A stretch of 64,000 nt of DNA, from assembly GCA_016865855.1 (NCBI GenBank), contig VGNX01000002.1, positions 81,574 through 145,573 on the forward strand, read 5' to 3'. This stretch comes from Chloroflexota bacterium. GTDB taxonomy: Bacteria; Chloroflexota; Dehalococcoidia; GIF9; UBA5629. Made by a program: the position numbers and the translations under genes. Below, one piece after another: positions 1 through 64,000 of the stretch; within the stretch, counting starts at the first letter, position 1, and each line of letters starts with the position of its first letter. The notes under the pieces were generated by a model that worked only from the letters and a program-made list of their open reading frames with translations, made no database searches and was not told the DNA's origin.

Positions 1-1
1 A

Positions 2-250
2 TGCAACCCTGACAGGTCAGTAGCCATCGTGTCCTTTACCGTTGCCGGCAGGCATGTCTCGGAGATCGGGCTGAGGCTTGACGAAGAACATGGCGTCTTG
101 ACACGCGTTGGGTTGCACTGCGCTCCAGCAGCACACAAGACAATCGGTTCATTTCCCGAAGGGACTATACGGCTGGCGCCCGGTGTCTTTACAACCAGAG
201 ATGATATTCATACAGCGATACGGGCGATAGAGAAGGTGGTCCGGTCATGA
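2..250 (+). CDS. Class-V aminotransferase / cysteine desulfurase family protein, C-terminal fragment (5' truncated by window)
   Basis: Frame open from nt 2 (CNPDRSVAIVSFTVAGRHVSEIG...VGLHCAPAAHKTIGSFPEGTIRLAPGVFTT), typical C-terminal motif of SufS/NifS-like PLP enzymes. Confidence 0.8.
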   Translation, partial: CNPDRSVAIVSFTVAGRHVSEIGLRLDEEHGVLTRVGLHCAPAAHKTIGSFPEGTIRLAPGVFTTRDDIHTAIRAIEKVVRS

Positions 251-465
251 CACACGGTGTAGTCCTTTTTCATACAACATCAGCAGCTATGCGTGCTGAG
301 AAGGTACTGATGAAAGCAGGGTATGCTATCAAGCTCATCCCAACCCCACGTGAATTTTCCAGTGACTGTGGCATTGCGCTCCGCTTCGATTGGAATCAGC
401 ATGATCAAGTCAAATCCTTGCTGGATGCGGCGCATGTGGAGATTGACGCCATACGCCAGATGTAA
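247..465 (+). CDS. DUF3343 family protein (putative Se/S carrier-like)
   Basis: 72 aa, overlaps the upstream desulfurase ORF by 4 nt; GVVLFHTTSAAMRAEKVLMKAGYAIKLIPTPREFSSDCGIALRF matches the DUF3343 pattern. Confidence 0.75.
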   Translation: MTHGVVLFHTTSAAMRAEKVLMKAGYAIKLIPTPREFSSDCGIALRFDWNQHDQVKSLLDAAHVEIDAIRQM

Positions 466-651
466 TACGGAACCTCGCCCGAGTCATTTTGATGGGCAAG
501 CTGGCAATCGGCAAGCCAACAACGATGGCAACGTCCATTCAATCCATGCTCAACTGCGATGTAGTCGGCCTATAATTAGGCTAATTTGCATTAGAAGAAG
601 AGCGAGCCAACAGTCTAGAGTATCTTACTGATTTCCGTCAGCTCGGAAGCT

Positions 652-1050
652 TTACCGCTTGGTATATTGAGGGGCTTTGCGGGCGCGCTTGAGTCCGTAT
701 TTCTTGCGCTCTTTGATGCGGGCATCACGGGTTAGCAGCCCTTCCTGACGCAGGAGAGGTTTGAACTGCTCGTTAGCTTCAACCAGGGCTCGAGCAATGC
801 CATGTCGAATAGCCCCAGCTTGCCCAGTGAGACCACCACCGGTCACCTTGATCTCAACATTGAACTTCCCCACAGTATCAGTCGCCACGAATGGGTGTTC
901 AATAAGGCGGCGATGCTCGAGGCGAGGGAAAAGCTCCTGGTAGGGCTTACCATTGACAATAATCTCCCCCCTGCCTCCAGAGAACAGCTTCACTTGCGCT
1001 ATGGCGCATTTGCGCTTGCCTGTGCCGCGGTCATAAGTCTGAGTAGTCAC
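652..1050 (-). CDS. rpsI: 30S ribosomal protein S9
   Basis: [18 protein letters not shown] ... C-term [17 protein letters not shown]. Confidence 0.98.
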
Positions 1051-1496
1051 GAGATTTCACTCCCTTTTGCAGTTGCTTTTGTACCAGCGACCTGTGCCTG
1101 GTGGGGATGGCTATCGCCGGCATAAACCTTTAGCTTTTTAAACATGGCTCTACCCAACCGGTTATGCGGCAACATACCTTTAACCGCATGCTCAATCACT
1201 CTGGTAGGGTGAGCAGCCAGCATCTTTTCGAAAGTCTCAGCTTTCATGCCGCCAGGGTAGCCTGAATGATGATAGTAGGTTTTCTGCTTGGCTTTCTTCC
1301 CGGTAACTCTAACCTTGGCGGCGTTGAGCACAATGACATAGTCGCCGGTATCTAGATACGGAACGTATGTCGGCTTATGCTTACCCATGAGCAAGCTTGC
1401 TATCTGAGTGGCAAGCCTGCCTAAAGTCTTCCCAGAAGCATCAATAACATGCCACTGGTGTTCGACATCTTTAGCTTTAGTTGAATATGTCTTCAT
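1047..1496 (-). CDS. rplM: 50S ribosomal protein L13
   Basis: [43 protein letters not shown]. Confidence 0.98.
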
Positions 1497-2269
1497 GTTG
1501 CCAGCTCCAGATTGCCGGGGTAATTAACTTTAGTAAGACAAAGACCACAAGCCGGAGCGGTCGGCCCGGCCAGGACCAGCGTCTTTGTCTCCATAATCTG
1601 ATGAAATTCCTCAAGCCCTACTTTACCCAGTCCTACCCTTATTAGCAAGCCTACAGTATTGCGAACCTGATGAGTCAGAAAAGAATTGGCAGTCATACGG
1701 AAAGTGGCCAGGTCATCCTTCTTTGCCACCCTGGCTTCATAGACAGTACGCACCGTGCTTCTTAGCTTACCTAAAGCGGTGGCAAAGGAGGCGAAGTCGT
1801 GTTCACCTTCAAGAAATTTACATGCCTTATTCATAGCTTTAATATTCAACTTCTTGGGCACAAAATAAGCAAAACCCTCGAACAGAGGCGACCGAGTTGA
1901 ACTATTCAAAATGTAATAATCATATTCTCGACTCACAGCATCACGCCTAACATTAAAATCCATATTCACTTTGCAAGCGCCCTTAACCGCAATGTCCCTC
2001 GGCAGATAGTAATTTAAGGCTCTAACAAATGTCTGTGGAGGCAAGGCAGACTTAGTCCGGAAGCTAACTACCTGGCCTCTGGCATGTACGCCAGTGTCAG
2101 TCCGGCTGGCAGCAATTACACGGCTGCTTTCTCCGGTAAGCCTCCGTATGGCCCGTTCCAGTTCAGCCTGAATTGTGGGCAGGTTAGCCTGCCACTGGAA
2201 GCCATAATAATTTCTGCCGTCATACTCCACAACCAAAACGATCTTGTTAAAACTGTTAAAGAGCTTCAC
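1493..2269 (-). CDS. truA: tRNA pseudouridine synthase A
   Basis: [15 protein letters not shown]...[16 protein letters not shown]...HQVRNTVG. Confidence 0.96.
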
Positions 2270-2284
2270 TAATACAGCGTCTTG

Positions 2285-2638
2285 TTATTCTACCATCTCA
2301 ACCTGGGCTAGCCGCGCTCCATCACCGACCCGCCGTCCCAATTTGACTAGTCGTGTATAACCCCCGGGACGTTCCGCATACCTGGGCGCGAGCTCGTTAA
2401 ATATCTTGTCAACGAGCTTCTTGTCAGTAACAAAAGCCAAAGCCCGACGCCGAGAAGCCAGGCTGCCTTCCTTCCCCAGAGTAATCATCTTCTCGGCTAG
2501 GCCCCGAATCTCCTTTGCCTTAGCCTCGGTGGTGACAATTTTTTCGTATTTAACCAAATCAGACACCAAGTTGCGGTACAAAGCCCAACGGTGCGCTGTA
2601 GGCCTGCTCAGTTTTCGTCCGGCTATACGATGTCTCAA
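2285..2638 (-). CDS. rplQ: 50S ribosomal protein L17
   Basis: [28 protein letters not shown]. Confidence 0.98.
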
Positions 2639-3660
2639 TCCGTAATCTTCCCTTCAATGCTTTCAGCGCTTTCGTCTTTTTCAGAAGCCAAAGCTCTTGA
2701 TACCCTCTTCTTTTCCTTTTTCTCCTTAGCCTCGGGAATGAAAGGCAGGTCAAGCCGCTTAAGAGCTGCCTCGACTTCTTCCCTAGATTTGGCTCCGAAG
2801 CCGGCTAAGCCACATAGACCGTCTAGACCTCTTTCCAGAATCTGACCCAAAGTGGTAACACCACCTCTTCTTAAGCTGCTATAGGTATGTGTGGATAAAT
2901 TCAACTGGTCTAGAGGCATCAGGTATTGCTCTGGTGGAATCAGCCGCTGCCATGCCACTTCGGCTCCCTCCGGTGTAATGGCTCTGGCCAGTTCACGGAA
3001 GCAACCAAACTGCTCTATCAGGATAGATGCGCTCTGACTAACTGCCTCTATCGGAGATACGGAGCCATCAGTCCAAACTTCCAGGATAAGTTTCTCCTGG
3101 TTACTCCCCTCTCTAAGGCTGCTAGGCTCAACCAAGAAATTGACCTTACGAACCGGGGTGAAAATAGCATCTATGGGAATCGTCCCAATGGGCAGGCTAT
3201 CGCTGGAACTGGCTGGCACATAGCCTCTACCTATCTCGACGTTAAACTCGATACTGAGCTTAGCCTTTGGAGAGTCCAGAGTAGCCAGATAAAGCTCGGG
3301 GTTAACGATTTCGAAATCTGCCGATGGCTTAATGTCACCAGCACAGACTTGCCCTTCTCCCCCGACCTCCAGTCTCATCTTCCCAGAACGCTGGGCAAGA
3401 TGACGAAGGCGTATTCCCTTGACGTTAAGCAGGAAATCTATTGCATCCTCCTTAACGTGAGGGATTGTTGAGAATTCATGCTGGACACCCTCAATCATGA
3501 CCCAGGTTATTGCAGCACCGGGTAAAGAGCTGAGAAGCACCCGGCGCAGGCTGTTACCTAATGTAACTCCAAAACCCTTCTCTACAGGTTCGGCACTAAA
3601 ACGACCATAGATTTCAGTGCCTTCGACACATTCTACCTTTGGTAGTGCTAAGCCAGCCAA
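2635..3660 (-). CDS. rpoA: DNA-directed RNA polymerase subunit alpha
   Basis: [22 protein letters not shown] plus alpha-CTD; acidic/basic C-terminal tail. Confidence 0.98.
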
Positions 3661-3669
3661 GAAGCCTCC

Positions 3670-4302
3670 TTAACGGGAATAATATTCAACGATAGCTTTT
3701 TCATCAAACTTAACTTCAATATCCTCACCTGTTGGCAGGTTAACGATTCGACCGGCCAGTTTTTCTTTATCCAGAGCCAGCCAGCCGGGAACGGTCCTGC
3801 CCTCAATTTCTTGAACGAGCGCTTTGTAATATTCAGTTTTGGTACTACTTTCTCGCCAGGCAATAGCATCACCGGGCTTCACCAGACAGGAGGGGATATC
3901 CGTCTTGCGGCCGTTTAAGAGAAAGTGACCATGGCGTACCAGTTGTCTGGCTTGAGAGCGGGAGCTGGCAAAGCCTAAACGGTAAACCACATTGTCTAAC
4001 CGTCTCTCTAGCAAAATTAAGAGGTTCTCGCCAGTTATGCCGGGAAGCCTTTTCGCCTCAGCAAAGAATTTGCGGAATTGTCGTTCCAAAAGTCCGTAAC
4101 TATAGCGAGCCTTCTGCTTCTCCTGCAACTGAAGCCCACGGTCAGACTTCTTTGCGCGCCGCTTTCTGATACCAGTATACCCAGGGGGAACATCCCTGCG
4201 CTCCACAGCGCACTTGGAGGTAAAGCACCTATCCCCCTTAAGCATTAATTTGTCGCCAACACGACGACATAAACGACAATTAGCCTGTGTATACCGTCCC
4301 AT
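3670..4302 (-). CDS. rpsD: 30S ribosomal protein S4 (zinc-binding type)
   Basis: MGRYTQANCRLCRRVGDKLMLKGDRCFTSKCAVERR; S4 RNA-binding domain. Confidence 0.98.
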   Translation of the reverse strand: MGRYTQANCRLCRRVGDKLMLKGDRCFTSKCAVERRDVPPGYTGIRKRRAKKSDRGLQLQEKQKARYSYGLLERQFRKFFAEAKRLPGITGENLLILLERRLDNVVYRLGFASSRSQARQLVRHGHFLLNGRKTDIPSCLVKPGDAIAWRESSTKTEYYKALVQEIEGRTVPGWLALDKEKLAGRIVNLPTGEDIEVKFDEKAIVEYYSR

Positions 4303-4304
4303 TT

Positions 4305-4697
4305 CTACACTCGCCTTCTCTTACGAGGCCGGCAACCATTGTGCGGAACAGGAGTTACGTCCTTAATCCCAGTAACCAAAATCCCTGAAGCCTGGATGGC
4401 TCGAATCGCTGCCTCGCGACCGCTGCCGGGACCTCGGATATATACCTCGACCTGACGCAAACCATGTTCCTTAGCTTTTTGAGCAGCGCCCTGCGCCGCC
4501 AATTGAGCTGCATAGGGCGTACCTTTTCGAGACCCTTTGAACCCAGCTGTGCCGGGACTTCCCCAGGCGATAACATTGCCTTTCTGGTCAGTAAGAGTAA
4601 TAATTGTATTATTAAAGGTAGATTGGATGTAAGCTTTACCTTCAGCAATATGCTTGCGCTCTCGCCTTCTTACCCCGGTTTTCTTTTTCTTAGGCAT
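4305..4697 (-). CDS. rpsK: 30S ribosomal protein S11
   Basis: [44 protein letters not shown]. Confidence 0.98.
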
Positions 4698-4714
4698 ATC
4701 CTTCCATCACTCCT

Positions 4715-5104
4715 TTACTTCTTAGTCGTTCCACGCCTCTGTCCGCGGCCAGCCACTGTCTTGCGAAGACCACGCTTGGTCCGAGCATTAGTTCGTGTCC
4801 GCTGCCCTCGAACCGGCAATCCGCGACGATGCCTTAGACCTCGATAACTGCCGATTTCAATAAGCCGCTTAATATTAAGATTAACTTCCTTCCGAAGTCC
4901 GCCTTCTACTTTATATTCTTTATCGATAACCTCGCGAATACGGCTAACCTCCTGCTCGCTAAGGTCCTTTACCTTAGTATCAGGGTTTACACCACTGGAA
5001 GACAAAATCCGACGGCTTGAAGCAGGGCCGATGCCATAGATATACTGTAAAGAAATCTCAACCCTTTTATCTTTTGGAATGTCCACACCAGCGATACGTG
5101 CCAT
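4715..5104 (-). CDS. rpsM: 30S ribosomal protein S13
   Basis: [26 protein letters not shown]...[25 protein letters not shown]. Confidence 0.98.
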
Positions 5105-5121
5105 ATCTCATCACTCCTACG

Positions 5122-5235
5122 TTATCCTTGGCGCTGCTTATGCTTGGGGTTCTGACAAATAACCCGAACCACTCCACGGCGCCTGATAATCTTGCATTTA
5201 TCGCACCGACGCTTAACAGAAGACCGCACTTTCAT
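5122..5235 (-). CDS. rpmJ: 50S ribosomal protein L36 (not in supplied ORF track)
   Basis: Read directly from minus strand: [37 protein letters not shown], 37 aa. Confidence 0.97.
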
Positions 5236-5314
5236 AATTAACTACCTTAAATCGCAAAAACCTTATAATAATAAACCTTGTCGGCATTTATGTCAAAATG
5301 TAAATTGCCCATGA

Positions 5315-5533
5315 CTACTTAAACCGATAAGTGATTCTCCCCCGCTTCAAATCGTAAGGCGAAAGCTCCACTAGCACTTTGTCTGCTTGCAAAATCCTAA
5401 TATAATGCTTCCTCATTTTACCCGAAATATGAGCTAAAACCTCATGCCCGTTAGCCAATTCCACGCGAAATGTAGCATTAGGTAAAGATTCAATCACTGT
5501 GCCTTCAACCTCTATTGCTTCTTTCTTAGGCAT
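5315..5533 (-). CDS. infA: Translation initiation factor IF-1
   Basis: [38 protein letters not shown]. Confidence 0.98.
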
Positions 5534-5545
5534 ACTACACTTCTA

Positions 5546-6292
5546 TTATAGTAGAGTCAGTACCTCCGCTTCACCCTGGCTAATAGCGATAGTATGCTCA
5601 AAATGAGCTGAAATGCTGCCATCTGCAGTGAGCACTGTCCATCTGTTCTCAGCAACCCGTGTCCGCCAGTCTCCAGCAGTCACCATCGGCTCCACCGCCA
5701 AAGTCATGCCTTTTCGCAAAAGAGGGCCTTCGCCAGGCGAGCCAAAGTTTGGCACTGAAGGGTCTTCATGCAAGTCTCTACCTACTCCATGCCCGGAATA
5801 CTCCCGAACCACAGAAAATCCCCTTGTCTCAACGTAGTTCTGAATAGCTGATGAAACATCTCCTAGGTGGGCACCATTACGTGCTGCCCTTATTCCAACC
5901 ATCAACGCGGCTTCGGTAACCGATAAGAGTTCCTGAGCTTTAGGGCTAATTCCACCTACCCCAACTGTTATGGCCCCATCACCATGGAAGCCATCAACGA
6001 TCGCCCCAAAGTCCAAAGAGACTACATCACCTTCATCCAATCGCCGCTCTCCGGGAATACCATGGACAATCTCATCATTCACCGAAACGCATAGATGTGC
6101 CGGGAAGCCTCGATAACCTTTGAATGAAGCCTTAGCTCCATATTTCTTCAGTTCACTTGCAGCCACTGAGTCCAGCTGACTGGTCTTAATCCCTGGCTTT
6201 ATTTCTTCCCTCAACCTTTGTAAAACAGCCGCTACGATTTTTCCAGCTTGTCGCATAATAGCCACTTCCTGTGATGACTTTATCACAGTCAT
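5546..6292 (-). CDS. map: Type I methionyl aminopeptidase
   Basis: SVNDEIVHGIPGERRLDEGDVVSLDFGA...YSGHGVGRDLHEDPSVPNFG. Confidence 0.97.
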   Translation of the reverse strand: MTVIKSSQEVAIMRQAGKIVAAVLQRLREEIKPGIKTSQLDSVAASELKKYGAKASFKGYRGFPAHLCVSVNDEIVHGIPGERRLDEGDVVSLDFGAIVDGFHGDGAITVGVGGISPKAQELLSVTEAALMVGIRAARNGAHLGDVSSAIQNYVETRGFSVVREYSGHGVGRDLHEDPSVPNFGSPGEGPLLRKGMTLAVEPMVTAGDWRTRVAENRWTVLTADGSISAHFEHTIAISQGEAEVLTLL

Positions 6293-6951
6293 TTGGTTTT
6301 CACCAGCTTGAGCCCGAGAGCATTAATTATCTTCTCGGATACCTCCTCTATGCCGAGCTTACCATCCACTGCAACGAGTTTCCCCTCTGCCTTATAGTAA
6401 TCCAAGACAGGCGTAGTCTGAGCAAAATAGACTTTCAATCGTTCTTTTACCGTCTCCTCAGTATCGTCAGAGCGCTGATATAACTCACCACCACATTTAT
6501 CACATATGTTGCGAACTTTTGGTGGTGAAGTCACCTCATGGTAAGGTGTCTGACACTTGCGGCATATCCAACGCCCACTAAGACGCTTTAATAGTTCCTT
6601 CTCAGGCGCCTCGATGTATATTGCTTTATCTATAGCCTCCCCACGACTGGTCAACATTCTGTCAAGCGCCCTAGCTTGCTCAATAGTCCGAGGAAAGCCA
6701 TCGAAAACACACCCTGATTTACAATCAGGCTCATTGAGCCGCTCCGAGATTAGCTGAATTGTTACTTCATCAGGAACCAGAGCACCTTTATCCATATAAG
6801 CTTTTACCGATTTCTCTAGCTTGGTTCCTTTATCCACCGCCTGTCTAAAAAGGTCGCCCGAAGCTATATGAGCTAATCCCAATTTTCGTGAAATTATAGC
6901 TGCCTGAGTCCCTTTACCTGCCCCTGGAGCACCGAGAAAAACTAAAAACAT
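6289..6951 (-). CDS. adk: Adenylate kinase (zinc LID type)
   Basis: LGAPGAGKGTQA; LID CRKCQTPYH...CDKCGGELYQRSDD. Confidence 0.97.
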   Translation of the reverse strand: MFLVFLGAPGAGKGTQAAIISRKLGLAHIASGDLFRQAVDKGTKLEKSVKAYMDKGALVPDEVTIQLISERLNEPDCKSGCVFDGFPRTIEQARALDRMLTSRGEAIDKAIYIEAPEKELLKRLSGRWICRKCQTPYHEVTSPPKVRNICDKCGGELYQRSDDTEETVKERLKVYFAQTTPVLDYYKAEGKLVAVDGKLGIEEVSEKIINALGLKLVKTK

Positions 6952-6963
6952 TCGTGTATCTCC

Positions 6964-8280
6964 CTACTTCAGGAAACCTTCATAGCGGCGCATTGTCAAC
7001 TGTGCCTCTATTTGTTTCATGGTATCCAAAGCTACACCCACAACGATGAGCATGCCGAAGCTAGATAAAGTTAGCACAGCAACATTCGTTATTTCCTGAA
7101 CGAGGAACGGCATCACCGCCACAAAAGCCAGAAAGAGGGCTCCACCCCAGGTTATGCGGTTAATGACCTTGTTGAGGTAATCGGTGGTGGGTTTCCCAGG
7201 GCGGACACCGGGGACAAAGCCTCCTTGACGCTGCAATGTTTGCGCTAAGTTCATCTGTTCAAATATAATCATGGTATAGAAAAAGGCAAAAGCTACTACC
7301 ATCAAGAAATAAAGCCCCCAGTAAAACAAACCCACGGGGAGAGGTGCATCAGGGCTAAACCACGCCATAATCTTGCTGGCAAAGTTTGGATCCTGCCCCT
7401 GTGGGCTGGCAAAATAACTGGCTATTGTTCCCGGGAAAATCATCAGCGCCATAGCAAAGATGAGTGGTATCATCCCGGCAGTGTTCACCCGAAGGGGAAT
7501 ATGCGTCGAACCTGTTTGGCGATACATGCGAGCACCACGGAAGGCAGTCCGTGCATATTGGACCGGAATGCGGCGATGTCCTTCAGTAAATACGACTATA
7601 AGCGCCATCATGGCCAGACCAATAATAAGAAAGGCGATGAGACCGCCAATGTTCTCCCTAGCTATCATGCCACGACCTATCATCTCCGGCAAACTAGCCA
7701 CAATGCCACCAAAGATTATTATTGATACACCATTTCCAATACCTCGCTCAGTGATAAGCTCACCAAGCCAGACAAGAAAGATAGTCCCGGCTGTCAGCGA
7801 CAGTATTATAGCTATGGTAGGCAATGCTGCCGCTTGACCAATCGCGCCCTGGCTGCGCAGCAGTGCCAGCTGAGCATAACCCTGAAGAGCAGCTAAAGGT
7901 ACAGTTAGCCAGTGGGTAAACTGATTAATCCTACGCCTGCCAGCTTCCCCCTCTTGAGATAAAGCCCGAAGGCGTGGAATAACTGGGACCAGCAATTGCA
8001 TAACGATGGAAGCGGTTATATAGGGATAAACTCCCATAGCCGCTACGCTGAAGTTCCTCATAGCCCCACCAGTAAACAGGTCAAGCATGCCCAGAAGTTG
8101 GTTCCGCTCAAAAAGTTGCTGCAACGCAGCTAGATCCACACCAGGCATGGGAACATGAGCTATAAAGCGAAAAATTACCAGCATACCTACAGTGAAAAGA
8201 AGACGCCGTCTCAGGTCTGGAAGAGAAAAGGCATCGAACAATGCTTGAATAAGACGTGGTCTCCCGCTTACCTGCTGCAT
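6964..8280 (-). CDS. secY: Preprotein translocase subunit SecY
   Basis: Polytopic; RFIAHVPMPGVDLAAL...GNGVSIIIFGGIVA...PGVRPGKPT. Confidence 0.97.
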   Translation of the reverse strand: MQQVSGRPRLIQALFDAFSLPDLRRRLLFTVGMLVIFRFIAHVPMPGVDLAALQQLFERNQLLGMLDLFTGGAMRNFSVAAMGVYPYITASIVMQLLVPVIPRLRALSQEGEAGRRRINQFTHWLTVPLAALQGYAQLALLRSQGAIGQAAALPTIAIILSLTAGTIFLVWLGELITERGIGNGVSIIIFGGIVASLPEMIGRGMIARENIGGLIAFLIIGLAMMALIVVFTEGHRRIPVQYARTAFRGARMYRQTGSTHIPLRVNTAGMIPLIFAMALMIFPGTIASYFASPQGQDPNFASKIMAWFSPDAPLPVGLFYWGLYFLMVVAFAFFYTMIIFEQMNLAQTLQRQGGFVPGVRPGKPTTDYLNKVINRITWGGALFLAFVAVMPFLVQEITNVAVLTLSSFGMLIVVGVALDTMKQIEAQLTMRRYEGFLK

Positions 8281-8282
8281 TT

Positions 8283-8726
8283 TTAAATTCCCTCCACTTT
8301 CCCACCAGCGGCAACGATCTTCTTTTCAGCAGCGGGAGAGAATTTGTTAGCCTTTACAACGAGCGGACGATCAATGTCACCGTCGCCGAGAATCTTAACT
8401 GGATGCTTAAAAGACTTAATCAGCCCAACTTCAAGTAACTCTTTTGGAGTAATCTCAGCACTAGGAGAAAACACTTTCAGATCGCCCACATTAACGATGC
8501 TGTAGTCAGTTTTAAAAATATTAACGAAACCACGTTTCCGAGGCAAACGCTTAATTAAGGGTAGTTGCCCTCCCTCAAAACCGAGGCGAACTCCACCCCC
8601 AGAACGAGATTTCTGCCCTTTACAGCCTCGTCCTGAATAACTGCCATGCCCGCTGCCATCGCCACGCCCCACGCGTTTTCTCTTGTGCTTGGCACCTGCC
8701 GGAGGTTTTAAATTATGCTGCTGCAT
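8283..8726 (-). CDS. rplO: 50S ribosomal protein L15
   Basis: [49 protein letters not shown]. Confidence 0.97.
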
Positions 8727-8931
8727 CGGTAATCACTTCCACTTTAACTAAATGATTGACTTTAGCTATCATACCTCTAACGGGAGGAGAATCTTCATGC
8801 TCTACCGTTTCATGAAGGCGATGAAAGCCTAAAGCTTTCAAGGTTCGTCTTTGCTTCTTGGCATAGCCAATATCGCTCTTTATCCATTTGATACGCAGTT
8901 TAGCCACTCGACTTGGCCTCCTTAATCTCAA
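8713..8931 (-). CDS. rpmD: 50S ribosomal protein L30 (true start probably the internal V at residue 9)
   Basis: [54 protein letters not shown]. Confidence 0.93.
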
Positions 8932-9442
8932 ACTCAGCTTTGCGCCTTGCTACGGCCTCCTCAGGCTTCTCAAGGCTAGCTAAAGCCAACACAGTCGCTC
9001 TGACTACATTAACAGGATTAGAGCTACCTATAGACTTGCTAAGGACATCCTTTATACCTGCAGCTTCAAGCACTGAGCGAACACTGCTGCCAGCGATGAC
9101 TCCAGTTCCAGGCGACGCCGGTTTAAGCAAGACCTTCGCCGCTCCTGACTTAACCAGAACCTCGTGCGGTATAGTAGTCCCTGACATAATTACCTTGTAA
9201 AGCCCCTTCCGTGCAATGACACCAGCCTTACGAATTGCTTCCGGTACCTCCTTGGCCTTACCTAAGCCAACACCCACGTGTCCATTGCCATCACCAACAA
9301 CTACTAGAGCCCTAAAACGAAGACGCTTACCACCTTTGACAACCTTAGTTACCCGGTTAAGTGACACTAGCTTCTCGCTAAGGTCAAGCTCGCTAGCATC
9401 AACTTTGGTTCTCTCTTCAATTAGCTTCTTAATCGCTTTCAT
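8900..9442 (-). CDS. rpsE: 30S ribosomal protein S5
   Basis: [49 protein letters not shown]. Confidence 0.98.
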
Positions 9443-9451
9443 CTATAAACC

Positions 9452-9820
9452 TCAAAAGTCTAGGCCAGCTTTCCTGGCAGCTTCCGCCAAAGCTTTAACT
9501 CGTCCATGATACTTATAGCCGCCCCTGTCAAAAGCTATCTGTTTAATCCCCTTATTCAAGGTACGCTGAGCCACAAGGGAGCCAACCAGCTCAGCGCTTT
9601 CCGTTTTTCTCTTTCCTGTGATTTTGTCCCTTATCTCTGCGTCCAAACTGCTCGCCGAAACCAGAGTATGCCCCGAAGAATCATCTACAACCTGAGCATA
9701 AATATGGTTCAAGCTGCGAAAAACGCAAAGCCTCGGCCTCGTCGCTGTACCGCTTACTTTGGCTCTAACCCGAACGTGACGTCGCTTTCGCGCTAACCTT
9801 GTATCTGTTCTAACCGCCAA
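9452..9820 (-). CDS. rplR: 50S ribosomal protein L18
   Basis: [40 protein letters not shown]...[26 protein letters not shown]. Confidence 0.98.
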
Positions 9821-9823
9821 TTT

Positions 9824-10375
9824 TTATCCTTTCAGTGTTGCCTTGCCCGCTTTGCCCGGTTTGAGACGGAGTCTCTCACCGGCATACTTGACACCCTTGC
9901 CTTTGTAGGAGTCTGCAGGCCGTATAGCTCTAATTTGAGCCGCTGTCTCACCCACAAGCTCCTTATCAATACCAGTAATCCGGATGCGGTTTGTCCCTTC
10001 CACCACAATTTCTATGCCAGCTGATGGGGAAAAATCTACCGGATGGCTGAACCCAATTTGCAGCGATAGTTTATTGCCGGCTTTCTGCGCCCGGTAACCA
10101 ACACCACTCAGCTCTACAACCTTTTCAAAACCTTTAGTAACGCCCTCAACCATGTTAGCCAAAAGGCTACGAGTCAATCCGTGTAAAGCACGATGATTTC
10201 TATTATCAGTAGGTCGCGCCACTATAAGGTTTCCATCTTTCAACGTAATTGAGATATCAGGGTGAAATGAGCGCGATAATTTACCCTTACCTCCCTCCAC
10301 AGTCACTTCATTGCCCTTAATATTAACTTTGACACCTTGAGGCACAGGTATAGGCAACAATCCTATTCGAGACAT
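9824..10375 (-). CDS. rplF: 50S ribosomal protein L6
   Basis: MSRIGLLPIPVPQGVKVNIKGNEVTVEGGKGKLSRSFHPDI...RPADSYKGKGVKYAGE. Confidence 0.98.
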   Translation of the reverse strand: MSRIGLLPIPVPQGVKVNIKGNEVTVEGGKGKLSRSFHPDISITLKDGNLIVARPTDNRNHRALHGLTRSLLANMVEGVTKGFEKVVELSGVGYRAQKAGNKLSLQIGFSHPVDFSPSAGIEIVVEGTNRIRITGIDKELVGETAAQIRAIRPADSYKGKGVKYAGERLRLKPGKAGKATLKG

Positions 10376-10397
10376 AGACTCGCCTCCGAAAGTCTAC

Positions 10398-10790
10398 TTA
10401 CCAAACATAACATAACATTTCACCACCGAAATTTCGGCGCCATGCTTCTTGCCCGGTCATGAGTCCTTTGGATGTGGACAAAATAGCAACACCAAGCCCA
10501 CCGTAGACACGAGGAATTTCCTTACGGCCAGCATATAGTCTAAGACCTGGCTTGCTAACCCTCTCCAAACCGGCAATGGCAGGACGTCCGTTTATATACT
10601 TTAAGGATATCTTAATCACTCGTTGTGGCTTACCCTTGAGAACAGTATAATCAGTTATAAAGCCCTCTTCTTTGAGTATTTTGGCGATAGAGAGCTTAAT
10701 CCTGGACGCTGGCATGAGCACACTATCATGGTGCACCATGATTGCGTTGCGAATTCGAGTTAACATATCAGCGATGGGGTCAGTTACCAT
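10398..10790 (-). CDS. rpsH: 30S ribosomal protein S8
   Basis: [21 protein letters not shown]...[26 protein letters not shown]. Confidence 0.98.
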
Positions 10791-10815
10791 GGACTTATGC
10801 CTCCAGCACTTTCAA

Positions 10816-11001
10816 TCACCAGCTTGATTTTCTCACTCCAGGAATTTCACCTTTTAAAGCCAGCTGTCGAAAGCAAATACGACACAGACCAAATTTGCGT
10901 ATATAGGCACGGGGCCTACCACACAACTTGCATCGATTCCGATGCTGCACCCTATACTTTGGAGGGCGCTTCGATTTCAGCACTTTAGATAACTTTGCCA
11001 T
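10816..11001 (-). CDS. rpsN: 30S ribosomal protein S14 type Z
   Basis: [38 protein letters not shown]. Confidence 0.98.
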
Positions 11002-11013
11002 TTTATCGAGAAC

Positions 11014-11556
11014 TTAACTCCTTCTAAAAGGCATACCTAGAGACTCGAGTAAACTCCTGCCTTCCTCATTGCTAGTTGCAGTAGTAACGATGATTATTTC
11101 AAATCCCCGCAGCTTATCCACCTTATCATAATCAATCTCAGGGAAAACTACCTGCTCCTTAATTCCTAAGGTATAGTTGCCCTCACCATCAAATGAATCG
11201 CGGGATATTCCTTGAAAATCCCTGATCCGTGCCAAAACAACACTAACGAGCTTATCAAAGAAGTCGTACATTCGCCTGCCCCGCAATGTCACCATCATAC
11301 CGATAGGCATGCCGGCTCTGAGTTTAAAAGCGGCGATAGACTTTTTAGCTCGTGTCATTACTGGATGCTGCCCCGAAATAGCCACCAAATCCTTCTCAGC
11401 TCCTTCTAAAGCCTTAGGGTTTTGTATCGCTTCGCCCAAACCGATATTTAGCACGACTTTATTAAGCCTCGGCACTTGCATCACATTCTTATACCCGAAC
11501 TTACGCATTAGTTCAGGCACTACTTCTTTCTCATACTTTTCCTTCAACCGTGACAT
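11014..11556 (-). CDS. rplE: 50S ribosomal protein L5
   Basis: [20 protein letters not shown]...[36 protein letters not shown]. Confidence 0.98.
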
Positions 11557-11576
11557 CCTTAAAATGCACCTTTCAA

Positions 11577-11888
11577 TTAATCGATCACTTCATGACAGGA
11601 GCGACAAATTCGCGCTTTTCTACCATCACCAAGAAAATGGGAGCCAACCCGAGCTGGCTTGTTACATTTATTGCAAATTAACATGACATTTGATATATCG
11701 AGCGGTGCTTCTAGCTCAATTATGCCAGCCTGCCTGGCTGCGCCGCGAGCTCGGGAATGGCGCTTAATCATATTAACACCTTCGACTATCAACTTGTCGT
11801 TCCTAGGTAAAGCCTTTCGTACCTTACCCTTCTTCCCCCTGTCTTTGCCGGCGATAACGAGAACCGTATCATTCTTTCTAATCTTCAT
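11577..11888 (-). CDS. rplX: 50S ribosomal protein L24
   Basis: [45 protein letters not shown]-terminal CxxC zinc-ribbon pair. Confidence 0.97.
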
Positions 11889-11889
11889 T

Positions 11890-12258
11890 TCATAGAACCT
11901 CAGGAGCCAACGATATTATCTTCATAAAATTCTTGTCTCGGAGCTCTCTAGCTACCGGACCAAAAATGCGAGTGCCTCTAGGGTTGTTTTTATCATCCAA
12001 GATAACCGCGGCATTGTCATCAAATCTAATATAAGAGCCATCCGGGCGATGATGCTGTTTAGCTATGCGTACAACCACCGCCCGAACTACCTCGCCCTTT
12101 TTTACAACACCGCCAGGTATGGCTCGCTTTACTGCCCCGACAACAACATCACCAACAGTGGCATATCTTCTCCGCGTGCCACCGGGCACGTTGATGCACA
12201 TAATCTGCCGAGCTCCAGTATTATCTGCTACCTTAAGTCTAGTATAAGGCTGAATCAT
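11890..12258 (-). CDS. rplN: 50S ribosomal protein L14
   Basis: [44 protein letters not shown]. Confidence 0.98.
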
Positions 12259-12273
12259 TATTCCTTATCTCTT

Positions 12274-12555
12274 TTAAATTATCTCAGCAGGCTCGACCTC
12301 AACTACTTCTTTTCTGCTTATTACCTCCGCCACCCGCCAGCGCTTTTCCTTAGACAAAGGGCGAGTCTCAATAATCTTCACTACATCACCGACCTTACAG
12401 GCATTAGCCTCATCATGGGCCTTGAATTTAGAAGTATGTCTGACCACCTTCTTGTAAAGAGGATGACGCCCTAAACTCTCCACCAACACCACCACCGTTT
12501 TATCCATCTTATCGCTTATTACCATGCCGGTTCTGGTTTTTCGTTTCGCTTTCAT
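12274..12555 (-). CDS. rpsQ: 30S ribosomal protein S17
   Basis: [44 protein letters not shown]. Confidence 0.98.
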
Positions 12556-12558
12556 AAA

Positions 12559-12756
12559 CTATCCTATGCCAAGCTCCCTCTGTCTTATTACGGTCTCAAT
12601 TCTGGCGATTCTTTTCTTGACTTTGGGCAACTCACGGTGATTAGCCAACTGTCGAGTAGCCAGGCGAAATCGTAAGTTAAAAAGCTCCTGGCGAGCTTCC
12701 CCAAACCGCTTCAATAATTCCGCGTCGCCAAGAGAACGAATCTCATCGATTTTCAA
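12559..12756 (-). CDS. rpmC: 50S ribosomal protein L29
   Basis: [37 protein letters not shown]. Confidence 0.97.
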
Positions 12757-13184
12757 CTTTTCGCCTCTTCCTTAACCGTTTCTTTTACTACAAACCTAGC
12801 AGTAATAGGTAGCTTATAAGAAGCCAAATGTAATGCCTCACGAGCCACATTTTCTTTTATGCCACCTATCTCAAATAGCATTCTTCCTGGTCTGACTACA
12901 GCTACCCAGTGGTCTGGAGAACCTTTTCCGCTGCCCATCCTCGTCTCCGCTGGCTTTTTGGTTACCGGCTTATCCGGAAAGACGCGAATCCACATCTGAC
13001 CACCACGGCGTAGATAACGAACTATGACACGGCGAGCAGCTTCAATCTGCCTAGCTGTTATCCATGCCGCTTCCTGAGCCTGCAACCCGAACTCACCAAA
13101 GACAATAGTGCTTCCGGCTTGCGCCTTGCCTCTTAATTGCCCTCGATGAACTTTACGATACTTCACTCGCTTCGGCTGTAACAC
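12753..13184 (-). CDS. rplP: 50S ribosomal protein L16
   Basis: [36 protein letters not shown]. Confidence 0.98.
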
Positions 13185-13824
13185 TTTCTCTCCTTATTTC
13201 AGGGTAAACACGACCTTTGTAAATCCAGACTTTAACGCCGATGTGACCCAGCGTAGTGCGAGCTTCAGCAAAACCATAATCGATATCGGCACAAAGTGTA
13301 TGTAACGGTAACTGGCCCTGGAGGGTAGTTTCACGACGAGCAATTTCGACGCCGCCTAACCTTCCAGCACAGCTTATCTTCACTCCTTTGGCACCAGCCT
13401 GCATTGTCCGAAAAGCTGCTTGTTTCATTGCTCTCCTGAAAGCCATCCGACGTTCAAGCTGGTCAGCCACATTCCTGGCTACCAAACGAGCCTCAAGCTC
13501 AGGCTGTTCGACCTCTTTAATAGATAGTCGCACTCTCTTACCACAGATTCCCTCTAAATGTGACCTCAACTCCTCAGCACGTTGTCCTCCCCTACCAATA
13601 ACAATACCAGGGCGCGAAGAATACAAATTTACCAGAATTTCATTACCCTGGTGGTCAATTTCCGCCCTGGCAACGCCACCTTCAGCACACTTTTCTTGAA
13701 TAGCCTGGCGCAACTTCAAATCCTCATGCAGGAACTCAGTATAATGCTTCTCATCATACCACTTAGACTGCCAGCCACGAATGATACCGATTCTGAAACC
13801 GTAAGGATGCACTTTATGTCCCAC
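13153..13824 (-). CDS. rpsC: 30S ribosomal protein S3 (start adjusted to GTG at [13 protein letters not shown])
   Basis: [25 protein letters not shown]...[15 protein letters not shown]. Confidence 0.96.
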
Positions 13825-14164
13825 TTTGCTCTTCCTCCTCGGCAACAAAAACACTGATATGAGTGCAACGCTTCAAAATAGGAGCCACTCGTCCTCTAGC
13901 CTGCGGCCGGAATCTTTTAAAAGTATGCCCCTCATTGGCGAAAATATCGGCTATCTTAAGCTCGGCAGGTTCCATCTGGAAATTATTTTCAGCATTTGCT
14001 GCCGCCGATTTAATTGCCTTAGCCACAGCCCTAGCTGCCGGCGTCGGCACGAACTTAAGAATAGTCAAAGCCTCATCAACTTTTCTGCCCCGCACCATAT
14101 CTACAACCAACTTAGCTTTCCGAGGCGAAACACGAACATCTTTAGATACCGCTGCTACTTTCAT
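13814..14164 (-). CDS. rplV: 50S ribosomal protein L22
   Basis: VRVSPRKAKLVVDMVRGRKVDEAL...RFRPQARGRVAPILKRCTHISV. Confidence 0.98.
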   Translation of the reverse strand: MKVAAVSKDVRVSPRKAKLVVDMVRGRKVDEALTILKFVPTPAARAVAKAIKSAAANAENNFQMEPAELKIADIFANEGHTFKRFRPQARGRVAPILKRCTHISVFVAEEEEQSGT

Positions 14165-14167
14165 TTC

Positions 14168-14464
14168 CTACAAACTACTCTTTCTTGCTTGAACAGTCAC
14201 CTGCGCCTTACTAACGTGCCCGCGAAATGTCCGGGTCGCAGCGAATTCTCCCAGCTTATGCCCCACCATATTCTCAGTGATAAAGATGGGCACATGGCGC
14301 CGACCATCGTGCACCCCAATGGTATGACCTATCATTTGAGGTAGGACAGTAGAGGCACGAGACCATGTCTTTAGCACTACCTTTTCCCCAGAGCGATTAA
14401 GCGCCTCTATCTTTTTAAGTAACTTAGCCTCGCAATAAGGACCTTTTTTGGATGAGCGTGACAT
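14168..14464 (-). CDS. rpsS: 30S ribosomal protein S19
   Basis: [20 protein letters not shown]...[32 protein letters not shown]. Confidence 0.98.
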
Positions 14465-14491
14465 TCTATCCCTGCCTTTTCAACTACCTTT

Positions 14492-15313
14492 CTATTTCCG
14501 ACGCTTGACAATCAATCTATCTGAAGCCTTGTTCCGGCGCGTCTTCGGACCCAAAGCCGGCTTGCCCCATGGTGTTTTTGGCGCCATCCCCCGAGGAGCT
14601 TTGCCTTCACCACCACCATGGGGATGGTCACGTGGTGTCATAGCTGAACCACGAACTTGAGGGCGCCGTCCAAGCAATCTTGTGCGTCCAGCCTTGCCCA
14701 ACTTTACACCTTGATGTTCAACATTGCTTACTTGCCCCACGGTAGCCAGGCAATCGCTCAAAAAACGCCGTAGCTCTCCAGAAGGCAAGCGAACAAGTGA
14801 ATATCTGCCCTCTTTACCTAATAGCTGCGCCGCTGTACCAGCACTACGCACTATCTGCCCGCCTTTTCCAGGTTCAAATTCAAGATTATGAATCAAAGTA
14901 CCATCCGGAATCGAACCTAACGGCAAAGCATTACCGGGCTTTATCTCCGCACCCTCTCCCGTCATTATGACATCACCCACGTTGAGCCCCAGGGGGGCCA
15001 GAATGTAACGCTTCTCTCCATCCGCATAATGAATGAGAGCAATACGAGCTGAGCGATTGGGGTCATATTCTATAGCAGCCACCTTACCCTGGATACCAAG
15101 TTTATCTCGCTTAAAATCAATTATGCGCAATCTGCGCTTAGCACCGCCACCCCGATGCCGCACACTTACCACACCCCTATTGTTACGCCCTGCCCTTTTC
15201 CTAAGCGGCAGCAACAGAGACTTCTCGGGAACCGCCTTGGTTATCTCCTCAAAAGAGGCGCTAACCATGCCCCGCCTGCCCGGTGATGTTGGGCGATAGG
15301 TTTTTAATGCCAA
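14492..15313 (-). CDS. rplB: 50S ribosomal protein L2 (TTG start preceded by GGGGGAGGT SD)
   Basis: [23 protein letters not shown]...[31 protein letters not shown]. Confidence 0.98.
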
Positions 15314-15332
15314 AGCTTACCTCCCCCTAATT

Positions 15333-15395
15333 CTAGGGATGTCTCCTTTGCCATCGGGTCTTTCTAAGGAGTTTGCGATGCTTATGCTTCGCCAT
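15333..15395 (-). CDS. Possible 20-aa highly basic peptide between rplW and rplB
   Basis: Minus strand ATGGCGAAGCATAAGCATCGC...CCCTAG = MAKHKHRKLLRKTRWQRRHP*; lies in an unusually wide (132 nt) gap of a tightly packed operon; weak upstream GGAAG. Not in supplied track. Confidence 0.4.
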   Translation of the reverse strand: MAKHKHRKLLRKTRWQRRHP

Positions 15396-15445
15396 TTTTT
15401 TCTTCCGTTTCTTTATTACTGAGCCCAATTCTATTCCTCTATTCT

Positions 15446-15730
15446 TTAAACTCCTTCGAAGAACTCTATTTTCTGGCCTGGTTCCAAGGTAACAACTGCT
15501 TTCTTCCAAGACGGAGTTAATACATACCGTCTGCCTATTCTTCTCATCTTCCCTGGAACACTCATTACATTAACCTTAACCACATTGACCTTAAACGCTG
15601 CTTGCACAGCTTCCTTAATTTGGCGTTTATTGGCCTCCTTCGCCACCTCAAAGGCATACCTGTTCTGTTCTTTCAACAGCGTGGCCTTTTCAGTGATTAA
15701 AGGCCGTCTTACTACCTCATAAAGATGCAT
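15446..15730 (-). CDS. rplW: 50S ribosomal protein L23
   Basis: YEVVRRPLITEKATLLKEQNRYAFEVAKEANKRQIKEAVQAAFKVNVVKVNVM. Confidence 0.98.
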   Translation of the reverse strand: MHLYEVVRRPLITEKATLLKEQNRYAFEVAKEANKRQIKEAVQAAFKVNVVKVNVMSVPGKMRRIGRRYVLTPSWKKAVVTLEPGQKIEFFEGV

Positions 15731-15748
15731 ATCTACTAAACTCTTGAT

Positions 15749-16420
15749 TTAATTGACACTACCCACTGCCTCTGGGACCGACTTTTCGCCCCATAACTCT
15801 TCCACTTTCCGCACTGCGTCCACGGTCATTACTAAGTCTTTAAAAGAAAGTAAATCAGCCACGTTAAGCAAAGGCGCCGGCATTGTCTTAACGCCTAGTA
15901 AATTGCGCGCCGACTTAACCAAATTAGCCTCAGCTTCAGCGGTAGCGATGATGACAGAATCACCGATCCTCAAGGCTATCAACATATCCAGTATTGCCTT
16001 AGTTTTCGGGCCGTCAAGCTCAAGTTTGTCAACAACCTTCAGCTCTCCACTACTTGCTTTACCAGAAAGAACGCACCTCAAAGCCAAACGCCGCATCTTC
16101 TTGGGCATATCTTGCCGATAGCTTCGAGGATGCGGCCCAAATGCCACTCCACCTCCCCGGAGGAGAGGTGACCTAACATCACCGCGACGTGCCCGACCAG
16201 TATGCTTTTGAGCAAAAAGTTTCCTGCCGCTGCCACTAACCTCGCCTCTTCTCTTAGTATCAGCAGTCCCCAGGCGACGATTAGCTAAGTGCCTGACTAA
16301 CGCTTGATGCACCACGGCCTCATTAAAGGGCACAGCAAAAACATCGTCCCTTATTTCGATTTGCCCGGTTACTTTACCCTTCAAATTATGAATCTGAACT
16401 TGCACTCTGCTTACCCCCAC
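15749..16420 (-). CDS. rplD: 50S ribosomal protein L4 (start may be the internal GTG near 16405)
   Basis: VRHLANRRLGTADTKRRGEVSGSGRKLFAQKHTGRARRGDVRSPLLRGGGVAFGPHPRSY. Confidence 0.96.
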   Translation of the reverse strand: MGVSRVQVQIHNLKGKVTGQIEIRDDVFAVPFNEAVVHQALVRHLANRRLGTADTKRRGEVSGSGRKLFAQKHTGRARRGDVRSPLLRGGGVAFGPHPRSYRQDMPKKMRRLALRCVLSGKASSGELKVVDKLELDGPKTKAILDMLIALRIGDSVIIATAEAEANLVKSARNLLGVKTMPAPLLNVADLLSFKDLVMTVDAVRKVEELWGEKSVPEAVGSVN

Positions 16421-17027
16421 CAGCTTTCTTGATGAGCAACAATCCCTTTTTAGAACCGGGCACCGCCCCCTTCACCAGCAACAAGTGACGAGCCGAATCG
16501 ACATCGAGCACTTTAAGATTGCGCTCGGTTACTCGCCTGTCCCCCATGTGCCCGGCCATACGCGTTCCTTTTAATACCCGCCCCGGAGATGTGGTGGCGC
16601 CAATCGAGCCAGGCGCTCGATGACGATCGGACTGTCCGTGGGTCTTAGGGCCACCAGCAAAATGATGGCGTTTGACTACACCGGCAAAACCTTTACCCTT
16701 TGATATACCGGTGACATCAAGCAAATCTCCCGGCTTAAACATATCCACATCAACTTTCTGTCCCACTTGAACAGAGTTGACATCCTCCACGCTAAACTCA
16801 CGGAGATGTTTGAATTGACCTATCTCCTTAAGGTGGCCTTTTTGCGGAGAGTTAAGCCGCTTGGCTTCCCCGAAGCCAAGCTGAACAGCATTATAACCAT
16901 CCTTAGCCTCGGTCTTTACTTGAATAACAAAGCAAGGACCTACTTCAATAGCTGTCACTACCACCTCTCCATCATCATGGAAAAGTTGTGTCATACCTAT
17001 TTTTCTACCAATCATGCCCTGAATCAT
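16386..17027 (-). CDS. rplC: 50S ribosomal protein L3
   Basis: GMIGRKIGMTQLFHDDGEVVVTAIEVGPCFV...GSIGATTSPGRVLKGTRMAGHMGDRRVT. Confidence 0.98.
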   Translation of the reverse strand: MIQGMIGRKIGMTQLFHDDGEVVVTAIEVGPCFVIQVKTEAKDGYNAVQLGFGEAKRLNSPQKGHLKEIGQFKHLREFSVEDVNSVQVGQKVDVDMFKPGDLLDVTGISKGKGFAGVVKRHHFAGGPKTHGQSDRHRAPGSIGATTSPGRVLKGTRMAGHMGDRRVTERNLKVLDVDSARHLLLVKGAVPGSKKGLLLIKKAGGGKQSASSDS

Positions 17028-17035
17028 TTTTCTGG

Positions 17036-17344
17036 CTACAATCTAATATCTATCTCCACCCCGGAGGGCAGTTGAAGTTGAGTCAACGCATCTATAGTTT
17101 TAGAGGTTGGGCCCAAGATATCAATAAGGCGCTTGTGCGTACGAATCTCGAATTGTTCTCGCGAATCTTTATCAATAAAGGGAGAGCGAATAACACAAAA
17201 CTTCTCGATTTGAGTAGGCAGGGGCACCGGCCCGGCAACCACAGCGCCAGTGCGCTCTGCAGTCTCCACAATTTGTTCCACCGACTGGTCAACTAGCCTG
17301 TGGTCAAACCCTCTAATTTTGATTCGAATTTTTTGCTTCGGCAT
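17036..17344 (-). CDS. rpsJ: 30S ribosomal protein S10
   Basis: [72 protein letters not shown]. Confidence 0.98.
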
Positions 17345-19489
17345 TTATCTACCTCTAACCTTAACCTCTATCTGCCCCGCCAGACCGGCTGGTAACTCTC
17401 TATAGCAATGAAACTCCAGGGAATGGGTTGCCCTGCCCTGACTTAAAGACCTAAGGATAGTAGCATAACCGAAAATCTCAGCTAGAGGAACAAGAGCACG
17501 AACAACACAGGTTTCACCGTGCGTCTCAATGCCCTCAACGTGTCCCCTCCTTGAATTCAAATCGCCGATGACGTCGCCCAAGAACTGGGCTGGCATCACT
17601 ACTTCCAATTTCATAATCGGCTCGAGGAGTATGGGATTGGCCTTGCTAACACCACCCTTCAAAGCTATCGAACCTGCCATCTTGAAAGCCAGGTCAGAGG
17701 AATCCACTTCGTGGAAACTACCATCAAACAGAGTCGCTTTGATATCTACTATTGGATAGCCTGCCACCACACCACTTTCCAGAGCCTCCCTGACCCCAGC
17801 TTCGACTGCCGGAACATACTCCTTTGGTATGTCTCCACCTCGAACCTGGTCAACAAACCTAAAGCCGCTACCTCGCTCTCCAGGCTCAAGCTTAATCCAG
17901 ACATGACCATATTGTCCTCGACCACCAAACTGATGGATAAATCTACCTTCTATTTCTACCGGTATAGTAATGGTCTCTTTATAGGCTACCTGCGGCTTGC
18001 CAACTCTCACCGTCACATTAAACTCGCGAAGCATACGGTCTATTAAAACCTCTAGATGTAATTCGCCCATCCCGGAAATAAGGGTTTGTCCGGTTTCCTG
18101 GTCAGTACGTACTTTAAAAGTGGGGTCCTCTTCGGAAAGCTTGTTCATGGCTTCACCCAGCTTATCTTGGTCCGCCTTGCTCTTAGGTTCTACAACCATC
18201 GACAGCACCGGCTCAGGGAAGCGGATAGCTTCGAGAAGTACTGGTCGAGTTGGGTCACACAACGTGTCCCCGGTGAAGGTATCTTTGAGGCCTAAAGTAG
18301 CGGCAATGCTACCGGTATCGGTCTCTTCAATCTCTTCACGGCGATTGGCATGCATAAGAATCAACCTGCCGAGACGCTCCTTGCGTCCTTTGCTGGAGTT
18401 GAGGACCTGCATTCCCGCTTTAACTTTGCCTGAGTAAACCCGAAAATAAACCAGCCTACCCATAAAGGGGTCAGCCACTACCTTAAAAGCCAAAGCCGAA
18501 AATGGAGCTTCATCGCTCACCTGCCGAACATCCACCTCACCAGTTTTCAAGTCAATAACCTGAACCGGAGGTATGTCCAAAGGAGAAGGAAGATAATCCA
18601 CAACGGCATCGAGCAGGAGTTGAACTCCTTTATTCCGCAAAGCAGTACCGCAAAGCACGGGCACTATCCGATTAGCCAAAGTTAATCTTCTTATGGCAGC
18701 CTTAATCTGACCGCTTTGAATTTCTCCACCTTCGATATAAAGTAACATCAATTGATCATCATTCTCAGCTAATCTTTCAATCAATGACTGTCTATGCTTA
18801 GCTATCTCCTCCCTCTCTTCCTCTGGAACAGGCGATTCCACAGGCGGAACGCTCACGTCATCAGAGAACAACCAAGCTTTGCTGTCAACTAAGTCTATTA
18901 CACCCTTAAACTGACTTTCCCTGCCCCAGGGCAACTGCACTGGTATAGCTTTAGTTCGCAGCCGCTCCTCAATCATATTCACAGTGTGATGAAAATCGGC
19001 ACCAACCCTATCCATCTTATTGATAAAGCAGATTCTCGGAACGCCATATCTATCCGCCTGCCGCCATACTGTCTCCGACTGGGCTTCCACCCCGGCCACA
19101 GCATCGAGCACCACCACCCCACCATCCAGTACCCGAAGGCTGCGCTCGACTTCAGCAGTAAAATCGACATGCCCCGGCGTGTCAATGATATTTATGCGGT
19201 GTTCCTGCCAGTGACAAGTCGTAGCTGCAGCGGTGATAGTAATCCCGCGTTCCCGCTCCTGTTCCATCCAATCCATCACCGCCGTCCCTTCATCCACCGC
19301 ACCAACCTTGTAGGTGCGGCCTGTATAAAACAAAATCCTCTCAGTAACAGTTGTCTTGCCAGCATCAATGTGGGCAATGATGCCTATGTTCCGCACCTTG
19401 TCTAAAGGAAAAGTCCGGGTCATGACATTGTTTCCTATACCAACCGCTTTTTTGGGCTGTTGGGACTTAATTCCTGCTGTAGTTACCAT
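17345..19489 (-). CDS. fusA: Elongation factor G (start possibly internal at MTRTFPL)
   Basis: [52 protein letters not shown]. Confidence 0.98.
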
Positions 19490-19953
19490 CGATAATGAGC
19501 AAAAGCTTTATTTGCCTCGGCCATCTTATGAGTATCTTGACGCTTCTTGATAGTTGCCCCCTGCCCTTGAGAGGCATCTACAATCTCCGCCGCCAATTTC
19601 TCCGCCATAGATTTACCACTACGGGCTTTAGCATAGCTGATCAGCCAGCGCATAGCCAGAGATAGCCCGCGTGTGGTTTCAACCTCAACTGGCACCTGGT
19701 AAGTAGCGCCACCGACACGCCGAGATTTTACTTGAAGTGCGGGAGTAGCATTTTTAAGTGCTTGGTCAAGAACCGCCAGAGGTTCTGTACTTAATTGCTT
19801 ATTAACCAAATCCATAGCATCATAAACAATCCGCTCGGCTGTGGCCTTCCTCCCACCCAACATTATTTTTTTGATGAGTATAGCCACAGTAACATTTCCG
19901 TATTTTGGGTCAGGAGGTGTTTGTCTTTTCGGTACTCTAGTTCGCCTTGGCAT
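19483..19953 (-). CDS. rpsG: 30S ribosomal protein S7
   Basis: [40 protein letters not shown]. Confidence 0.98.
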
Positions 19954-20391
19954 TTATTCCTCCCCCGCAACCCTGACTGTTTTGCCTCGCTTAGCCCCAT
20001 ATTTGCTACGCCCTTGCTGGCGATTCTCCACGCCGGCAGTATCCAGAGCACCCCGAATAATATGGTATCGAACTCCGGGCAAATCCTTCACCCTGCCACC
20101 ACGGATAAGCACCACAGAGTGCTCCTGCAAATTATGGCCTTCGCCAGGTATATAAGCGGTGACTTCAATACCGTTGGTCAACCGCACGCGGGCGATTTTG
20201 CGCAAGGCAGAGTTGGGCTTCTTAGGGGTCATAGTTTTGACCTGAATGCAAACCCCGCGCTTCTGCGGCGAGTTCTGACCTCGCCGAACTACGTTCTTCA
20301 GGGCATTGTAAGTAATACCTAGCGCTCGAGCTTTGGTTCGCTTACTAAGCTTCCGCCGCCCTTTTCGAACTAATTGATTGACTGTCGGCAT
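19954..20391 (-). CDS. rpsL: 30S ribosomal protein S12
   Basis: [21 protein letters not shown]...[45 protein letters not shown]. Confidence 0.98.
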
Positions 20392-20532
20392 TTCACTTAT
20401 TCCTTCTTCTAAACAATTAAAAAGCCACCTAGTTGTCTACCGGTCTACTTCCCGAATCAGGTTTGCGTCCCGGTTCAACCAGCCGGCTTACTCAGGTCTT
20501 CCAAACCCAGACTAATAGCTAGTAGACGCTAA
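20392..20532 (-). promoter_or_regulatory. Putative structured 5' leader of the rpsL operon
   Basis: ~140 nt between predicted TSS and rpsL; one GTCTAC near its 5' end and two GTAGAC copies near its 3' end (complementary), plus GGTTTG/CAAACC and AGCC/GGCT pairs. Confidence 0.4.
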
Positions 20533-20538
20533 AAAAGC

Positions 20539-20568
20539 ACTATAGCACAAGCATATAACAAATGTCAA
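20539..20568 (-). promoter_or_regulatory. sigma70-like promoter of rpsL operon
   Basis: Minus strand TTGACA - 18 nt - TATAGT. Confidence 0.75.
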
Positions 20569-20891
20569 CAAGTTGATGTGCGAAACTCCTGCGAATGCAG
20601 TCGCACGGCTTCTACAGCCGGATACTTGATGAGTCCGAGAAGCTCTAATTAGAGCATTCCTGGGGCATCGAAGGCTTGGACGAGGAGATCGCCATCCTGA
20701 GGGTCCTCACCGAAATCGCCGTCCTCTTATTAGGTTTGGCCCCTGTGATATAATAGAATTGAATATGTGTATAGTAACTAGGCCGTAGGGTACGAGGCAA
20801 AATGTTGCCAGGACTTTCTATCAACACATTATGTTACGAGGCCATACAGCGCAAATACCGCAATGCTGTGGTCGGATTCATTCGGTAGCGT

Positions 20892-23129
20892 ATGGCAAGC
20901 GCTTTCCCTAGCGATAGCGAAGAGAGAATAAAGCATCTGTTCAAGGAAGAAGAATGGGTTGATATCGTAGAAAACGCCAACATGCGTCGATGTACCGGTG
21001 AGATCGAAACACCTATAAAAGATATCTTCGATTACCTTGGCGTCAACCATTTCTATAATATCTTCGATAAGTACTACGATTTGCTTTTTCAAACGACGGG
21101 TTTATCATCTGATCAAGCCAAAGAAGAAAAGAAGGTAGTCCTGACTTGGACAAAATCAGTAAGGAATGTCAGAGATCCACTATCACATCCAGCCGAACAA
21201 GATATTTCTTGGCTTGATGCAATTGTTGTAATTGACTGTGCCCGACGGGTGGTTGCAAAATTTGACCGAGATATAGCTCTTGAAATACAACAAATCATCC
21301 AACAGTTGGACCTACGCTTTGCCAAAATAGATAGCCTTGATGAGCCTTCGCTGCGACCTCTTCAAGACTCTTTACCGCCCGCGGAATCGATAGCCGTTGA
21401 CTTTATAGGGAGACAAAAGGAACTCACCGCACTATCTGGATGGTTCACAAACCCAGAAACTAGACTCTAGATTCTAGCAGGTGATGGAGGCAAGGGCAAA
21501 ACAGCGATCGCACACAAGTTTGGACTAGATGTAAAGAATCACGCACCAAGACCATATGAAATCGTACTATGGCTGAGTGCCAAACGAAGAAAATTTGTTG
21601 AAGGCACGATTACTTACATAGACACTCCTGATTTTACTAATCTCGAAACTGCGATTAACAAGTTATTATTCGGTTATGGGTTCACCAATGATATCAGCAA
21701 ACCATTAACCGAGAAGAAACCCATCGTTCTAGAATTACTATCAGAACTGCCAGCTCTTGTGATCGTAGATGATATCGATTCGCTGGAAGGCCAAGATGAG
21801 GCGGCAATATCATTCTTTGTGTCCGATGTGTCAAAAACCCCCTCCAAAATACTATTCACATCAAGACGCTCACTTTTTGGCTACGCCCCTAATACAACCC
21901 AGGTTAATGGTTTCAACCGCGAAGACGGAATCGATTTTATCAAATCACGCATAGCCCTTTTTGGGCTCAGACCCAAGGACTTCGCAGAGCCTCACTTTGA
22001 TGCAATTATCAGGGTAACCGATGGCTCTCCACTATACATAGAGGAGTTACTCCGTTTTTGCTGTGTTGGCGTTGGGCTGAAAGAAGCAATGGCAACATGG
22101 GAAAAAGAAGGTGGCGATCTCGCACGTCAATTCGCCCTAAAGCGAGAGTTTGATATGTTAAGCCCTAACGCCAAGCAAGTCCTGTTGGCGTTCTGCCTAA
22201 ATAAGGGGCCATCAACTTTGGACGATGCAGAGGTGATAACCGGGCTAAGCAAAACAGCGGTCCAAGGAGTGCTCGGCGAACTGCAGCGGCTATTTCTCAT
22301 ACCACGACCTACAATTGTAAAAGGGATACCGCGCTTTGATATAAATATAAATACGCGGTCCCTTGTTCTCAACGTCATGTCTCAAACCGACGTATTCAAT
22401 AAGATACAATCCAACGTTAAGAGATTATCGGGCGAACTGCGAATCTCTGGCGAACGACGGCTAGAGGTGACGGAGTACCTAAAGCAGGGGGCAATACTCA
22501 CCAAATTGGAACGCTTTGCAGATGCAGAAGGTGTGCTTCAGAACGGGCTTCGCAAGTACCCTGATGACCCAGACATTCTTGCTCAGCTGGGCAGAACATA
22601 CGCCCGTTGGAAACCTATACCACGAATAGCCGAGGCAAAAGCTCACTTTAGAAGAGCCGCGGAGCTCAAGTGCTCTCAGGAAGACATGTATTATCATTGG
22701 TGGGGGCTGGAGTGCAAAGACTCGGAGTGGAGCAGCGCAGCCCTAGCGGCCGAAAGTGCAGCAAAATTATTCCCAAATAATTGGAAATTCAAATTCTACG
22801 CTGGATATGCTTGCAGCAGGCTCGGGAGACAGCTAAAACTGCAGTTCGCAAGCGACCGGGCTAGATACCAATTACGGAAAGCCGACAAACTTCTCACTGA
22901 GGCCTTGGCCTTAATCAATCTCGAGGACTTGGATTTGTCTGAATACCATCTACATGGGGACATACTCAGATGTTTGGTTCTGAACTGCGAGGCGCAGGGA
23001 CATGTCAAAGATATGGCCCGCTTCCTCACACAGTGGCAGAAAGAACACCCAGATGATAGCGATAGAATTCAGGAGTGCAGTCGACTCATCAGGAAATACC
23101 CCGACTTAGATCGTCAATTGCTTCAATAG
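20892..23129 (+). pseudogene. HEPN - STAND/NB-ARC-type NTPase - TPR protein interrupted by one in-frame TAG (21468-21470); candidate anti-phage/conflict gene
   Basis: ORFs 20892-21470 and 21759-23129 share a frame; I read 21471-21758 with no other stop (ILAGDGGKGKTAIAHKFGLDVKNHA...LPALVIVDDIDS). N-term RDPLSH (Rx4H, HEPN motif), FIGRQKEL, Walker A GDGGKGKT, Walker B LVIVDDID, C-terminal TPR-like repeats. Confidence 0.75.
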
Positions 23130-23283
23130 TGCAACAAATGTGAATCAAAAACTGACCTATCACTCAATCATCGCAATGCAATCTGGGGCACTAGAGATGG
23201 TTAAGCTGGGGCAGCCTGAGAGAATGTGTAGTTATGTACATGGAATTCCTTGAGTGAAATAGCGAAAAAAAACCAAGCGTTTT

Positions 23284-23715
23284 TCACCGATATTGCTCAA
23301 CCGTAATTCGTTTACTAAGAAGCTCTTTGATAAATGATGTGAGTTCTAGCCGTTCTTTCTCCTCCAAGCCTTTCTCAAGCTCCTCAATGAGACGTTCTGA
23401 TAGCCCCTCTGGATTTATAACTAACGTAAGTGGCAAAAGGATGAGCTGAGGCCAATGTGCTCTTCTCAGAACATCCTCGGGTGGAACACGGTACAATTGA
23501 GCCATCTTTATCAATATTGAGTCGTCAGGCTTTGTCCTACCAGTCTCGTAATTATCGAGTTGCTGCCGATCTTTAAACCCAAGTTCCCTTGCAGCTGCAG
23601 CTGTACCAAGCTTGGTTTTTTGTCCCCGCAACTCTGTAAGGTAAGCACCAAATGGTGTCCGCTTCCGCTGCGGATTCCTCTTAGGACTCATGATGACCTC
23701 TACACAATCGGACAA
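23284..23715 (-). CDS. XRE/Cro-C1-family HTH regulator (start probably internal MSPKRNP)
   Basis: FGAYLTELRGQKTKLGTAAAARELGFKDRQQLDNYETGRTKPDDSILIKMAQLYRVPPEDVL is a canonical HTH_XRE. Confidence 0.8.
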   Translation of the reverse strand: MSDCVEVIMSPKRNPQRKRTPFGAYLTELRGQKTKLGTAAAARELGFKDRQQLDNYETGRTKPDDSILIKMAQLYRVPPEDVLRRAHWPQLILLPLTLVINPEGLSERLIEELEKGLEEKERLELTSFIKELLSKRITVEQYR

Positions 23716-23731
23716 TTATGTTAACACCACG

Positions 23732-23747
23732 TTGACACTATTGTCAA
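23732..23747. promoter_or_regulatory. Palindromic candidate operator TTGACActatTGTCAA
   Basis: Perfect 6-bp arms, 4-nt spacer, 16 nt upstream of the XRE ORF. Confidence 0.5.
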
Positions 23748-23787
23748 TCCCAAGAAGCAAATTTATGCTGTTAGACAGGGTGAGTGT

Positions 23788-23802
23788 TTGACATTTAGTC
23801 AA
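23788..23802. promoter_or_regulatory. Second candidate operator TTGACatttaGTCAA
   Basis: Perfect 5-bp arms sharing TTGAC/GTCAA with the first site. Confidence 0.45.
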
Positions 23803-23982
23803 TTCTATGTTAACATATTAATGAGGATTGGCAGAGTTCGGGTTTGACACCTGCATGAAACGAGGTTAAGATATGAGTCTACAAACCCAACCTAGCCACT
23901 CAAGGGGACTGATGGGTAACCGTTATCGTCTCTAGGATTTGAAGATTGAGGTCAACAGGGATTGTACACTGAGGTACTTGTA

Positions 23983-24438
23983 ATGTTAAAAAGTGAGCAA
24001 GTAGATAAAGAGATTAAGTTATCAGGTGGGAGCAAAGAGCGCTATCCGATTGACCGGATTGACATACTCTTAGCTGCAATGCGTATTTTCTCTAAAGAAG
24101 GAAGAGATGAAGTAAGCTTTTCTGAATTTCAGGAGAGTATCGCAGAGTTCCAGCGAGAATTTCCCTCGTTGGGTTATGCCTTTGCGGAGCGATTCCTTCT
24201 TTCTTTAGATTTACTTACCGACTTAAGCAACTTGGATTACCGAGGTTATATACGTGATTATCATTGCCGGCTTGATGCTTTACTGCCTAAGAGATTTCTT
24301 TCTTTGACTGCCTTAGGGCGAGGCCAAGGTAATAAGGTATTGCAAACGCTCACAGACGATGTAGTGGATAGTCTTACAAGAGCAGTGAAAATCTCAATAA
24401 AAAATTACAATGAGAGATGGCGTTTGTGGGCTAGGTAA
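23983..24438 (+). CDS. Hypothetical protein (start adjusted to ATG with GAGGT SD)
   Basis: Track ORF 23962-24438; no family recognised; 3' end overlaps the convergent DCD-like gene by 8 nt. Confidence 0.55.
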   Translation: MLKSEQVDKEIKLSGGSKERYPIDRIDILLAAMRIFSKEGRDEVSFSEFQESIAEFQREFPSLGYAFAERFLLSLDLLTDLSNLDYRGYIRDYHCRLDALLPKRFLSLTALGRGQGNKVLQTLTDDVVDSLTRAVKISIKNYNERWRLWAR

Positions 24439-25327
24439 ATAGGTAAATCAAGAGCCCTACGACTCCACCTATTATAGCTGCAGCGATAGTACCACAGATT
24501 GTTAGTACACCTATAGTGAGGTTCCGAGTCCATTTGGTCTGTTCGTTATATTGATCGACCAACTTATCGAATGCTACCTTTGTTGCTGCAGACGTTGCCA
24601 GAGTTACTATGTCCGATGAGACTTCTTTCTCTATCCAATTACCAATTTCCCTCTGTGTCAGAAGGAACATGCCGCGAACTACATCCCAAGGCCAGCCATA
24701 CAAATCAACTATTTTTTCCATATCATCCTTATCGACCTTCTCTGGTAACAGGAGAGTTTGCTGTCTAGCGTGTGTAAATTTGATGCTGCCGATTTTAGTT
24801 CTTCCTAAGAAGTGGACTTTATCCCGCGTGAGTACTGTCTCTGCTTCTGAGGTCTGCATAAAGTAGCATGTGCAAAATTCCTCTCCATAATCAAGAGCGA
24901 CAGGATTTTTTGCTAGGTTTGTAAAGCCTATGAGTAATTTGCCGTACCAAGTGGGATCTATTCTAGTTGCAGATAGAGAGGTGCCTTCACAAATCCATCT
25001 AGCTCTGGGAACAATCATTGCTAATACATCTTTAGGTAAGCATATGTATTCCTTGGAGAGAATCAAAACTGTTTCACTAGGACCAATATCGATGTGTTGT
25101 CCTTCTGTAAGCGGTTGGACGACGTGTGGGTTCCTCAATGAGACGTATTCTTCACCCACAGACAGGTCATAGCAACAGGGTCCTAAAGCATAGGTTTCAA
25201 ATGGGTCAATCACAATTCTGTTCCCTATTTTGGCCCATGCACCCTCTTTCCACCACTCTTTTGCTTGCTCTGCCTTTTGGTGATCTTGAATTATGCGGTC
25301 TTTTAAGGCTTTATCCGCTAGAATCAT
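24431..25327 (-). CDS. dCTP deaminase/dUTPase-like (DCD fold) protein with C-terminal transmembrane helix
   Basis: GPCCYDLSVGEEYVSL...PSETVLILSKEYICLPKDVLAMIVPRARWICEGTSLSATRIDPTWYGKLLIGFTNLAKNPVALDYGEEFCTCYF resembles DCD; TM segment LTIGVLTICGTIAAAIIGGVVGLLIYLF; ATG start at 25327. Confidence 0.7.
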   Translation of the reverse strand: MILADKALKDRIIQDHQKAEQAKEWWKEGAWAKIGNRIVIDPFETYALGPCCYDLSVGEEYVSLRNPHVVQPLTEGQHIDIGPSETVLILSKEYICLPKDVLAMIVPRARWICEGTSLSATRIDPTWYGKLLIGFTNLAKNPVALDYGEEFCTCYFMQTSEAETVLTRDKVHFLGRTKIGSIKFTHARQQTLLLPEKVDKDDMEKIVDLYGWPWDVVRGMFLLTQREIGNWIEKEVSSDIVTLATSAATKVAFDKLVDQYNEQTKWTRNLTIGVLTICGTIAAAIIGGVVGLLIYLFT

Positions 25328-25449
25328 AATTAGCTCCGCCTTCAAGCACTAAATATCTAGATGCCTCCGCAGCGAGTGATCAGAATCCTACGAACAATTG
25401 TAATAGAGTATAAGCGAACTTGCAAGCAATAGTTGGGTTTCGGGAGAAA

Positions 25450-26370
25450 CTACTTTGATTCGTCGAGCAGAAGTCTGGCGATTGCTTTCATTTCCTCGGT
25501 GGCTTTTGAGTTAATGAGGGTAGTGCCTTCGAAGCCAGCTTCGCTGAGTTCGGGGTCGAAGGAAATTGCGCCGAGGATCCTGACGTCCTTCTTATCCAGC
25601 TCCTCAGTCATCCGCTGCCTCGTTTTCTCCGATGGGACTTTATTGAGGATTGCCCTGACCCTGCTTATGCCCATACCCTCAGCCATGTACGTTATCCTCT
25701 CTGCAATCGCCATGGACTCGAAGGAGGGCTCGACTACTATCAGCACTGTGTCCACGTTCCGCTCCACACCCCTGCCAAAGCTCTCAATGCCCGCCTCAAT
25801 GTCTATGAGCACAAGCTCTTTGTCCTGCACAGCAAGCTTTCCTACAAGGTCTCCAGCTATATTTGCCATGGAGCAGGCGCAGCCCTGGAAGGGATCCTCG
25901 ATCTTGCCCACCATGAGGAACTTGAAGCCATCACCACCGAGCATGTATTCAGAGGGGATGTCCGCAACCGTTATTCGGTCTGGCGTGAGCCATTTGGCAG
26001 TTACTTCTTTCTTGCCTGAAGGTAGCCTGCTCAGTACCGTCATCAACGCCTTGGGCTGTTTATCAAAGCCGAACATGCGGTAGAGCCCAGGGTTCGACTC
26101 ATCAGTGTCCAAAACAAGCACGCTGTAGCCCGCTTCTCTCAAGGCATTTGCCAGCAGAGTGACGACTGTGCTCTTCCCCACACCACCCTTGCCGCAGACG
26201 GCTATTTTCCCGATGGTGCTGCTCTTGAGAGCGTGAGATTTCAAATAGGCTCTGATTTTCTTAGAAGCTTCGACCATCTCGTCCTTGGTCTTGGCATAAC
26301 ACATGCCGCAGTCGATGCAGTCGTCATCCTCGTAGAAAGCCGCCCCCATGGGGCAGTGGAACAGGCCCAT
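25450..26370 (-). CDS. cooC: CooC-like P-loop ATPase (CODH nickel-insertion accessory, MinD/ParA superfamily) with N-terminal Cys-rich segment
   Basis: GKIAVCGKGGVGKSTVVTLLANALREAGYSVLVLDTDESNPGL...LVLIDIEAGIESFGRGVERNVDTVLIVVEPSFES. Confidence 0.8.
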   Translation of the reverse strand: MGLFHCPMGAAFYEDDDCIDCGMCYAKTKDEMVEASKKIRAYLKSHALKSSTIGKIAVCGKGGVGKSTVVTLLANALREAGYSVLVLDTDESNPGLYRMFGFDKQPKALMTVLSRLPSGKKEVTAKWLTPDRITVADIPSEYMLGGDGFKFLMVGKIEDPFQGCACSMANIAGDLVGKLAVQDKELVLIDIEAGIESFGRGVERNVDTVLIVVEPSFESMAIAERITYMAEGMGISRVRAILNKVPSEKTRQRMTEELDKKDVRILGAISFDPELSEAGFEGTTLINSKATEEMKAIARLLLDESK

Positions 26371-26385
26371 CCAAGATTCTCCACG

Positions 26386-27483
26386 TTAGTATATGGTTAC
26401 GCTCTCAGGAACATGCTCGGGCGGCCGTACCAGCTTCATCGTCCTAGCTCCAGACGGGCAGGAGATTACACAGCAGCCACAGCCCCGGCAGATCTCCGGG
26501 TCAACATATGCCCGCTCGCCACCGACTTCGGGATAGTGCTTCATGGAGATAGCTCCGAACTGGCACCTTTCCACACAGGTGCCGCAGGCTTGGCACTGCT
26601 CCGGATGGGCTTCAGCGACGAAGCGGCTCTTGGCTGCGATCTTAATTGCCATGCAGCAGCAGTAGTGGCAGTTGCAGACCAACTGGTTGACTTCTCTCTG
26701 GTTTACCGTAGCGTTGACTGTGGGATACTGGTCTAGTTTATCCAGAACTTCGAGTGCCTGCTCATACGTGATTTTCCTGCCGGCTCCGCGGTCGAGGTTA
26801 TACTGGGCAGTGCGGCCAAGCGTTATGCACGACTCTACAGGGACACCACACCATCTGTCCGTGTGAGACCTCTTGCAGCCACAATGAAGCAAAACCATGA
26901 GGTCTTGCGCCTTCAAGATAGCCCTTATGTCTTCGAAGGGCTGGACGCCGGAAATATTCTCTACCGATTTCCACCTGGGCAAGACTCTGAACTCGCTGTG
27001 TGGGCTCAGGTTTTCGGGCTTGGGCTGGTTCATTGGTCCCTCCATGACACCCCAGAGGTCGAAGTAGCTCCTGCCAAGTTGCTTATCGAACCTAGGGTTA
27101 CCCAGCGCTGCATCGTGAAGTTGTATGAAAGTGCGAGCCATGGAAGGCCCCTTTTTAGTGGGGAAAAGAAGGCCTTTTTCATAAAGCTCCCTTACATGCT
27201 TGTCTACCACCTTCTTATCCATGTTTAGCTTCTTAGCAAATTCCTCCGATACTTCCAGTGACCTGCCGGCTGATTCTACACGGTACAGGTCCGGCAGAGC
27301 AGCTACTATCTTTGCCTCCTCCAGGTTCGCTAGCTTGGAAAGTATCCTCTGCATGTGCTCCGAGTCACCAGCCCCAATTTTAGCCGCTAGCTCCTTGTAA
27401 ATAGGGGCAATCTCTCCCTTCTCCGCATTAACCCTTGCCTCCAACTCCTTATAGATCTGCTCGGCATCAGTTTTCTTACTCAT
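26386..27483 (-). CDS. 4Fe-4S ferredoxin-domain protein with N-terminal winged-helix-like segment
   Basis: CQACGTCVERCQFGAI and CRGCGCCVISCPSGA clusters; upstream HCGCKRS and CNCHYCCC motifs. Confidence 0.75.
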   Translation of the reverse strand: MSKKTDAEQIYKELEARVNAEKGEIAPIYKELAAKIGAGDSEHMQRILSKLANLEEAKIVAALPDLYRVESAGRSLEVSEEFAKKLNMDKKVVDKHVRELYEKGLLFPTKKGPSMARTFIQLHDAALGNPRFDKQLGRSYFDLWGVMEGPMNQPKPENLSPHSEFRVLPRWKSVENISGVQPFEDIRAILKAQDLMVLLHCGCKRSHTDRWCGVPVESCITLGRTAQYNLDRGAGRKITYEQALEVLDKLDQYPTVNATVNQREVNQLVCNCHYCCCMAIKIAAKSRFVAEAHPEQCQACGTCVERCQFGAISMKHYPEVGGERAYVDPEICRGCGCCVISCPSGARTMKLVRPPEHVPESVTIY

Positions 27484-27786
27484 GGGTTCCGTTGCTCCTT
27501 TCCTCTCGAATACGGGGATTCACCTTGTTTTTGGTGGAGATTGCGATTCACCACAAGCATACCTTATGCCTGCGTTTATTTCAAGTGTTAGGCAGTTTCT
27601 GTGCCCAGGCACCACTGCTAAACTGAACACCGTTCCAAACCTACCATAAAAAGTACCGCCAAAGTTGACATTTTCGGCTGACCTAATTTAGACTATCACA
27701 CATAGCAGACGACACCCCTGCTAAAGTGACGCCAAAAAACAATCCTTCTACCTGCTACGAGGTTTCAAACAAGGAGGCTAAGAAGC

Positions 27787-28623
27787 ATGTGTATATGGTG
27801 CGAGCGTTATGCCGATGGCTACCAGAGATGGTACTTCAATCCAGCAAACTACGCCAGAAAGCTTTACAAAATCAGGAGGGAGGAGACAGAGGCCCTAGGA
27901 GCCGAGGCTAACCCACAGGCGGCTGGAGGAATGGCTTTGCTCACCCGGGGCTTTCTGGAAGCTTTAGACAGAAATGACCATGAGGCCGTTGCCAAGATGA
28001 AGCACGATGTGGAGCAAATTGCCTGGACCACCCACTTCGGGCAAGTTGTTCCCCTCGAGGACATACTGAAGGTCATAGACATGATATACCCCATCGCCCT
28101 TATGACCTGTGCCTGCCGGCGCTCCATGTTGGGCATCCCCGATGAAGAGAATTTTACCTGTATGGGCATGGGGCCGGGAATGTATAAATGGGAGAGATGG
28201 CCAGATACCTATCGCGGTGGGATCCAATTCCTCACCCCCGATGAAGCCAAGGATATTGTCACCAAGCTGAACAAGAGGGGCTTGGTGCAGACATTGTTCA
28301 CCTTCGGCACTCCATATCTCGCCGGGATTTGCAACTGTGACTATCCTGACTGCAGTGCCATAAGAACCACGATTGACTATGGCATACACTTCTTGTGGAA
28401 AGGACACCATGTGGCCCGAGTTGACAACGAACTCTGTAACGGCTGCGCTTCATGCATCCACCGCTGCCAGTTCAAGGCTCTGAGCTTCTCCGCGACCCAG
28501 AACAAGGCTTATATTGACCTGTTTCAGTGCTTTGGCTGTGGACTCTGCGTCTCAGAGTGCCCCCAGGATGCCATCACCATGGTGGAACGGGCCAGCTTCC
28601 CCGCCCTGGCCAAAGTTTGGTGA
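27787..28623 (+). CDS. 4Fe-4S ferredoxin-domain protein (related architecture to 26386-27483)
   Basis: CNGCASCIHRCQFKAL and CFGCGLCVSECPQDAI; TCACRRS and CNCDYPDC motifs. Confidence 0.75.
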   Translation: MCIWCERYADGYQRWYFNPANYARKLYKIRREETEALGAEANPQAAGGMALLTRGFLEALDRNDHEAVAKMKHDVEQIAWTTHFGQVVPLEDILKVIDMIYPIALMTCACRRSMLGIPDEENFTCMGMGPGMYKWERWPDTYRGGIQFLTPDEAKDIVTKLNKRGLVQTLFTFGTPYLAGICNCDYPDCSAIRTTIDYGIHFLWKGHHVARVDNELCNGCASCIHRCQFKALSFSATQNKAYIDLFQCFGCGLCVSECPQDAITMVERASFPALAKVW

Positions 28624-28647
28624 AGATTTTACAGAGAGGGATGAGAA

Positions 28648-28884
28648 ATGCTGCCAACTATCACCGTAAATAACAAAAAATGCACTGACCCACTATCCTG
28701 CCGCAAGTGCCTGCTTATCTGCCCGACCCATGTCTTGGGCCTCGGCACCAAGGTAGGCCCCAAGAAGCACCAGGAAATAGACCCGAGCCAGTTCATTGTG
28801 GCCGGTGTCCGCTTTGAAAAATGCACCGGCTGCATGGATTGTGTTAACGTGTGCCCCAAGAGTGCCATCCAAGTGAGCTTCTAA
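28648..28884 (+). CDS. 4Fe-4S ferredoxin
   Basis: CRKCLLICPTHVL and CTGCMDCVNVCPKSAI. Confidence 0.8.
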   Translation: MLPTITVNNKKCTDPLSCRKCLLICPTHVLGLGTKVGPKKHQEIDPSQFIVAGVRFEKCTGCMDCVNVCPKSAIQVSF

Positions 28885-28900
28885 CGGAGGTATTAAAGAA

Positions 28901-29482
28901 ATGACCACGGGTTGGAAATATGGCAAGCCAATGAAGGAAAATTTGATGGCCCTGGAAGAGCCAGGGAAAGTCCTGCCCTTCGACGCTGATAAAGGGCTGG
29001 TACAGGACATCACCTCAAAATTCGATTTAGGGTCAGTGGCCAAAAACCTTCAGGGCAAGGATGAAAAGGAGGCATATAAGGCGCTTGAAGAGCTGGGCAA
29101 GAAGGTGATGAAGCTCACCATTGAGCTGGCCAACACCAAATACCTGGATCGCACCGGGGAGATGGTGGAGAAGGTAGCTAAACAGACGGGCATATTTTTC
29201 CCCCATCGCTTGGGAAGATATCTGGAGCTATCCATATTCGGCCTTAGACCCTCTGACCGCTGGAACATATCCAAGGCTACCACCAAGGAGCTGGTGCTTC
29301 AGGTCTCTGCCTGTGCGGTGTACAAGGCGCTTGAGGATGCTGGCATAAAGGGACTTCCTTGCCAGGGATTCTGCTTTGCCAGCTTTATTGCTGCTGCAGA
29401 AAAGACCGGCGACCGCATAAATACCGAGATGCCGAAGACACTGCCTCAGGATGGTATGTGTGAGTTTCACATCTCAGTGTAG
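28901..29482 (+). CDS. Possible L-2-amino-thiazoline-4-carboxylate hydrolase-like family protein
   Basis: C-terminal pattern CAVYKALEDAGIKGLPCQGFCFASFIAAAE...LPQDGMCEFHIS resembles that family; low-certainty motif match. Confidence 0.4.
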   Translation: MTTGWKYGKPMKENLMALEEPGKVLPFDADKGLVQDITSKFDLGSVAKNLQGKDEKEAYKALEELGKKVMKLTIELANTKYLDRTGEMVEKVAKQTGIFFPHRLGRYLELSIFGLRPSDRWNISKATTKELVLQVSACAVYKALEDAGIKGLPCQGFCFASFIAAAEKTGDRINTEMPKTLPQDGMCEFHISV

Positions 29483-29519
29483 CCAAGCTCACGCTTAATG
29501 GTAACTTGGGAGGCTGCAG

Positions 29520-29804
29520 ATGCGCGTTTATCTCCCGCTAAGCGACTCCGCTGGCTTTGGGTTCTTTAGCTCTAGAAGCTTCAGAGCTCATTACCCACAG
29601 ATTACCGAAGTTCTTGAGGAATGGTATGACCGCAGCGCTGAGAACTGTGACCTCTTCGTGAACATCAGCGAGGTAGATAAGTATAGCGTAACCTGCACCG
29701 TGTGCCGTCATTTCGACAGCGGAGGCTGTGGCTCCACAGACCTTAAGGGCCCAAGCATAATCAAGCTTCTCCAAAACGCCTACAAGCATGACAGTTTAGA
29801 TTAG
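29520..29804 (+). CDS. Hypothetical small Cys-containing protein
   Basis: 94 aa, CTVCRHFDSGGCGS, co-oriented at the end of the Fe-S gene run. Confidence 0.55.
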   Translation: MRVYLPLSDSAGFGFFSSRSFRAHYPQITEVLEEWYDRSAENCDLFVNISEVDKYSVTCTVCRHFDSGGCGSTDLKGPSIIKLLQNAYKHDSLD

Positions 29805-30025
29805 GCTAACTCAAATCACCCATATCGCCAGCTAAGCCAGCAAGACAACCATCCTGAGCTTTAAGTTCCCGAGAAGATGTGATAAAATTAGTGTAATGCA
29901 ATCTCTTGTGCAATTTCGTTTTGCAGGCACTAAATGTAGTATTGGTAAGTTATTCTTAATTCCCCGCTATACCTATTCCAGAATTACTTGTGGAATATTT
30001 TCGTTCTAGTTAGTATTCAGTAGTC

Positions 30026-31945
30026 ATGCCGCAGCAAGCCAACAACAATACATTCGAAGACTACACTGCAGAGGATATCCGTATTCTGGATGGCCTAGAG
30101 GCGGTGCGACGCCGCCCGGGCATGTACATTGGCAGCACCGATGAACACGGGCTGCACCATCTGGTCTATGAGATAGTCTATAACAGCATAGACGAGGCAA
30201 TGGCTGGCTACTGCGACCAATGCGAGATAATAATTCACAAGGATAACGCAGTAACAGTCAAAGATAACGGCCGAGGTATACCGGTGGAAATCCACCCGGC
30301 AACCAATACCTCAGCCCTCGAAGCAGTTATGACCCGGCTCCACGCTGGAGCTAAATTCGGCGGCCGCACCTACACAGTGTCCAGCGGGTTACACGGTGTT
30401 GGTGCTTCAGTAGTAAATGCCCTGTCTTCCTGGCTCAATGCCGAGGTCAAACGCCAGGGTAAGATCTACCGCCAGAAATATGAACGTGGCACTCCTACCT
30501 GCGATCTGGAAGCCATCGGCGATACCGAAAAAACGGGAACTACCATCACTTTCCTGGCTGACACCGAAATCTTCAGTGAGATTAATTACGATTTCGATAC
30601 AATCCGCCAGCGCCTCAAAGAACTAGCTTTTTTGAACAAGAACCTGGAAATAAGCTTCAAAGATGAGAGAACTGACCAAGAGGCAACATTCCTCTTTGAA
30701 GGTGGCATAGCTAGCCTTGTCAGCCGGTTCAATAAAAACCGGCAAGTCCTCCATCGTCAGCCCGTCTACATATCCGGCACAATAAACAGCACCATTGTAG
30801 AAGTAGCCCTGCAATACAACGATGGCTTTACCGAATCTACGCTTAGCTTTGCCAACTGCGTCAATACAATAGACGGAGGCAGCCATCTTACCGGGTTCCG
30901 CTCAGCGCTAACCCGTGTCCTCAATGACTATGCTCGAAAGAACAAGCTGTTAAAGGATTCCGACCCCAATCTGATAGGTGATGACGTTCGTGACGGGCTG
31001 ACATCCGTCATCAGTGTCAAGCTTGTTGAACCCCAGTTTGAAGGGCAAACCAAAGCCAAATTAGGTAATCCTGAAATAAAAACACAGGTCGAAGCCGTAG
31101 TAGCTGATGGCCTTTCGCTGTATCTGGAGCAGCACCCCGATGACGCAAAATCAATCATAGATAAGTGCCTAATCTCGGCTAAAGCTAGAGAGGCAGCTCG
31201 AAAGGCTCGCGACCTTATCTTCAAGAAAAGCAGCTTAGAAGCAGGTACTCTGCCTGGAAAGTTAGCCGGCTGCTCAGAGACCGACCCTCGCGAGTGTGAA
31301 CTTTTCATGGTTGAAGGTGACTCTGCCGGGGGTTCAGCTAAGCAGGGTCGGGACCGCCGTTTCCAAGCCATTTTACCGCTGCGAGGTAAAATCCTTAATG
31401 TGGAAAAGGCTCCTAAAGATAAGATCCTGGACCATGAAGAAATCCGGGCCATTATAACCGCAGTAGGAGCCGGCATCGGTGACCAGCTCGACTTTTCCAG
31501 ACTACGCTACCACCGCATAATCATTATGACTGATGCCGATGTCGATGGCTCCCACATTCGAACACTGCTGCTTACCTTCTTCTACCGCAACATGACAGAG
31601 CTCATCAGCCAGGGTCACCTTTTCATCGCTCAGCCGCCTCTATACCGCATTCAAGCGGGTAAGCAACTATTCTGGATTTACTCAGAGAAAGAAAAGGATG
31701 CCAAGCTTAAGGAGTTCAAAGGCAGTAAATTGGAAATCCAGCGCTACAAGGGATTAGGAGAAATGAGCCCCGAGCAGCTATGGGAAACTACTATGAACCC
31801 GGCATCGCGAACTCTGCTCAAGGTGGAAATCGAAGACGCCATAGCGGCCGACAGGGTATTTCATATGCTTATGGGCAGTGAAGTCCCACCCCGAAAATCC
31901 TTCATCCAGGCCCATGCCAGAAGCGTCAGAAACCTGGATATTTAG
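30026..31945 (+). CDS. gyrB: DNA gyrase subunit B
   Basis: LDGLEAVRRRPGMYIGSTDEHGLHHLVYEIVYNSIDEAMAGYC...EGDSAGGSAKQGRDR...QRYKGLGEM. Confidence 0.98.
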   Translation: MPQQANNNTFEDYTAEDIRILDGLEAVRRRPGMYIGSTDEHGLHHLVYEIVYNSIDEAMAGYCDQCEIIIHKDNAVTVKDNGRGIPVEIHPATNTSALEAVMTRLHAGAKFGGRTYTVSSGLHGVGASVVNALSSWLNAEVKRQGKIYRQKYERGTPTCDLEAIGDTEKTGTTITFLADTEIFSEINYDFDTIRQRLKELAFLNKNLEISFKDERTDQEATFLFEGGIASLVSRFNKNRQVLHRQPVYISGTINSTIVEVALQYNDGFTESTLSFANCVNTIDGGSHLTGFRSALTRVLNDYARKNKLLKDSDPNLIGDDVRDGLTSVISVKLVEPQFEGQTKAKLGNPEIKTQVEAVVADGLSLYLEQHPDDAKSIIDKCLISAKAREAARKARDLIFKKSSLEAGTLPGKLAGCSETDPRECELFMVEGDSAGGSAKQGRDRRFQAILPLRGKILNVEKAPKDKILDHEEIRAIITAVGAGIGDQLDFSRLRYHRIIIMTDADVDGSHIRTLLLTFFYRNMTELISQGHLFIAQPPLYRIQAGKQLFWIYSEKEKDAKLKEFKGSKLEIQRYKGLGEMSPEQLWETTMNPASRTLLKVEIEDAIAADRVFHMLMGSEVPPRKSFIQAHARSVRNLDI

Positions 31946-31956
31946 CCTGTCAGATT

Positions 31957-32565
31957 TTATTTCCGTTGCCGGTATAGCTTCTGTTCTTTTATATAACTCT
32001 CCACCTCATCAGGCACAAGGCCGTGAATAGATAACCCCTGAGCTACTCTCTTTCGTATGTCCGAAGAACTGATGTCAACTGGCGGTATATCGAGCCATAT
32101 CACACTCTGAGTTACTCCAGGAACCGACGCTTCCAGGGTCTTTAAGTCTGGGCGGCTGAAACCCGGTCTGGTAACCGCCACCAACTTACAGAGCTGAAAC
32201 AATTTGGCCGGCTCCTTCCATTGAGGAAGCTCAGCTAGGCTGTCCCAGCCTAATATGAAGAAAATTTTCGTTTCAGCACCCAGTCGCTGCTGTAAAGTAG
32301 TCATGGTTTCAACACTGTATGAAGGCCAAGGGCGATACGCCATAATGGTCGAGAGCTCAAAATAGGGGTTATTAGCAATCGCCAGCTTCACCATCTCCAC
32401 ACGGTGAATTGCTGAAGCGATGCTCCTCTCTGCCTTAAACCACGGCTGCGAATCAAGAACAAAGATAACTTTGGCAAGCCTGAGCTTTAGCCTAGCTTCT
32501 TCAGCTATAATGAGATGCCCCGAATGAATGGGGTCAAAAGTGCCGCCTAATACACCTATATCCAT
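31957..32565 (-). CDS. nadD: Nicotinate-nucleotide adenylyltransferase
   Basis: GVLGGTFDPIHSGHLIIAEEA...SSSDIRKRVAQG. Confidence 0.95.
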   Translation of the reverse strand: MDIGVLGGTFDPIHSGHLIIAEEARLKLRLAKVIFVLDSQPWFKAERSIASAIHRVEMVKLAIANNPYFELSTIMAYRPWPSYSVETMTTLQQRLGAETKIFFILGWDSLAELPQWKEPAKLFQLCKLVAVTRPGFSRPDLKTLEASVPGVTQSVIWLDIPPVDISSSDIRKRVAQGLSIHGLVPDEVESYIKEQKLYRQRK

Positions 32566-33623
32566 TTACCCCGCCTAACCTTGGGCTTAGGTCGAAAAAC
32601 AGCCATCGGCACCTCTGAGCCGGTGCCCTTCTCCTGAACCTCCTCCAAGATTTTAGCTATCTCTGATATAAGCTCAGACACACCTTGCTTGGTAATTGCT
32701 GATATAAAGAATGCCTTTATTCCCAGAGAGCTGAAGAGCTGCCTAATCTCCAGCAACCGAGCTTGAACCTCCGGCAAATCTACTTTGTTCACCACCACAA
32801 CCTGAGGCTTTTGAGCCATCTCTGGCTTATATAAAGCCAGCTCCCTGTTCAGGTTGTTCATATCATCAATTATAGATGGAGACCTACCATCGAGCACATG
32901 AAGCAAAACCCTAGTCCTCTCAGCATGGCGCAGGAATTCATGCCCCAGCCCCCTGCCCAGATGAGCACCATCCACAAGCCCGGGAATCTCCGCCAAAACA
33001 AATGCCTTCATCCCCACCTCAACCACACCCAGTGCTGGCTCACGGGTAGTGAAAGGGTAATCAGCTATTTTCGGCCTGGCTTTAGACACGGCTGCCAAAA
33101 GGGTGGATTTACCTACGTTGGGATAGCCTATAATACCCACATCGGCAATAAGTTTAAGATCAAGGACAATACGATGTTCTCCGCCAGGCTCACCCTTAGT
33201 AGCTATTTTGGGAGCCTGGTTCCTAGACGTAGCAAAATGGACATTTCCCAACCCGCCACTACCCCCTTTAGCCACCAGAACTTTTTGTCCTTGCTGACTC
33301 AAATCAGACAGCAGCACTTCTTGCTCATCTTCCTTAAGAAATACCATAGTTCCTAAAGGCACCTTGATTACAAGGTCATCACCCTTTGCACCGTGTTTCT
33401 TCTGCTTCCCTCCACTCCTCCCGGATACCGCCTTAAAACGCCTCTTACGTCGAAAGTAATCCAGGGTGGTAGCACTTCTATCAGCAGTAATATGAACACT
33501 TCCTCCATCACCTCCATCACCACCATCAGGACCACCAAGCGGTACGAACTTCTCATGACGGAAACTAACTACACCATCCCCACCATTACCACCTCCTACC
33601 ATAATTTCAACTCTATCCATCAA
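32556..33623 (-). CDS. obgE: GTPase Obg
   Basis: MMDRVEIMVGGGNGGDGVVSFRHEKFVPLGGPDGGDGGDGG; GYPNVGKSTLL. Confidence 0.97.
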   Translation of the reverse strand: MMDRVEIMVGGGNGGDGVVSFRHEKFVPLGGPDGGDGGDGGSVHITADRSATTLDYFRRKRRFKAVSGRSGGKQKKHGAKGDDLVIKVPLGTMVFLKEDEQEVLLSDLSQQGQKVLVAKGGSGGLGNVHFATSRNQAPKIATKGEPGGEHRIVLDLKLIADVGIIGYPNVGKSTLLAAVSKARPKIADYPFTTREPALGVVEVGMKAFVLAEIPGLVDGAHLGRGLGHEFLRHAERTRVLLHVLDGRSPSIIDDMNNLNRELALYKPEMAQKPQVVVVNKVDLPEVQARLLEIRQLFSSLGIKAFFISAITKQGVSELISEIAKILEEVQEKGTGSEVPMAVFRPKPKVRRGKWI

Positions 33624-33841
33624 ATTATATCCTTGTTACTATAATTAATATAAGTATTTACTGTTAAGGTGAATAGTTAATAATAACTAATAAGTCAGGT
33701 TTATAAGTATATTGAACATATTATGAAGAGAATAGAATGATATTTCAATATAGGATGGTTTATGAACAAATTATGAACAAGTTATTAACAGGTGAGTGGG
33801 GTTGCGCACAATTTTAGGTGGGTTTCCCCATAAGTACTAAT
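33624..33841. other. Candidate chromosomal replication origin (oriC)
   Basis: AT-rich intergenic segment adjoining dnaA with TTATGAACA (33760-33768), TTATGAACA (33771-33779), TTATTAACA (33782-33790), plus TTGCGCACA (33802-33810). Confidence 0.6.
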
Positions 33842-35191
33842 TTAGTTTCTGGTTGTTTTAGTTTTTAGCTGTTGTTGGAGCTCTTCGAGTGATTTCCCAA
33901 GCTGAGGATTAATCTTTATTTGATCAGCTATCATTTTAAAGCCGTAAAGTACGGTTCTATGCTTTCTACCTCCTAGCAGTTTACCGATTTCAGCTAAGCC
34001 ACAATGGTTCTGCTCGCGTAACAGGTACATGGTGACCTGACGAGCTAAAGCCGTTTTCTTATCTCGCCGTTTGCCTTTTAATGTTTCAAGGTCGATGCCA
34101 TAATAGTCAGCTACAGTGGTCATTATTAGCTTAAGTATGGCTTCTTGCTTACTGTCTTTTGGCATTATGTCTGCCAGTGCCTGCGTGGTTAAGTGCATAT
34201 CTAGCTTTGTGCCGCTCAGCCTTGAGTAGGTGAGCACTCTATTTAAGGCGCCTTCTAATTCCCGAATATTGTGCTGAAACTGCGTTGCTAGAAACCGCAG
34301 GACTTCCGTTGGAATTGGCATGTTTAGCTGCTTCGCCTTAACTTTGAGGATGGCTAGGCGTGTTTCCAAATCTGGTAGTCCCAAATCAGCAACAAGCCCC
34401 CATTCAAGCCGGGATCTCAATTTCTTGGTGATTGAGGATATAGCTTTGGGAGGGCGATCGCATGTAACTACAATTTGGCAGTTATTTTCATAGAGGTCGT
34501 TGAAAATGTGTACCAGGCATTCTTGGGTCTGTGCTTTGCCACTTAGGAATTGGACATCATCGAGTAGCAAGAAGTCAGTGCTCCTGAACTTGCGGTGAAA
34601 GTCATCAATCCTATTGTTCTTGAGGGCGGTTATAAACTGGTTGGTAAACTGCTCAGCGCTAGCTACAAGTATGTTAAGACCTTTAGCCTTGACTATGTGT
34701 CCTATGGCATGCAGTAGATGTGTTTTGCCTGTGCCGGTGTCACCATAAATGAAAAGCGGATTGTATCTACGTCCGGGCTCTTCAGAAATCTCTAAAGCTG
34801 ATGCGTAAGCTAACCGGTTGTATTCACCGACTACGAAGGTATCAAAAGTGTACTTTGGATTGAGCCTTGCTGCTGCCGTTGGCTCCTTCAGCTTCGAGCT
34901 TGTCCCACCGTCAGCTTGGTAGGCGGGGTTTAGGTGGATACCTGGACTGGTGGGCCGAATTGCAAATTGGACGTCAACGGTCTTGCCAGTAATACCGGTT
35001 AAAGTCCTCTTGATTAAGGAATAGAGGCGACTTCTTAACCATTCAGCGATGAAGACGTTAGGAACACCGATAACAAAGACATCTTCTTTATAACTTATAC
35101 CGGTGGTATCCTTAAGCCAAGTATCATAGTTTGGCTTGTTAACTTGAAGTTGGAGTTCTCCCAGAGCTGCTTCCCAGATTTTTTGTGGCAA
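33842..35191 (-). CDS. dnaA: Chromosomal replication initiator protein DnaA
   Basis: NPLFIYGDTGTGKTHLLHAIG...LLLDDVQFLSGKAQTQ...GRKHRTVLYGFKMI. Confidence 0.98.
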   Translation of the reverse strand: MPQKIWEAALGELQLQVNKPNYDTWLKDTTGISYKEDVFVIGVPNVFIAEWLRSRLYSLIKRTLTGITGKTVDVQFAIRPTSPGIHLNPAYQADGGTSSKLKEPTAAARLNPKYTFDTFVVGEYNRLAYASALEISEEPGRRYNPLFIYGDTGTGKTHLLHAIGHIVKAKGLNILVASAEQFTNQFITALKNNRIDDFHRKFRSTDFLLLDDVQFLSGKAQTQECLVHIFNDLYENNCQIVVTCDRPPKAISSITKKLRSRLEWGLVADLGLPDLETRLAILKVKAKQLNMPIPTEVLRFLATQFQHNIRELEGALNRVLTYSRLSGTKLDMHLTTQALADIMPKDSKQEAILKLIMTTVADYYGIDLETLKGKRRDKKTALARQVTMYLLREQNHCGLAEIGKLLGGRKHRTVLYGFKMIADQIKINPQLGKSLEELQQQLKTKTTRN

Positions 35192-35350
35192 TTTATCCTG
35201 CCGCTAGAAAAAAATAATCCCCTATCCCGGTGAAAAAACCTTTCAAAATTAATAATTGAGTGATAGACTGAAAGGAATGAACCAGAACTACCCCACAAAC
35301 CTACTTTTAATAGAGTAGCACGGCGTTCTCTTGGGGTGTCAAGGGGGTTT

Positions 35351-35378
35351 TTGACATAATGGAGAAAGTTGGTAAAAT
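35351..35378 (+). promoter_or_regulatory. sigma70-like promoter of fmt
   Basis: TTGACA - 16 nt - TAAAAT; -10 ends 6 nt before the GTG start. Confidence 0.6.
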
Positions 35379-35384
35379 TTATTT

Positions 35385-36329
35385 GTGACAACTCGCATCA
35401 TTTTTATGGGGACTCCGGAGTTTGCTGTTCCCAGTTTGGCGGCGTTACTTCATAGCTCTTACCAGGTAGTCGCTGTATATACTCAACCTGATAAGAAGGC
35501 CGGCCGGGGGCAGAGCGTTGCTTTCTCTCCTGTAAAGCAACTGGCGTTATCTCAGGAGCTTGAGGTGGTTCAGCCAGATAGCTTGAAAGTCGCTGGCACA
35601 GTTGAGAAGTTGGCTAGTTTTGCTCCTGACCTGATGGTGGTGGCAGCTTTTAGGCAGATTCTGCCGCCGGAGATATTGGCTTTACCAAAGTTTGGTTGCC
35701 TTAATGTTCATCCCTCTCTTCTCCCTCGATATCGAGGTGCCTCACCGATAGCCACGGCCATTTTACAAGGGGATGAAATTACGGGGGTCACCATTATGTT
35801 GCTGGACGTTGGTTTGGATAGCGGCCCTATTTTGAGCCAGAGGGAAGTTTCCATATCTGCTGATGATACTACTGGTTCACTCGCCGTTAAGCTAGCTCAA
35901 GCCGGGGCACAATTGCTTATGGAGACATTGCCCTTGTGGATTGATGGGCGAATTCAGGCACAGCCTCAGGAGGAAAGCCGGGCCAGTTATAGTAAAGTCA
36001 TAATTAAAGGCGATGGGGAGATGGACTGGCGACTTCCAGCTCTAGACTTATGGCGACGAGTCAGAGCCTTTGACCCCTGGCCGGGCTGCTACGCCTGGTG
36101 GCACGGTAAGCGGTTGAAGCTTGGTAAGGTCGTGCCGCTGTATGGCGAGAAGTCTGGAGAACCTGGTAAGGTGATAGCCTTGTCTCCGCCAGCGCCGGCG
36201 ACAGTTGGAGTTGAAACTGGAGATGGAGTTCTAGGGCTGCTCAGGGTTCAATTGGAGGGAAAGAATGAAATGTCGGCAGAGGAGTTTGTGCGAGGACAAC
36301 GGGATTTCATTGGCAGCAGTCTGTTTTGA
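35385..36329 (+). CDS. fmt: Methionyl-tRNA formyltransferase
   Basis: IIFMGTPEFAVPSLAALL...LNVHPSLLPRYRGASPIATAILQGDEITGVTIM. Confidence 0.97.
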   Translation: MTTRIIFMGTPEFAVPSLAALLHSSYQVVAVYTQPDKKAGRGQSVAFSPVKQLALSQELEVVQPDSLKVAGTVEKLASFAPDLMVVAAFRQILPPEILALPKFGCLNVHPSLLPRYRGASPIATAILQGDEITGVTIMLLDVGLDSGPILSQREVSISADDTTGSLAVKLAQAGAQLLMETLPLWIDGRIQAQPQEESRASYSKVIIKGDGEMDWRLPALDLWRRVRAFDPWPGCYAWWHGKRLKLGKVVPLYGEKSGEPGKVIALSPPAPATVGVETGDGVLGLLRVQLEGKNEMSAEEFVRGQRDFIGSSLF

Positions 36330-36384
36330 CTTTAATTTCTGTTTTGGCTAAAATTATAACTTACGTAAGGAGGGATGTAGGAAG

Positions 36385-37095
36385 ATGTTTTTCTTTGACC
36401 CGATGTGGTTTCTCATTATGCTGCCACCCTTCATTTTCATGATTTACGCCCAGGTAAAGGTGAATTCAGCCTTCAAAAAGTATTCCAAGGTAGCTAATTC
36501 TCAACACGTCACTGGTGTTGAGGCAGCGGAAATTCTGCTACGGGCTAATGGCGTGAATAATGTCAGAGTTGAGGGAGTAAAAGGGAGGCTGGGTGACCAT
36601 TATGACCCTAGCAAAAAGGTGTTACGCCTGTCTCCAGCAGTAGCTAATACCCCGTCTGTGGCTGCGTTGGGCATTGTTGCCCATGAGGTGGGGCATGCCG
36701 TTCAAGACCGGGTCGGCTATGCCTTTCTCAGGTTTCGCACCTCGCTAGTGCCGGCGGCTAGCTTGGGCAGTAATCTCGGCTTCATCTTTGTGATTCTAGG
36801 CTTCATTATCTATTTATTTAGCAGGGATAGTGAATTTGCCCCTATGGTTGTCCTGGCAGGCATTATTCTGTTTGCCATGGCCGTGCTCTTCAGCCTGGTT
36901 ACTTTGCCAGTGGAGTATAATGCTAGCAGCCGGGCGCGGCAGATGCTGCGAAGCACCGGGATGGTGTCGACTCAGGAATACAATGGTGCCAGCGCTGTTC
37001 TATCTGCTGCTGCCCTGACCTATGTGGCGGCTATGCTCCAGGCAGTAGCTCAGCTTTTCTACTTTGTGTTAATGTTCATGGGCATGCGAAGGTAG
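36385..37095 (+). CDS. Zinc metallopeptidase, YugP-like family
   Basis: Membrane protein with HEVGHAVQ motif. Confidence 0.9.
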   Translation: MFFFDPMWFLIMLPPFIFMIYAQVKVNSAFKKYSKVANSQHVTGVEAAEILLRANGVNNVRVEGVKGRLGDHYDPSKKVLRLSPAVANTPSVAALGIVAHEVGHAVQDRVGYAFLRFRTSLVPAASLGSNLGFIFVILGFIIYLFSRDSEFAPMVVLAGIILFAMAVLFSLVTLPVEYNASSRARQMLRSTGMVSTQEYNGASAVLSAAALTYVAAMLQAVAQLFYFVLMFMGMRR

Positions 37096-37121
37096 GGACT
37101 CTTTCTCTTTGCTTGTGCCAG

Positions 37122-37160
37122 CCCCCTGAGGAGGGAAGCCTTTCAGGGGGTTTATTATTT
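37122..37160 (+). terminator. Rho-independent terminator
   Basis: CCCCCTGA...TCAGGGGG followed by TTTATTATTT. Confidence 0.8.
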
Positions 37161-37217
37161 GTGGAAGTTGCTAATTGAGAACTGTCCTGACTATAATTCT
37201 CTCTAAATAGGCTGACT

Positions 37218-38015
37218 TTGTGTGGAGTTTATATTTTGCCTGACGAAGCAGGTCCAGGCGGCTTTGCTAAGTTGCGGCAGATTATTGCCAAGTTGCATAG
37301 TCCGGAAGGTTGTCCCTGGGACAGGAAGCAGACCCACACCTCGTTAAAACCGTACTTGATTGAAGAGTGCTACGAGGTTTTGCAGGCAGTGGAGGAGGGG
37401 ACTCCGCAGAAGCTCTGCGAGGAGCTGGGCGACCTTCTGCTTCAGATTATGCTTCATGCCCAAATCGCCGCCGAGGCTGGACAATTTGACATCGATGGTG
37501 TCGTCCGAGGCATTAGCAGCAAGCTGATTCATCGTCATCCCCATGTCTTTGGTGGTCACGAAGTAAAAGATGCTGGAGAGGTGGAAATAAACTGGGAAGC
37601 TTTGAAGCGAGAGGAGCGGCAGGAAGGCGAATCGCTTCTATCTGGCGTACCTGAGCAGATGCCAGCTCTGGCCTATAGCCAGTCGATTCAGCGACGAGTG
37701 GCAGGGGTTGGCTTTGACTGGGAAGAGGTGGAAGGAATTATAGATAAGCTGGCTGAGGAGGTGGCAGAGCTCAAACAAGCCTCTAACCAGCAGGAAAGAG
37801 CCAAGGAGTTTGGCGATTTGCTTTTTACTTTAGCCAACATTGCTCGCAGGTTAGAAGTGGATTCAGAGATGGCGCTTCGCTCGGCTAACCAGCGTTTTTG
37901 CCGTCGTTTCGCTTATATGGAAGAAGCTTGTTGCAATCGCGGTGTCAGCTTTGGCAGCTTATCTTTCGATGAGCAAAATGCCTTATGGGAAGAGGCCAAG
38001 CGCAAGATAAAATAA
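37218..38015 (+). CDS. mazG: Nucleoside triphosphate pyrophosphohydrolase MazG
   Basis: [36 protein letters not shown]...RHPHVFGG; second MazG domain. Confidence 0.96.
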
Positions 38016-38017
38016 AC

Positions 38018-38094
38018 TGGTCGGGGCGAGAGGGTTCGAACCTCCGACCTCAGCGTCCCGAACGCTGCGCGCTACCAGGCTGCGCTACGCCCCG
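38018..38094 (-). tRNA. tRNA-Pro (anticodon CGG), CCA encoded
   Basis: Minus strand CGGGGCG...CAGCG TTCGGGA CGCTG...GGAGG TTCGAAC CCTCT CGCCCCG A CCA; acceptor, anticodon and T arms all pair. Confidence 0.95.
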
Positions 38095-38158
38095 ACATCA
38101 CTTATTATAAGCGGCTTTAACTTCTGGGGCAAGAATTGTAAACTATGGGTGTCTATTC

Positions 38159-38207
38159 TGTCACCCTGAACGAAGTGAAGGGTCTAGATTCTTCGCTCAG
38201 AATGACA
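38159..38207. repeat. Family-A palindromic intergenic repeat (TGTCA...TGACA)
   Basis: TGTCACCCTGAACGAAGTGAAGGGTCTAGATTCTTCGCTCAGAATGACA. Confidence 0.7.
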
Positions 38208-38244
38208 TGTTAATATTTAGTGAACGACTCTGAAACTGGGGCAA

Positions 38245-39432
38245 ATGAAGTATTGCGTTCTTATAATTGATGGTGCTGCCGGCTGGGCACTGCCAGAGCG
38301 TGGTGGTAAGACTTGCCTTGAGTTGGCCCATATCCCAAATCTGGATGCTATGGCACGGGAAGGGTTTGTTGGTCTGGTTCGCACTGTGCCGCAGGGGATG
38401 GAGCCAAGCAGCGCCTGCGCCTGTATGTCGGTGCTTGGCTATGACCCAAAGGTCTATTACCGGGGAAGGAGCGCTATTGAGGCTAAGAGTATGGGCATTC
38501 CTATCGCTGATGACGAGGTCGTTTTCCGGTGCAATTTAGTCGCCGTTCGTGACGGCAAGATGTGGAGCTATAGCTCGGGACACATCAGCACTGACGAAGC
38601 CCATACCCTTATCGCTACTCTAAATGAGAGACTTGGCAGCGACGAAATACATTTCTATCCCGGCGTTCGATATCGGCATATATGCAAGATAAAGGGGCGG
38701 GAGGACACACTTCTGGCTACCTGCACTCCACCGCATGACATCCCGGACAAGCCCATCGCTGAGTTTCTCCCCCAAGGCCCCGGGAGTGACCTTTTACGAC
38801 AGCTTATGGCGAGTTCTGAGGCGGTGCTTAAGAAGCATCCGGTGAATATAGAACGATGGGCTCGAGGTGATATACCGGCGACGATGGTCTGGCTATTCTG
38901 GGGCAGCGGCAGAATACCTGAGATGCCGTCCTTTAAGCAAGTCTATGGGCTTGAAGCCGCTATGAATTCTGGCGTCGACCTTCTCCGGGGCTTGGCCCGA
39001 ATGGCGGAGATGGAAGTACTGGATATTTCAGGCGTCACTGATGGCTTGGATAATGATTACGCTGCCCAAGCGGCTGGGGCTTTGAAGGCGCTGGAGAAGT
39101 ATGAGCTGGTTGCCATCCACATTGAAGCACCGGATGAGGCGGCTCATGCTGGTTCGATTGATGATAAGGTAGAGGCCATCCAGAGAGTGGATAAGGAGGT
39201 TGTCAGCCGGATACGCTCCTGGAATCCGGAGGCACTTCGAGTTTTAGTCTTGCCTGACCATCCAACACCGATAAAAATTCAAACTCATACTGATGAGCCG
39301 GTTCCATTTGTGCTCTGGGGCCCTGGATTTGCGTCTAACGGGGCAAAAAGGTTCACCGAGGCGGAGGCTAAAAGCGCTGGCATTTTTATTGAAGACGGGT
39401 GTAATATTATGACTAAACTGACACGTGTATAG
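38245..39432 (+). CDS. apgM: 2,3-bisphosphoglycerate-independent phosphoglycerate mutase (ApgM type)
   Basis: VLIIDGAAGWALPERGGKTCLELAHIPNLDAMAREG...HIEAPDEAAHAG. Confidence 0.93.
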   Translation: MKYCVLIIDGAAGWALPERGGKTCLELAHIPNLDAMAREGFVGLVRTVPQGMEPSSACACMSVLGYDPKVYYRGRSAIEAKSMGIPIADDEVVFRCNLVAVRDGKMWSYSSGHISTDEAHTLIATLNERLGSDEIHFYPGVRYRHICKIKGREDTLLATCTPPHDIPDKPIAEFLPQGPGSDLLRQLMASSEAVLKKHPVNIERWARGDIPATMVWLFWGSGRIPEMPSFKQVYGLEAAMNSGVDLLRGLARMAEMEVLDISGVTDGLDNDYAAQAAGALKALEKYELVAIHIEAPDEAAHAGSIDDKVEAIQRVDKEVVSRIRSWNPEALRVLVLPDHPTPIKIQTHTDEPVPFVLWGPGFASNGAKRFTEAEAKSAGIFIEDGCNIMTKLTRV

Positions 39433-39480
39433 GCAAGTGGAAACCGCTTTCCAGATGGTTTAGAATAGGCAGGAGAAGAA

Positions 39481-40704
39481 ATGGCACTAATAGTCCAGAA
39501 GTATGGTGGTAGCTCGGTGGCTGATGCCGAGAAGATTAAGAATGCGGCTCGGCGCATAGTTGAAACCAAGGAGAAAGGTAACGAGGTAGTTGTGGTTGTC
39601 TCAGCTATGGGTGATACTACTGATGAACTTATTCAGCTAGCCAAGCAAGTCAATCCTAAGCCTCAGGAACGGGAGCTTGATGTCTTATTGTCCACTGGCG
39701 AGATAGTTTCCAGTACTCTCTTGGCTATGGCCTTGCACAACTTAGGCTATAAGGCGGTGAGTTTGAGTGGTTCTCAGGCAGGCATTGAGACTGATACTAC
39801 CTACAGCAAGGCTCGCATTCTGCATGTTGAACCCAAACGACTTGTTGAAGAGCTGGAGAAAGGCAATGTTGTTATTGTAGCTGGGTTTCAGGGGATAACT
39901 AAGGATATGGACATTACTACCTTGGGTCGAGGTGGCTCGGATACCACGGCGGTAGCTTTGGCGGCTGCGCTAAAGGCTCAGATATGTCAGATCTACACAG
40001 ATGTTGAAGGTGTGTTTACTGCTGACCCTCGCCTTGTGCCTGAAGCCCGAAAGCTGAAGGAAATCGGCTATGAGGAAATGCTGGAACTGGCGACCTTGGG
40101 TGCCAAAGTGATGCACCCTCGGTCGGTGGAGTTGGGCCAAGTTTACAATATGCCAATACTGGTGGCTTCCAGCTTCAGTGATAAGTCTGGTACTATTATT
40201 CATGGAGGGATTTCGATGGAAGTAAGAAACAAAGTGCGGGGTATTGCTCATGACCTTAATGTGGCTAAGGTTACTGTGGTCGGTGTTCCTGACCGGCCGG
40301 GGATAGCTTCAGCAATCTTTGAACCACTAACTAAAGCAAATATAAGCGTAGATACTATCGTTCAAAATGCCAGTATTGACAATATTACTGACTTAACCTT
40401 TACCGTGGCTAGAGGTGATTTAGATAAAGCAATGTCTCTGGTAGAACCGGTGGCTAAGTCTATCGGGGCTAAGAAATGTGTCAGCGATTCGACTCTAGCC
40501 AAGGTTAGTGTTGTTGGCACCGGGATGGTGAATACGCCGGGCTATGCGGCTAATATGTTTCGGGCTCTTTACGAACAGGGCATCAATATCCAGCTAATTA
40601 CCACTTCTGAAATAAGAATAACCTGTATTATTGGTGAGGATAGGGTAAAGGACGCCGTTAAGGCGCTACATAAGGCTTTTGAACTAGAGCGAGACGTGAT
40701 TTAA
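39481..40704 (+). CDS. lysC: Aspartate kinase
   Basis: [24 protein letters not shown]...[16 protein letters not shown]; two C-terminal ACT domains. Confidence 0.97.
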
Positions 40705-40706
40705 CG

Positions 40707-40976
40707 CTACACAGCGACAACTTCTTTTATACCGGATATTTCTTGTTTCAGTATCCGCTCGATGCCGTTCTTCAGGGTCATGGTTGACATTGGGCAACCA
40801 GCGCAGGCCCCCTTAAGTCTCAGGCTGACTATGCCTTCTTTAACGTCAACTAATTCTACATCTCCCCCGTCGGCTTGAAGACTCGGTCTGATGTTGTTTA
40901 AGACTTCTTCTACTTTGGCTCTCACAAGTTCTCCCTCTTGCTTTCGCTCATATTCACTGTGGTAGTAAGCTAACAT
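40707..40976 (-). CDS. NifU C-terminal-domain (Nfu) Fe-S scaffold protein
   Basis: VLNNIRPSLQADGGDVELVDVKEGIVSLRLKGACAGCPMSTMTLKNGIE. Confidence 0.95.
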   Translation of the reverse strand: MLAYYHSEYERKQEGELVRAKVEEVLNNIRPSLQADGGDVELVDVKEGIVSLRLKGACAGCPMSTMTLKNGIERILKQEISGIKEVVAV

Positions 40977-41024
40977 AATCAGCCTGTTTTGTCAAAATAA
41001 TTGTTGGGAGAGTGTTTATTAACC

Positions 41025-41086
41025 TGTCACTCTGAGCGAAGCGAAGAGTCTGGGAAATTTCTTCGCCCGTAGGGCTCAGAATGACA
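41025..41086. repeat. Family-A palindromic intergenic repeat
   Basis: TGTCACTCTGAGCGAAGCGAAGAG...CTTCGCCCGTAGGGCTCAGAATGACA. Confidence 0.7.
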
Positions 41087-41212
41087 AAAAGAATTGCTAA
41101 ACGATCTCTTGTTGGTTCAGCTTGAGATACTTGACATTGTCCGCTTTTTTTGCCACAGTGACTGCGGTAAAATAATAAGGTTATACTGAAGAGGTAACAC
41201 AGGGGGTAAGGA

Positions 41213-42049
41213 ATGCCCGACCGTGAAGAAGATAAGGCTAGATTGAGACGAAAAGCGAGTCAAGAAGCTATTTCCTTGGCTATGCAGAGTCGGTGGCAGG
41301 AAGCAGTAACTGTCAATCAGAGCATACTAGAACTTTTCCCCACCGATATTGATGCCTACAACCGGTTAGGTAGAGCATTTATGGAATTGGGCGAATTTGC
41401 CAAAGCCAAAGAGGCCTACAGTCGAGGTTTAGAGCTTGACCCAAATAATGCTATCGCCCAGAAGAACCTCCAGCGGCTGTGTTTATTGCCGGATTCCAAG
41501 GTTAAAGTAAAAGAGGAACGCCGTGAGGTCGCCCCAGACCTTTTCATCGGCGAAATGGGAAAAGCTGGGGTGGTAAATCTCCAAAACCTGGCACCTGGAG
41601 AGGTATTAGCCAGGATGGCTACCGGTAACCAAGTTGATTTGAAGGTGATGGGGCAACGGCTTATCATAGAAAACGAGCAAGGAGAATACCTTGGGCTAGT
41701 TGAGCCACCTCATGGTTTTCGCCTAGCTAGATTGATAGAGGGTGGCAATAAGTACACTGCGGCTATCGTTAATATTGATAATGATACTGCAAGGGTAATC
41801 ATTCGGGAGGTATTTCAGCACCCAAACCAAATTGGGCGACCTTCTTTTCCAGTTAGGGCTGTCGAAGGTTTTCAACCTCATGTTAAAGATACGCTGCTTA
41901 GACACGAGGCTGTGGGAGAGGAAGCCTTGGAGGAGGGGGAGGAAGTCGAACTAGAAGAGGGTGAACTCATACCCGAAGGCTTCTCCATATTTGAGGGAGT
42001 GCCCCCTGATGAGGAAACGATGATAGAAGAAGAGTTCACGGAGGAGTAG
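41213..42049 (+). CDS. TPR-repeat protein
   Basis: YNRLGRAFMELGEFAKAKEAYSRGLELDPNNAIAQKNL. Confidence 0.8.
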   Translation: MPDREEDKARLRRKASQEAISLAMQSRWQEAVTVNQSILELFPTDIDAYNRLGRAFMELGEFAKAKEAYSRGLELDPNNAIAQKNLQRLCLLPDSKVKVKEERREVAPDLFIGEMGKAGVVNLQNLAPGEVLARMATGNQVDLKVMGQRLIIENEQGEYLGLVEPPHGFRLARLIEGGNKYTAAIVNIDNDTARVIIREVFQHPNQIGRPSFPVRAVEGFQPHVKDTLLRHEAVGEEALEEGEEVELEEGELIPEGFSIFEGVPPDEETMIEEEFTEE

Positions 42050-42092
42050 TTAATTGCCTCTGAAGCGAGCGAATCTTTCAGGAGATGACTAA

Positions 42093-44552
42093 ATGGAAGT
42101 TGGAGTAGTCAAGCCAGTTATCATTGAAGAGGAGATGAAGAGCTCCTACCTTGACTATGCTATGAGCGTCATAGTTTCTCGAGCCCTGCCCGATGTGCGC
42201 GATGGTTTGAAGCCGGTACATCGGCGCATTCTCTATGCTATGGATGGGCTGGGTCTTCGTCATACCAGTTCCCATAAAAAGAGCGCTCGCATAGTCGGTG
42301 AGGTTCTTGGTAAGTATCATCCTCACGGAGATGCCCCGGTATATGAAGCTATGGTCAGAATGGCGCAAGATTTTTCTATGAGGTATAGGCTTGTTGATGG
42401 GCAGGGCAATTTTGGCAGTATGGATGATGACCCACCAGCAGCTATGCGTTATACCGAAGCTCGCCTGGCGAAAATTGCCGAGGAAATGCTGGTTGATATT
42501 GATAAAGGTACCGTTGATTTCATGCCTAATTTCGATGATAGTTTAAAGGAGCCAACGGTTTTACCAGCCAGATTACCTAATCTGCTGGTGAATGGCTCAT
42601 CGGGTATTGCTGTCGGTATGGCTACCAATATCCCACCTCATAACTTAAGTGAGGTATGCGGTGCTATTAGCCATCTTGTAGATAACCCTGAGGCTGATGT
42701 AGATGATTTGATGAAGATTGTAAAGGGCCCTGATTTTCCCACCGGAGGCATTATTCTGGGTCGGGAGGGTATTAAGAGCGCTTATGCCAATGGACAAGGC
42801 AAGGTTGTGATTCGAGCTAAGGTCACTGAGGAAAGCCTTAAAGGCGGACGTCATCAGTTGGTCATAACCGAGCTTCCTTATCAAACTAATAAAGCTGCTT
42901 TGGTGGAGAGAATAGCTGAACTGGCCAGAGAGAGAAGGATCGAGGGGATAAGTGAGGTTCGTGATGAATCGGACCGCCACGGTATGAGGGTAGTTATAGG
43001 GCTGAGAAAGGATGCTCAACCTATCAAGGTGTCCAACAATCTCTACAAGTATACATCTATGCAATCGTCTTTCTTTATTAACATGCTGGCTCTGGTTGAT
43101 AGGCAGCCTCGGGTTATTAATCTTAAGGAAGCCTTGGCTTGCTACATAGATTTTCGTCGGGAGGTTATTACTCGCCGTTCCCAGTTTGACCTCCAGAAGG
43201 CGAAAGACCGGGCCCATATCCTGGAAGGCTTCAGAATTGCCCTTGACCGCCTGGATGAGGTTATTCAGACCATCCGAAAGGCGGAGACCGCCGATTCAGC
43301 TCGAACCAACTTGATGAATAATTTCGGCCTGTCTCAAGTTCAGGCGCAGGCGATTCTTGATATGCAGCTACGTCGGTTGGCACGGCTGGAGCAGAAGAAA
43401 ATAGTCGATGAGTATAGCGAGGTGGTTAAGAACATCGCTTATCTTGAAGACCTTTTGGCAAATCCGAAGAAAATACTCTTCCTGATTCAGCAGGATGTCA
43501 CGGAGCTCAAGAAAGGGCATGGTGACGGTCGCCGTACTTCGATTAAGCGGGAGGAGGCTGAGGAGTTTCAGGACGAGGACCTTATCCCCCATCAGGATGT
43601 AGTGATTACGCTGAGCGAACAGGGGTACATAAAGAGAATACCGGCTACAACTTATCATAAGCAGCATAGAGGAGGTCGAGGTAAAACCGGGATGGTGACT
43701 CGGGAAACTGATATGGTAAAGCACCTCGTGGTAGCAGACACTCACGATAACTTGCTACTGTTTACCAATAGGGGTAAAGTTTACCGGCTTAGATGCTATG
43801 ACATCCCTCAGGATTTGTCGCGAGCGACGAAAGGGACAGCGATGGCGAATTTATTGTCCGTTGACCCCAAGGAGCAGATAACCGCTTTGGTGGTGGTAAA
43901 GGACTTTACCCCTGGCGTGTTTATGGTTATGGCCACTTCAAGAGGGATAGTTAAGAAGACCAGCTTTGATAATTTCGCTTCGGTCAGAAGCAGCGGGCTT
44001 ATTGCTATGAAACTTCGTGGTGATGAAGAGTTGGTCGCAGCTGAGGTGGTGACCCAAAAAGATGAAGTCATTTTAGTAACTCAAAACGGGCAAGGTATCA
44101 GGTTTGCTGTAAAGGGCTTGCGAGCTGCCTCTCGGACTAGTGGCGGCGTGCATGGCATCAGGCTCAGCCCTGGTGACCACCTGGTGGCGATGGGCACCGT
44201 CTTTCGGGAGGCTCACCTGCTTACGGTTACGGAAAATGGCTTCGGCAAGCGTAGCCGTGTGCGGAACTTCCCTCTCTACTCTCGGGGTGGCAAGGGGGTA
44301 ATCGCTCATCGGGTTAATGAAAAAACGGGCAAGGTTATTGCAGCTAAGCTCGTCCCGCCAAATCAGCACGTTATTATTATTTCAGCTAAGGGTATCGTCA
44401 TCCGTATCCCTGTTGATGAAGAGGTTTCGCTTCAAGGCAGAGCTACCCAAGGGGTACATTTGAAGAGACTTGAACAGGATGACAGTGTAGCCTCAATTGC
44501 CTATGTCCATCAGGGAGATGATAGGGGAGGCGACAAGGCTACGGCTGAGTAG
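42093..44552 (+). CDS. gyrA: DNA gyrase subunit A
   Basis: [64 protein letters not shown]. Confidence 0.98.
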
Positions 44553-44576
44553 GGGCGTCTTTCCTATCTGAAAGCT

Positions 44577-45182
44577 ATGGAAAAAGTGCTACAAATTCTG
44601 CAAGAATTTGGCTTGACCTTCGTTCCCCTCTTCGTGGCTATGGATGCCATTGGTGTCTTGCCCATTTTGCTTCCCCTGACACAGGATATGAAGGCCAACG
44701 AGCGTAGACGAGTAGTACGCCTGGCCGTAATTACTGCCTTGGTATTAGGCTTGGGTTTTGTCGTCATTGGCAAGGGCATTTTCCTCTTTTTGGGTATTGA
44801 AGTTTCTGACTTTCTGGTCGCCGGCGGGCTCATCCTCTTTCTCTTGGCCGCCAAAGATTTAATCACTGGCAAGATGATGGAGGCTCAAGCTTCGGTTGGA
44901 GCCGATATGCTGGGTGTCGTCCCCATAGGCACTCCGCTTGTTGTTGGGCCGGCGGTACTTACCACCCTGCTGATACTTATTGACCAGTACTCCATCATTA
45001 TAGTGCTAGTTTCTTTCACACTGAATCTGGCCATAGCCTGGCTCCTTTTTGCCCAGGCTAACCGGGTGGTGGCTTTTCTGGGGCAGGGAGGGGTCAGAGC
45101 AACATCGAAGATAGTTAGTCTCTTTTTGGCAGCTATCGCTATAAAAATGATTCGCCAGGGCATCTTACAGGTTTTGGGATGA
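44577..45182 (+). CDS. MarC family integral membrane protein
   Basis: FVPLFVAMDAIGVLPILLPLTQDM...PIGTPLVVGPAVLTTLLILID. Confidence 0.9.
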   Translation: MEKVLQILQEFGLTFVPLFVAMDAIGVLPILLPLTQDMKANERRRVVRLAVITALVLGLGFVVIGKGIFLFLGIEVSDFLVAGGLILFLLAAKDLITGKMMEAQASVGADMLGVVPIGTPLVVGPAVLTTLLILIDQYSIIIVLVSFTLNLAIAWLLFAQANRVVAFLGQGGVRATSKIVSLFLAAIAIKMIRQGILQVLG

Positions 45183-45213
45183 CGCTCAAATGTGAAGCTG
45201 AGTAGACAGATAG

Positions 45214-45903
45214 GTGAAACTCATCTTTATTCACGGTGCTGGCAATACAGGCTTGGTCTGGCATTATCAAACTAGACATTTCGCCGATTCTGAAGCTATC
45301 AGCCTGCTCGGCCATCCTGAAGGCAAGCCTTGCACCAGCATTGAGGACTATGCCGAATGGCTTCATAAATATGTTCTGGGTAAAGGTTATTCAGAGCCTG
45401 TCCTGGCTGGGCATTCTATGGGCGGTGCCGTCGCTCAGATGTATGCTCTGAACTATCCACAGGATGTTAAAGGCCTTATTCTCATCGGCACCGGAGCCAG
45501 ACTAAGGGTGAGGCCTGATTTTTTAAGTCTGCTGGAAGCAGGCATTGAAGCTCCAGCTACCTGGCTCAAGAATTTAGTTGAACCTTTCTATAGCCGGGTA
45601 GACCCTGCCGTAAAGGAGAAGGTGATTAAGAAAGTGGCTGAGGTAGGCGCTGCTGTACAACTGAATGATTTTAGGTGCTGTGACAAGTTCGACATCATGG
45701 ACAGAGTTCACCAGATTACAGCCCCCACACTGGTTATTTGTGGCACTGATGACGACATGACGCCGGTCAAGTTTTCTCAGTATTTGGCTAATAAAATTGC
45801 TGTCGCCAAGCTGGTTGTTATTGAGAGCGGCTCCCACTTCGTTTTCATGGAAAAGCCCGAGGAGGTGAACCGGGCTATTGAGGAGTTTTTGCGCGGGCTT
45901 TAG
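45214..45903 (+). CDS. Alpha/beta hydrolase
   Basis: FIHGAGNTGLVWHYQ...LAGHSMGGAVAQMYAL...ESGSHFVFMEKPEEVN. Confidence 0.9.
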   Translation: MKLIFIHGAGNTGLVWHYQTRHFADSEAISLLGHPEGKPCTSIEDYAEWLHKYVLGKGYSEPVLAGHSMGGAVAQMYALNYPQDVKGLILIGTGARLRVRPDFLSLLEAGIEAPATWLKNLVEPFYSRVDPAVKEKVIKKVAEVGAAVQLNDFRCCDKFDIMDRVHQITAPTLVICGTDDDMTPVKFSQYLANKIAVAKLVVIESGSHFVFMEKPEEVNRAIEEFLRGL

Positions 45904-45956
45904 AATCCTGCTTTAGCTTGTTGGAGATTTCAGAATAGGGCAGGGAACCAATTTCT

Positions 45957-46412
45957 ATGCGAGTAGGTGTGCTTTCTGATACCCATATTCATCTGGCGGA
46001 AGAAATTCCTCTGGAGGTCGTCAAGGCGTTCTCAAGGGTGGATTTAATACTTCACGCTGGTGATTTCGTTGGTTTACAAGTCCTTGAAGGGCTGAAGCAG
46101 CTGGGTGAGGTTAAAGCGGTCTACGGCAACGTGGATTCGATGAAGCTCAGAGGTTTGCTGCCAGAGAAGGAGCTTTTGGTGGCCGGAGGCAAGAAAATCG
46201 GGATTACCCATGGGTGGGGTGGTCCGGAAGGTATAGAGCGCAGGGTGAGAGGGCTGTTCAACGACGTGGATATCATCATATACGGACATAGTCACCGGGC
46301 CAAGATTGAGCGAATCGGTGACGTTCTCTTTTTTAACCCCGGGCCGGGATACCAGTCCTTTGGCATCCTGACAATTGAAGAGGATGTCAAAGGAGAGATA
46401 GTAAAACTTTAG
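45957..46412 (+). CDS. YfcE/MJ0936-type metallophosphoesterase
   Basis: VLSDTHIHLAEE...HAGDFVG...VYGNVDS...ITHGWG...YGHSHRAK. Confidence 0.93.
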   Translation: MRVGVLSDTHIHLAEEIPLEVVKAFSRVDLILHAGDFVGLQVLEGLKQLGEVKAVYGNVDSMKLRGLLPEKELLVAGGKKIGITHGWGGPEGIERRVRGLFNDVDIIIYGHSHRAKIERIGDVLFFNPGPGYQSFGILTIEEDVKGEIVKL

Positions 46413-46413
46413 C

Positions 46414-46494
46414 TGTCACCCTGAGCGGCAGCGAAGGGTCTACAGATTCTTCGCTTCGCTCAGAATGACAGAGGGCGAAAGGCTCAGAATGACA
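46414..46494. repeat. Family-A palindromic intergenic repeat, partially duplicated 3' end
   Basis: TGTCACCCTGAGCGGCAGCGAAGGGTC...CTCAGAATGACAGAGGGCGAAAGGCTCAGAATGACA. Confidence 0.7.
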
Positions 46495-46548
46495 GTTGGT
46501 ATTGACAAACAATCTTTTAATAAAGGTCTAATGACGTAGGAGCAGGAG

Positions 46549-47346
46549 ATGACCAAACCGTGGCATGAGCTTGAAGCGCTAGACAAGCCGGAAATTTTGC
46601 AGTTTATCTTTTACCCTCGAAAAGACTTCTTTGAAATATTGGCAGCAGCTAACGTCATTGCTGACACCATTCCCGTTGACGAGGTCGTTTCCGTTTCCTA
46701 TTGCTTTTATTTCAGCGACAAGAAGCACCCCAATATCCTGTTCTTTCATGGTAACGGCGAGACAGCCAGCGATTATGAGCCCATTGGCTCCGTCTATAAT
46801 CAAATCGGGGTGAATCTATTTGTGGCTGATTACAGAGGCTATGGCAGGAGTGGAGGCAGGCCCACGCTCACAAGCATGATAGAGGATGCTCACCCGATAT
46901 TTGAGGGCTTTAAGCGGGTGCTGAAAGAGAGAGGGTTTTCAGGAAACCTCTTTATCATGGGACGCTCATTGGGGAGTGCTTCTGCTGTAGAGCTTGCCAA
47001 CCATTACCAGAGTCAGCTCAGCGGCCTTATTATAGAAAGCGGCTTTGCCAATGTGTTCAACTTATTTGCCTATTTAGGCTTTCCGCTCGAAGCTCTCGGT
47101 ATCCCTGTGCCGGAGACGCCTTCCAGCCTTGACCTTATCCGGAAGATTTCTCTTCCCACTTTAGTCATGCACGGCGAGTATGACCAGATTGTGCCTGTTG
47201 AAGAAGGCAAGGCGCTTTATGATGGTATCGGTGCCAAGGACAAACGACTGCTCATAATCCCCGGGGTTGACCACAACACCATTTTCCTGGGCGGCATGGA
47301 GCAATACCTTCAGGTGCTGAGGGATTTCGTTTCGGCGCATAGCTAA
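46549..47346 (+). CDS. Alpha/beta hydrolase
   Basis: NILFFHGNGETASDY...DYRGYGRSGGRPT...MGRSLGSASAVELA. Confidence 0.88.
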   Translation: MTKPWHELEALDKPEILQFIFYPRKDFFEILAAANVIADTIPVDEVVSVSYCFYFSDKKHPNILFFHGNGETASDYEPIGSVYNQIGVNLFVADYRGYGRSGGRPTLTSMIEDAHPIFEGFKRVLKERGFSGNLFIMGRSLGSASAVELANHYQSQLSGLIIESGFANVFNLFAYLGFPLEALGIPVPETPSSLDLIRKISLPTLVMHGEYDQIVPVEEGKALYDGIGAKDKRLLIIPGVDHNTIFLGGMEQYLQVLRDFVSAHS

Positions 47347-47362
47347 GGCCGCGGTGTGGCAG

Positions 47363-48028
47363 TTATTCCTCTTTGCTAGGCTCGGCCTTAGTTTCTGCGG
47401 CTTCTTCCGCTTCTTCCGCAACCTCTTCCGCAACCGCGGCTTCTACCGGTACTTCCTCGACCTCTTTGCGAGCCTCGATTACTTTGACCGCCATCTGTTC
47501 TGGGTCGCTGAGCAGCGTAATTCCGTGGCCAAGAGGTATGTCTTTGATATGGATCGCCTGGTTGGTCTCTTCAAGGTGTGACACGTCAACCTCGAGGCTG
47601 TGTGGCAAATCATCGGGCAAAGCTTCAATATGCAGCGAATCAATCAGGTGGAGTATGGAGCTGTTCTTGACTTTCTTCAGCACCGGCGCCTCCCCGACAA
47701 ATACCAGGGGAACGTCCACCTTTATCTTTTGGGTCATCTTGACCTGGTAGAAGTCCACGTGAAGCAGGTCATCGGTTAGAGGGTTCTTCTGAACTTCTCG
47801 GACCAGAACCCTTAACGGGTTTTTTGAATCGCCAATCTTCAGGGAGATAAGGTCGGTCATTCCCGCATGGGCCAGCAAATGCTTCAGGCTTTTGGCGTCA
47901 ACATTGATGGCAGTGGAGTCGACTCCGTGTCCATAGATGTTGGCCGGAACGATACCTTCGCGGCGTAGAAATCTTACTTTCTTGCCTGTAACTTCCCGCT
48001 TGGAAACCTCAAGTTCAAGTCGTTTCAT
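47363..48028 (-). CDS. rplY: 50S ribosomal protein L25/general stress protein Ctc
   Basis: GKKVRFLRREGIVPANIYGHGVDS...LRVLVREVQKNPLTDDLLHVDFYQV. Confidence 0.95.
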   Translation of the reverse strand: MKRLELEVSKREVTGKKVRFLRREGIVPANIYGHGVDSTAINVDAKSLKHLLAHAGMTDLISLKIGDSKNPLRVLVREVQKNPLTDDLLHVDFYQVKMTQKIKVDVPLVFVGEAPVLKKVKNSSILHLIDSLHIEALPDDLPHSLEVDVSHLEETNQAIHIKDIPLGHGITLLSDPEQMAVKVIEARKEVEEVPVEAAVAEEVAEEAEEAAETKAEPSKEE

Positions 48029-48082
48029 CTTATTACCTCTTCAATAATAAATGCGAATATACAGAGAGCGTTGATAACCTAA

Positions 48083-48149
48083 ATGTAGTTGCGCCCCTTT
48101 AGGGTCGCCCTTCATGGGGTTTGGCGAGGTTAAAGCCTCGCAACTACAT
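48083..48149. repeat. Family-B palindromic intergenic repeat
   Basis: ATGTAGTTGCG...TTAAAGCCTCGCAACTACAT, near-perfect terminal inverted repeat. Confidence 0.7.
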
Positions 48150-48222
48150 TATGTTTCATAGTCAGAACAATCAAGGTTAGTCGTTTTCGAGGCAGAAGTC
48201 AAATTTTTGGTGTGCGGTGTTT

Positions 48223-50145
48223 TTACACCTTTTTCTGAAGCTCTTCGTAGGCTTTCTTGACTTCCTCTATTGAGGCCTCATCTTCGATGGTGGTCAAATC
48301 GCCGAGCTTGGTGCCGCTGGCTACTGCTTTGAGCACCCGCCTCATTATTTTGCCACTCCTTGTCTTGGGCAATTTGGTGATAAAGTAGATTTCATCAGGA
48401 GTGACTACAGGCCCCAACGTCTTGCGTATATGCTGCTTTATCTTGTTCTTGAGTTCCTGAGAGGGTTCTACTCCTTGCTTGAGTGTAGCGAAGATAACCA
48501 CGCTTTCACCCTTAACCTCGTCTGGCCTGCTGGCTACAGCAGCCTCAACTACAGCGTCGTGAGATACAACAGCATCTTCTATCTCTATTGTGCCGATTCT
48601 GTGTCCAGCTATTTTAAGGACTTCATCGGCTCTGCCCAGCAACCAGTAGTAGCCATCTTTGTCCTTGATGGCATAGTCGCCGGTGTAAAATATTCCAGGG
48701 AATTTAGACCAGTAGGTCTCCTGGTACCTTTGCGGGTCTCCGTGAATGCCCATAAGCATCCCCGGCCACGGTGATTTTATAACCAGATAGCCTTTCTCTC
48801 CGGCTGGCACTGATTTACCGCTTTCATCAATTATATCAGCATTGACCCCGGGCAGGGGGAAGGTTGCTGAACCAGGCTTGAGAGGTACCAGTTCTATGCC
48901 TGGGGTTGGCGATATCATAGTGCCGCCGGTTTCAGTTTGCCACCAAGTGTCCACTATAGGGCATCTTTCGCCGCCGATAACCTTGTAATACCACTCCCAG
49001 GCTTCGGGGTTGATAGCTTCTCCAACGCTGCCCAGTAGCTCCAAGCTGCTCAGGTCGTGTTTTTTGACCACATCTTCGCCATATTTCATCAGCATCCTGA
49101 TGCCGGTAGGCGAGGTATAGAATATAGAAACTCCATATTTCTCTACGATGTCCCACCATCTATCTACCGAGGGGTAGTCAGGAGCTCCTTCGTAGATGAC
49201 TATGGCAGCGCCATGGCACAAGGGGCCATAGACTATGGAGCTGTGCCCGGTGACCCAGCCAACATCAGCAGTGCACCAGTAAACAGATTCCTCCTTTACA
49301 TTAAAGACCCATTCGTAGCCGGAATTAGTGAAGACAAGATAGCCGCCGGTGCTGTGGACAATACCCTTAGGCTTTCCGGTAGTACCTGAAGTATAGAGGA
49401 TGTAAAGGGGATGGGTGGCCTCAACGGGTTCAGCGGGCACGAAGGAGGCAGCATCGTCAAGTAATTCGTGAAGCCAGAAATCTCGCCCTGGCTTCATATT
49501 CGCGGCTATACCTGCCCTTCTAGCCACCACCACCTTTTCAATCGAGGGCGATAGGCTTACGGCTTCATCGCTGATGTTCTTCAGTTCCAGGTGTTTACCT
49601 CTTCTGAAGCCGGCATCTGCGGTGACCAGAACTTTGGCCTGTATATCGTTAATCCTATCGGCCAGAGCCTGGGCACTGAAGCCCGAGAATACCACAGTAT
49701 GAGGAGCTCCGATTCTAGCGCAGGCTAACATGAATATAGGCAACTCGGGAATCATTGGTAGATATAGGGCGACCGTATCCCCTTTGTTGACACCTAAATT
49801 TTTGAGGACTGAAGCGAATTTATTGACCCACCTATAAAGGGTAGAATAGCTTAGGATCTGGCTATCGCCCAGCTCACCTTCCCAGTATATGGCAACCTTG
49901 CTCCTTCGCCAGGTCCTAACATGCCGGTCCACGCATTGATAGCTGGCGTTCAGTTTGCCGCCGGCAAACCAGCGGGCGAAGGGTGGTTCCCACTCAAGGA
50001 CGGTGTCCCAGGTCTTGAACCAGTCCAGCTTGCGAGCCTCCTCAGCCCAAAAACGTTGCGGGTCTTGTATTGACCGGTTATACATATCCATATATTTCTT
50101 GAATGGCCAGTATACCGCTTCAGAAGGCAAAGATGTGCTTACCAT
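48223..50145 (-). CDS. acs: Acetyl-CoA synthetase (AMP-forming)
   Basis: LYILYTSGTTGKPKGIVHSTGGYL...DTWWQTETGGTMISP...KTRSGKIMRRVLKAVA. Confidence 0.96.
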   Translation of the reverse strand: MVSTSLPSEAVYWPFKKYMDMYNRSIQDPQRFWAEEARKLDWFKTWDTVLEWEPPFARWFAGGKLNASYQCVDRHVRTWRRSKVAIYWEGELGDSQILSYSTLYRWVNKFASVLKNLGVNKGDTVALYLPMIPELPIFMLACARIGAPHTVVFSGFSAQALADRINDIQAKVLVTADAGFRRGKHLELKNISDEAVSLSPSIEKVVVARRAGIAANMKPGRDFWLHELLDDAASFVPAEPVEATHPLYILYTSGTTGKPKGIVHSTGGYLVFTNSGYEWVFNVKEESVYWCTADVGWVTGHSSIVYGPLCHGAAIVIYEGAPDYPSVDRWWDIVEKYGVSIFYTSPTGIRMLMKYGEDVVKKHDLSSLELLGSVGEAINPEAWEWYYKVIGGERCPIVDTWWQTETGGTMISPTPGIELVPLKPGSATFPLPGVNADIIDESGKSVPAGEKGYLVIKSPWPGMLMGIHGDPQRYQETYWSKFPGIFYTGDYAIKDKDGYYWLLGRADEVLKIAGHRIGTIEIEDAVVSHDAVVEAAVASRPDEVKGESVVIFATLKQGVEPSQELKNKIKQHIRKTLGPVVTPDEIYFITKLPKTRSGKIMRRVLKAVASGTKLGDLTTIEDEASIEEVKKAYEELQKKV

Positions 50146-50166
50146 AGCTCCCCTCCTTATGTATTA

Positions 50167-52008
50167 TTATATCAATTTGACGGTTGCCTTGAATTTTTGC
50201 TGGCAGTTCGGATGCCGTTGCTGGAGTCCGCAGGCATTGCACGGCCCATAGCGGCAGTCAGGGGTCTCCTTACCTTGCCACATGTCCTGATATTCCTTCT
50301 TGAGAAAGTTTGGGGTTACTCCAGTATCAACATGCTGCCAGGGTAATGCTTCGTCCAGGGGTCGTTCTCTGTTAGCGTAGAAGCTAGGGTCAAGTCCGCT
50401 TTCGTGGAAGGCACGTAGCCAGTTGTCGTAGTTAAAACATTCATGCCAGGCATCAAACCTGTTGCCCAGTTCCCAGGCCTTGTGGATAACATTTCCGAGC
50501 CTACGGTCACCTCGGGACAAGACTGCTTCAAGCTGGCTGGTTTTAGTGTCCTGCCATGAAAGGTGGGCTCCAGCCCGGCGTAAGCCTTGTTTGAGCAGCT
50601 CATGTTTTTGGATTAGCTGCTCTTCTGAGTCCTGGGCTAGCCATTGGCAAGGGGTGTGGGGCTTGGGAACAAAGGTGGCTACACTGACTCTAAGCCTCGG
50701 TGAGTTGCTTCTGGTCTTCCTGCCTAGCTGGCAGGTTTTGGTTACCAGGTCGACCATGCCCTTTATGTCGTCAATGGTCTCGGTGGGCAGGCCGACCATG
50801 AAATATAGTTTGAGGTTCAGCCAGCCTTTTTCGAAGGCGGCGGCGAAAGTGCCAAGCATCGCCTCTTCGGAGATACTTTTGTTTATGACGTGTCTCAGCC
50901 TTTCGGTCCCAGCTTCAGGGGCAAAGGTGAGTGTGGTCTTGCGTCGGTAGGGTAGCGACTCTATTAACTCTATCGACGATGCATCGAGGCGAAGGCTGGG
51001 CAAGGACAGGATAAGATTATCTTGGTAATATTTGCGGGACAGCTGACCGATTAACCCGCTTATGTTAGGGTAATCTCCGGTGCTTAGAGAAACCAGGGAT
51101 ACTTCGTTATATCCACAGTTGCTTACGAGCGCTGCCACGGCCTCGATTGCTTCTGGCTCGGGGAGTTCACGAACTGGCCGATAAATCATTCCGGCCTGGC
51201 AGAAGCGACAGCCTCGACTGCACCCCCGCTGGATTTCGACTGCGCCGCGGTCGTGAACTACTTTGATGTAAGGTACTACTGGCTTGGTAACGGGCCGCGG
51301 TAGTCTGGCTACTATCTGGCGCTCGATCGGTAGTCTGGCTTGGGGCACTTTTGGCGTAATGCTAGCGAAGCTGCCATCTTTGTGGTAGGTCACCTCATAT
51401 AAACTGGGTACATACACACCAGGAAGAGCTGAGGCTTCTCGTAACAGTTGCTTCTTATTGTCCTTGTAAGCCCGGAGGACTTCTAGTAATTTCAATATCG
51501 CCTCTTCAGCCTCACCGATGACAAATAGGTCTATAAAATCAGCCATTGGCTCCGGGTTAAGCGCGCAGCTGCCTCCAGCTATTATCAGAGGGTGCGAATC
51601 GTTCCGCTGATGACTGAACAGTGGAATTTTGGCCAGGTCGAGCATATTTAATACATTGGTGTAGGTAAGTTCATAGCCCAAGGAAAAGCCGATGATGTCG
51701 AAACCTGCCAGAGGGTGTTTGGTCTCCAGGCTGAACAGTGGGATGTTATGCTGTCGCAGCAGCGCCTCCATGTCCATCCAGGGAGCATAGACTCTCTCAG
51801 CGAGGACATCAGGCTGGTCATTGAATATTTTATAAAGTATGGGCAGTGCCAGATTGGACATACCCACTTCGTATACGTCGGGGAAAGCTAGAGCAATTCG
51901 GATTGGAGTCGCCTGCCAATCTTTAACCAGGCTATTCCATTCGCCCCCGGTGTAGCGAGCCGGCTTAGAGGCCTGGTGAAGAATGTCATCGAAAGCGTTC
52001 ATTTTCAT
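50167..52008 (-). CDS. B12-binding-domain radical SAM protein (TIGR03960-like)
   Basis: RGCSRGCRFCQAGMIYRPVRE radical SAM motif; GMSNLALPILYKIFN N-terminal domain. Confidence 0.88.
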   Translation of the reverse strand: MKMNAFDDILHQASKPARYTGGEWNSLVKDWQATPIRIALAFPDVYEVGMSNLALPILYKIFNDQPDVLAERVYAPWMDMEALLRQHNIPLFSLETKHPLAGFDIIGFSLGYELTYTNVLNMLDLAKIPLFSHQRNDSHPLIIAGGSCALNPEPMADFIDLFVIGEAEEAILKLLEVLRAYKDNKKQLLREASALPGVYVPSLYEVTYHKDGSFASITPKVPQARLPIERQIVARLPRPVTKPVVPYIKVVHDRGAVEIQRGCSRGCRFCQAGMIYRPVRELPEPEAIEAVAALVSNCGYNEVSLVSLSTGDYPNISGLIGQLSRKYYQDNLILSLPSLRLDASSIELIESLPYRRKTTLTFAPEAGTERLRHVINKSISEEAMLGTFAAAFEKGWLNLKLYFMVGLPTETIDDIKGMVDLVTKTCQLGRKTRSNSPRLRVSVATFVPKPHTPCQWLAQDSEEQLIQKHELLKQGLRRAGAHLSWQDTKTSQLEAVLSRGDRRLGNVIHKAWELGNRFDAWHECFNYDNWLRAFHESGLDPSFYANRERPLDEALPWQHVDTGVTPNFLKKEYQDMWQGKETPDCRYGPCNACGLQQRHPNCQQKFKATVKLI

Positions 52009-52082
52009 TAACCTAGTTAGTCAATTATAGCTTTCAGCCTCTGTAGCTTTCAATTGTGTAGCTGCGGGGCTAGAGCCTCCTA

Positions 52083-52226
52083 TGTCATTGCGAGTCCTTC
52101 GCCACATGTCATTCTGAGCGTAGCGAAGAATCCTATATAGCTCAGGATAAACTCCGCTTGGCAATCTCTTACAGGGACTTTGCCACTCCCCGAGATTGCT
52201 TCGTCGCCCTACTCCTCGCAATGACA
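52083..52226. repeat. Family-A repeat, composite of TGTCATTGCGAG and TGTCATTCTGAG units
   Basis: TGTCATTGCGAGTCCTTCGCCACATGTCATTCTGAGCG...CCTCGCAATGACA. Confidence 0.65.
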
Positions 52227-52296
52227 CCTGAATTCGTGGCTTTATACAAGCAAATGTAGGGACAGGTCTTCAGATCTGTCCGAAGCTCTCGTTCTG

Positions 52297-52435
52297 TGTC
52301 ATCCTGAGTGCAGCGAAGAATCTACCATTGCCTCTTCGTGGCGCTTCCCATTAAGTGAGATTCTTCCTTCACTTCGTTCAGGACTCGCTCCGCTCCCTCA
52401 GAATGACATGGGGGAAAGGCTCCCTCAAAATGACA
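52297..52435. repeat. Family-A repeat, composite
   Basis: TGTCATCCTGAGTGCAGCGAAGAATC...CTCAGAATGACATGGGGGAAAGGCTCCCTCAAAATGACA. Confidence 0.65.
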
Positions 52436-52519
52436 GGTAACATGTAGTAGCGTCCCTGAATGGGCGCCGCTCCTCATTTCCATAAGTTGATTTTTCCCTT
52501 TAATTAGGTACAAATGCTG

Positions 52520-52548
52520 TTGACGCTTATATGATGAGATGCTACAAT
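52520..52548 (+). promoter_or_regulatory. sigma70-like promoter upstream of acsE
   Basis: TTGACG - 17 nt - TACAAT. Confidence 0.65.
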
Positions 52549-52591
52549 ATTGCGTTGGTTTGGCCTAATCAGCATAGAAGGGGGGCACATA

Positions 52592-53470
52592 ATGATTTTA
52601 ATTGGCGAAAGTATTCACATCATCTCCAAGGAAGTCAACGATGCTGTAAAGAACCGAGATCTTAAGGTGATTCGGGACCTTGCCAAAGTCCAGGCTGATG
52701 CCGGGGCTGATTACATAGACTTAAATCTCGGCCCGGCGAAAAGAGATCCGGAAGAGGTAACCCAGTGGCTGGTCAATACAATTCAAGGAGTCACCGATTT
52801 ACCTATATCCGTGGACACCTTGAATCCCATAGCCATGGAGGCTGGCCTCAAAGTCTGCAAGAAAAGACCTTTGCTTAATTCTTCCTCAGGGAGAACCGAC
52901 AGCAAGGAGCGCATGCTGCCACTGGCCAAGAAATACAATACCGATGTGGTCATCTCGGTGCTGACCGACAAAGGTTGTCCTCCAGATATTGATTCCAGGA
53001 CAGAAAGCATCATGGAGACGGTTGCCCTGGCTAACGAGCTCGGTATCCCCAACGAAGATATCTGGGTTGACCCCATCATCTTGCCGGTCAGCGCTGACCA
53101 GAAACAGGTAGCTGAAGCTTTAGAGTTTATAAAGATATTGCAGGATCTCTTACCCGGCGTTAAATCTACGGTGGGGTTGTCAAACGTGTCCAACGGTACA
53201 CCTGAGGAACTAAGGGGCATACTAAATCGCACCTACATGGTGATGCTGGGCAGATGTGGACTGTACTCGGCAATTGCCGATACCTTGGACAAGGAACTCG
53301 TAAGTTTGAATAAAGGCGAACTACCTAACATCGTTGCCCTTATTTACAAGGCGATGGATGGAGAGGCTATAAATATGTCTTCTTTGCCGCAAAAAGAGCA
53401 GGATTACGTGAAAACCACCAAAGTGCTCATGGCGGAGACGCTTTATTCTCATGCCTGGCTTGAGAGCTAG
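52592..53470 (+). CDS. acsE: Methyltetrahydrofolate:corrinoid/iron-sulfur protein methyltransferase
   Basis: ILIGESIHIISKEVNDAVKNRD...QADAGADYIDLNLGPAKRDPEEVTQWLVNTIQGVTDLPISVDT; pterin-binding fold. Start adjusted to ATG 52592. Confidence 0.9.
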   Translation: MILIGESIHIISKEVNDAVKNRDLKVIRDLAKVQADAGADYIDLNLGPAKRDPEEVTQWLVNTIQGVTDLPISVDTLNPIAMEAGLKVCKKRPLLNSSSGRTDSKERMLPLAKKYNTDVVISVLTDKGCPPDIDSRTESIMETVALANELGIPNEDIWVDPIILPVSADQKQVAEALEFIKILQDLLPGVKSTVGLSNVSNGTPEELRGILNRTYMVMLGRCGLYSAIADTLDKELVSLNKGELPNIVALIYKAMDGEAINMSSLPQKEQDYVKTTKVLMAETLYSHAWLES

Positions 53471-53493
53471 AATTCTTGGTAAAGGAGTGAACG

Positions 53494-54399
53494 ATGGAAT
53501 ACAAAGCACCCGTGGAGACCTATTCAGGAAAGGTAGCGGAGGTGGTGATTGGAAAGGGAGAAAAAGCTATGAAGATTGGGGGGGAGAGTGTTCTCCCCTT
53601 TCATTTTTTTGAGGGAACAATTCAGAACCGACCGCGACTGGCTTTAGAAGCTTTTGATACTGAGCCGCAGGGTTGGAGTGAATGGGAGCTTAAGCCTTAT
53701 AAAGACATTGCTTCAGACCCGGTGGCCTGGGCTAAGAAGTGCCTGGAACTTGGTGCTGACCTGGTCTGTCTCCGTCTGGTGAGCACTGACCCGGCGGGAA
53801 AGAATGCTCCGGCTGACAAGGCTGCTGGCGTGGTTAAACAGGTAGCATCGGCCATAAAGTCGCCGCTCATCGTCTACGGCTCAGGAGATGGGACAAAGGA
53901 TATCGAGGTTTTGACCAAGGTAGCTGAAGCCTGCGCGGGAGAAAATCTCCTCCTGGGTCCGGTGGCGAAGGAAAACTATGAGCCGATAAGCAAGGCAGCT
54001 CTAGACCACGGGCATTGCATAATAGCGCAGAGCCCACTGGATATAAACCTGGAGAAAGAGTTGAATGTGAAGCTTTTGAAGTCCTTCCCACGTGAGCGGA
54101 TAGTTATTGACCCGCTTAGCTCAGCTTTGGGTTATGGCATGGAGTACAGCTTCACCATAACGGAGAGAACTAAACACATTGGCGTTATGTTCGGAGACAA
54201 CACCATGCAGATGCCAATTATAGCCGACCTGGGCAGCGAGTGTGCCAGAACTAAACAGGCGAAGGGAAACGAGAAGCAGGGGCTAGTATGGGAAAGCATT
54301 ACCGCCCTCAGCCTGCTTCTAGCTGGAGCCAATATCTTGGTATTGAGGCTTCCTGAAAGCCTTAAGCTGATGAGAGAGGTAATCGAGGGAAAGACATGA
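53494..54399 (+). CDS. acsD: CODH/ACS corrinoid iron-sulfur protein small (delta) subunit
   Basis: VLPFHFFEGTIQNRPRLALEAFDTEPQGWSEWELKPYKDIASDPVAWAKKCLELGADLVCLRLVSTDP. Confidence 0.92.
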   Translation: MEYKAPVETYSGKVAEVVIGKGEKAMKIGGESVLPFHFFEGTIQNRPRLALEAFDTEPQGWSEWELKPYKDIASDPVAWAKKCLELGADLVCLRLVSTDPAGKNAPADKAAGVVKQVASAIKSPLIVYGSGDGTKDIEVLTKVAEACAGENLLLGPVAKENYEPISKAALDHGHCIIAQSPLDINLEKELNVKLLKSFPRERIVIDPLSSALGYGMEYSFTITERTKHIGVMFGDNTMQMPIIADLGSECARTKQAKGNEKQGLVWESITALSLLLAGANILVLRLPESLKLMREVIEGKT

Positions 54400-54421
54400 G
54401 ATCGTTGAGTAACTTCTCCCC

Positions 54422-54485
54422 GTCATTGCGAGCGAAGCGTGGCAATCTCTGGGATTGCTTCGGGCTTAACGCCCTCGCAATGACA
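54422..54485. repeat. Family-A palindromic repeat (GTCATTGCGAG/CTCGCAATGAC)
   Basis: Perfect 11-bp terminal inverted repeat between acsD and cdhA. Confidence 0.75.
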
Positions 54486-54509
54486 GACAAACACTGGTAA
54501 AATATAGTA

Positions 54510-54538
54510 TTGATAATTATTCCTAATAATGGTATAAT
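54510..54538 (+). promoter_or_regulatory. sigma70-like promoter upstream of cdhA
   Basis: TTGATA - 17 nt - TATAAT; followed by AAGGAGG SD. Confidence 0.7.
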
Positions 54539-54577
54539 TTGAATTAGCAATAAGTCTTTAAGAAGGAGGAAATTATA

Positions 54578-56884
54578 ATGGTGGTAGTTACGAAGAAGAA
54601 TTTGCGCAAAGACCAGGTTAACGAGATTATTCGAGCGGAGGATAAATGGGAACCTGTGGGGCATACGCCGATGCCTGAACTCCCTGATTTGAGAAACTGG
54701 GATATGAGGCTGCTCAAGACCTATAAACCGTTTTATGCTCCTATGTGTGATTTGTGTTGCTTCTGCACTTACGGCAAATGCGACCTTACCGGGGATAAGA
54801 GGGGCGCTTGCGGCATCGATATTTCAGCTCAGCAGGCTAGGATTGTCCTGTTAGCTTGTTGCATGGGCACAGCGGCCCATGGTGGACATGCTCGCCATGT
54901 CCTTCACTATCTTATTGAGAAACATGGCAAGGATTATAAAATTAATCTTGGCGACCAGATACTGGTGGAAGCTCCGCACTGCAGGTTGGTCTTGGGGTTG
55001 AAGCCGGAGACACTGGGAGACCTGGAGAAAGCTGTTGAGTATGTGGAGAACCAGCTCATCCACTGCATCTCAGCGCTTCATACCGGCCAGGAGGGCTCGG
55101 CTCTGGATTATGAGTCGAAAGCCCTTCACATTTCGATGTTAGACCATGTCGCCTTGGAAGCTGCCGATATTGCTGAGATAGTAGGTTTCGGCTATCCAAC
55201 ATCTGTGGCTGACACTCCCTTGGTTGACCTGGGTTGGGGAGCGGTAGACAGGACGAAGCCAGTTATCCTCTTGATTGGCCATAACCCGGTTACAGCTATT
55301 CCGATTGTTGATTATCTGAATGCGAATGGTCTGCAGGATAAGGTGGAGGTCGCCGGCATTTGCTGTACTGCTCAGGAAGTGGTGAGGTATAGCAGCAGAG
55401 CTAAGGTTGTTGGTCCGCTTTCCCGCCAGCTTTTCTTCATCAGGTGCGGCATTGCCGATGTTATCGTCACCGATGAACAGTGTGTCAGGTGTGACACGCC
55501 TGGAGAGGCCGCCAAAATGGGCACGGCGTTGATTGCCACTAATGATAAAATCTGCTACGGGCTTGATGATGTGAGCAAGAGGGAAGCAGATGAAATAGTC
55601 AAAGAGATGGTGAACGGCGGGAAGCAGACTCTAATATTTGACCCAGAGAAAGCTGCCGAAGTAGCGGTCAGAGTAGCTATGGAGCTGGCGCCGAAGAGGA
55701 ATAAGGTGCTGGTCAAGCCCGAAGAGGTGCCGGACTTGGCTAAAGACCATCGGCTATGCAATATGTGCAGTCAGGTGTGCCCCAATTTGCTGCCAGTTGG
55801 CGACGCCATCGAAGCAGCCAAGAATGGCAACCTCCAGCCGCTAACCGAAGTATTCAATAAATGCATCGGCTGCGGCAAATGTGACCAAGAGTGCCCTCGC
55901 CATGTGCCCATAATCAAGATGATGCAGGCCGCGGCCAGCTGGGAAACGTGGAAGATGAGGGTGGGGCGAGGACCGATTATGGACGTAGAGATAAGAAAGG
56001 TAGGGGCGCCAATAGTTTTAGGCACTATACCCGGGATAATCGCCATTGTCGGCTGCTCCAACTTTCCTGAAGAGATCACTGAAGTAGCTGAAATCGCTGA
56101 GGAGTTTGCCAAGAGGAAATATATTGTGGTGCTTAGTGGCTGTTCGGCTATGGTGGCCGGGATGAAGAAAGACAAGGAAGGCAAGACGCTATATGAGAAA
56201 TATCCACCTAATTTTGATGCCGGCGGCGTGCTCAACGTCGGTTCTTGCGTGGCCAACTCCCACATCACCGGCGCTGCCATTAAGGTGGCCAACATCTTCG
56301 CCACGCTACCTCTGAGGGGCAATTATGAGGTCATTGCTGACTACATCTTGAACCGCGTTGGCGCCTGTGGTCTTGCCTGGGGAGCTTATTCTCAGAAGGC
56401 GGCTTCAATTGCCACGGGCTGCAACCGGTTGGGAATACCGGTGGTTTTAGGTCCTCATTCCTCCAAGTACCGAAGGCTGTACATCAGCCGCAAGGAAGAG
56501 GACGACTGGACAGTGATGGATGGTAGAGAAAGGAAGCTGGTAAATACTGAAGAGCCATCACCTGAACACCTGATTACCGTGGTAGAGTCCAAAGAGAGGG
56601 CGATGGTCACCATGGCTAAGTTGTGCATCAGGAAGAATGATACTGCTCAGGGGCGCCAGCTGAAGCTCACCCATTATATTGCCCTGCATAAGCAATATCT
56701 GGGAACCCTGCCAGATGACCTTCACCTATTCGTTAGAAAGGCTTCGGATATACCCATCTTCTTTAAGAAAGAAGTAATGGCCTATCTGGAGAAAGTGGGC
56801 TGGAAGGAGAAGCCAGTTTTGACTCTACCCACCTTGATCGGGACTTATCCATCAGAGGTGCCTATAGAGGCGGTTGTTCACTAG
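54578..56884 (+). CDS. cdhA: CO dehydrogenase, archaeal-type ACDS alpha subunit with internal ferredoxin domain
   Basis: MPELPDLRNWDMRLLKTYKPFYAPMCDLCCFCTYGKCDLTGDKRGACGID; CNMCSQVCPNLLPVG and CIGCGKCDQECPRHVP insertion; 768 aa. Confidence 0.92.
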   Translation: MVVVTKKNLRKDQVNEIIRAEDKWEPVGHTPMPELPDLRNWDMRLLKTYKPFYAPMCDLCCFCTYGKCDLTGDKRGACGIDISAQQARIVLLACCMGTAAHGGHARHVLHYLIEKHGKDYKINLGDQILVEAPHCRLVLGLKPETLGDLEKAVEYVENQLIHCISALHTGQEGSALDYESKALHISMLDHVALEAADIAEIVGFGYPTSVADTPLVDLGWGAVDRTKPVILLIGHNPVTAIPIVDYLNANGLQDKVEVAGICCTAQEVVRYSSRAKVVGPLSRQLFFIRCGIADVIVTDEQCVRCDTPGEAAKMGTALIATNDKICYGLDDVSKREADEIVKEMVNGGKQTLIFDPEKAAEVAVRVAMELAPKRNKVLVKPEEVPDLAKDHRLCNMCSQVCPNLLPVGDAIEAAKNGNLQPLTEVFNKCIGCGKCDQECPRHVPIIKMMQAAASWETWKMRVGRGPIMDVEIRKVGAPIVLGTIPGIIAIVGCSNFPEEITEVAEIAEEFAKRKYIVVLSGCSAMVAGMKKDKEGKTLYEKYPPNFDAGGVLNVGSCVANSHITGAAIKVANIFATLPLRGNYEVIADYILNRVGACGLAWGAYSQKAASIATGCNRLGIPVVLGPHSSKYRRLYISRKEEDDWTVMDGRERKLVNTEEPSPEHLITVVESKERAMVTMAKLCIRKNDTAQGRQLKLTHYIALHKQYLGTLPDDLHLFVRKASDIPIFFKKEVMAYLEKVGWKEKPVLTLPTLIGTYPSEVPIEAVVH

Positions 56885-56912
56885 GAGAAGAACCTAAAGT
56901 TAAGAGAGCTGC

Positions 56913-57611
56913 ATGCGTATTCTGGTAGCTATACAAGGCCATTATGGCCAGAGAATTGCGGACAATATCCGGCAGCATTGTCCGGCTGACTGGAAGGTTT
57001 ATTCTTACACCTTCCCGCAGGACTTGCCAGCCATAATCGATGACGCTAATGAGTTTCTGCCTAAAGAGTTGCCGGCGGCCGATTTACTGATATCTCTCGG
57101 TGAGCACTCCGGGGTGGCTCAGATGATTCCCGACATGGTGAAGAAGAGTGGTGCCACAGCGGTGATCACACCAGCGGATAACCGTGTCTGGCTGCCACCC
57201 GGCTTAGCCAAGCAGATTAAGCGGAAGCTGGAATCTATGGGTGTGGACATGGTCTATCCGGTTCCCTTCTGTACCTTGGCAGAAAAAGATAGCCAAAACC
57301 CACATATCAGAGAATTTGCTAAGTATTTTGGTAGACCGGAAGTAGACATAGAGCTTGATAAAGATAGAATAAGGCGGGTTGCAGTTATCAGGGGGGCCCC
57401 TTGTGGCTGCAGTCCATACGTGGCTGATGGTTTGGTTGGTGTCTGGGAACGGGATGCTGTGGAGAAAGCCGGGCTTCTGCATCACCAGTACCCGTGTCTG
57501 GCAACAATGGTAATGGATCAGGAATTTGAAGATACCTTGATGCACCGTGCTGGACTTATGACTAAACTGGCAGTAGAGAAAGCTATTAAGGATGTAAAGG
57601 TAGCCAAGTAA
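56913..57611 (+). CDS. DUF166 family protein
   Basis: AADLLISLGEHSGVAQMIPDMVKKSGATAVITPADNRVWLPPGLAKQIKRKLESMGVDMVYPVPFCTL...VAVIRGAPCGCSPYVADGL. Confidence 0.75.
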   Translation: MRILVAIQGHYGQRIADNIRQHCPADWKVYSYTFPQDLPAIIDDANEFLPKELPAADLLISLGEHSGVAQMIPDMVKKSGATAVITPADNRVWLPPGLAKQIKRKLESMGVDMVYPVPFCTLAEKDSQNPHIREFAKYFGRPEVDIELDKDRIRRVAVIRGAPCGCSPYVADGLVGVWERDAVEKAGLLHHQYPCLATMVMDQEFEDTLMHRAGLMTKLAVEKAIKDVKVAK

Positions 57612-57624
57612 GGAGGTTTGTGTT

Positions 57625-58179
57625 ATGACAACGACTTTACCCTATCATCGAGTTAATGTGTTGACCGGGACCAAGGCAGCTAGGCTTATTGAAGATCCTA
57701 GCGAGTATGCTCACCTGATCAAACGGGCTAATAGGCCTCTCCTGGTGCTTGGGCCCAGGACTCTTACCATGTCTTTAGGTGGGAGGCTTCTCATGGAGTA
57801 TGCTGTGGACATAGCCAAGACACTTGATATTCCGATATGCGCCACTGCTCATACCAAGAAGAAGCTACTTGAGCTGGGCGTTGAGCCGGCCAGCAGCTAT
57901 GACATAATAGAGATTCTCAATCATCTCAAAGACCCGGCATGGAAAGGGGTCAAGAAGGAAGGCAATCACGATTTGGTGATGTTTCTAGGGTTCAGGACTG
58001 ACCTTGGTGAGCAAGGTCTGTCGACCTTGAAACATTACGCCCCGCACCTTAAGACTATGACCTTGTGCAAATACTACTATCCGCATGCCAGTTATTCCCT
58101 TCCAAATTACAGAAAAGACGAGCAATGGAAGGAATTTTTAGATAACCTAATAACTAATTTAAAGAGTAAGGAGGCATAA
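57625..58179 (+). CDS. cdhB: ACDS complex epsilon subunit
   Basis: KAARLIEDPSEYAHLIKRANRPLLVLGPRTLTMSLGGRLLMEYAVDIAKTLDIPICATAHTKK. Confidence 0.88.
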   Translation: MTTTLPYHRVNVLTGTKAARLIEDPSEYAHLIKRANRPLLVLGPRTLTMSLGGRLLMEYAVDIAKTLDIPICATAHTKKKLLELGVEPASSYDIIEILNHLKDPAWKGVKKEGNHDLVMFLGFRTDLGEQGLSTLKHYAPHLKTMTLCKYYYPHASYSLPNYRKDEQWKEFLDNLITNLKSKEA

Positions 58180-58183
58180 CAAA

Positions 58184-59410
58184 ATGGCAGGAGTTTTCCC
58201 AGTAGACGTTGGCCCGCAATACGAGGGCGAAGTAATCAGAAAAGGCGACATGTATGTCGAGTTCGGCGGCCCCAGTATAAAAAACAAATTTGAGTTGGTC
58301 ACGCTGAAGGGTCTTGATGAGGTCGAGAACGAGAAGATAGAGATCATCGGCCCGGACATCAAAGACCTGAAAGAAGGGGGTAGTTTTCCCCTGGGTATGA
58401 TGATCGATGTTGCCGGCGCCAAGTTAGAGAAAGACATGGAGCCGGTCTTCGAGAGAAGGATACACCTATATGCTAACTACATAGAGGGCCTGTATCACAT
58501 GAACCAGAGAGACGAAATCTGGGTCAGGCTCAGCAAGGATTCCGTCTCTAAGGGGCTTAACTCTTTTGAAGCGATTGGCCAGATACTGATGTTCCTCTAT
58601 ACATCGGAATTAGATGTCATCGAGAAGATTTCCATCACCTTTGTTACCGATGAAAAGAAGGTTGAGGAGCTTCTAGCCAATGCCCGCGAGGTCTATAAGG
58701 CCAGGGATGAGAGAGCCAGGGGCTTGAAAGAAGACGATGTTCAGGAGTTTTATAGCTGTGCCCTGTGTCAGAGCTTTGCCCCGACCCACATCTGCATCGC
58801 CACCCCGGAGAGAATTGCTAATTGTGGAGCTATAAGCTGGTTCGATGGCAGAGCCGCTTACAAGCTTGACCCAGAGGGTCCGGTGCAGGAGGTGAAGAAG
58901 GGCGAATGTTTGGACCCAATAAGAGGCGAGTACAGCGGCTGCAATGAGCTGGGGGCGGTGAAATCCATGGGGACTTACAACCGGGTTTTCCTCCACAGCG
59001 CGTTTGAACATCCACATACCTCCTGCGGTTGCTTTCAGGCGATTTGGTTCTACATCCCTGAAGTTGATGCCTTTGGTCTCGTCCATCGCGATTTCGCAGG
59101 CAATACTGTAGTCGGTGTACCGTTCTCCACTATGGCTGCCGATACCAGCGGCGGCCGGCAGGTAGAGGGCTTTTTGGGCCTGGCACTGGAGTATTTGAGG
59201 TCGCCTAAGTTCCTATATGCTGATGGCGGCTTAAGGCGTTTGGTGTGGATGCCAAAGGAGATAAAAGAGAGATACAAGGAGGCTATACCTGCCAACCTGT
59301 ACGATAAGATTGCTACGGAGGAAGACGTCAAGAACATTGACGAACTGGTAGCGTTTTTGGATAAGGTAGGACATCCATGGGTGAAGGGTGAAGTGGAACT
59401 TCCTGTATAA
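58184..59410 (+). CDS. cdhC: Acetyl-CoA synthase catalytic (ACDS beta) subunit, short archaeal-type form
   Basis: Cluster-A ligand pattern CALCQSFAPTHICIATPERIANCG...TSCGCFQ; 408 aa, begins at the GPQYEGEVIRKGDMYVEFGG domain. Confidence 0.93.
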   Translation: MAGVFPVDVGPQYEGEVIRKGDMYVEFGGPSIKNKFELVTLKGLDEVENEKIEIIGPDIKDLKEGGSFPLGMMIDVAGAKLEKDMEPVFERRIHLYANYIEGLYHMNQRDEIWVRLSKDSVSKGLNSFEAIGQILMFLYTSELDVIEKISITFVTDEKKVEELLANAREVYKARDERARGLKEDDVQEFYSCALCQSFAPTHICIATPERIANCGAISWFDGRAAYKLDPEGPVQEVKKGECLDPIRGEYSGCNELGAVKSMGTYNRVFLHSAFEHPHTSCGCFQAIWFYIPEVDAFGLVHRDFAGNTVVGVPFSTMAADTSGGRQVEGFLGLALEYLRSPKFLYADGGLRRLVWMPKEIKERYKEAIPANLYDKIATEEDVKNIDELVAFLDKVGHPWVKGEVELPV

Positions 59411-59430
59411 AATGGACTAGGAGGATCGAT

Positions 59431-60798
59431 ATGCCGTTAAAAGGAACTGACGTTGTAAAGAGGCTTCCAGATGGAGGCAAGAAGAATTGCCGTGAGTGTG
59501 GCTTTCCCACCTGTTTTGCCTTTGCCATGAAGCTGGCTGCTAGAGGTGTCTCGCTTGATAAATGCCCCTACCTTCCGCCAGATGTTAAGGCTGAACTTGA
59601 AGAAGCCTTGGCACCGCCTATCAAGCTGGTAACCATAGGCTCTGGCAAAAATGCTCTTGAGATCGGCAATGAAGAGGTGATTTACCGGCATGAGAAGACT
59701 TTTGTTCATCAGCCGGGCATTGCCCTGCTTATCTCAGACAAGGAGTCTGATGCAAAGGTTGATGAGAAGATAAAGAAGATAAAAGAGCTGCAGTTCCCCT
59801 GGGTGGGGCTGACCTTAAAGACGAACGTTGTGGCGCTGCAGTTTGAGTCGGGTGATAAAGCTAAATTTGAGGTATTGGTAAAGGAGGTCTGTGAGGCCAC
59901 CGACCTGCCTATAGTGTTAATGTCCGAAGATGTTGATGTTCTGCTTTCAGCTCGAAAGATATGCGGTGACAGGCGGCCTCTGCTCTATCCGGTAACTAAA
60001 GACAACATCGATAAGGTGATTGCCGGTATTAAGGCCTCGCCGACGCCAGTGGTGGTGAGGGGTAACAGCGTGGAGGAGCTGATACCATTGACCACCAAGT
60101 TGAAGGATGCAGGCATCGAGGAGATCGTCTTAGACCCAATCGCCAAGAATATGCAGGAAGCCATCAGGGACCAGACGCTAATTCGACGGGCGGCTTTGAA
60201 GCAGAACTTCAGACCACTCGGTTATCCGACCATCGGATTTCCCTGCTTCATAGCTAAAGACGAAATCAGGCAGGTCCTTCTAGCTACCATGTTTGTGATT
60301 AAGTATCCTGGTATCATTGTCCTTTCTGACTTTGATGAACGCTCGCTATTGCCGTTGCTGGTCCAGAGGCTCAATATCTACACTGACCCGCGAATACCGA
60401 TGTCGGTGGAACAGAAGGTCTATGAGATAGGTGAGCCAACCGCGGAATCCCCGGTGCTGATTACCAGTAACTGGGCATTGACTTATTTTATTGTTGCTTC
60501 GGAAATCGAAGGTAGTAAAGTTCCGTCCTGGCTGTGTGTCAAGGACACTGAAGGGCTTGGTGTTCTTACTGGCTGGGCTGCCGGTAAGTTCTCTGGCGAC
60601 TCTATCGGACCATTCATCAAGAAGTCAGGTATTGAGGATAGAGTAAAGCACAGACGGCTGGTTATTCCGGGCAAGGTCGCCCGGATTAGAGGTGAGCTAG
60701 AAGAGGCGTTGCCGGGTTGGGAAATCATAGTTGGGCCCAGAGAAGCCAGCGAGATACCAGCCTACCTGCCGAGCCTCGTGAAGAAGTGGAAGAACTAA
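59431..60798 (+). CDS. acsC: Corrinoid iron-sulfur protein large (gamma) subunit
   Basis: CRECGFPTCFAFAMKLAARGVSLDKCPYL 4Fe-4S motif; TIM barrel and C-terminal domain. Confidence 0.93.
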   Translation: MPLKGTDVVKRLPDGGKKNCRECGFPTCFAFAMKLAARGVSLDKCPYLPPDVKAELEEALAPPIKLVTIGSGKNALEIGNEEVIYRHEKTFVHQPGIALLISDKESDAKVDEKIKKIKELQFPWVGLTLKTNVVALQFESGDKAKFEVLVKEVCEATDLPIVLMSEDVDVLLSARKICGDRRPLLYPVTKDNIDKVIAGIKASPTPVVVRGNSVEELIPLTTKLKDAGIEEIVLDPIAKNMQEAIRDQTLIRRAALKQNFRPLGYPTIGFPCFIAKDEIRQVLLATMFVIKYPGIIVLSDFDERSLLPLLVQRLNIYTDPRIPMSVEQKVYEIGEPTAESPVLITSNWALTYFIVASEIEGSKVPSWLCVKDTEGLGVLTGWAAGKFSGDSIGPFIKKSGIEDRVKHRRLVIPGKVARIRGELEEALPGWEIIVGPREASEIPAYLPSLVKKWKN

Positions 60799-61274
60799 AG
60801 CAGGAACTGGCAGACATCCTGAAACCGGATAAAAAAAATAGACGCCATCTAATCTCCCTTCTTCAGGAAGTTCAACAGAGGTCTGGTTATCTTTCAAAAG
60901 AGGCGATGCTAGCCATCGCTGAGTTCCTGGACATTCCAGGAAGCACGGTCTACGGCATCGTCACTTTTTATAATCAATTCCGTTTTACTCCGCTGGGCAA
61001 GCACCCGGTGAAAGTTTGTATGGGCACCGCCTGCCACTTGTCCGGCGGCAAGCTCGTCCTGGAGGCAATGGCCAGGGAACTGGACATCGAGGTTGGCGGC
61101 ATCACGTCTGACCACGGGTTCAGTCTGGATAGGGTAGCTTGCGTTGGTTGTTGTGCCTTAGCTCCGGTAGTTGTAATCGGCGATTCCGTTTACCCTAAGA
61201 TGACGCCCCCGAAGGTCGAGGAGGTGCTGGTGACCATTAAGCCGGTAAGCCAGGAGCAATCAGAAAAGCAGTAA
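60786..61274 (+). CDS. NuoE-like 24-kDa [2Fe-2S] subunit (start adjusted to GTG 60786)
   Basis: LLQEVQQRSGYLSKEAMLAIAEFLDIPGSTVYGIVTFYNQFRFTPLGKHPVKVCMGTACHL...CVGCCALAPVVVI. Confidence 0.9.
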   Translation: MEELKQELADILKPDKKNRRHLISLLQEVQQRSGYLSKEAMLAIAEFLDIPGSTVYGIVTFYNQFRFTPLGKHPVKVCMGTACHLSGGKLVLEAMARELDIEVGGITSDHGFSLDRVACVGCCALAPVVVIGDSVYPKMTPPKVEEVLVTIKPVSQEQSEKQ

Positions 61275-61297
61275 AGGGAATGTTTGGCAGCACCGTT

Positions 61298-61437
61298 TGT
61301 CATTGCGAGCCCTTCGTTTTGTGTCATTCTGAGCGAAGCGACCAGGGAATCTCACTCAGGGTAAACTCCGCGAAGCAATCTCATGCCTACTCACCCCCAA
61401 CCGAGATTGCCACGGTACTACATACCTCGCAATGACA
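61298..61437. repeat. Family-A composite palindromic repeat
   Basis: TGTCATTGCGAGC...TGTCATTCTGAGCGAAGCGA...CCTCGCAATGACA. Confidence 0.7.
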
Positions 61438-61465
61438 GAATAAAAGTAGCTGAGGTTGTCTTAAA

Positions 61466-61521
61466 ATGTAGCCCCGACCCTAAAGGGTCGGGTTCCCGAG
61501 GCTAAAGCCTCGGGGCTACAT
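61466..61521. repeat. Family-B palindromic intergenic repeat
   Basis: ATGTAGCCCCGACCCTAAAGGGTCGGG...CCCGAGGCTAAAGCCTCGGGGCTACAT. Confidence 0.75.
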
Positions 61522-61591
61522 GTTGCCTCGGATAGATTGGAGCATCGGCTCCAATCGTGACCAGAGCGGATGCTCTAGGTAGGGGTTACTT

Positions 61592-63493
61592 ATGACCTTT
61601 GAGGAAATTCAAAATCAGGCGAAATCAGACTGGAACTCCCTATATCATGGTGAAGTTCCCCATATCCTCGTCGGCACAGCTACTTGCGGCCGAGCTGCCG
61701 GGGCGTTGCCCGTTGTTGAAGCCTTTAACCGGGAACTGTCGAGGCGGAATGCTCAAGCTAAGGTGGGCGAGGTTGGCTGTATCGGGCTTTGCTCCCTTGA
61801 GCCTCTGGTCACCATAATCAGGCCGGGTTCCTTCACAGTCTGCTACAACAATGTAACTCCTCAGGTTGTGCCTACTCTTGTCGAAGGCTATGTCTTGAAT
61901 GACGACCCTTGCCTTGATCTAGCTTTGGGCACGGTCGAAGGTGGTGAGGGTGAGGCAGTTTATATTCCTGAGCTGCCCAGATTTGAGCACGAATATCGTT
62001 TGCTTCTGCGTAATTGCGGGTACATTGACCCGGCGAATATAAACCATTATATCTCCAACGGTGGCTACAGCAGCCTGGTTAAGGCGCTGCAGATGGAGCC
62101 TGCTGACATAATCGAGGAGATAAAAAAGTCTGGCCTAAGAGGGCGGGGTGGTGCTGGCTTCCCTACCGGCAGAAAGTGGGAGCAGTGCCGGGAAGCATCT
62201 GGCCAGCCTAAATATATAATCTGTAATGCTGATGAGGGAGACCCTGGAGCTTTTATGGACCGCGTGGTCTTGGAGAGCGACCCGCAGCAAGTTATAGAAG
62301 GCATGACTATTGCGGCCTATGCTGTCGGTGCCCACGATGGGTTTATATACATTCGGGCTGAATATCCTCTGGCTATCGAGCGTTTGAAGGTTGCCCTGGA
62401 GCAGGCAAAGAATCTGGGGCTGTTAGGCGATGATATTCTGGGCAGTGGTTTCAGCTTTGATATAGAGATAGTCGAGGGGGCTGGTGCCTTCGTCTCCGGT
62501 GAGTCAACTGCTTTAATGTATGCCATTGAAGGGAGACGGAGCATGCCCAGAGCCCGGCCGCCTCATTCGGTGAAGGCTGGTTTATGGGGCAAGCCTACGG
62601 TTCTGAACAATGTCAAGACTTATGCCTACATTCCCCTGATACTTGAGCGTGGAGCGGATTGGTTTTCCGGCCTCGGAACAGAAGGCAGCAAGGGCACAGC
62701 AGTGTTCGCTCTGGCCGGTAAAATGGTTAACACCGGGCTGGCGGAGGTAGCTATGGGTACAACGCTGCACGAGCTGGTATTCGATATCGGCGGTGGCATG
62801 AGGAGCGGAAAAAAGTTCAAGGCGGTGCAGATAGGCGGGCCTTCCGGTGGCTGCTTGCCGGAAAGCATGCTGCGTACCCCGGTAGATTTCGATTCGCTGC
62901 GCCAAGCCGGAGCAATCATGGGCTCCGGTGGCGTCATTGCCATGGATGAGGACAACTGCATGGTTGATACCGCCAAGTTCTTTCTTGATTTCATACAGAA
63001 AGAGTCCTGCGGCAAATGTTCCACTTGTCGAATTGGCACCAGGCAGATGCTGGATATACTGGAGGACATCACTGTCGGCAAAGGCAAAATCAAAGATATG
63101 GATTTGCTGGTTGAACTAGGTAAGGACATAAGAGGTGGTTCATTGTGCGGCTTGGGCAGAACCGCACCCAATCCAGCCCTGACCACAATTCGCTATTTTC
63201 GAGACGAGTACGAGGCTCATATTGTGGAGAAGCGATGTCCGGCACTGGTATGTAAGGAGCTGATTGCCTATTATATTCTTCCTGAAAAGTGCGAACGTGG
63301 CTGCGAGCATTGCGTATTATCCTGCCCGGTTAAGGCAATCAGCAGCGATGCCAAAGGGATAAAGGTGATTGACCAGACCAAGTGCACCAAGTGCGGCAGT
63401 TGCCAGCTCGTCTGCCCACCGGAGTATAACGCCGTCATCCGCCTCTCCCCACCCAGTTTGGTGCCAGTTTCAGGTGCTAAGAAGCCTCGTTAA
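61592..63493 (+). CDS. NuoF/HydB-like NADH-binding flavoprotein subunit with C-terminal 2x[4Fe-4S]
   Basis: KKSGLRGRGGAGFPTGRKWEQ...CNADEGDPGAFMDR...SCGKCSTCRIGTRQML; C-term CERGCEHCVLSCP and CTKCGSCQLVCPPE. Confidence 0.93.
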   Translation: MTFEEIQNQAKSDWNSLYHGEVPHILVGTATCGRAAGALPVVEAFNRELSRRNAQAKVGEVGCIGLCSLEPLVTIIRPGSFTVCYNNVTPQVVPTLVEGYVLNDDPCLDLALGTVEGGEGEAVYIPELPRFEHEYRLLLRNCGYIDPANINHYISNGGYSSLVKALQMEPADIIEEIKKSGLRGRGGAGFPTGRKWEQCREASGQPKYIICNADEGDPGAFMDRVVLESDPQQVIEGMTIAAYAVGAHDGFIYIRAEYPLAIERLKVALEQAKNLGLLGDDILGSGFSFDIEIVEGAGAFVSGESTALMYAIEGRRSMPRARPPHSVKAGLWGKPTVLNNVKTYAYIPLILERGADWFSGLGTEGSKGTAVFALAGKMVNTGLAEVAMGTTLHELVFDIGGGMRSGKKFKAVQIGGPSGGCLPESMLRTPVDFDSLRQAGAIMGSGGVIAMDEDNCMVDTAKFFLDFIQKESCGKCSTCRIGTRQMLDILEDITVGKGKIKDMDLLVELGKDIRGGSLCGLGRTAPNPALTTIRYFRDEYEAHIVEKRCPALVCKELIAYYILPEKCERGCEHCVLSCPVKAISSDAKGIKVIDQTKCTKCGSCQLVCPPEYNAVIRLSPPSLVPVSGAKKPR

Positions 63494-63585
63494 AATTCAA
63501 TCGGTTAAGAAGCTCTTTAGGTAGGGGATTGGTGGTTATCCCCTAGATTTCTAGATGGTGGCTGCCACCCTATTTACTATCGGTG

Positions 63586-63825
63586 CTAATTATTATATTT
63601 GGGTAGCTTGCCATCATGCCCTCTACGGTATTGTTTGAGGGCTTCTTGTTCCTGGTTCAAGGCTGTTTCGCGAGAAATAGCAGGCCCCTCGACTTGCATT
63701 CGGGTAAATTTCTTGTCTTGAGTATGTGCTGCTTCTCGCGTTTCCAGATCTTCGGTAATACCAATGTATACCTTTTTGCGTCCATTATATAGACTGTACA
63801 CATGGGTATCTCTTTTTGCACCCAT
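63586..63825 (-). CDS. GIY-YIG domain protein
   Basis: HVYSLYNGRKKVYIGITEDLETREAAH, variant GIY-YIG motif (VYSLY...VYIGIT). Confidence 0.65.
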   Translation of the reverse strand: MGAKRDTHVYSLYNGRKKVYIGITEDLETREAAHTQDKKFTRMQVEGPAISRETALNQEQEALKQYRRGHDGKLPKYNN

Positions 63826-63914
63826 ACTTGAGCTCCCTATTTAATACTAGCCCCATCGGGGAGTCAATCGACCGGATACTGTAATATTTTGGTCGGTCGG
63901 GGTTGAAATTAGAA

Positions 63915-63977
63915 GAGAGACCTCGCAGAATCGTGGATGGCTTGTAAGAGCTAATCTTTAGATTAAGGAGGTCTCTC
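63915..63977. repeat. 10-bp perfect inverted repeat GAGAGACCTC...GAGGTCTCTC upstream of a truncated ORF
   Basis: Arms 63915-63924 and 63968-63977; 3' arm overlaps AAGGAGGT SD of a GTG-start ORF at 63979. Confidence 0.6.
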
Positions 63978-64000
63978 AGTGGAAAGCATAGATGAGTTAG

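Follow-up and report, generated by a model that had tools for sequence, protein, structure and literature searches.

A HEPN-STAND-TPR gene with two in-frame amber codons, probably acquired horizontally and recently pseudogenised, in an uncultured Dehalococcoidia-class bacterium

Proteins in which a HEPN domain of the Swt1/Abi2 family is fused to a STAND-ATPase and TPRs have been described previously, with Npun_F6454, MED222_16016 and Desac_1927 as named examples (Anantharaman et al. 2013, PMC3710099). In the TPR-sensor STAND proteins PH0952 and MalT, contacts made by the arm and the sensor with the nucleotide-binding domain maintain a closed state, and activation proceeds through exchange of ADP for ATP followed by multimerisation (PMC6468293). 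Here we analyse a gene of this general design that lies in a 64,000-nucleotide stretch of Chloroflexota contig VGNX01000002.1 (assembly GCA_016865855.1), referred to below as the window. Compared by description, the window gene has the same domain combination as the Swt1/Abi2 fusions and a conserved Rx4-6H motif; it differs in that S1 is among the partner domains reported for that group (PMC3710099) and none was found in the window gene, and in that the window copy carries two TAG codons. Its best structural match, PH0952 of Pyrococcus horikoshii (6mfv), shares the NBD-HD-WHD-arm-TPR layout, but PH0952 has an ArsR-like DNA-binding effector and is a predicted transcription factor, unlike the window gene (PMC6468293). 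Plant NLR resistosomes (NRC2-4, ZAR1) and Apaf-1 likewise have an NB-ARC-type switch, an N-terminal effector and C-terminal repeats in common with it, although their sensors are LRR or WD40 repeats, their effectors are different and identity to the window gene is only ~13-16%.

A literature search for a combined description of STAND, HEPN, CHAT and TPR found nothing. The design is nevertheless already known, and the window gene is mainly to be seen as an ordinary representative, recently disrupted, of a widespread family. The reading that we consider probable is that an anti-phage-type STAND switch, similar to NLRs and Apaf-1, was acquired horizontally by this uncultured bacterium and recently pseudogenised. 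It would thus be another case of the fast turnover of costly immune genes, in which a small insert brings in an NLR-like switch that is soon broken.

Extent and domain architecture of the gene

The initial annotation had joined an ORF at 20892-21470 (192 aa), an open 288-nt bridge and an ORF at 21759-23129 into a single gene of ~746 codons. The common frame is borne out, and the bridge contains no extra disruption: between 20892 and 23129 the TAG at 21468-21470 is the sole stop. The start and the length required revision. Homologues recovered when bacterial genomes were scanned with an alignment begin ~30 residues further upstream (the N-terminus of L028, NTVCYEGIQRIFRNAVVGYLRKELTNAFPED, is an example), and the window matches them from an ATG at 20802, with a GAGG four bases before it, so that the gene comprises 775 codons (20802-23129). 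Translation from this ATG gives NTLCYEAIQRKYRNAVVGFIR*RMASAFPSD, where the star is another in-frame TAG (20886-20888), and the earlier description of a gene broken only at 21468 was therefore wrong. The previously proposed start codon, ATG 20892, comes three bases after this additional stop.

The frame is not a product of chance, because it contains two internal stops in 775 codons as against 25-48 in each of the other five frames, and because intact proteins can be aligned with it over its whole length, starting at ATG 20802 and reaching the C-terminus. Neither a frameshift nor any internal stop beyond the two TAGs is present in 20802-23129. The features of the locus are collected in Table 1.

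Table 1. Coordinates of the gene, its motifs and the surrounding insert, numbered from the first nucleotide of the window.
Feature	Position	Strand	Description
Lineage-specific insert, ~4.9 kb	20571..25446		Between rpsL and a CooC-like gene; 163 bp in same-genus genome G003
Full disrupted gene, HEPN-STAND-TPR	20802..23129	+	775 codons, two internal TAG, final stop TAG; matches intact homologues
N-terminal segment not seen in the initial annotation	20802..20885	+	28 codons, MLPGLSINTLCYEAIQRKYRNAVVGFIR; aligned to the N-termini of L025-L031, L033 and L065
First TAG	20886..20888	+	Residue 29, inside helix 1 (7-34) of the HEPN domain; variable column in relatives
Rest of HEPN-type domain and linker	20889..21467	+	Residues 30-222; all-helical model, pLDDT 88.8
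Rx4H motif RDPLSH, predicted RNase site	21171..21188	+	R124, H129
Second TAG	21468..21470	+	Residue 223, beta strand leading into Walker A; Trp in 9/11 relatives
Walker A, GDGGKGKT	21480..21503	+	Conserved in alignments A1 and A3
Walker B, LVIVDD (LVIVDDID)	21756..21773	+	D323, D324 and D326 invariant in alignment A3
TSRR motif, STAND/NB-ARC sensor region	21858..21869	+	T353, S354, R355 and R356 invariant
GxP motif GSPL, STAND helical domain	22023..22034	+	S409, P410 and L411 invariant
TPR/helical-repeat C-terminal sensor region	22452..23126	+	Residues ~551-775; TPR_14 match; model helices paired 550-774

The architecture proposed earlier, HEPN followed by STAND and TPR, is supported by motif conservation, by homologues and by structure prediction. 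The core of the protein is a STAND NTPase of the NB-ARC/AP-ATPase clade, with Walker A, Walker B and the GxP motif intact. The Pfam NB-ARC profile scores 21.1 bits on the window protein, below its gathering cut-off of 23.5, and NACHT is also weak; the same NB-ARC profile exceeds its cut-off on homologue P0001 (30.3 bits), and TPR_14 does so on the window protein itself (29.1 bits, cut-off 23.5). In an AlphaFold2 model built on an alignment of 11 sequences (pLDDT 82), a helical and winged-helix-like segment follows the NTPase; the top PDB matches of this model are PH0952 (6mfv), followed by plant NRC resistosomes and other NLRs, and Apaf-1. When the window protein was compared with the PADLOC defence-system profiles no defence match was obtained, only TRIP13 at 0.003.

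The N-terminal domain is likely a HEPN domain, an assignment that is based on the conserved motif and on the Pfam matches of homologues. R124 and H129, which form the R-x4/5-H motif, are the only invariant columns in an alignment of 14 N-terminal sequences (A4), and 8 of the 14 homologous N-termini match Pfam HEPN_Swt1 (best 1.8e-5), with orthologue L030 falling just below the curated cut-off (4.8e-5). Thus the Rx4H motif named in the initial annotation stands as a conserved feature, while the window N-terminus alone matches nothing in Pfam, HEPN_Swt1 included. A Foldseek search of the predicted domain model against the PDB gave no match at E<=0.001, and a profile of the HEPN alignment retrieved nothing meaningful from PDB sequences. 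Taken with the conserved site, the homologues' matches point to a Swt1-like HEPN domain with predicted RNase activity. Three further N-terminal matches (L010-L012) were treated as chance, that of L010 falling within an enolase-like ORF.

Relatives with exchanged effectors

Intact homologues occur in Chloroflexota, Acidobacteriota, Myxococcota, Actinomycetota and Pseudomonadota. Those of the HEPN type, which are full length and 32-44% identical to the window protein (L025, L026, L027 from Corallococcus exercitus, L028, L029, L030, L031 from Knoellia aerolata, and L065), come from the first four of these phyla and others; they have the same HEPN-type, STAND and TPR regions as the window gene, and only the window gene has internal stops. 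Two of them adjoin restriction genes, Type IIG and Type I (L025 and L065).

The closest relative of the STAND-TPR part is an intact protein of 789 aa (L024) encoded in the Dehalococcoidales MAG PFL11 (JALHSZ010000017.1; L022 177-2546), which is 60% identical to the window gene over 543 aa of STAND-TPR. Its N-terminus is a CHAT protease (PF12770; PADLOC 'chat' 7e-19) and not HEPN. The effector has therefore been swapped between close relatives. More distantly, a Dormiibacterota MAG encodes a STAND-TPR protein with a PIN RNase at its N-terminus (L032, 4239-6635), and many relatives from Pseudomonadota have an N-terminal SLFN_AlbA_2 domain. This surrounding family may be more useful than the broken copy, since a single STAND-TPR lineage bearing HEPN or CHAT, with PIN or SLFN_AlbA_2 at greater distance, would allow the same sensor-switch to be tested with different killers.

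By analogy with the TPR-sensor STANDs, the TPR sensor and arm of intact members would hold the ADP-bound NB-ARC-type NTPase closed. Binding of an invader-derived trigger to the TPRs would then open the NTPase and allow ADP to be replaced by ATP, and the ensuing oligomerisation would cluster the N-terminal effectors, such that HEPN domains could pair and cut RNA. Whether Swt1-like HEPN RNase or the CHAT, PIN or SLFN_AlbA_2 domains of relatives, these effectors would be expected to stop growth or kill the cell. The RNase activity, the phage trigger and the oligomerisation of intact members are all proposed here from such comparisons.

Two amber codons and how they may be read

The amber codon at 21468-21470 is real and lies, as first described, four codons upstream of the Gly that opens Walker A. 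An aromatic residue had been anticipated at this position, in agreement with the predominant Trp of the column (Table 1), where the remaining two relatives have Y and L; L024 is among those with W. Both TAGs fall inside conserved domains. Translation from 20802 would stop once 28 codons had been read, re-initiation at ATG 20892 could give no more than a HEPN fragment of 192 aa with most of helix 1 gone, and products of later starts (the first ATG/GTG/TTG is at 21759) would be without Walker A. As the products would all be truncated or late-starting, no working switch is expected, and we infer loss of function of the window copy.

It could instead be supposed that the gene is expressed in split form, with re-initiation at ATG 20892 delivering a free HEPN domain that acts alone. 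The spacing of only three bases between TAG 20886 and this ATG, together with the open 192-codon HEPN-containing frame that follows, would suit such an arrangement. Against it, the fragment would be without residues 1-30, and hence without the greater part of helix 1, which is confidently predicted, and without the STAND switch; the 3' part would be useless without Walker A, and the arrangement is found in no relative. We regard this explanation as highly improbable.

The initial annotation had left a fresh pseudogene, a sequencing error, phase-like inactivation and readthrough side by side. The existence of two TAGs shifts the balance towards a pseudogene and away from a lone sequencing error or a single phase-like switch; readthrough, considered below, is unlikely. 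An assembly or consensus error, through which one or both TAGs would be absent from the real chromosome and the gene intact, is itself unlikely. The sequence does come from a metagenome draft (84 contigs, 5.1% contamination), and elsewhere in the gene there is no surplus amino-acid change. However, it is improbable that two independent substitution errors would strike a single 2.3-kb gene and each produce TAG when no other split gene is evident among the 64 window ORFs; there are no frame-breaking errors.

If the gene has been pseudogenised, the event appears to be young. The window protein violates 4 of the 67 otherwise invariant STAND-TPR columns, compared with 0-10 in intact relatives; its unique substitutions are not in excess, with relative rates similar to those of the intact, 60% identical L024. 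Differences between the window gene and L024 at the three codon positions (0.32/0.22/0.63) indicate that purifying selection acted on the ancestor, and as constraint is not visibly relaxed the stops are likely to be recent. No additional amino-acid decay, indel or frameshift was seen in the gene. This is a weak counter-argument to pseudogenisation, because two nonsense changes imply by calculation ~41-49 neutral substitutions, too few to show clearly at conserved sites.

Sharing of an amber codon with relatives was considered and rejected: when the positions were compared across relatives neither TAG was common to any of them, and broken relatives fail in other ways, L037 through an assembly gap, L063 through a frameshift and L033 through loss of homology at the 3' end.

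Genome-wide recoding of UAG and use of pyrrolysine were likewise rejected. TAG is an ordinary stop, terminating 21 of 64 non-overlapping ORFs in the window and 11 of 32 on contig C10; RF1 is present (510 bits), pylS searches gave matches only far below the cut-off, and no CUA anticodon was found among the tRNAs surveyed. There is a single tRNA gene with a UUA anticodon on contig C10 (1159-1230, minus strand; L114 160-231), called 'tRNA-Stop' by ARAGORN, which folds into a full cloverleaf. Its lack of a homologue in 59 related genomes, the absence of an encoded CCA and its distance from every tRNA of its own genome give it a foreign appearance, and it is possibly an ochre/amber suppressor and perhaps phage-derived. 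It adjoins an odd tRNA called Val(tac) that has a long variable arm. In the genome as a whole, which is 91% complete, tRNA-Lys and tRNA-Phe are absent among 46 tRNA matches, probably owing to missing contigs.

Functional readthrough, whether by a suppressor tRNA or programmed, would supply a trace of full-length protein and so limit the dose of a toxic switch. That both stops are UAG (a chance of ~11-13% under random nonsense) in a gene with no further damage would accord with this, as would the well-folding UUA-anticodon tRNA gene, since ochre suppressors also read amber and U34 wobble could allow recognition of UAA and UAG. UAA is, however, the commonest stop in this genome and UAG an ordinary one, such that an efficient suppressor would be harmful and the C10 tRNA cannot be one. 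The isolated occurrence and unencoded CCA of this tRNA, the presence of RF1 with no pylS above cut-off, the restriction of the TAG positions to the window copy and the failure to find a conserved readthrough signal also speak against it, and we judge readthrough very unlikely. An elaboration that we hold to be extremely improbable is that the two ambers form a tripwire, the RNase switch being made only under UAG suppression and so sensing code-altering invaders; a suppressor tRNA from a recoded phage, or the organism's own UUA-anticodon tRNA, would then switch the gene on. Were either TAG read through, nonsense suppression would control immunity, which the evidence does not favour. Recent pseudogenisation therefore remains the reading that we prefer.

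The insert carrying the gene

The gene lies on an insert that also contains an XRE regulator, an orphan ORF and a dCTP deaminase-like gene. The insert is missing from a second same-genus genome (G002) in addition to that listed in Table 1; in genome G001 the 1.45 kb compared past this point had no match to the window. Its G+C content is 0.447, as against 0.481 and 0.491 in the flanks. A lineage-specific insert of lower G+C is consistent with a gene that was gained horizontally and later lost its function. Origin from a phage or plasmid was rejected, there being no plasmid DNA match and no phage protein match; protein searches of viral contigs with single sequences gave no match, and a search of such contigs with an alignment recovered two distant relatives.

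The distribution of the family bears on a further explanation, that the locus is polymorphic among strains, with the assembled allele null and other cells carrying an intact or differently broken gene, as for costly defence genes. Only one of the same-genus genomes has the insert, presence of any match to the STAND-TPR part is sporadic within the class (12 of 393 genomes, its own included), and one family member, L063, is frameshifted. Strain polymorphism on this pattern is nonetheless quite unlikely in our estimation.

The dCTP deaminase-like protein of the insert (24431-25345, minus strand) matches PF22769 with 51 bits and has a C-terminal hydrophobic stretch; compared with PADLOC profiles it gave no match. 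A dCTP deaminase-like gene was also recognised by eye upstream of the PIN-bearing L032 gene, at 10-588, as in the insert of the window.
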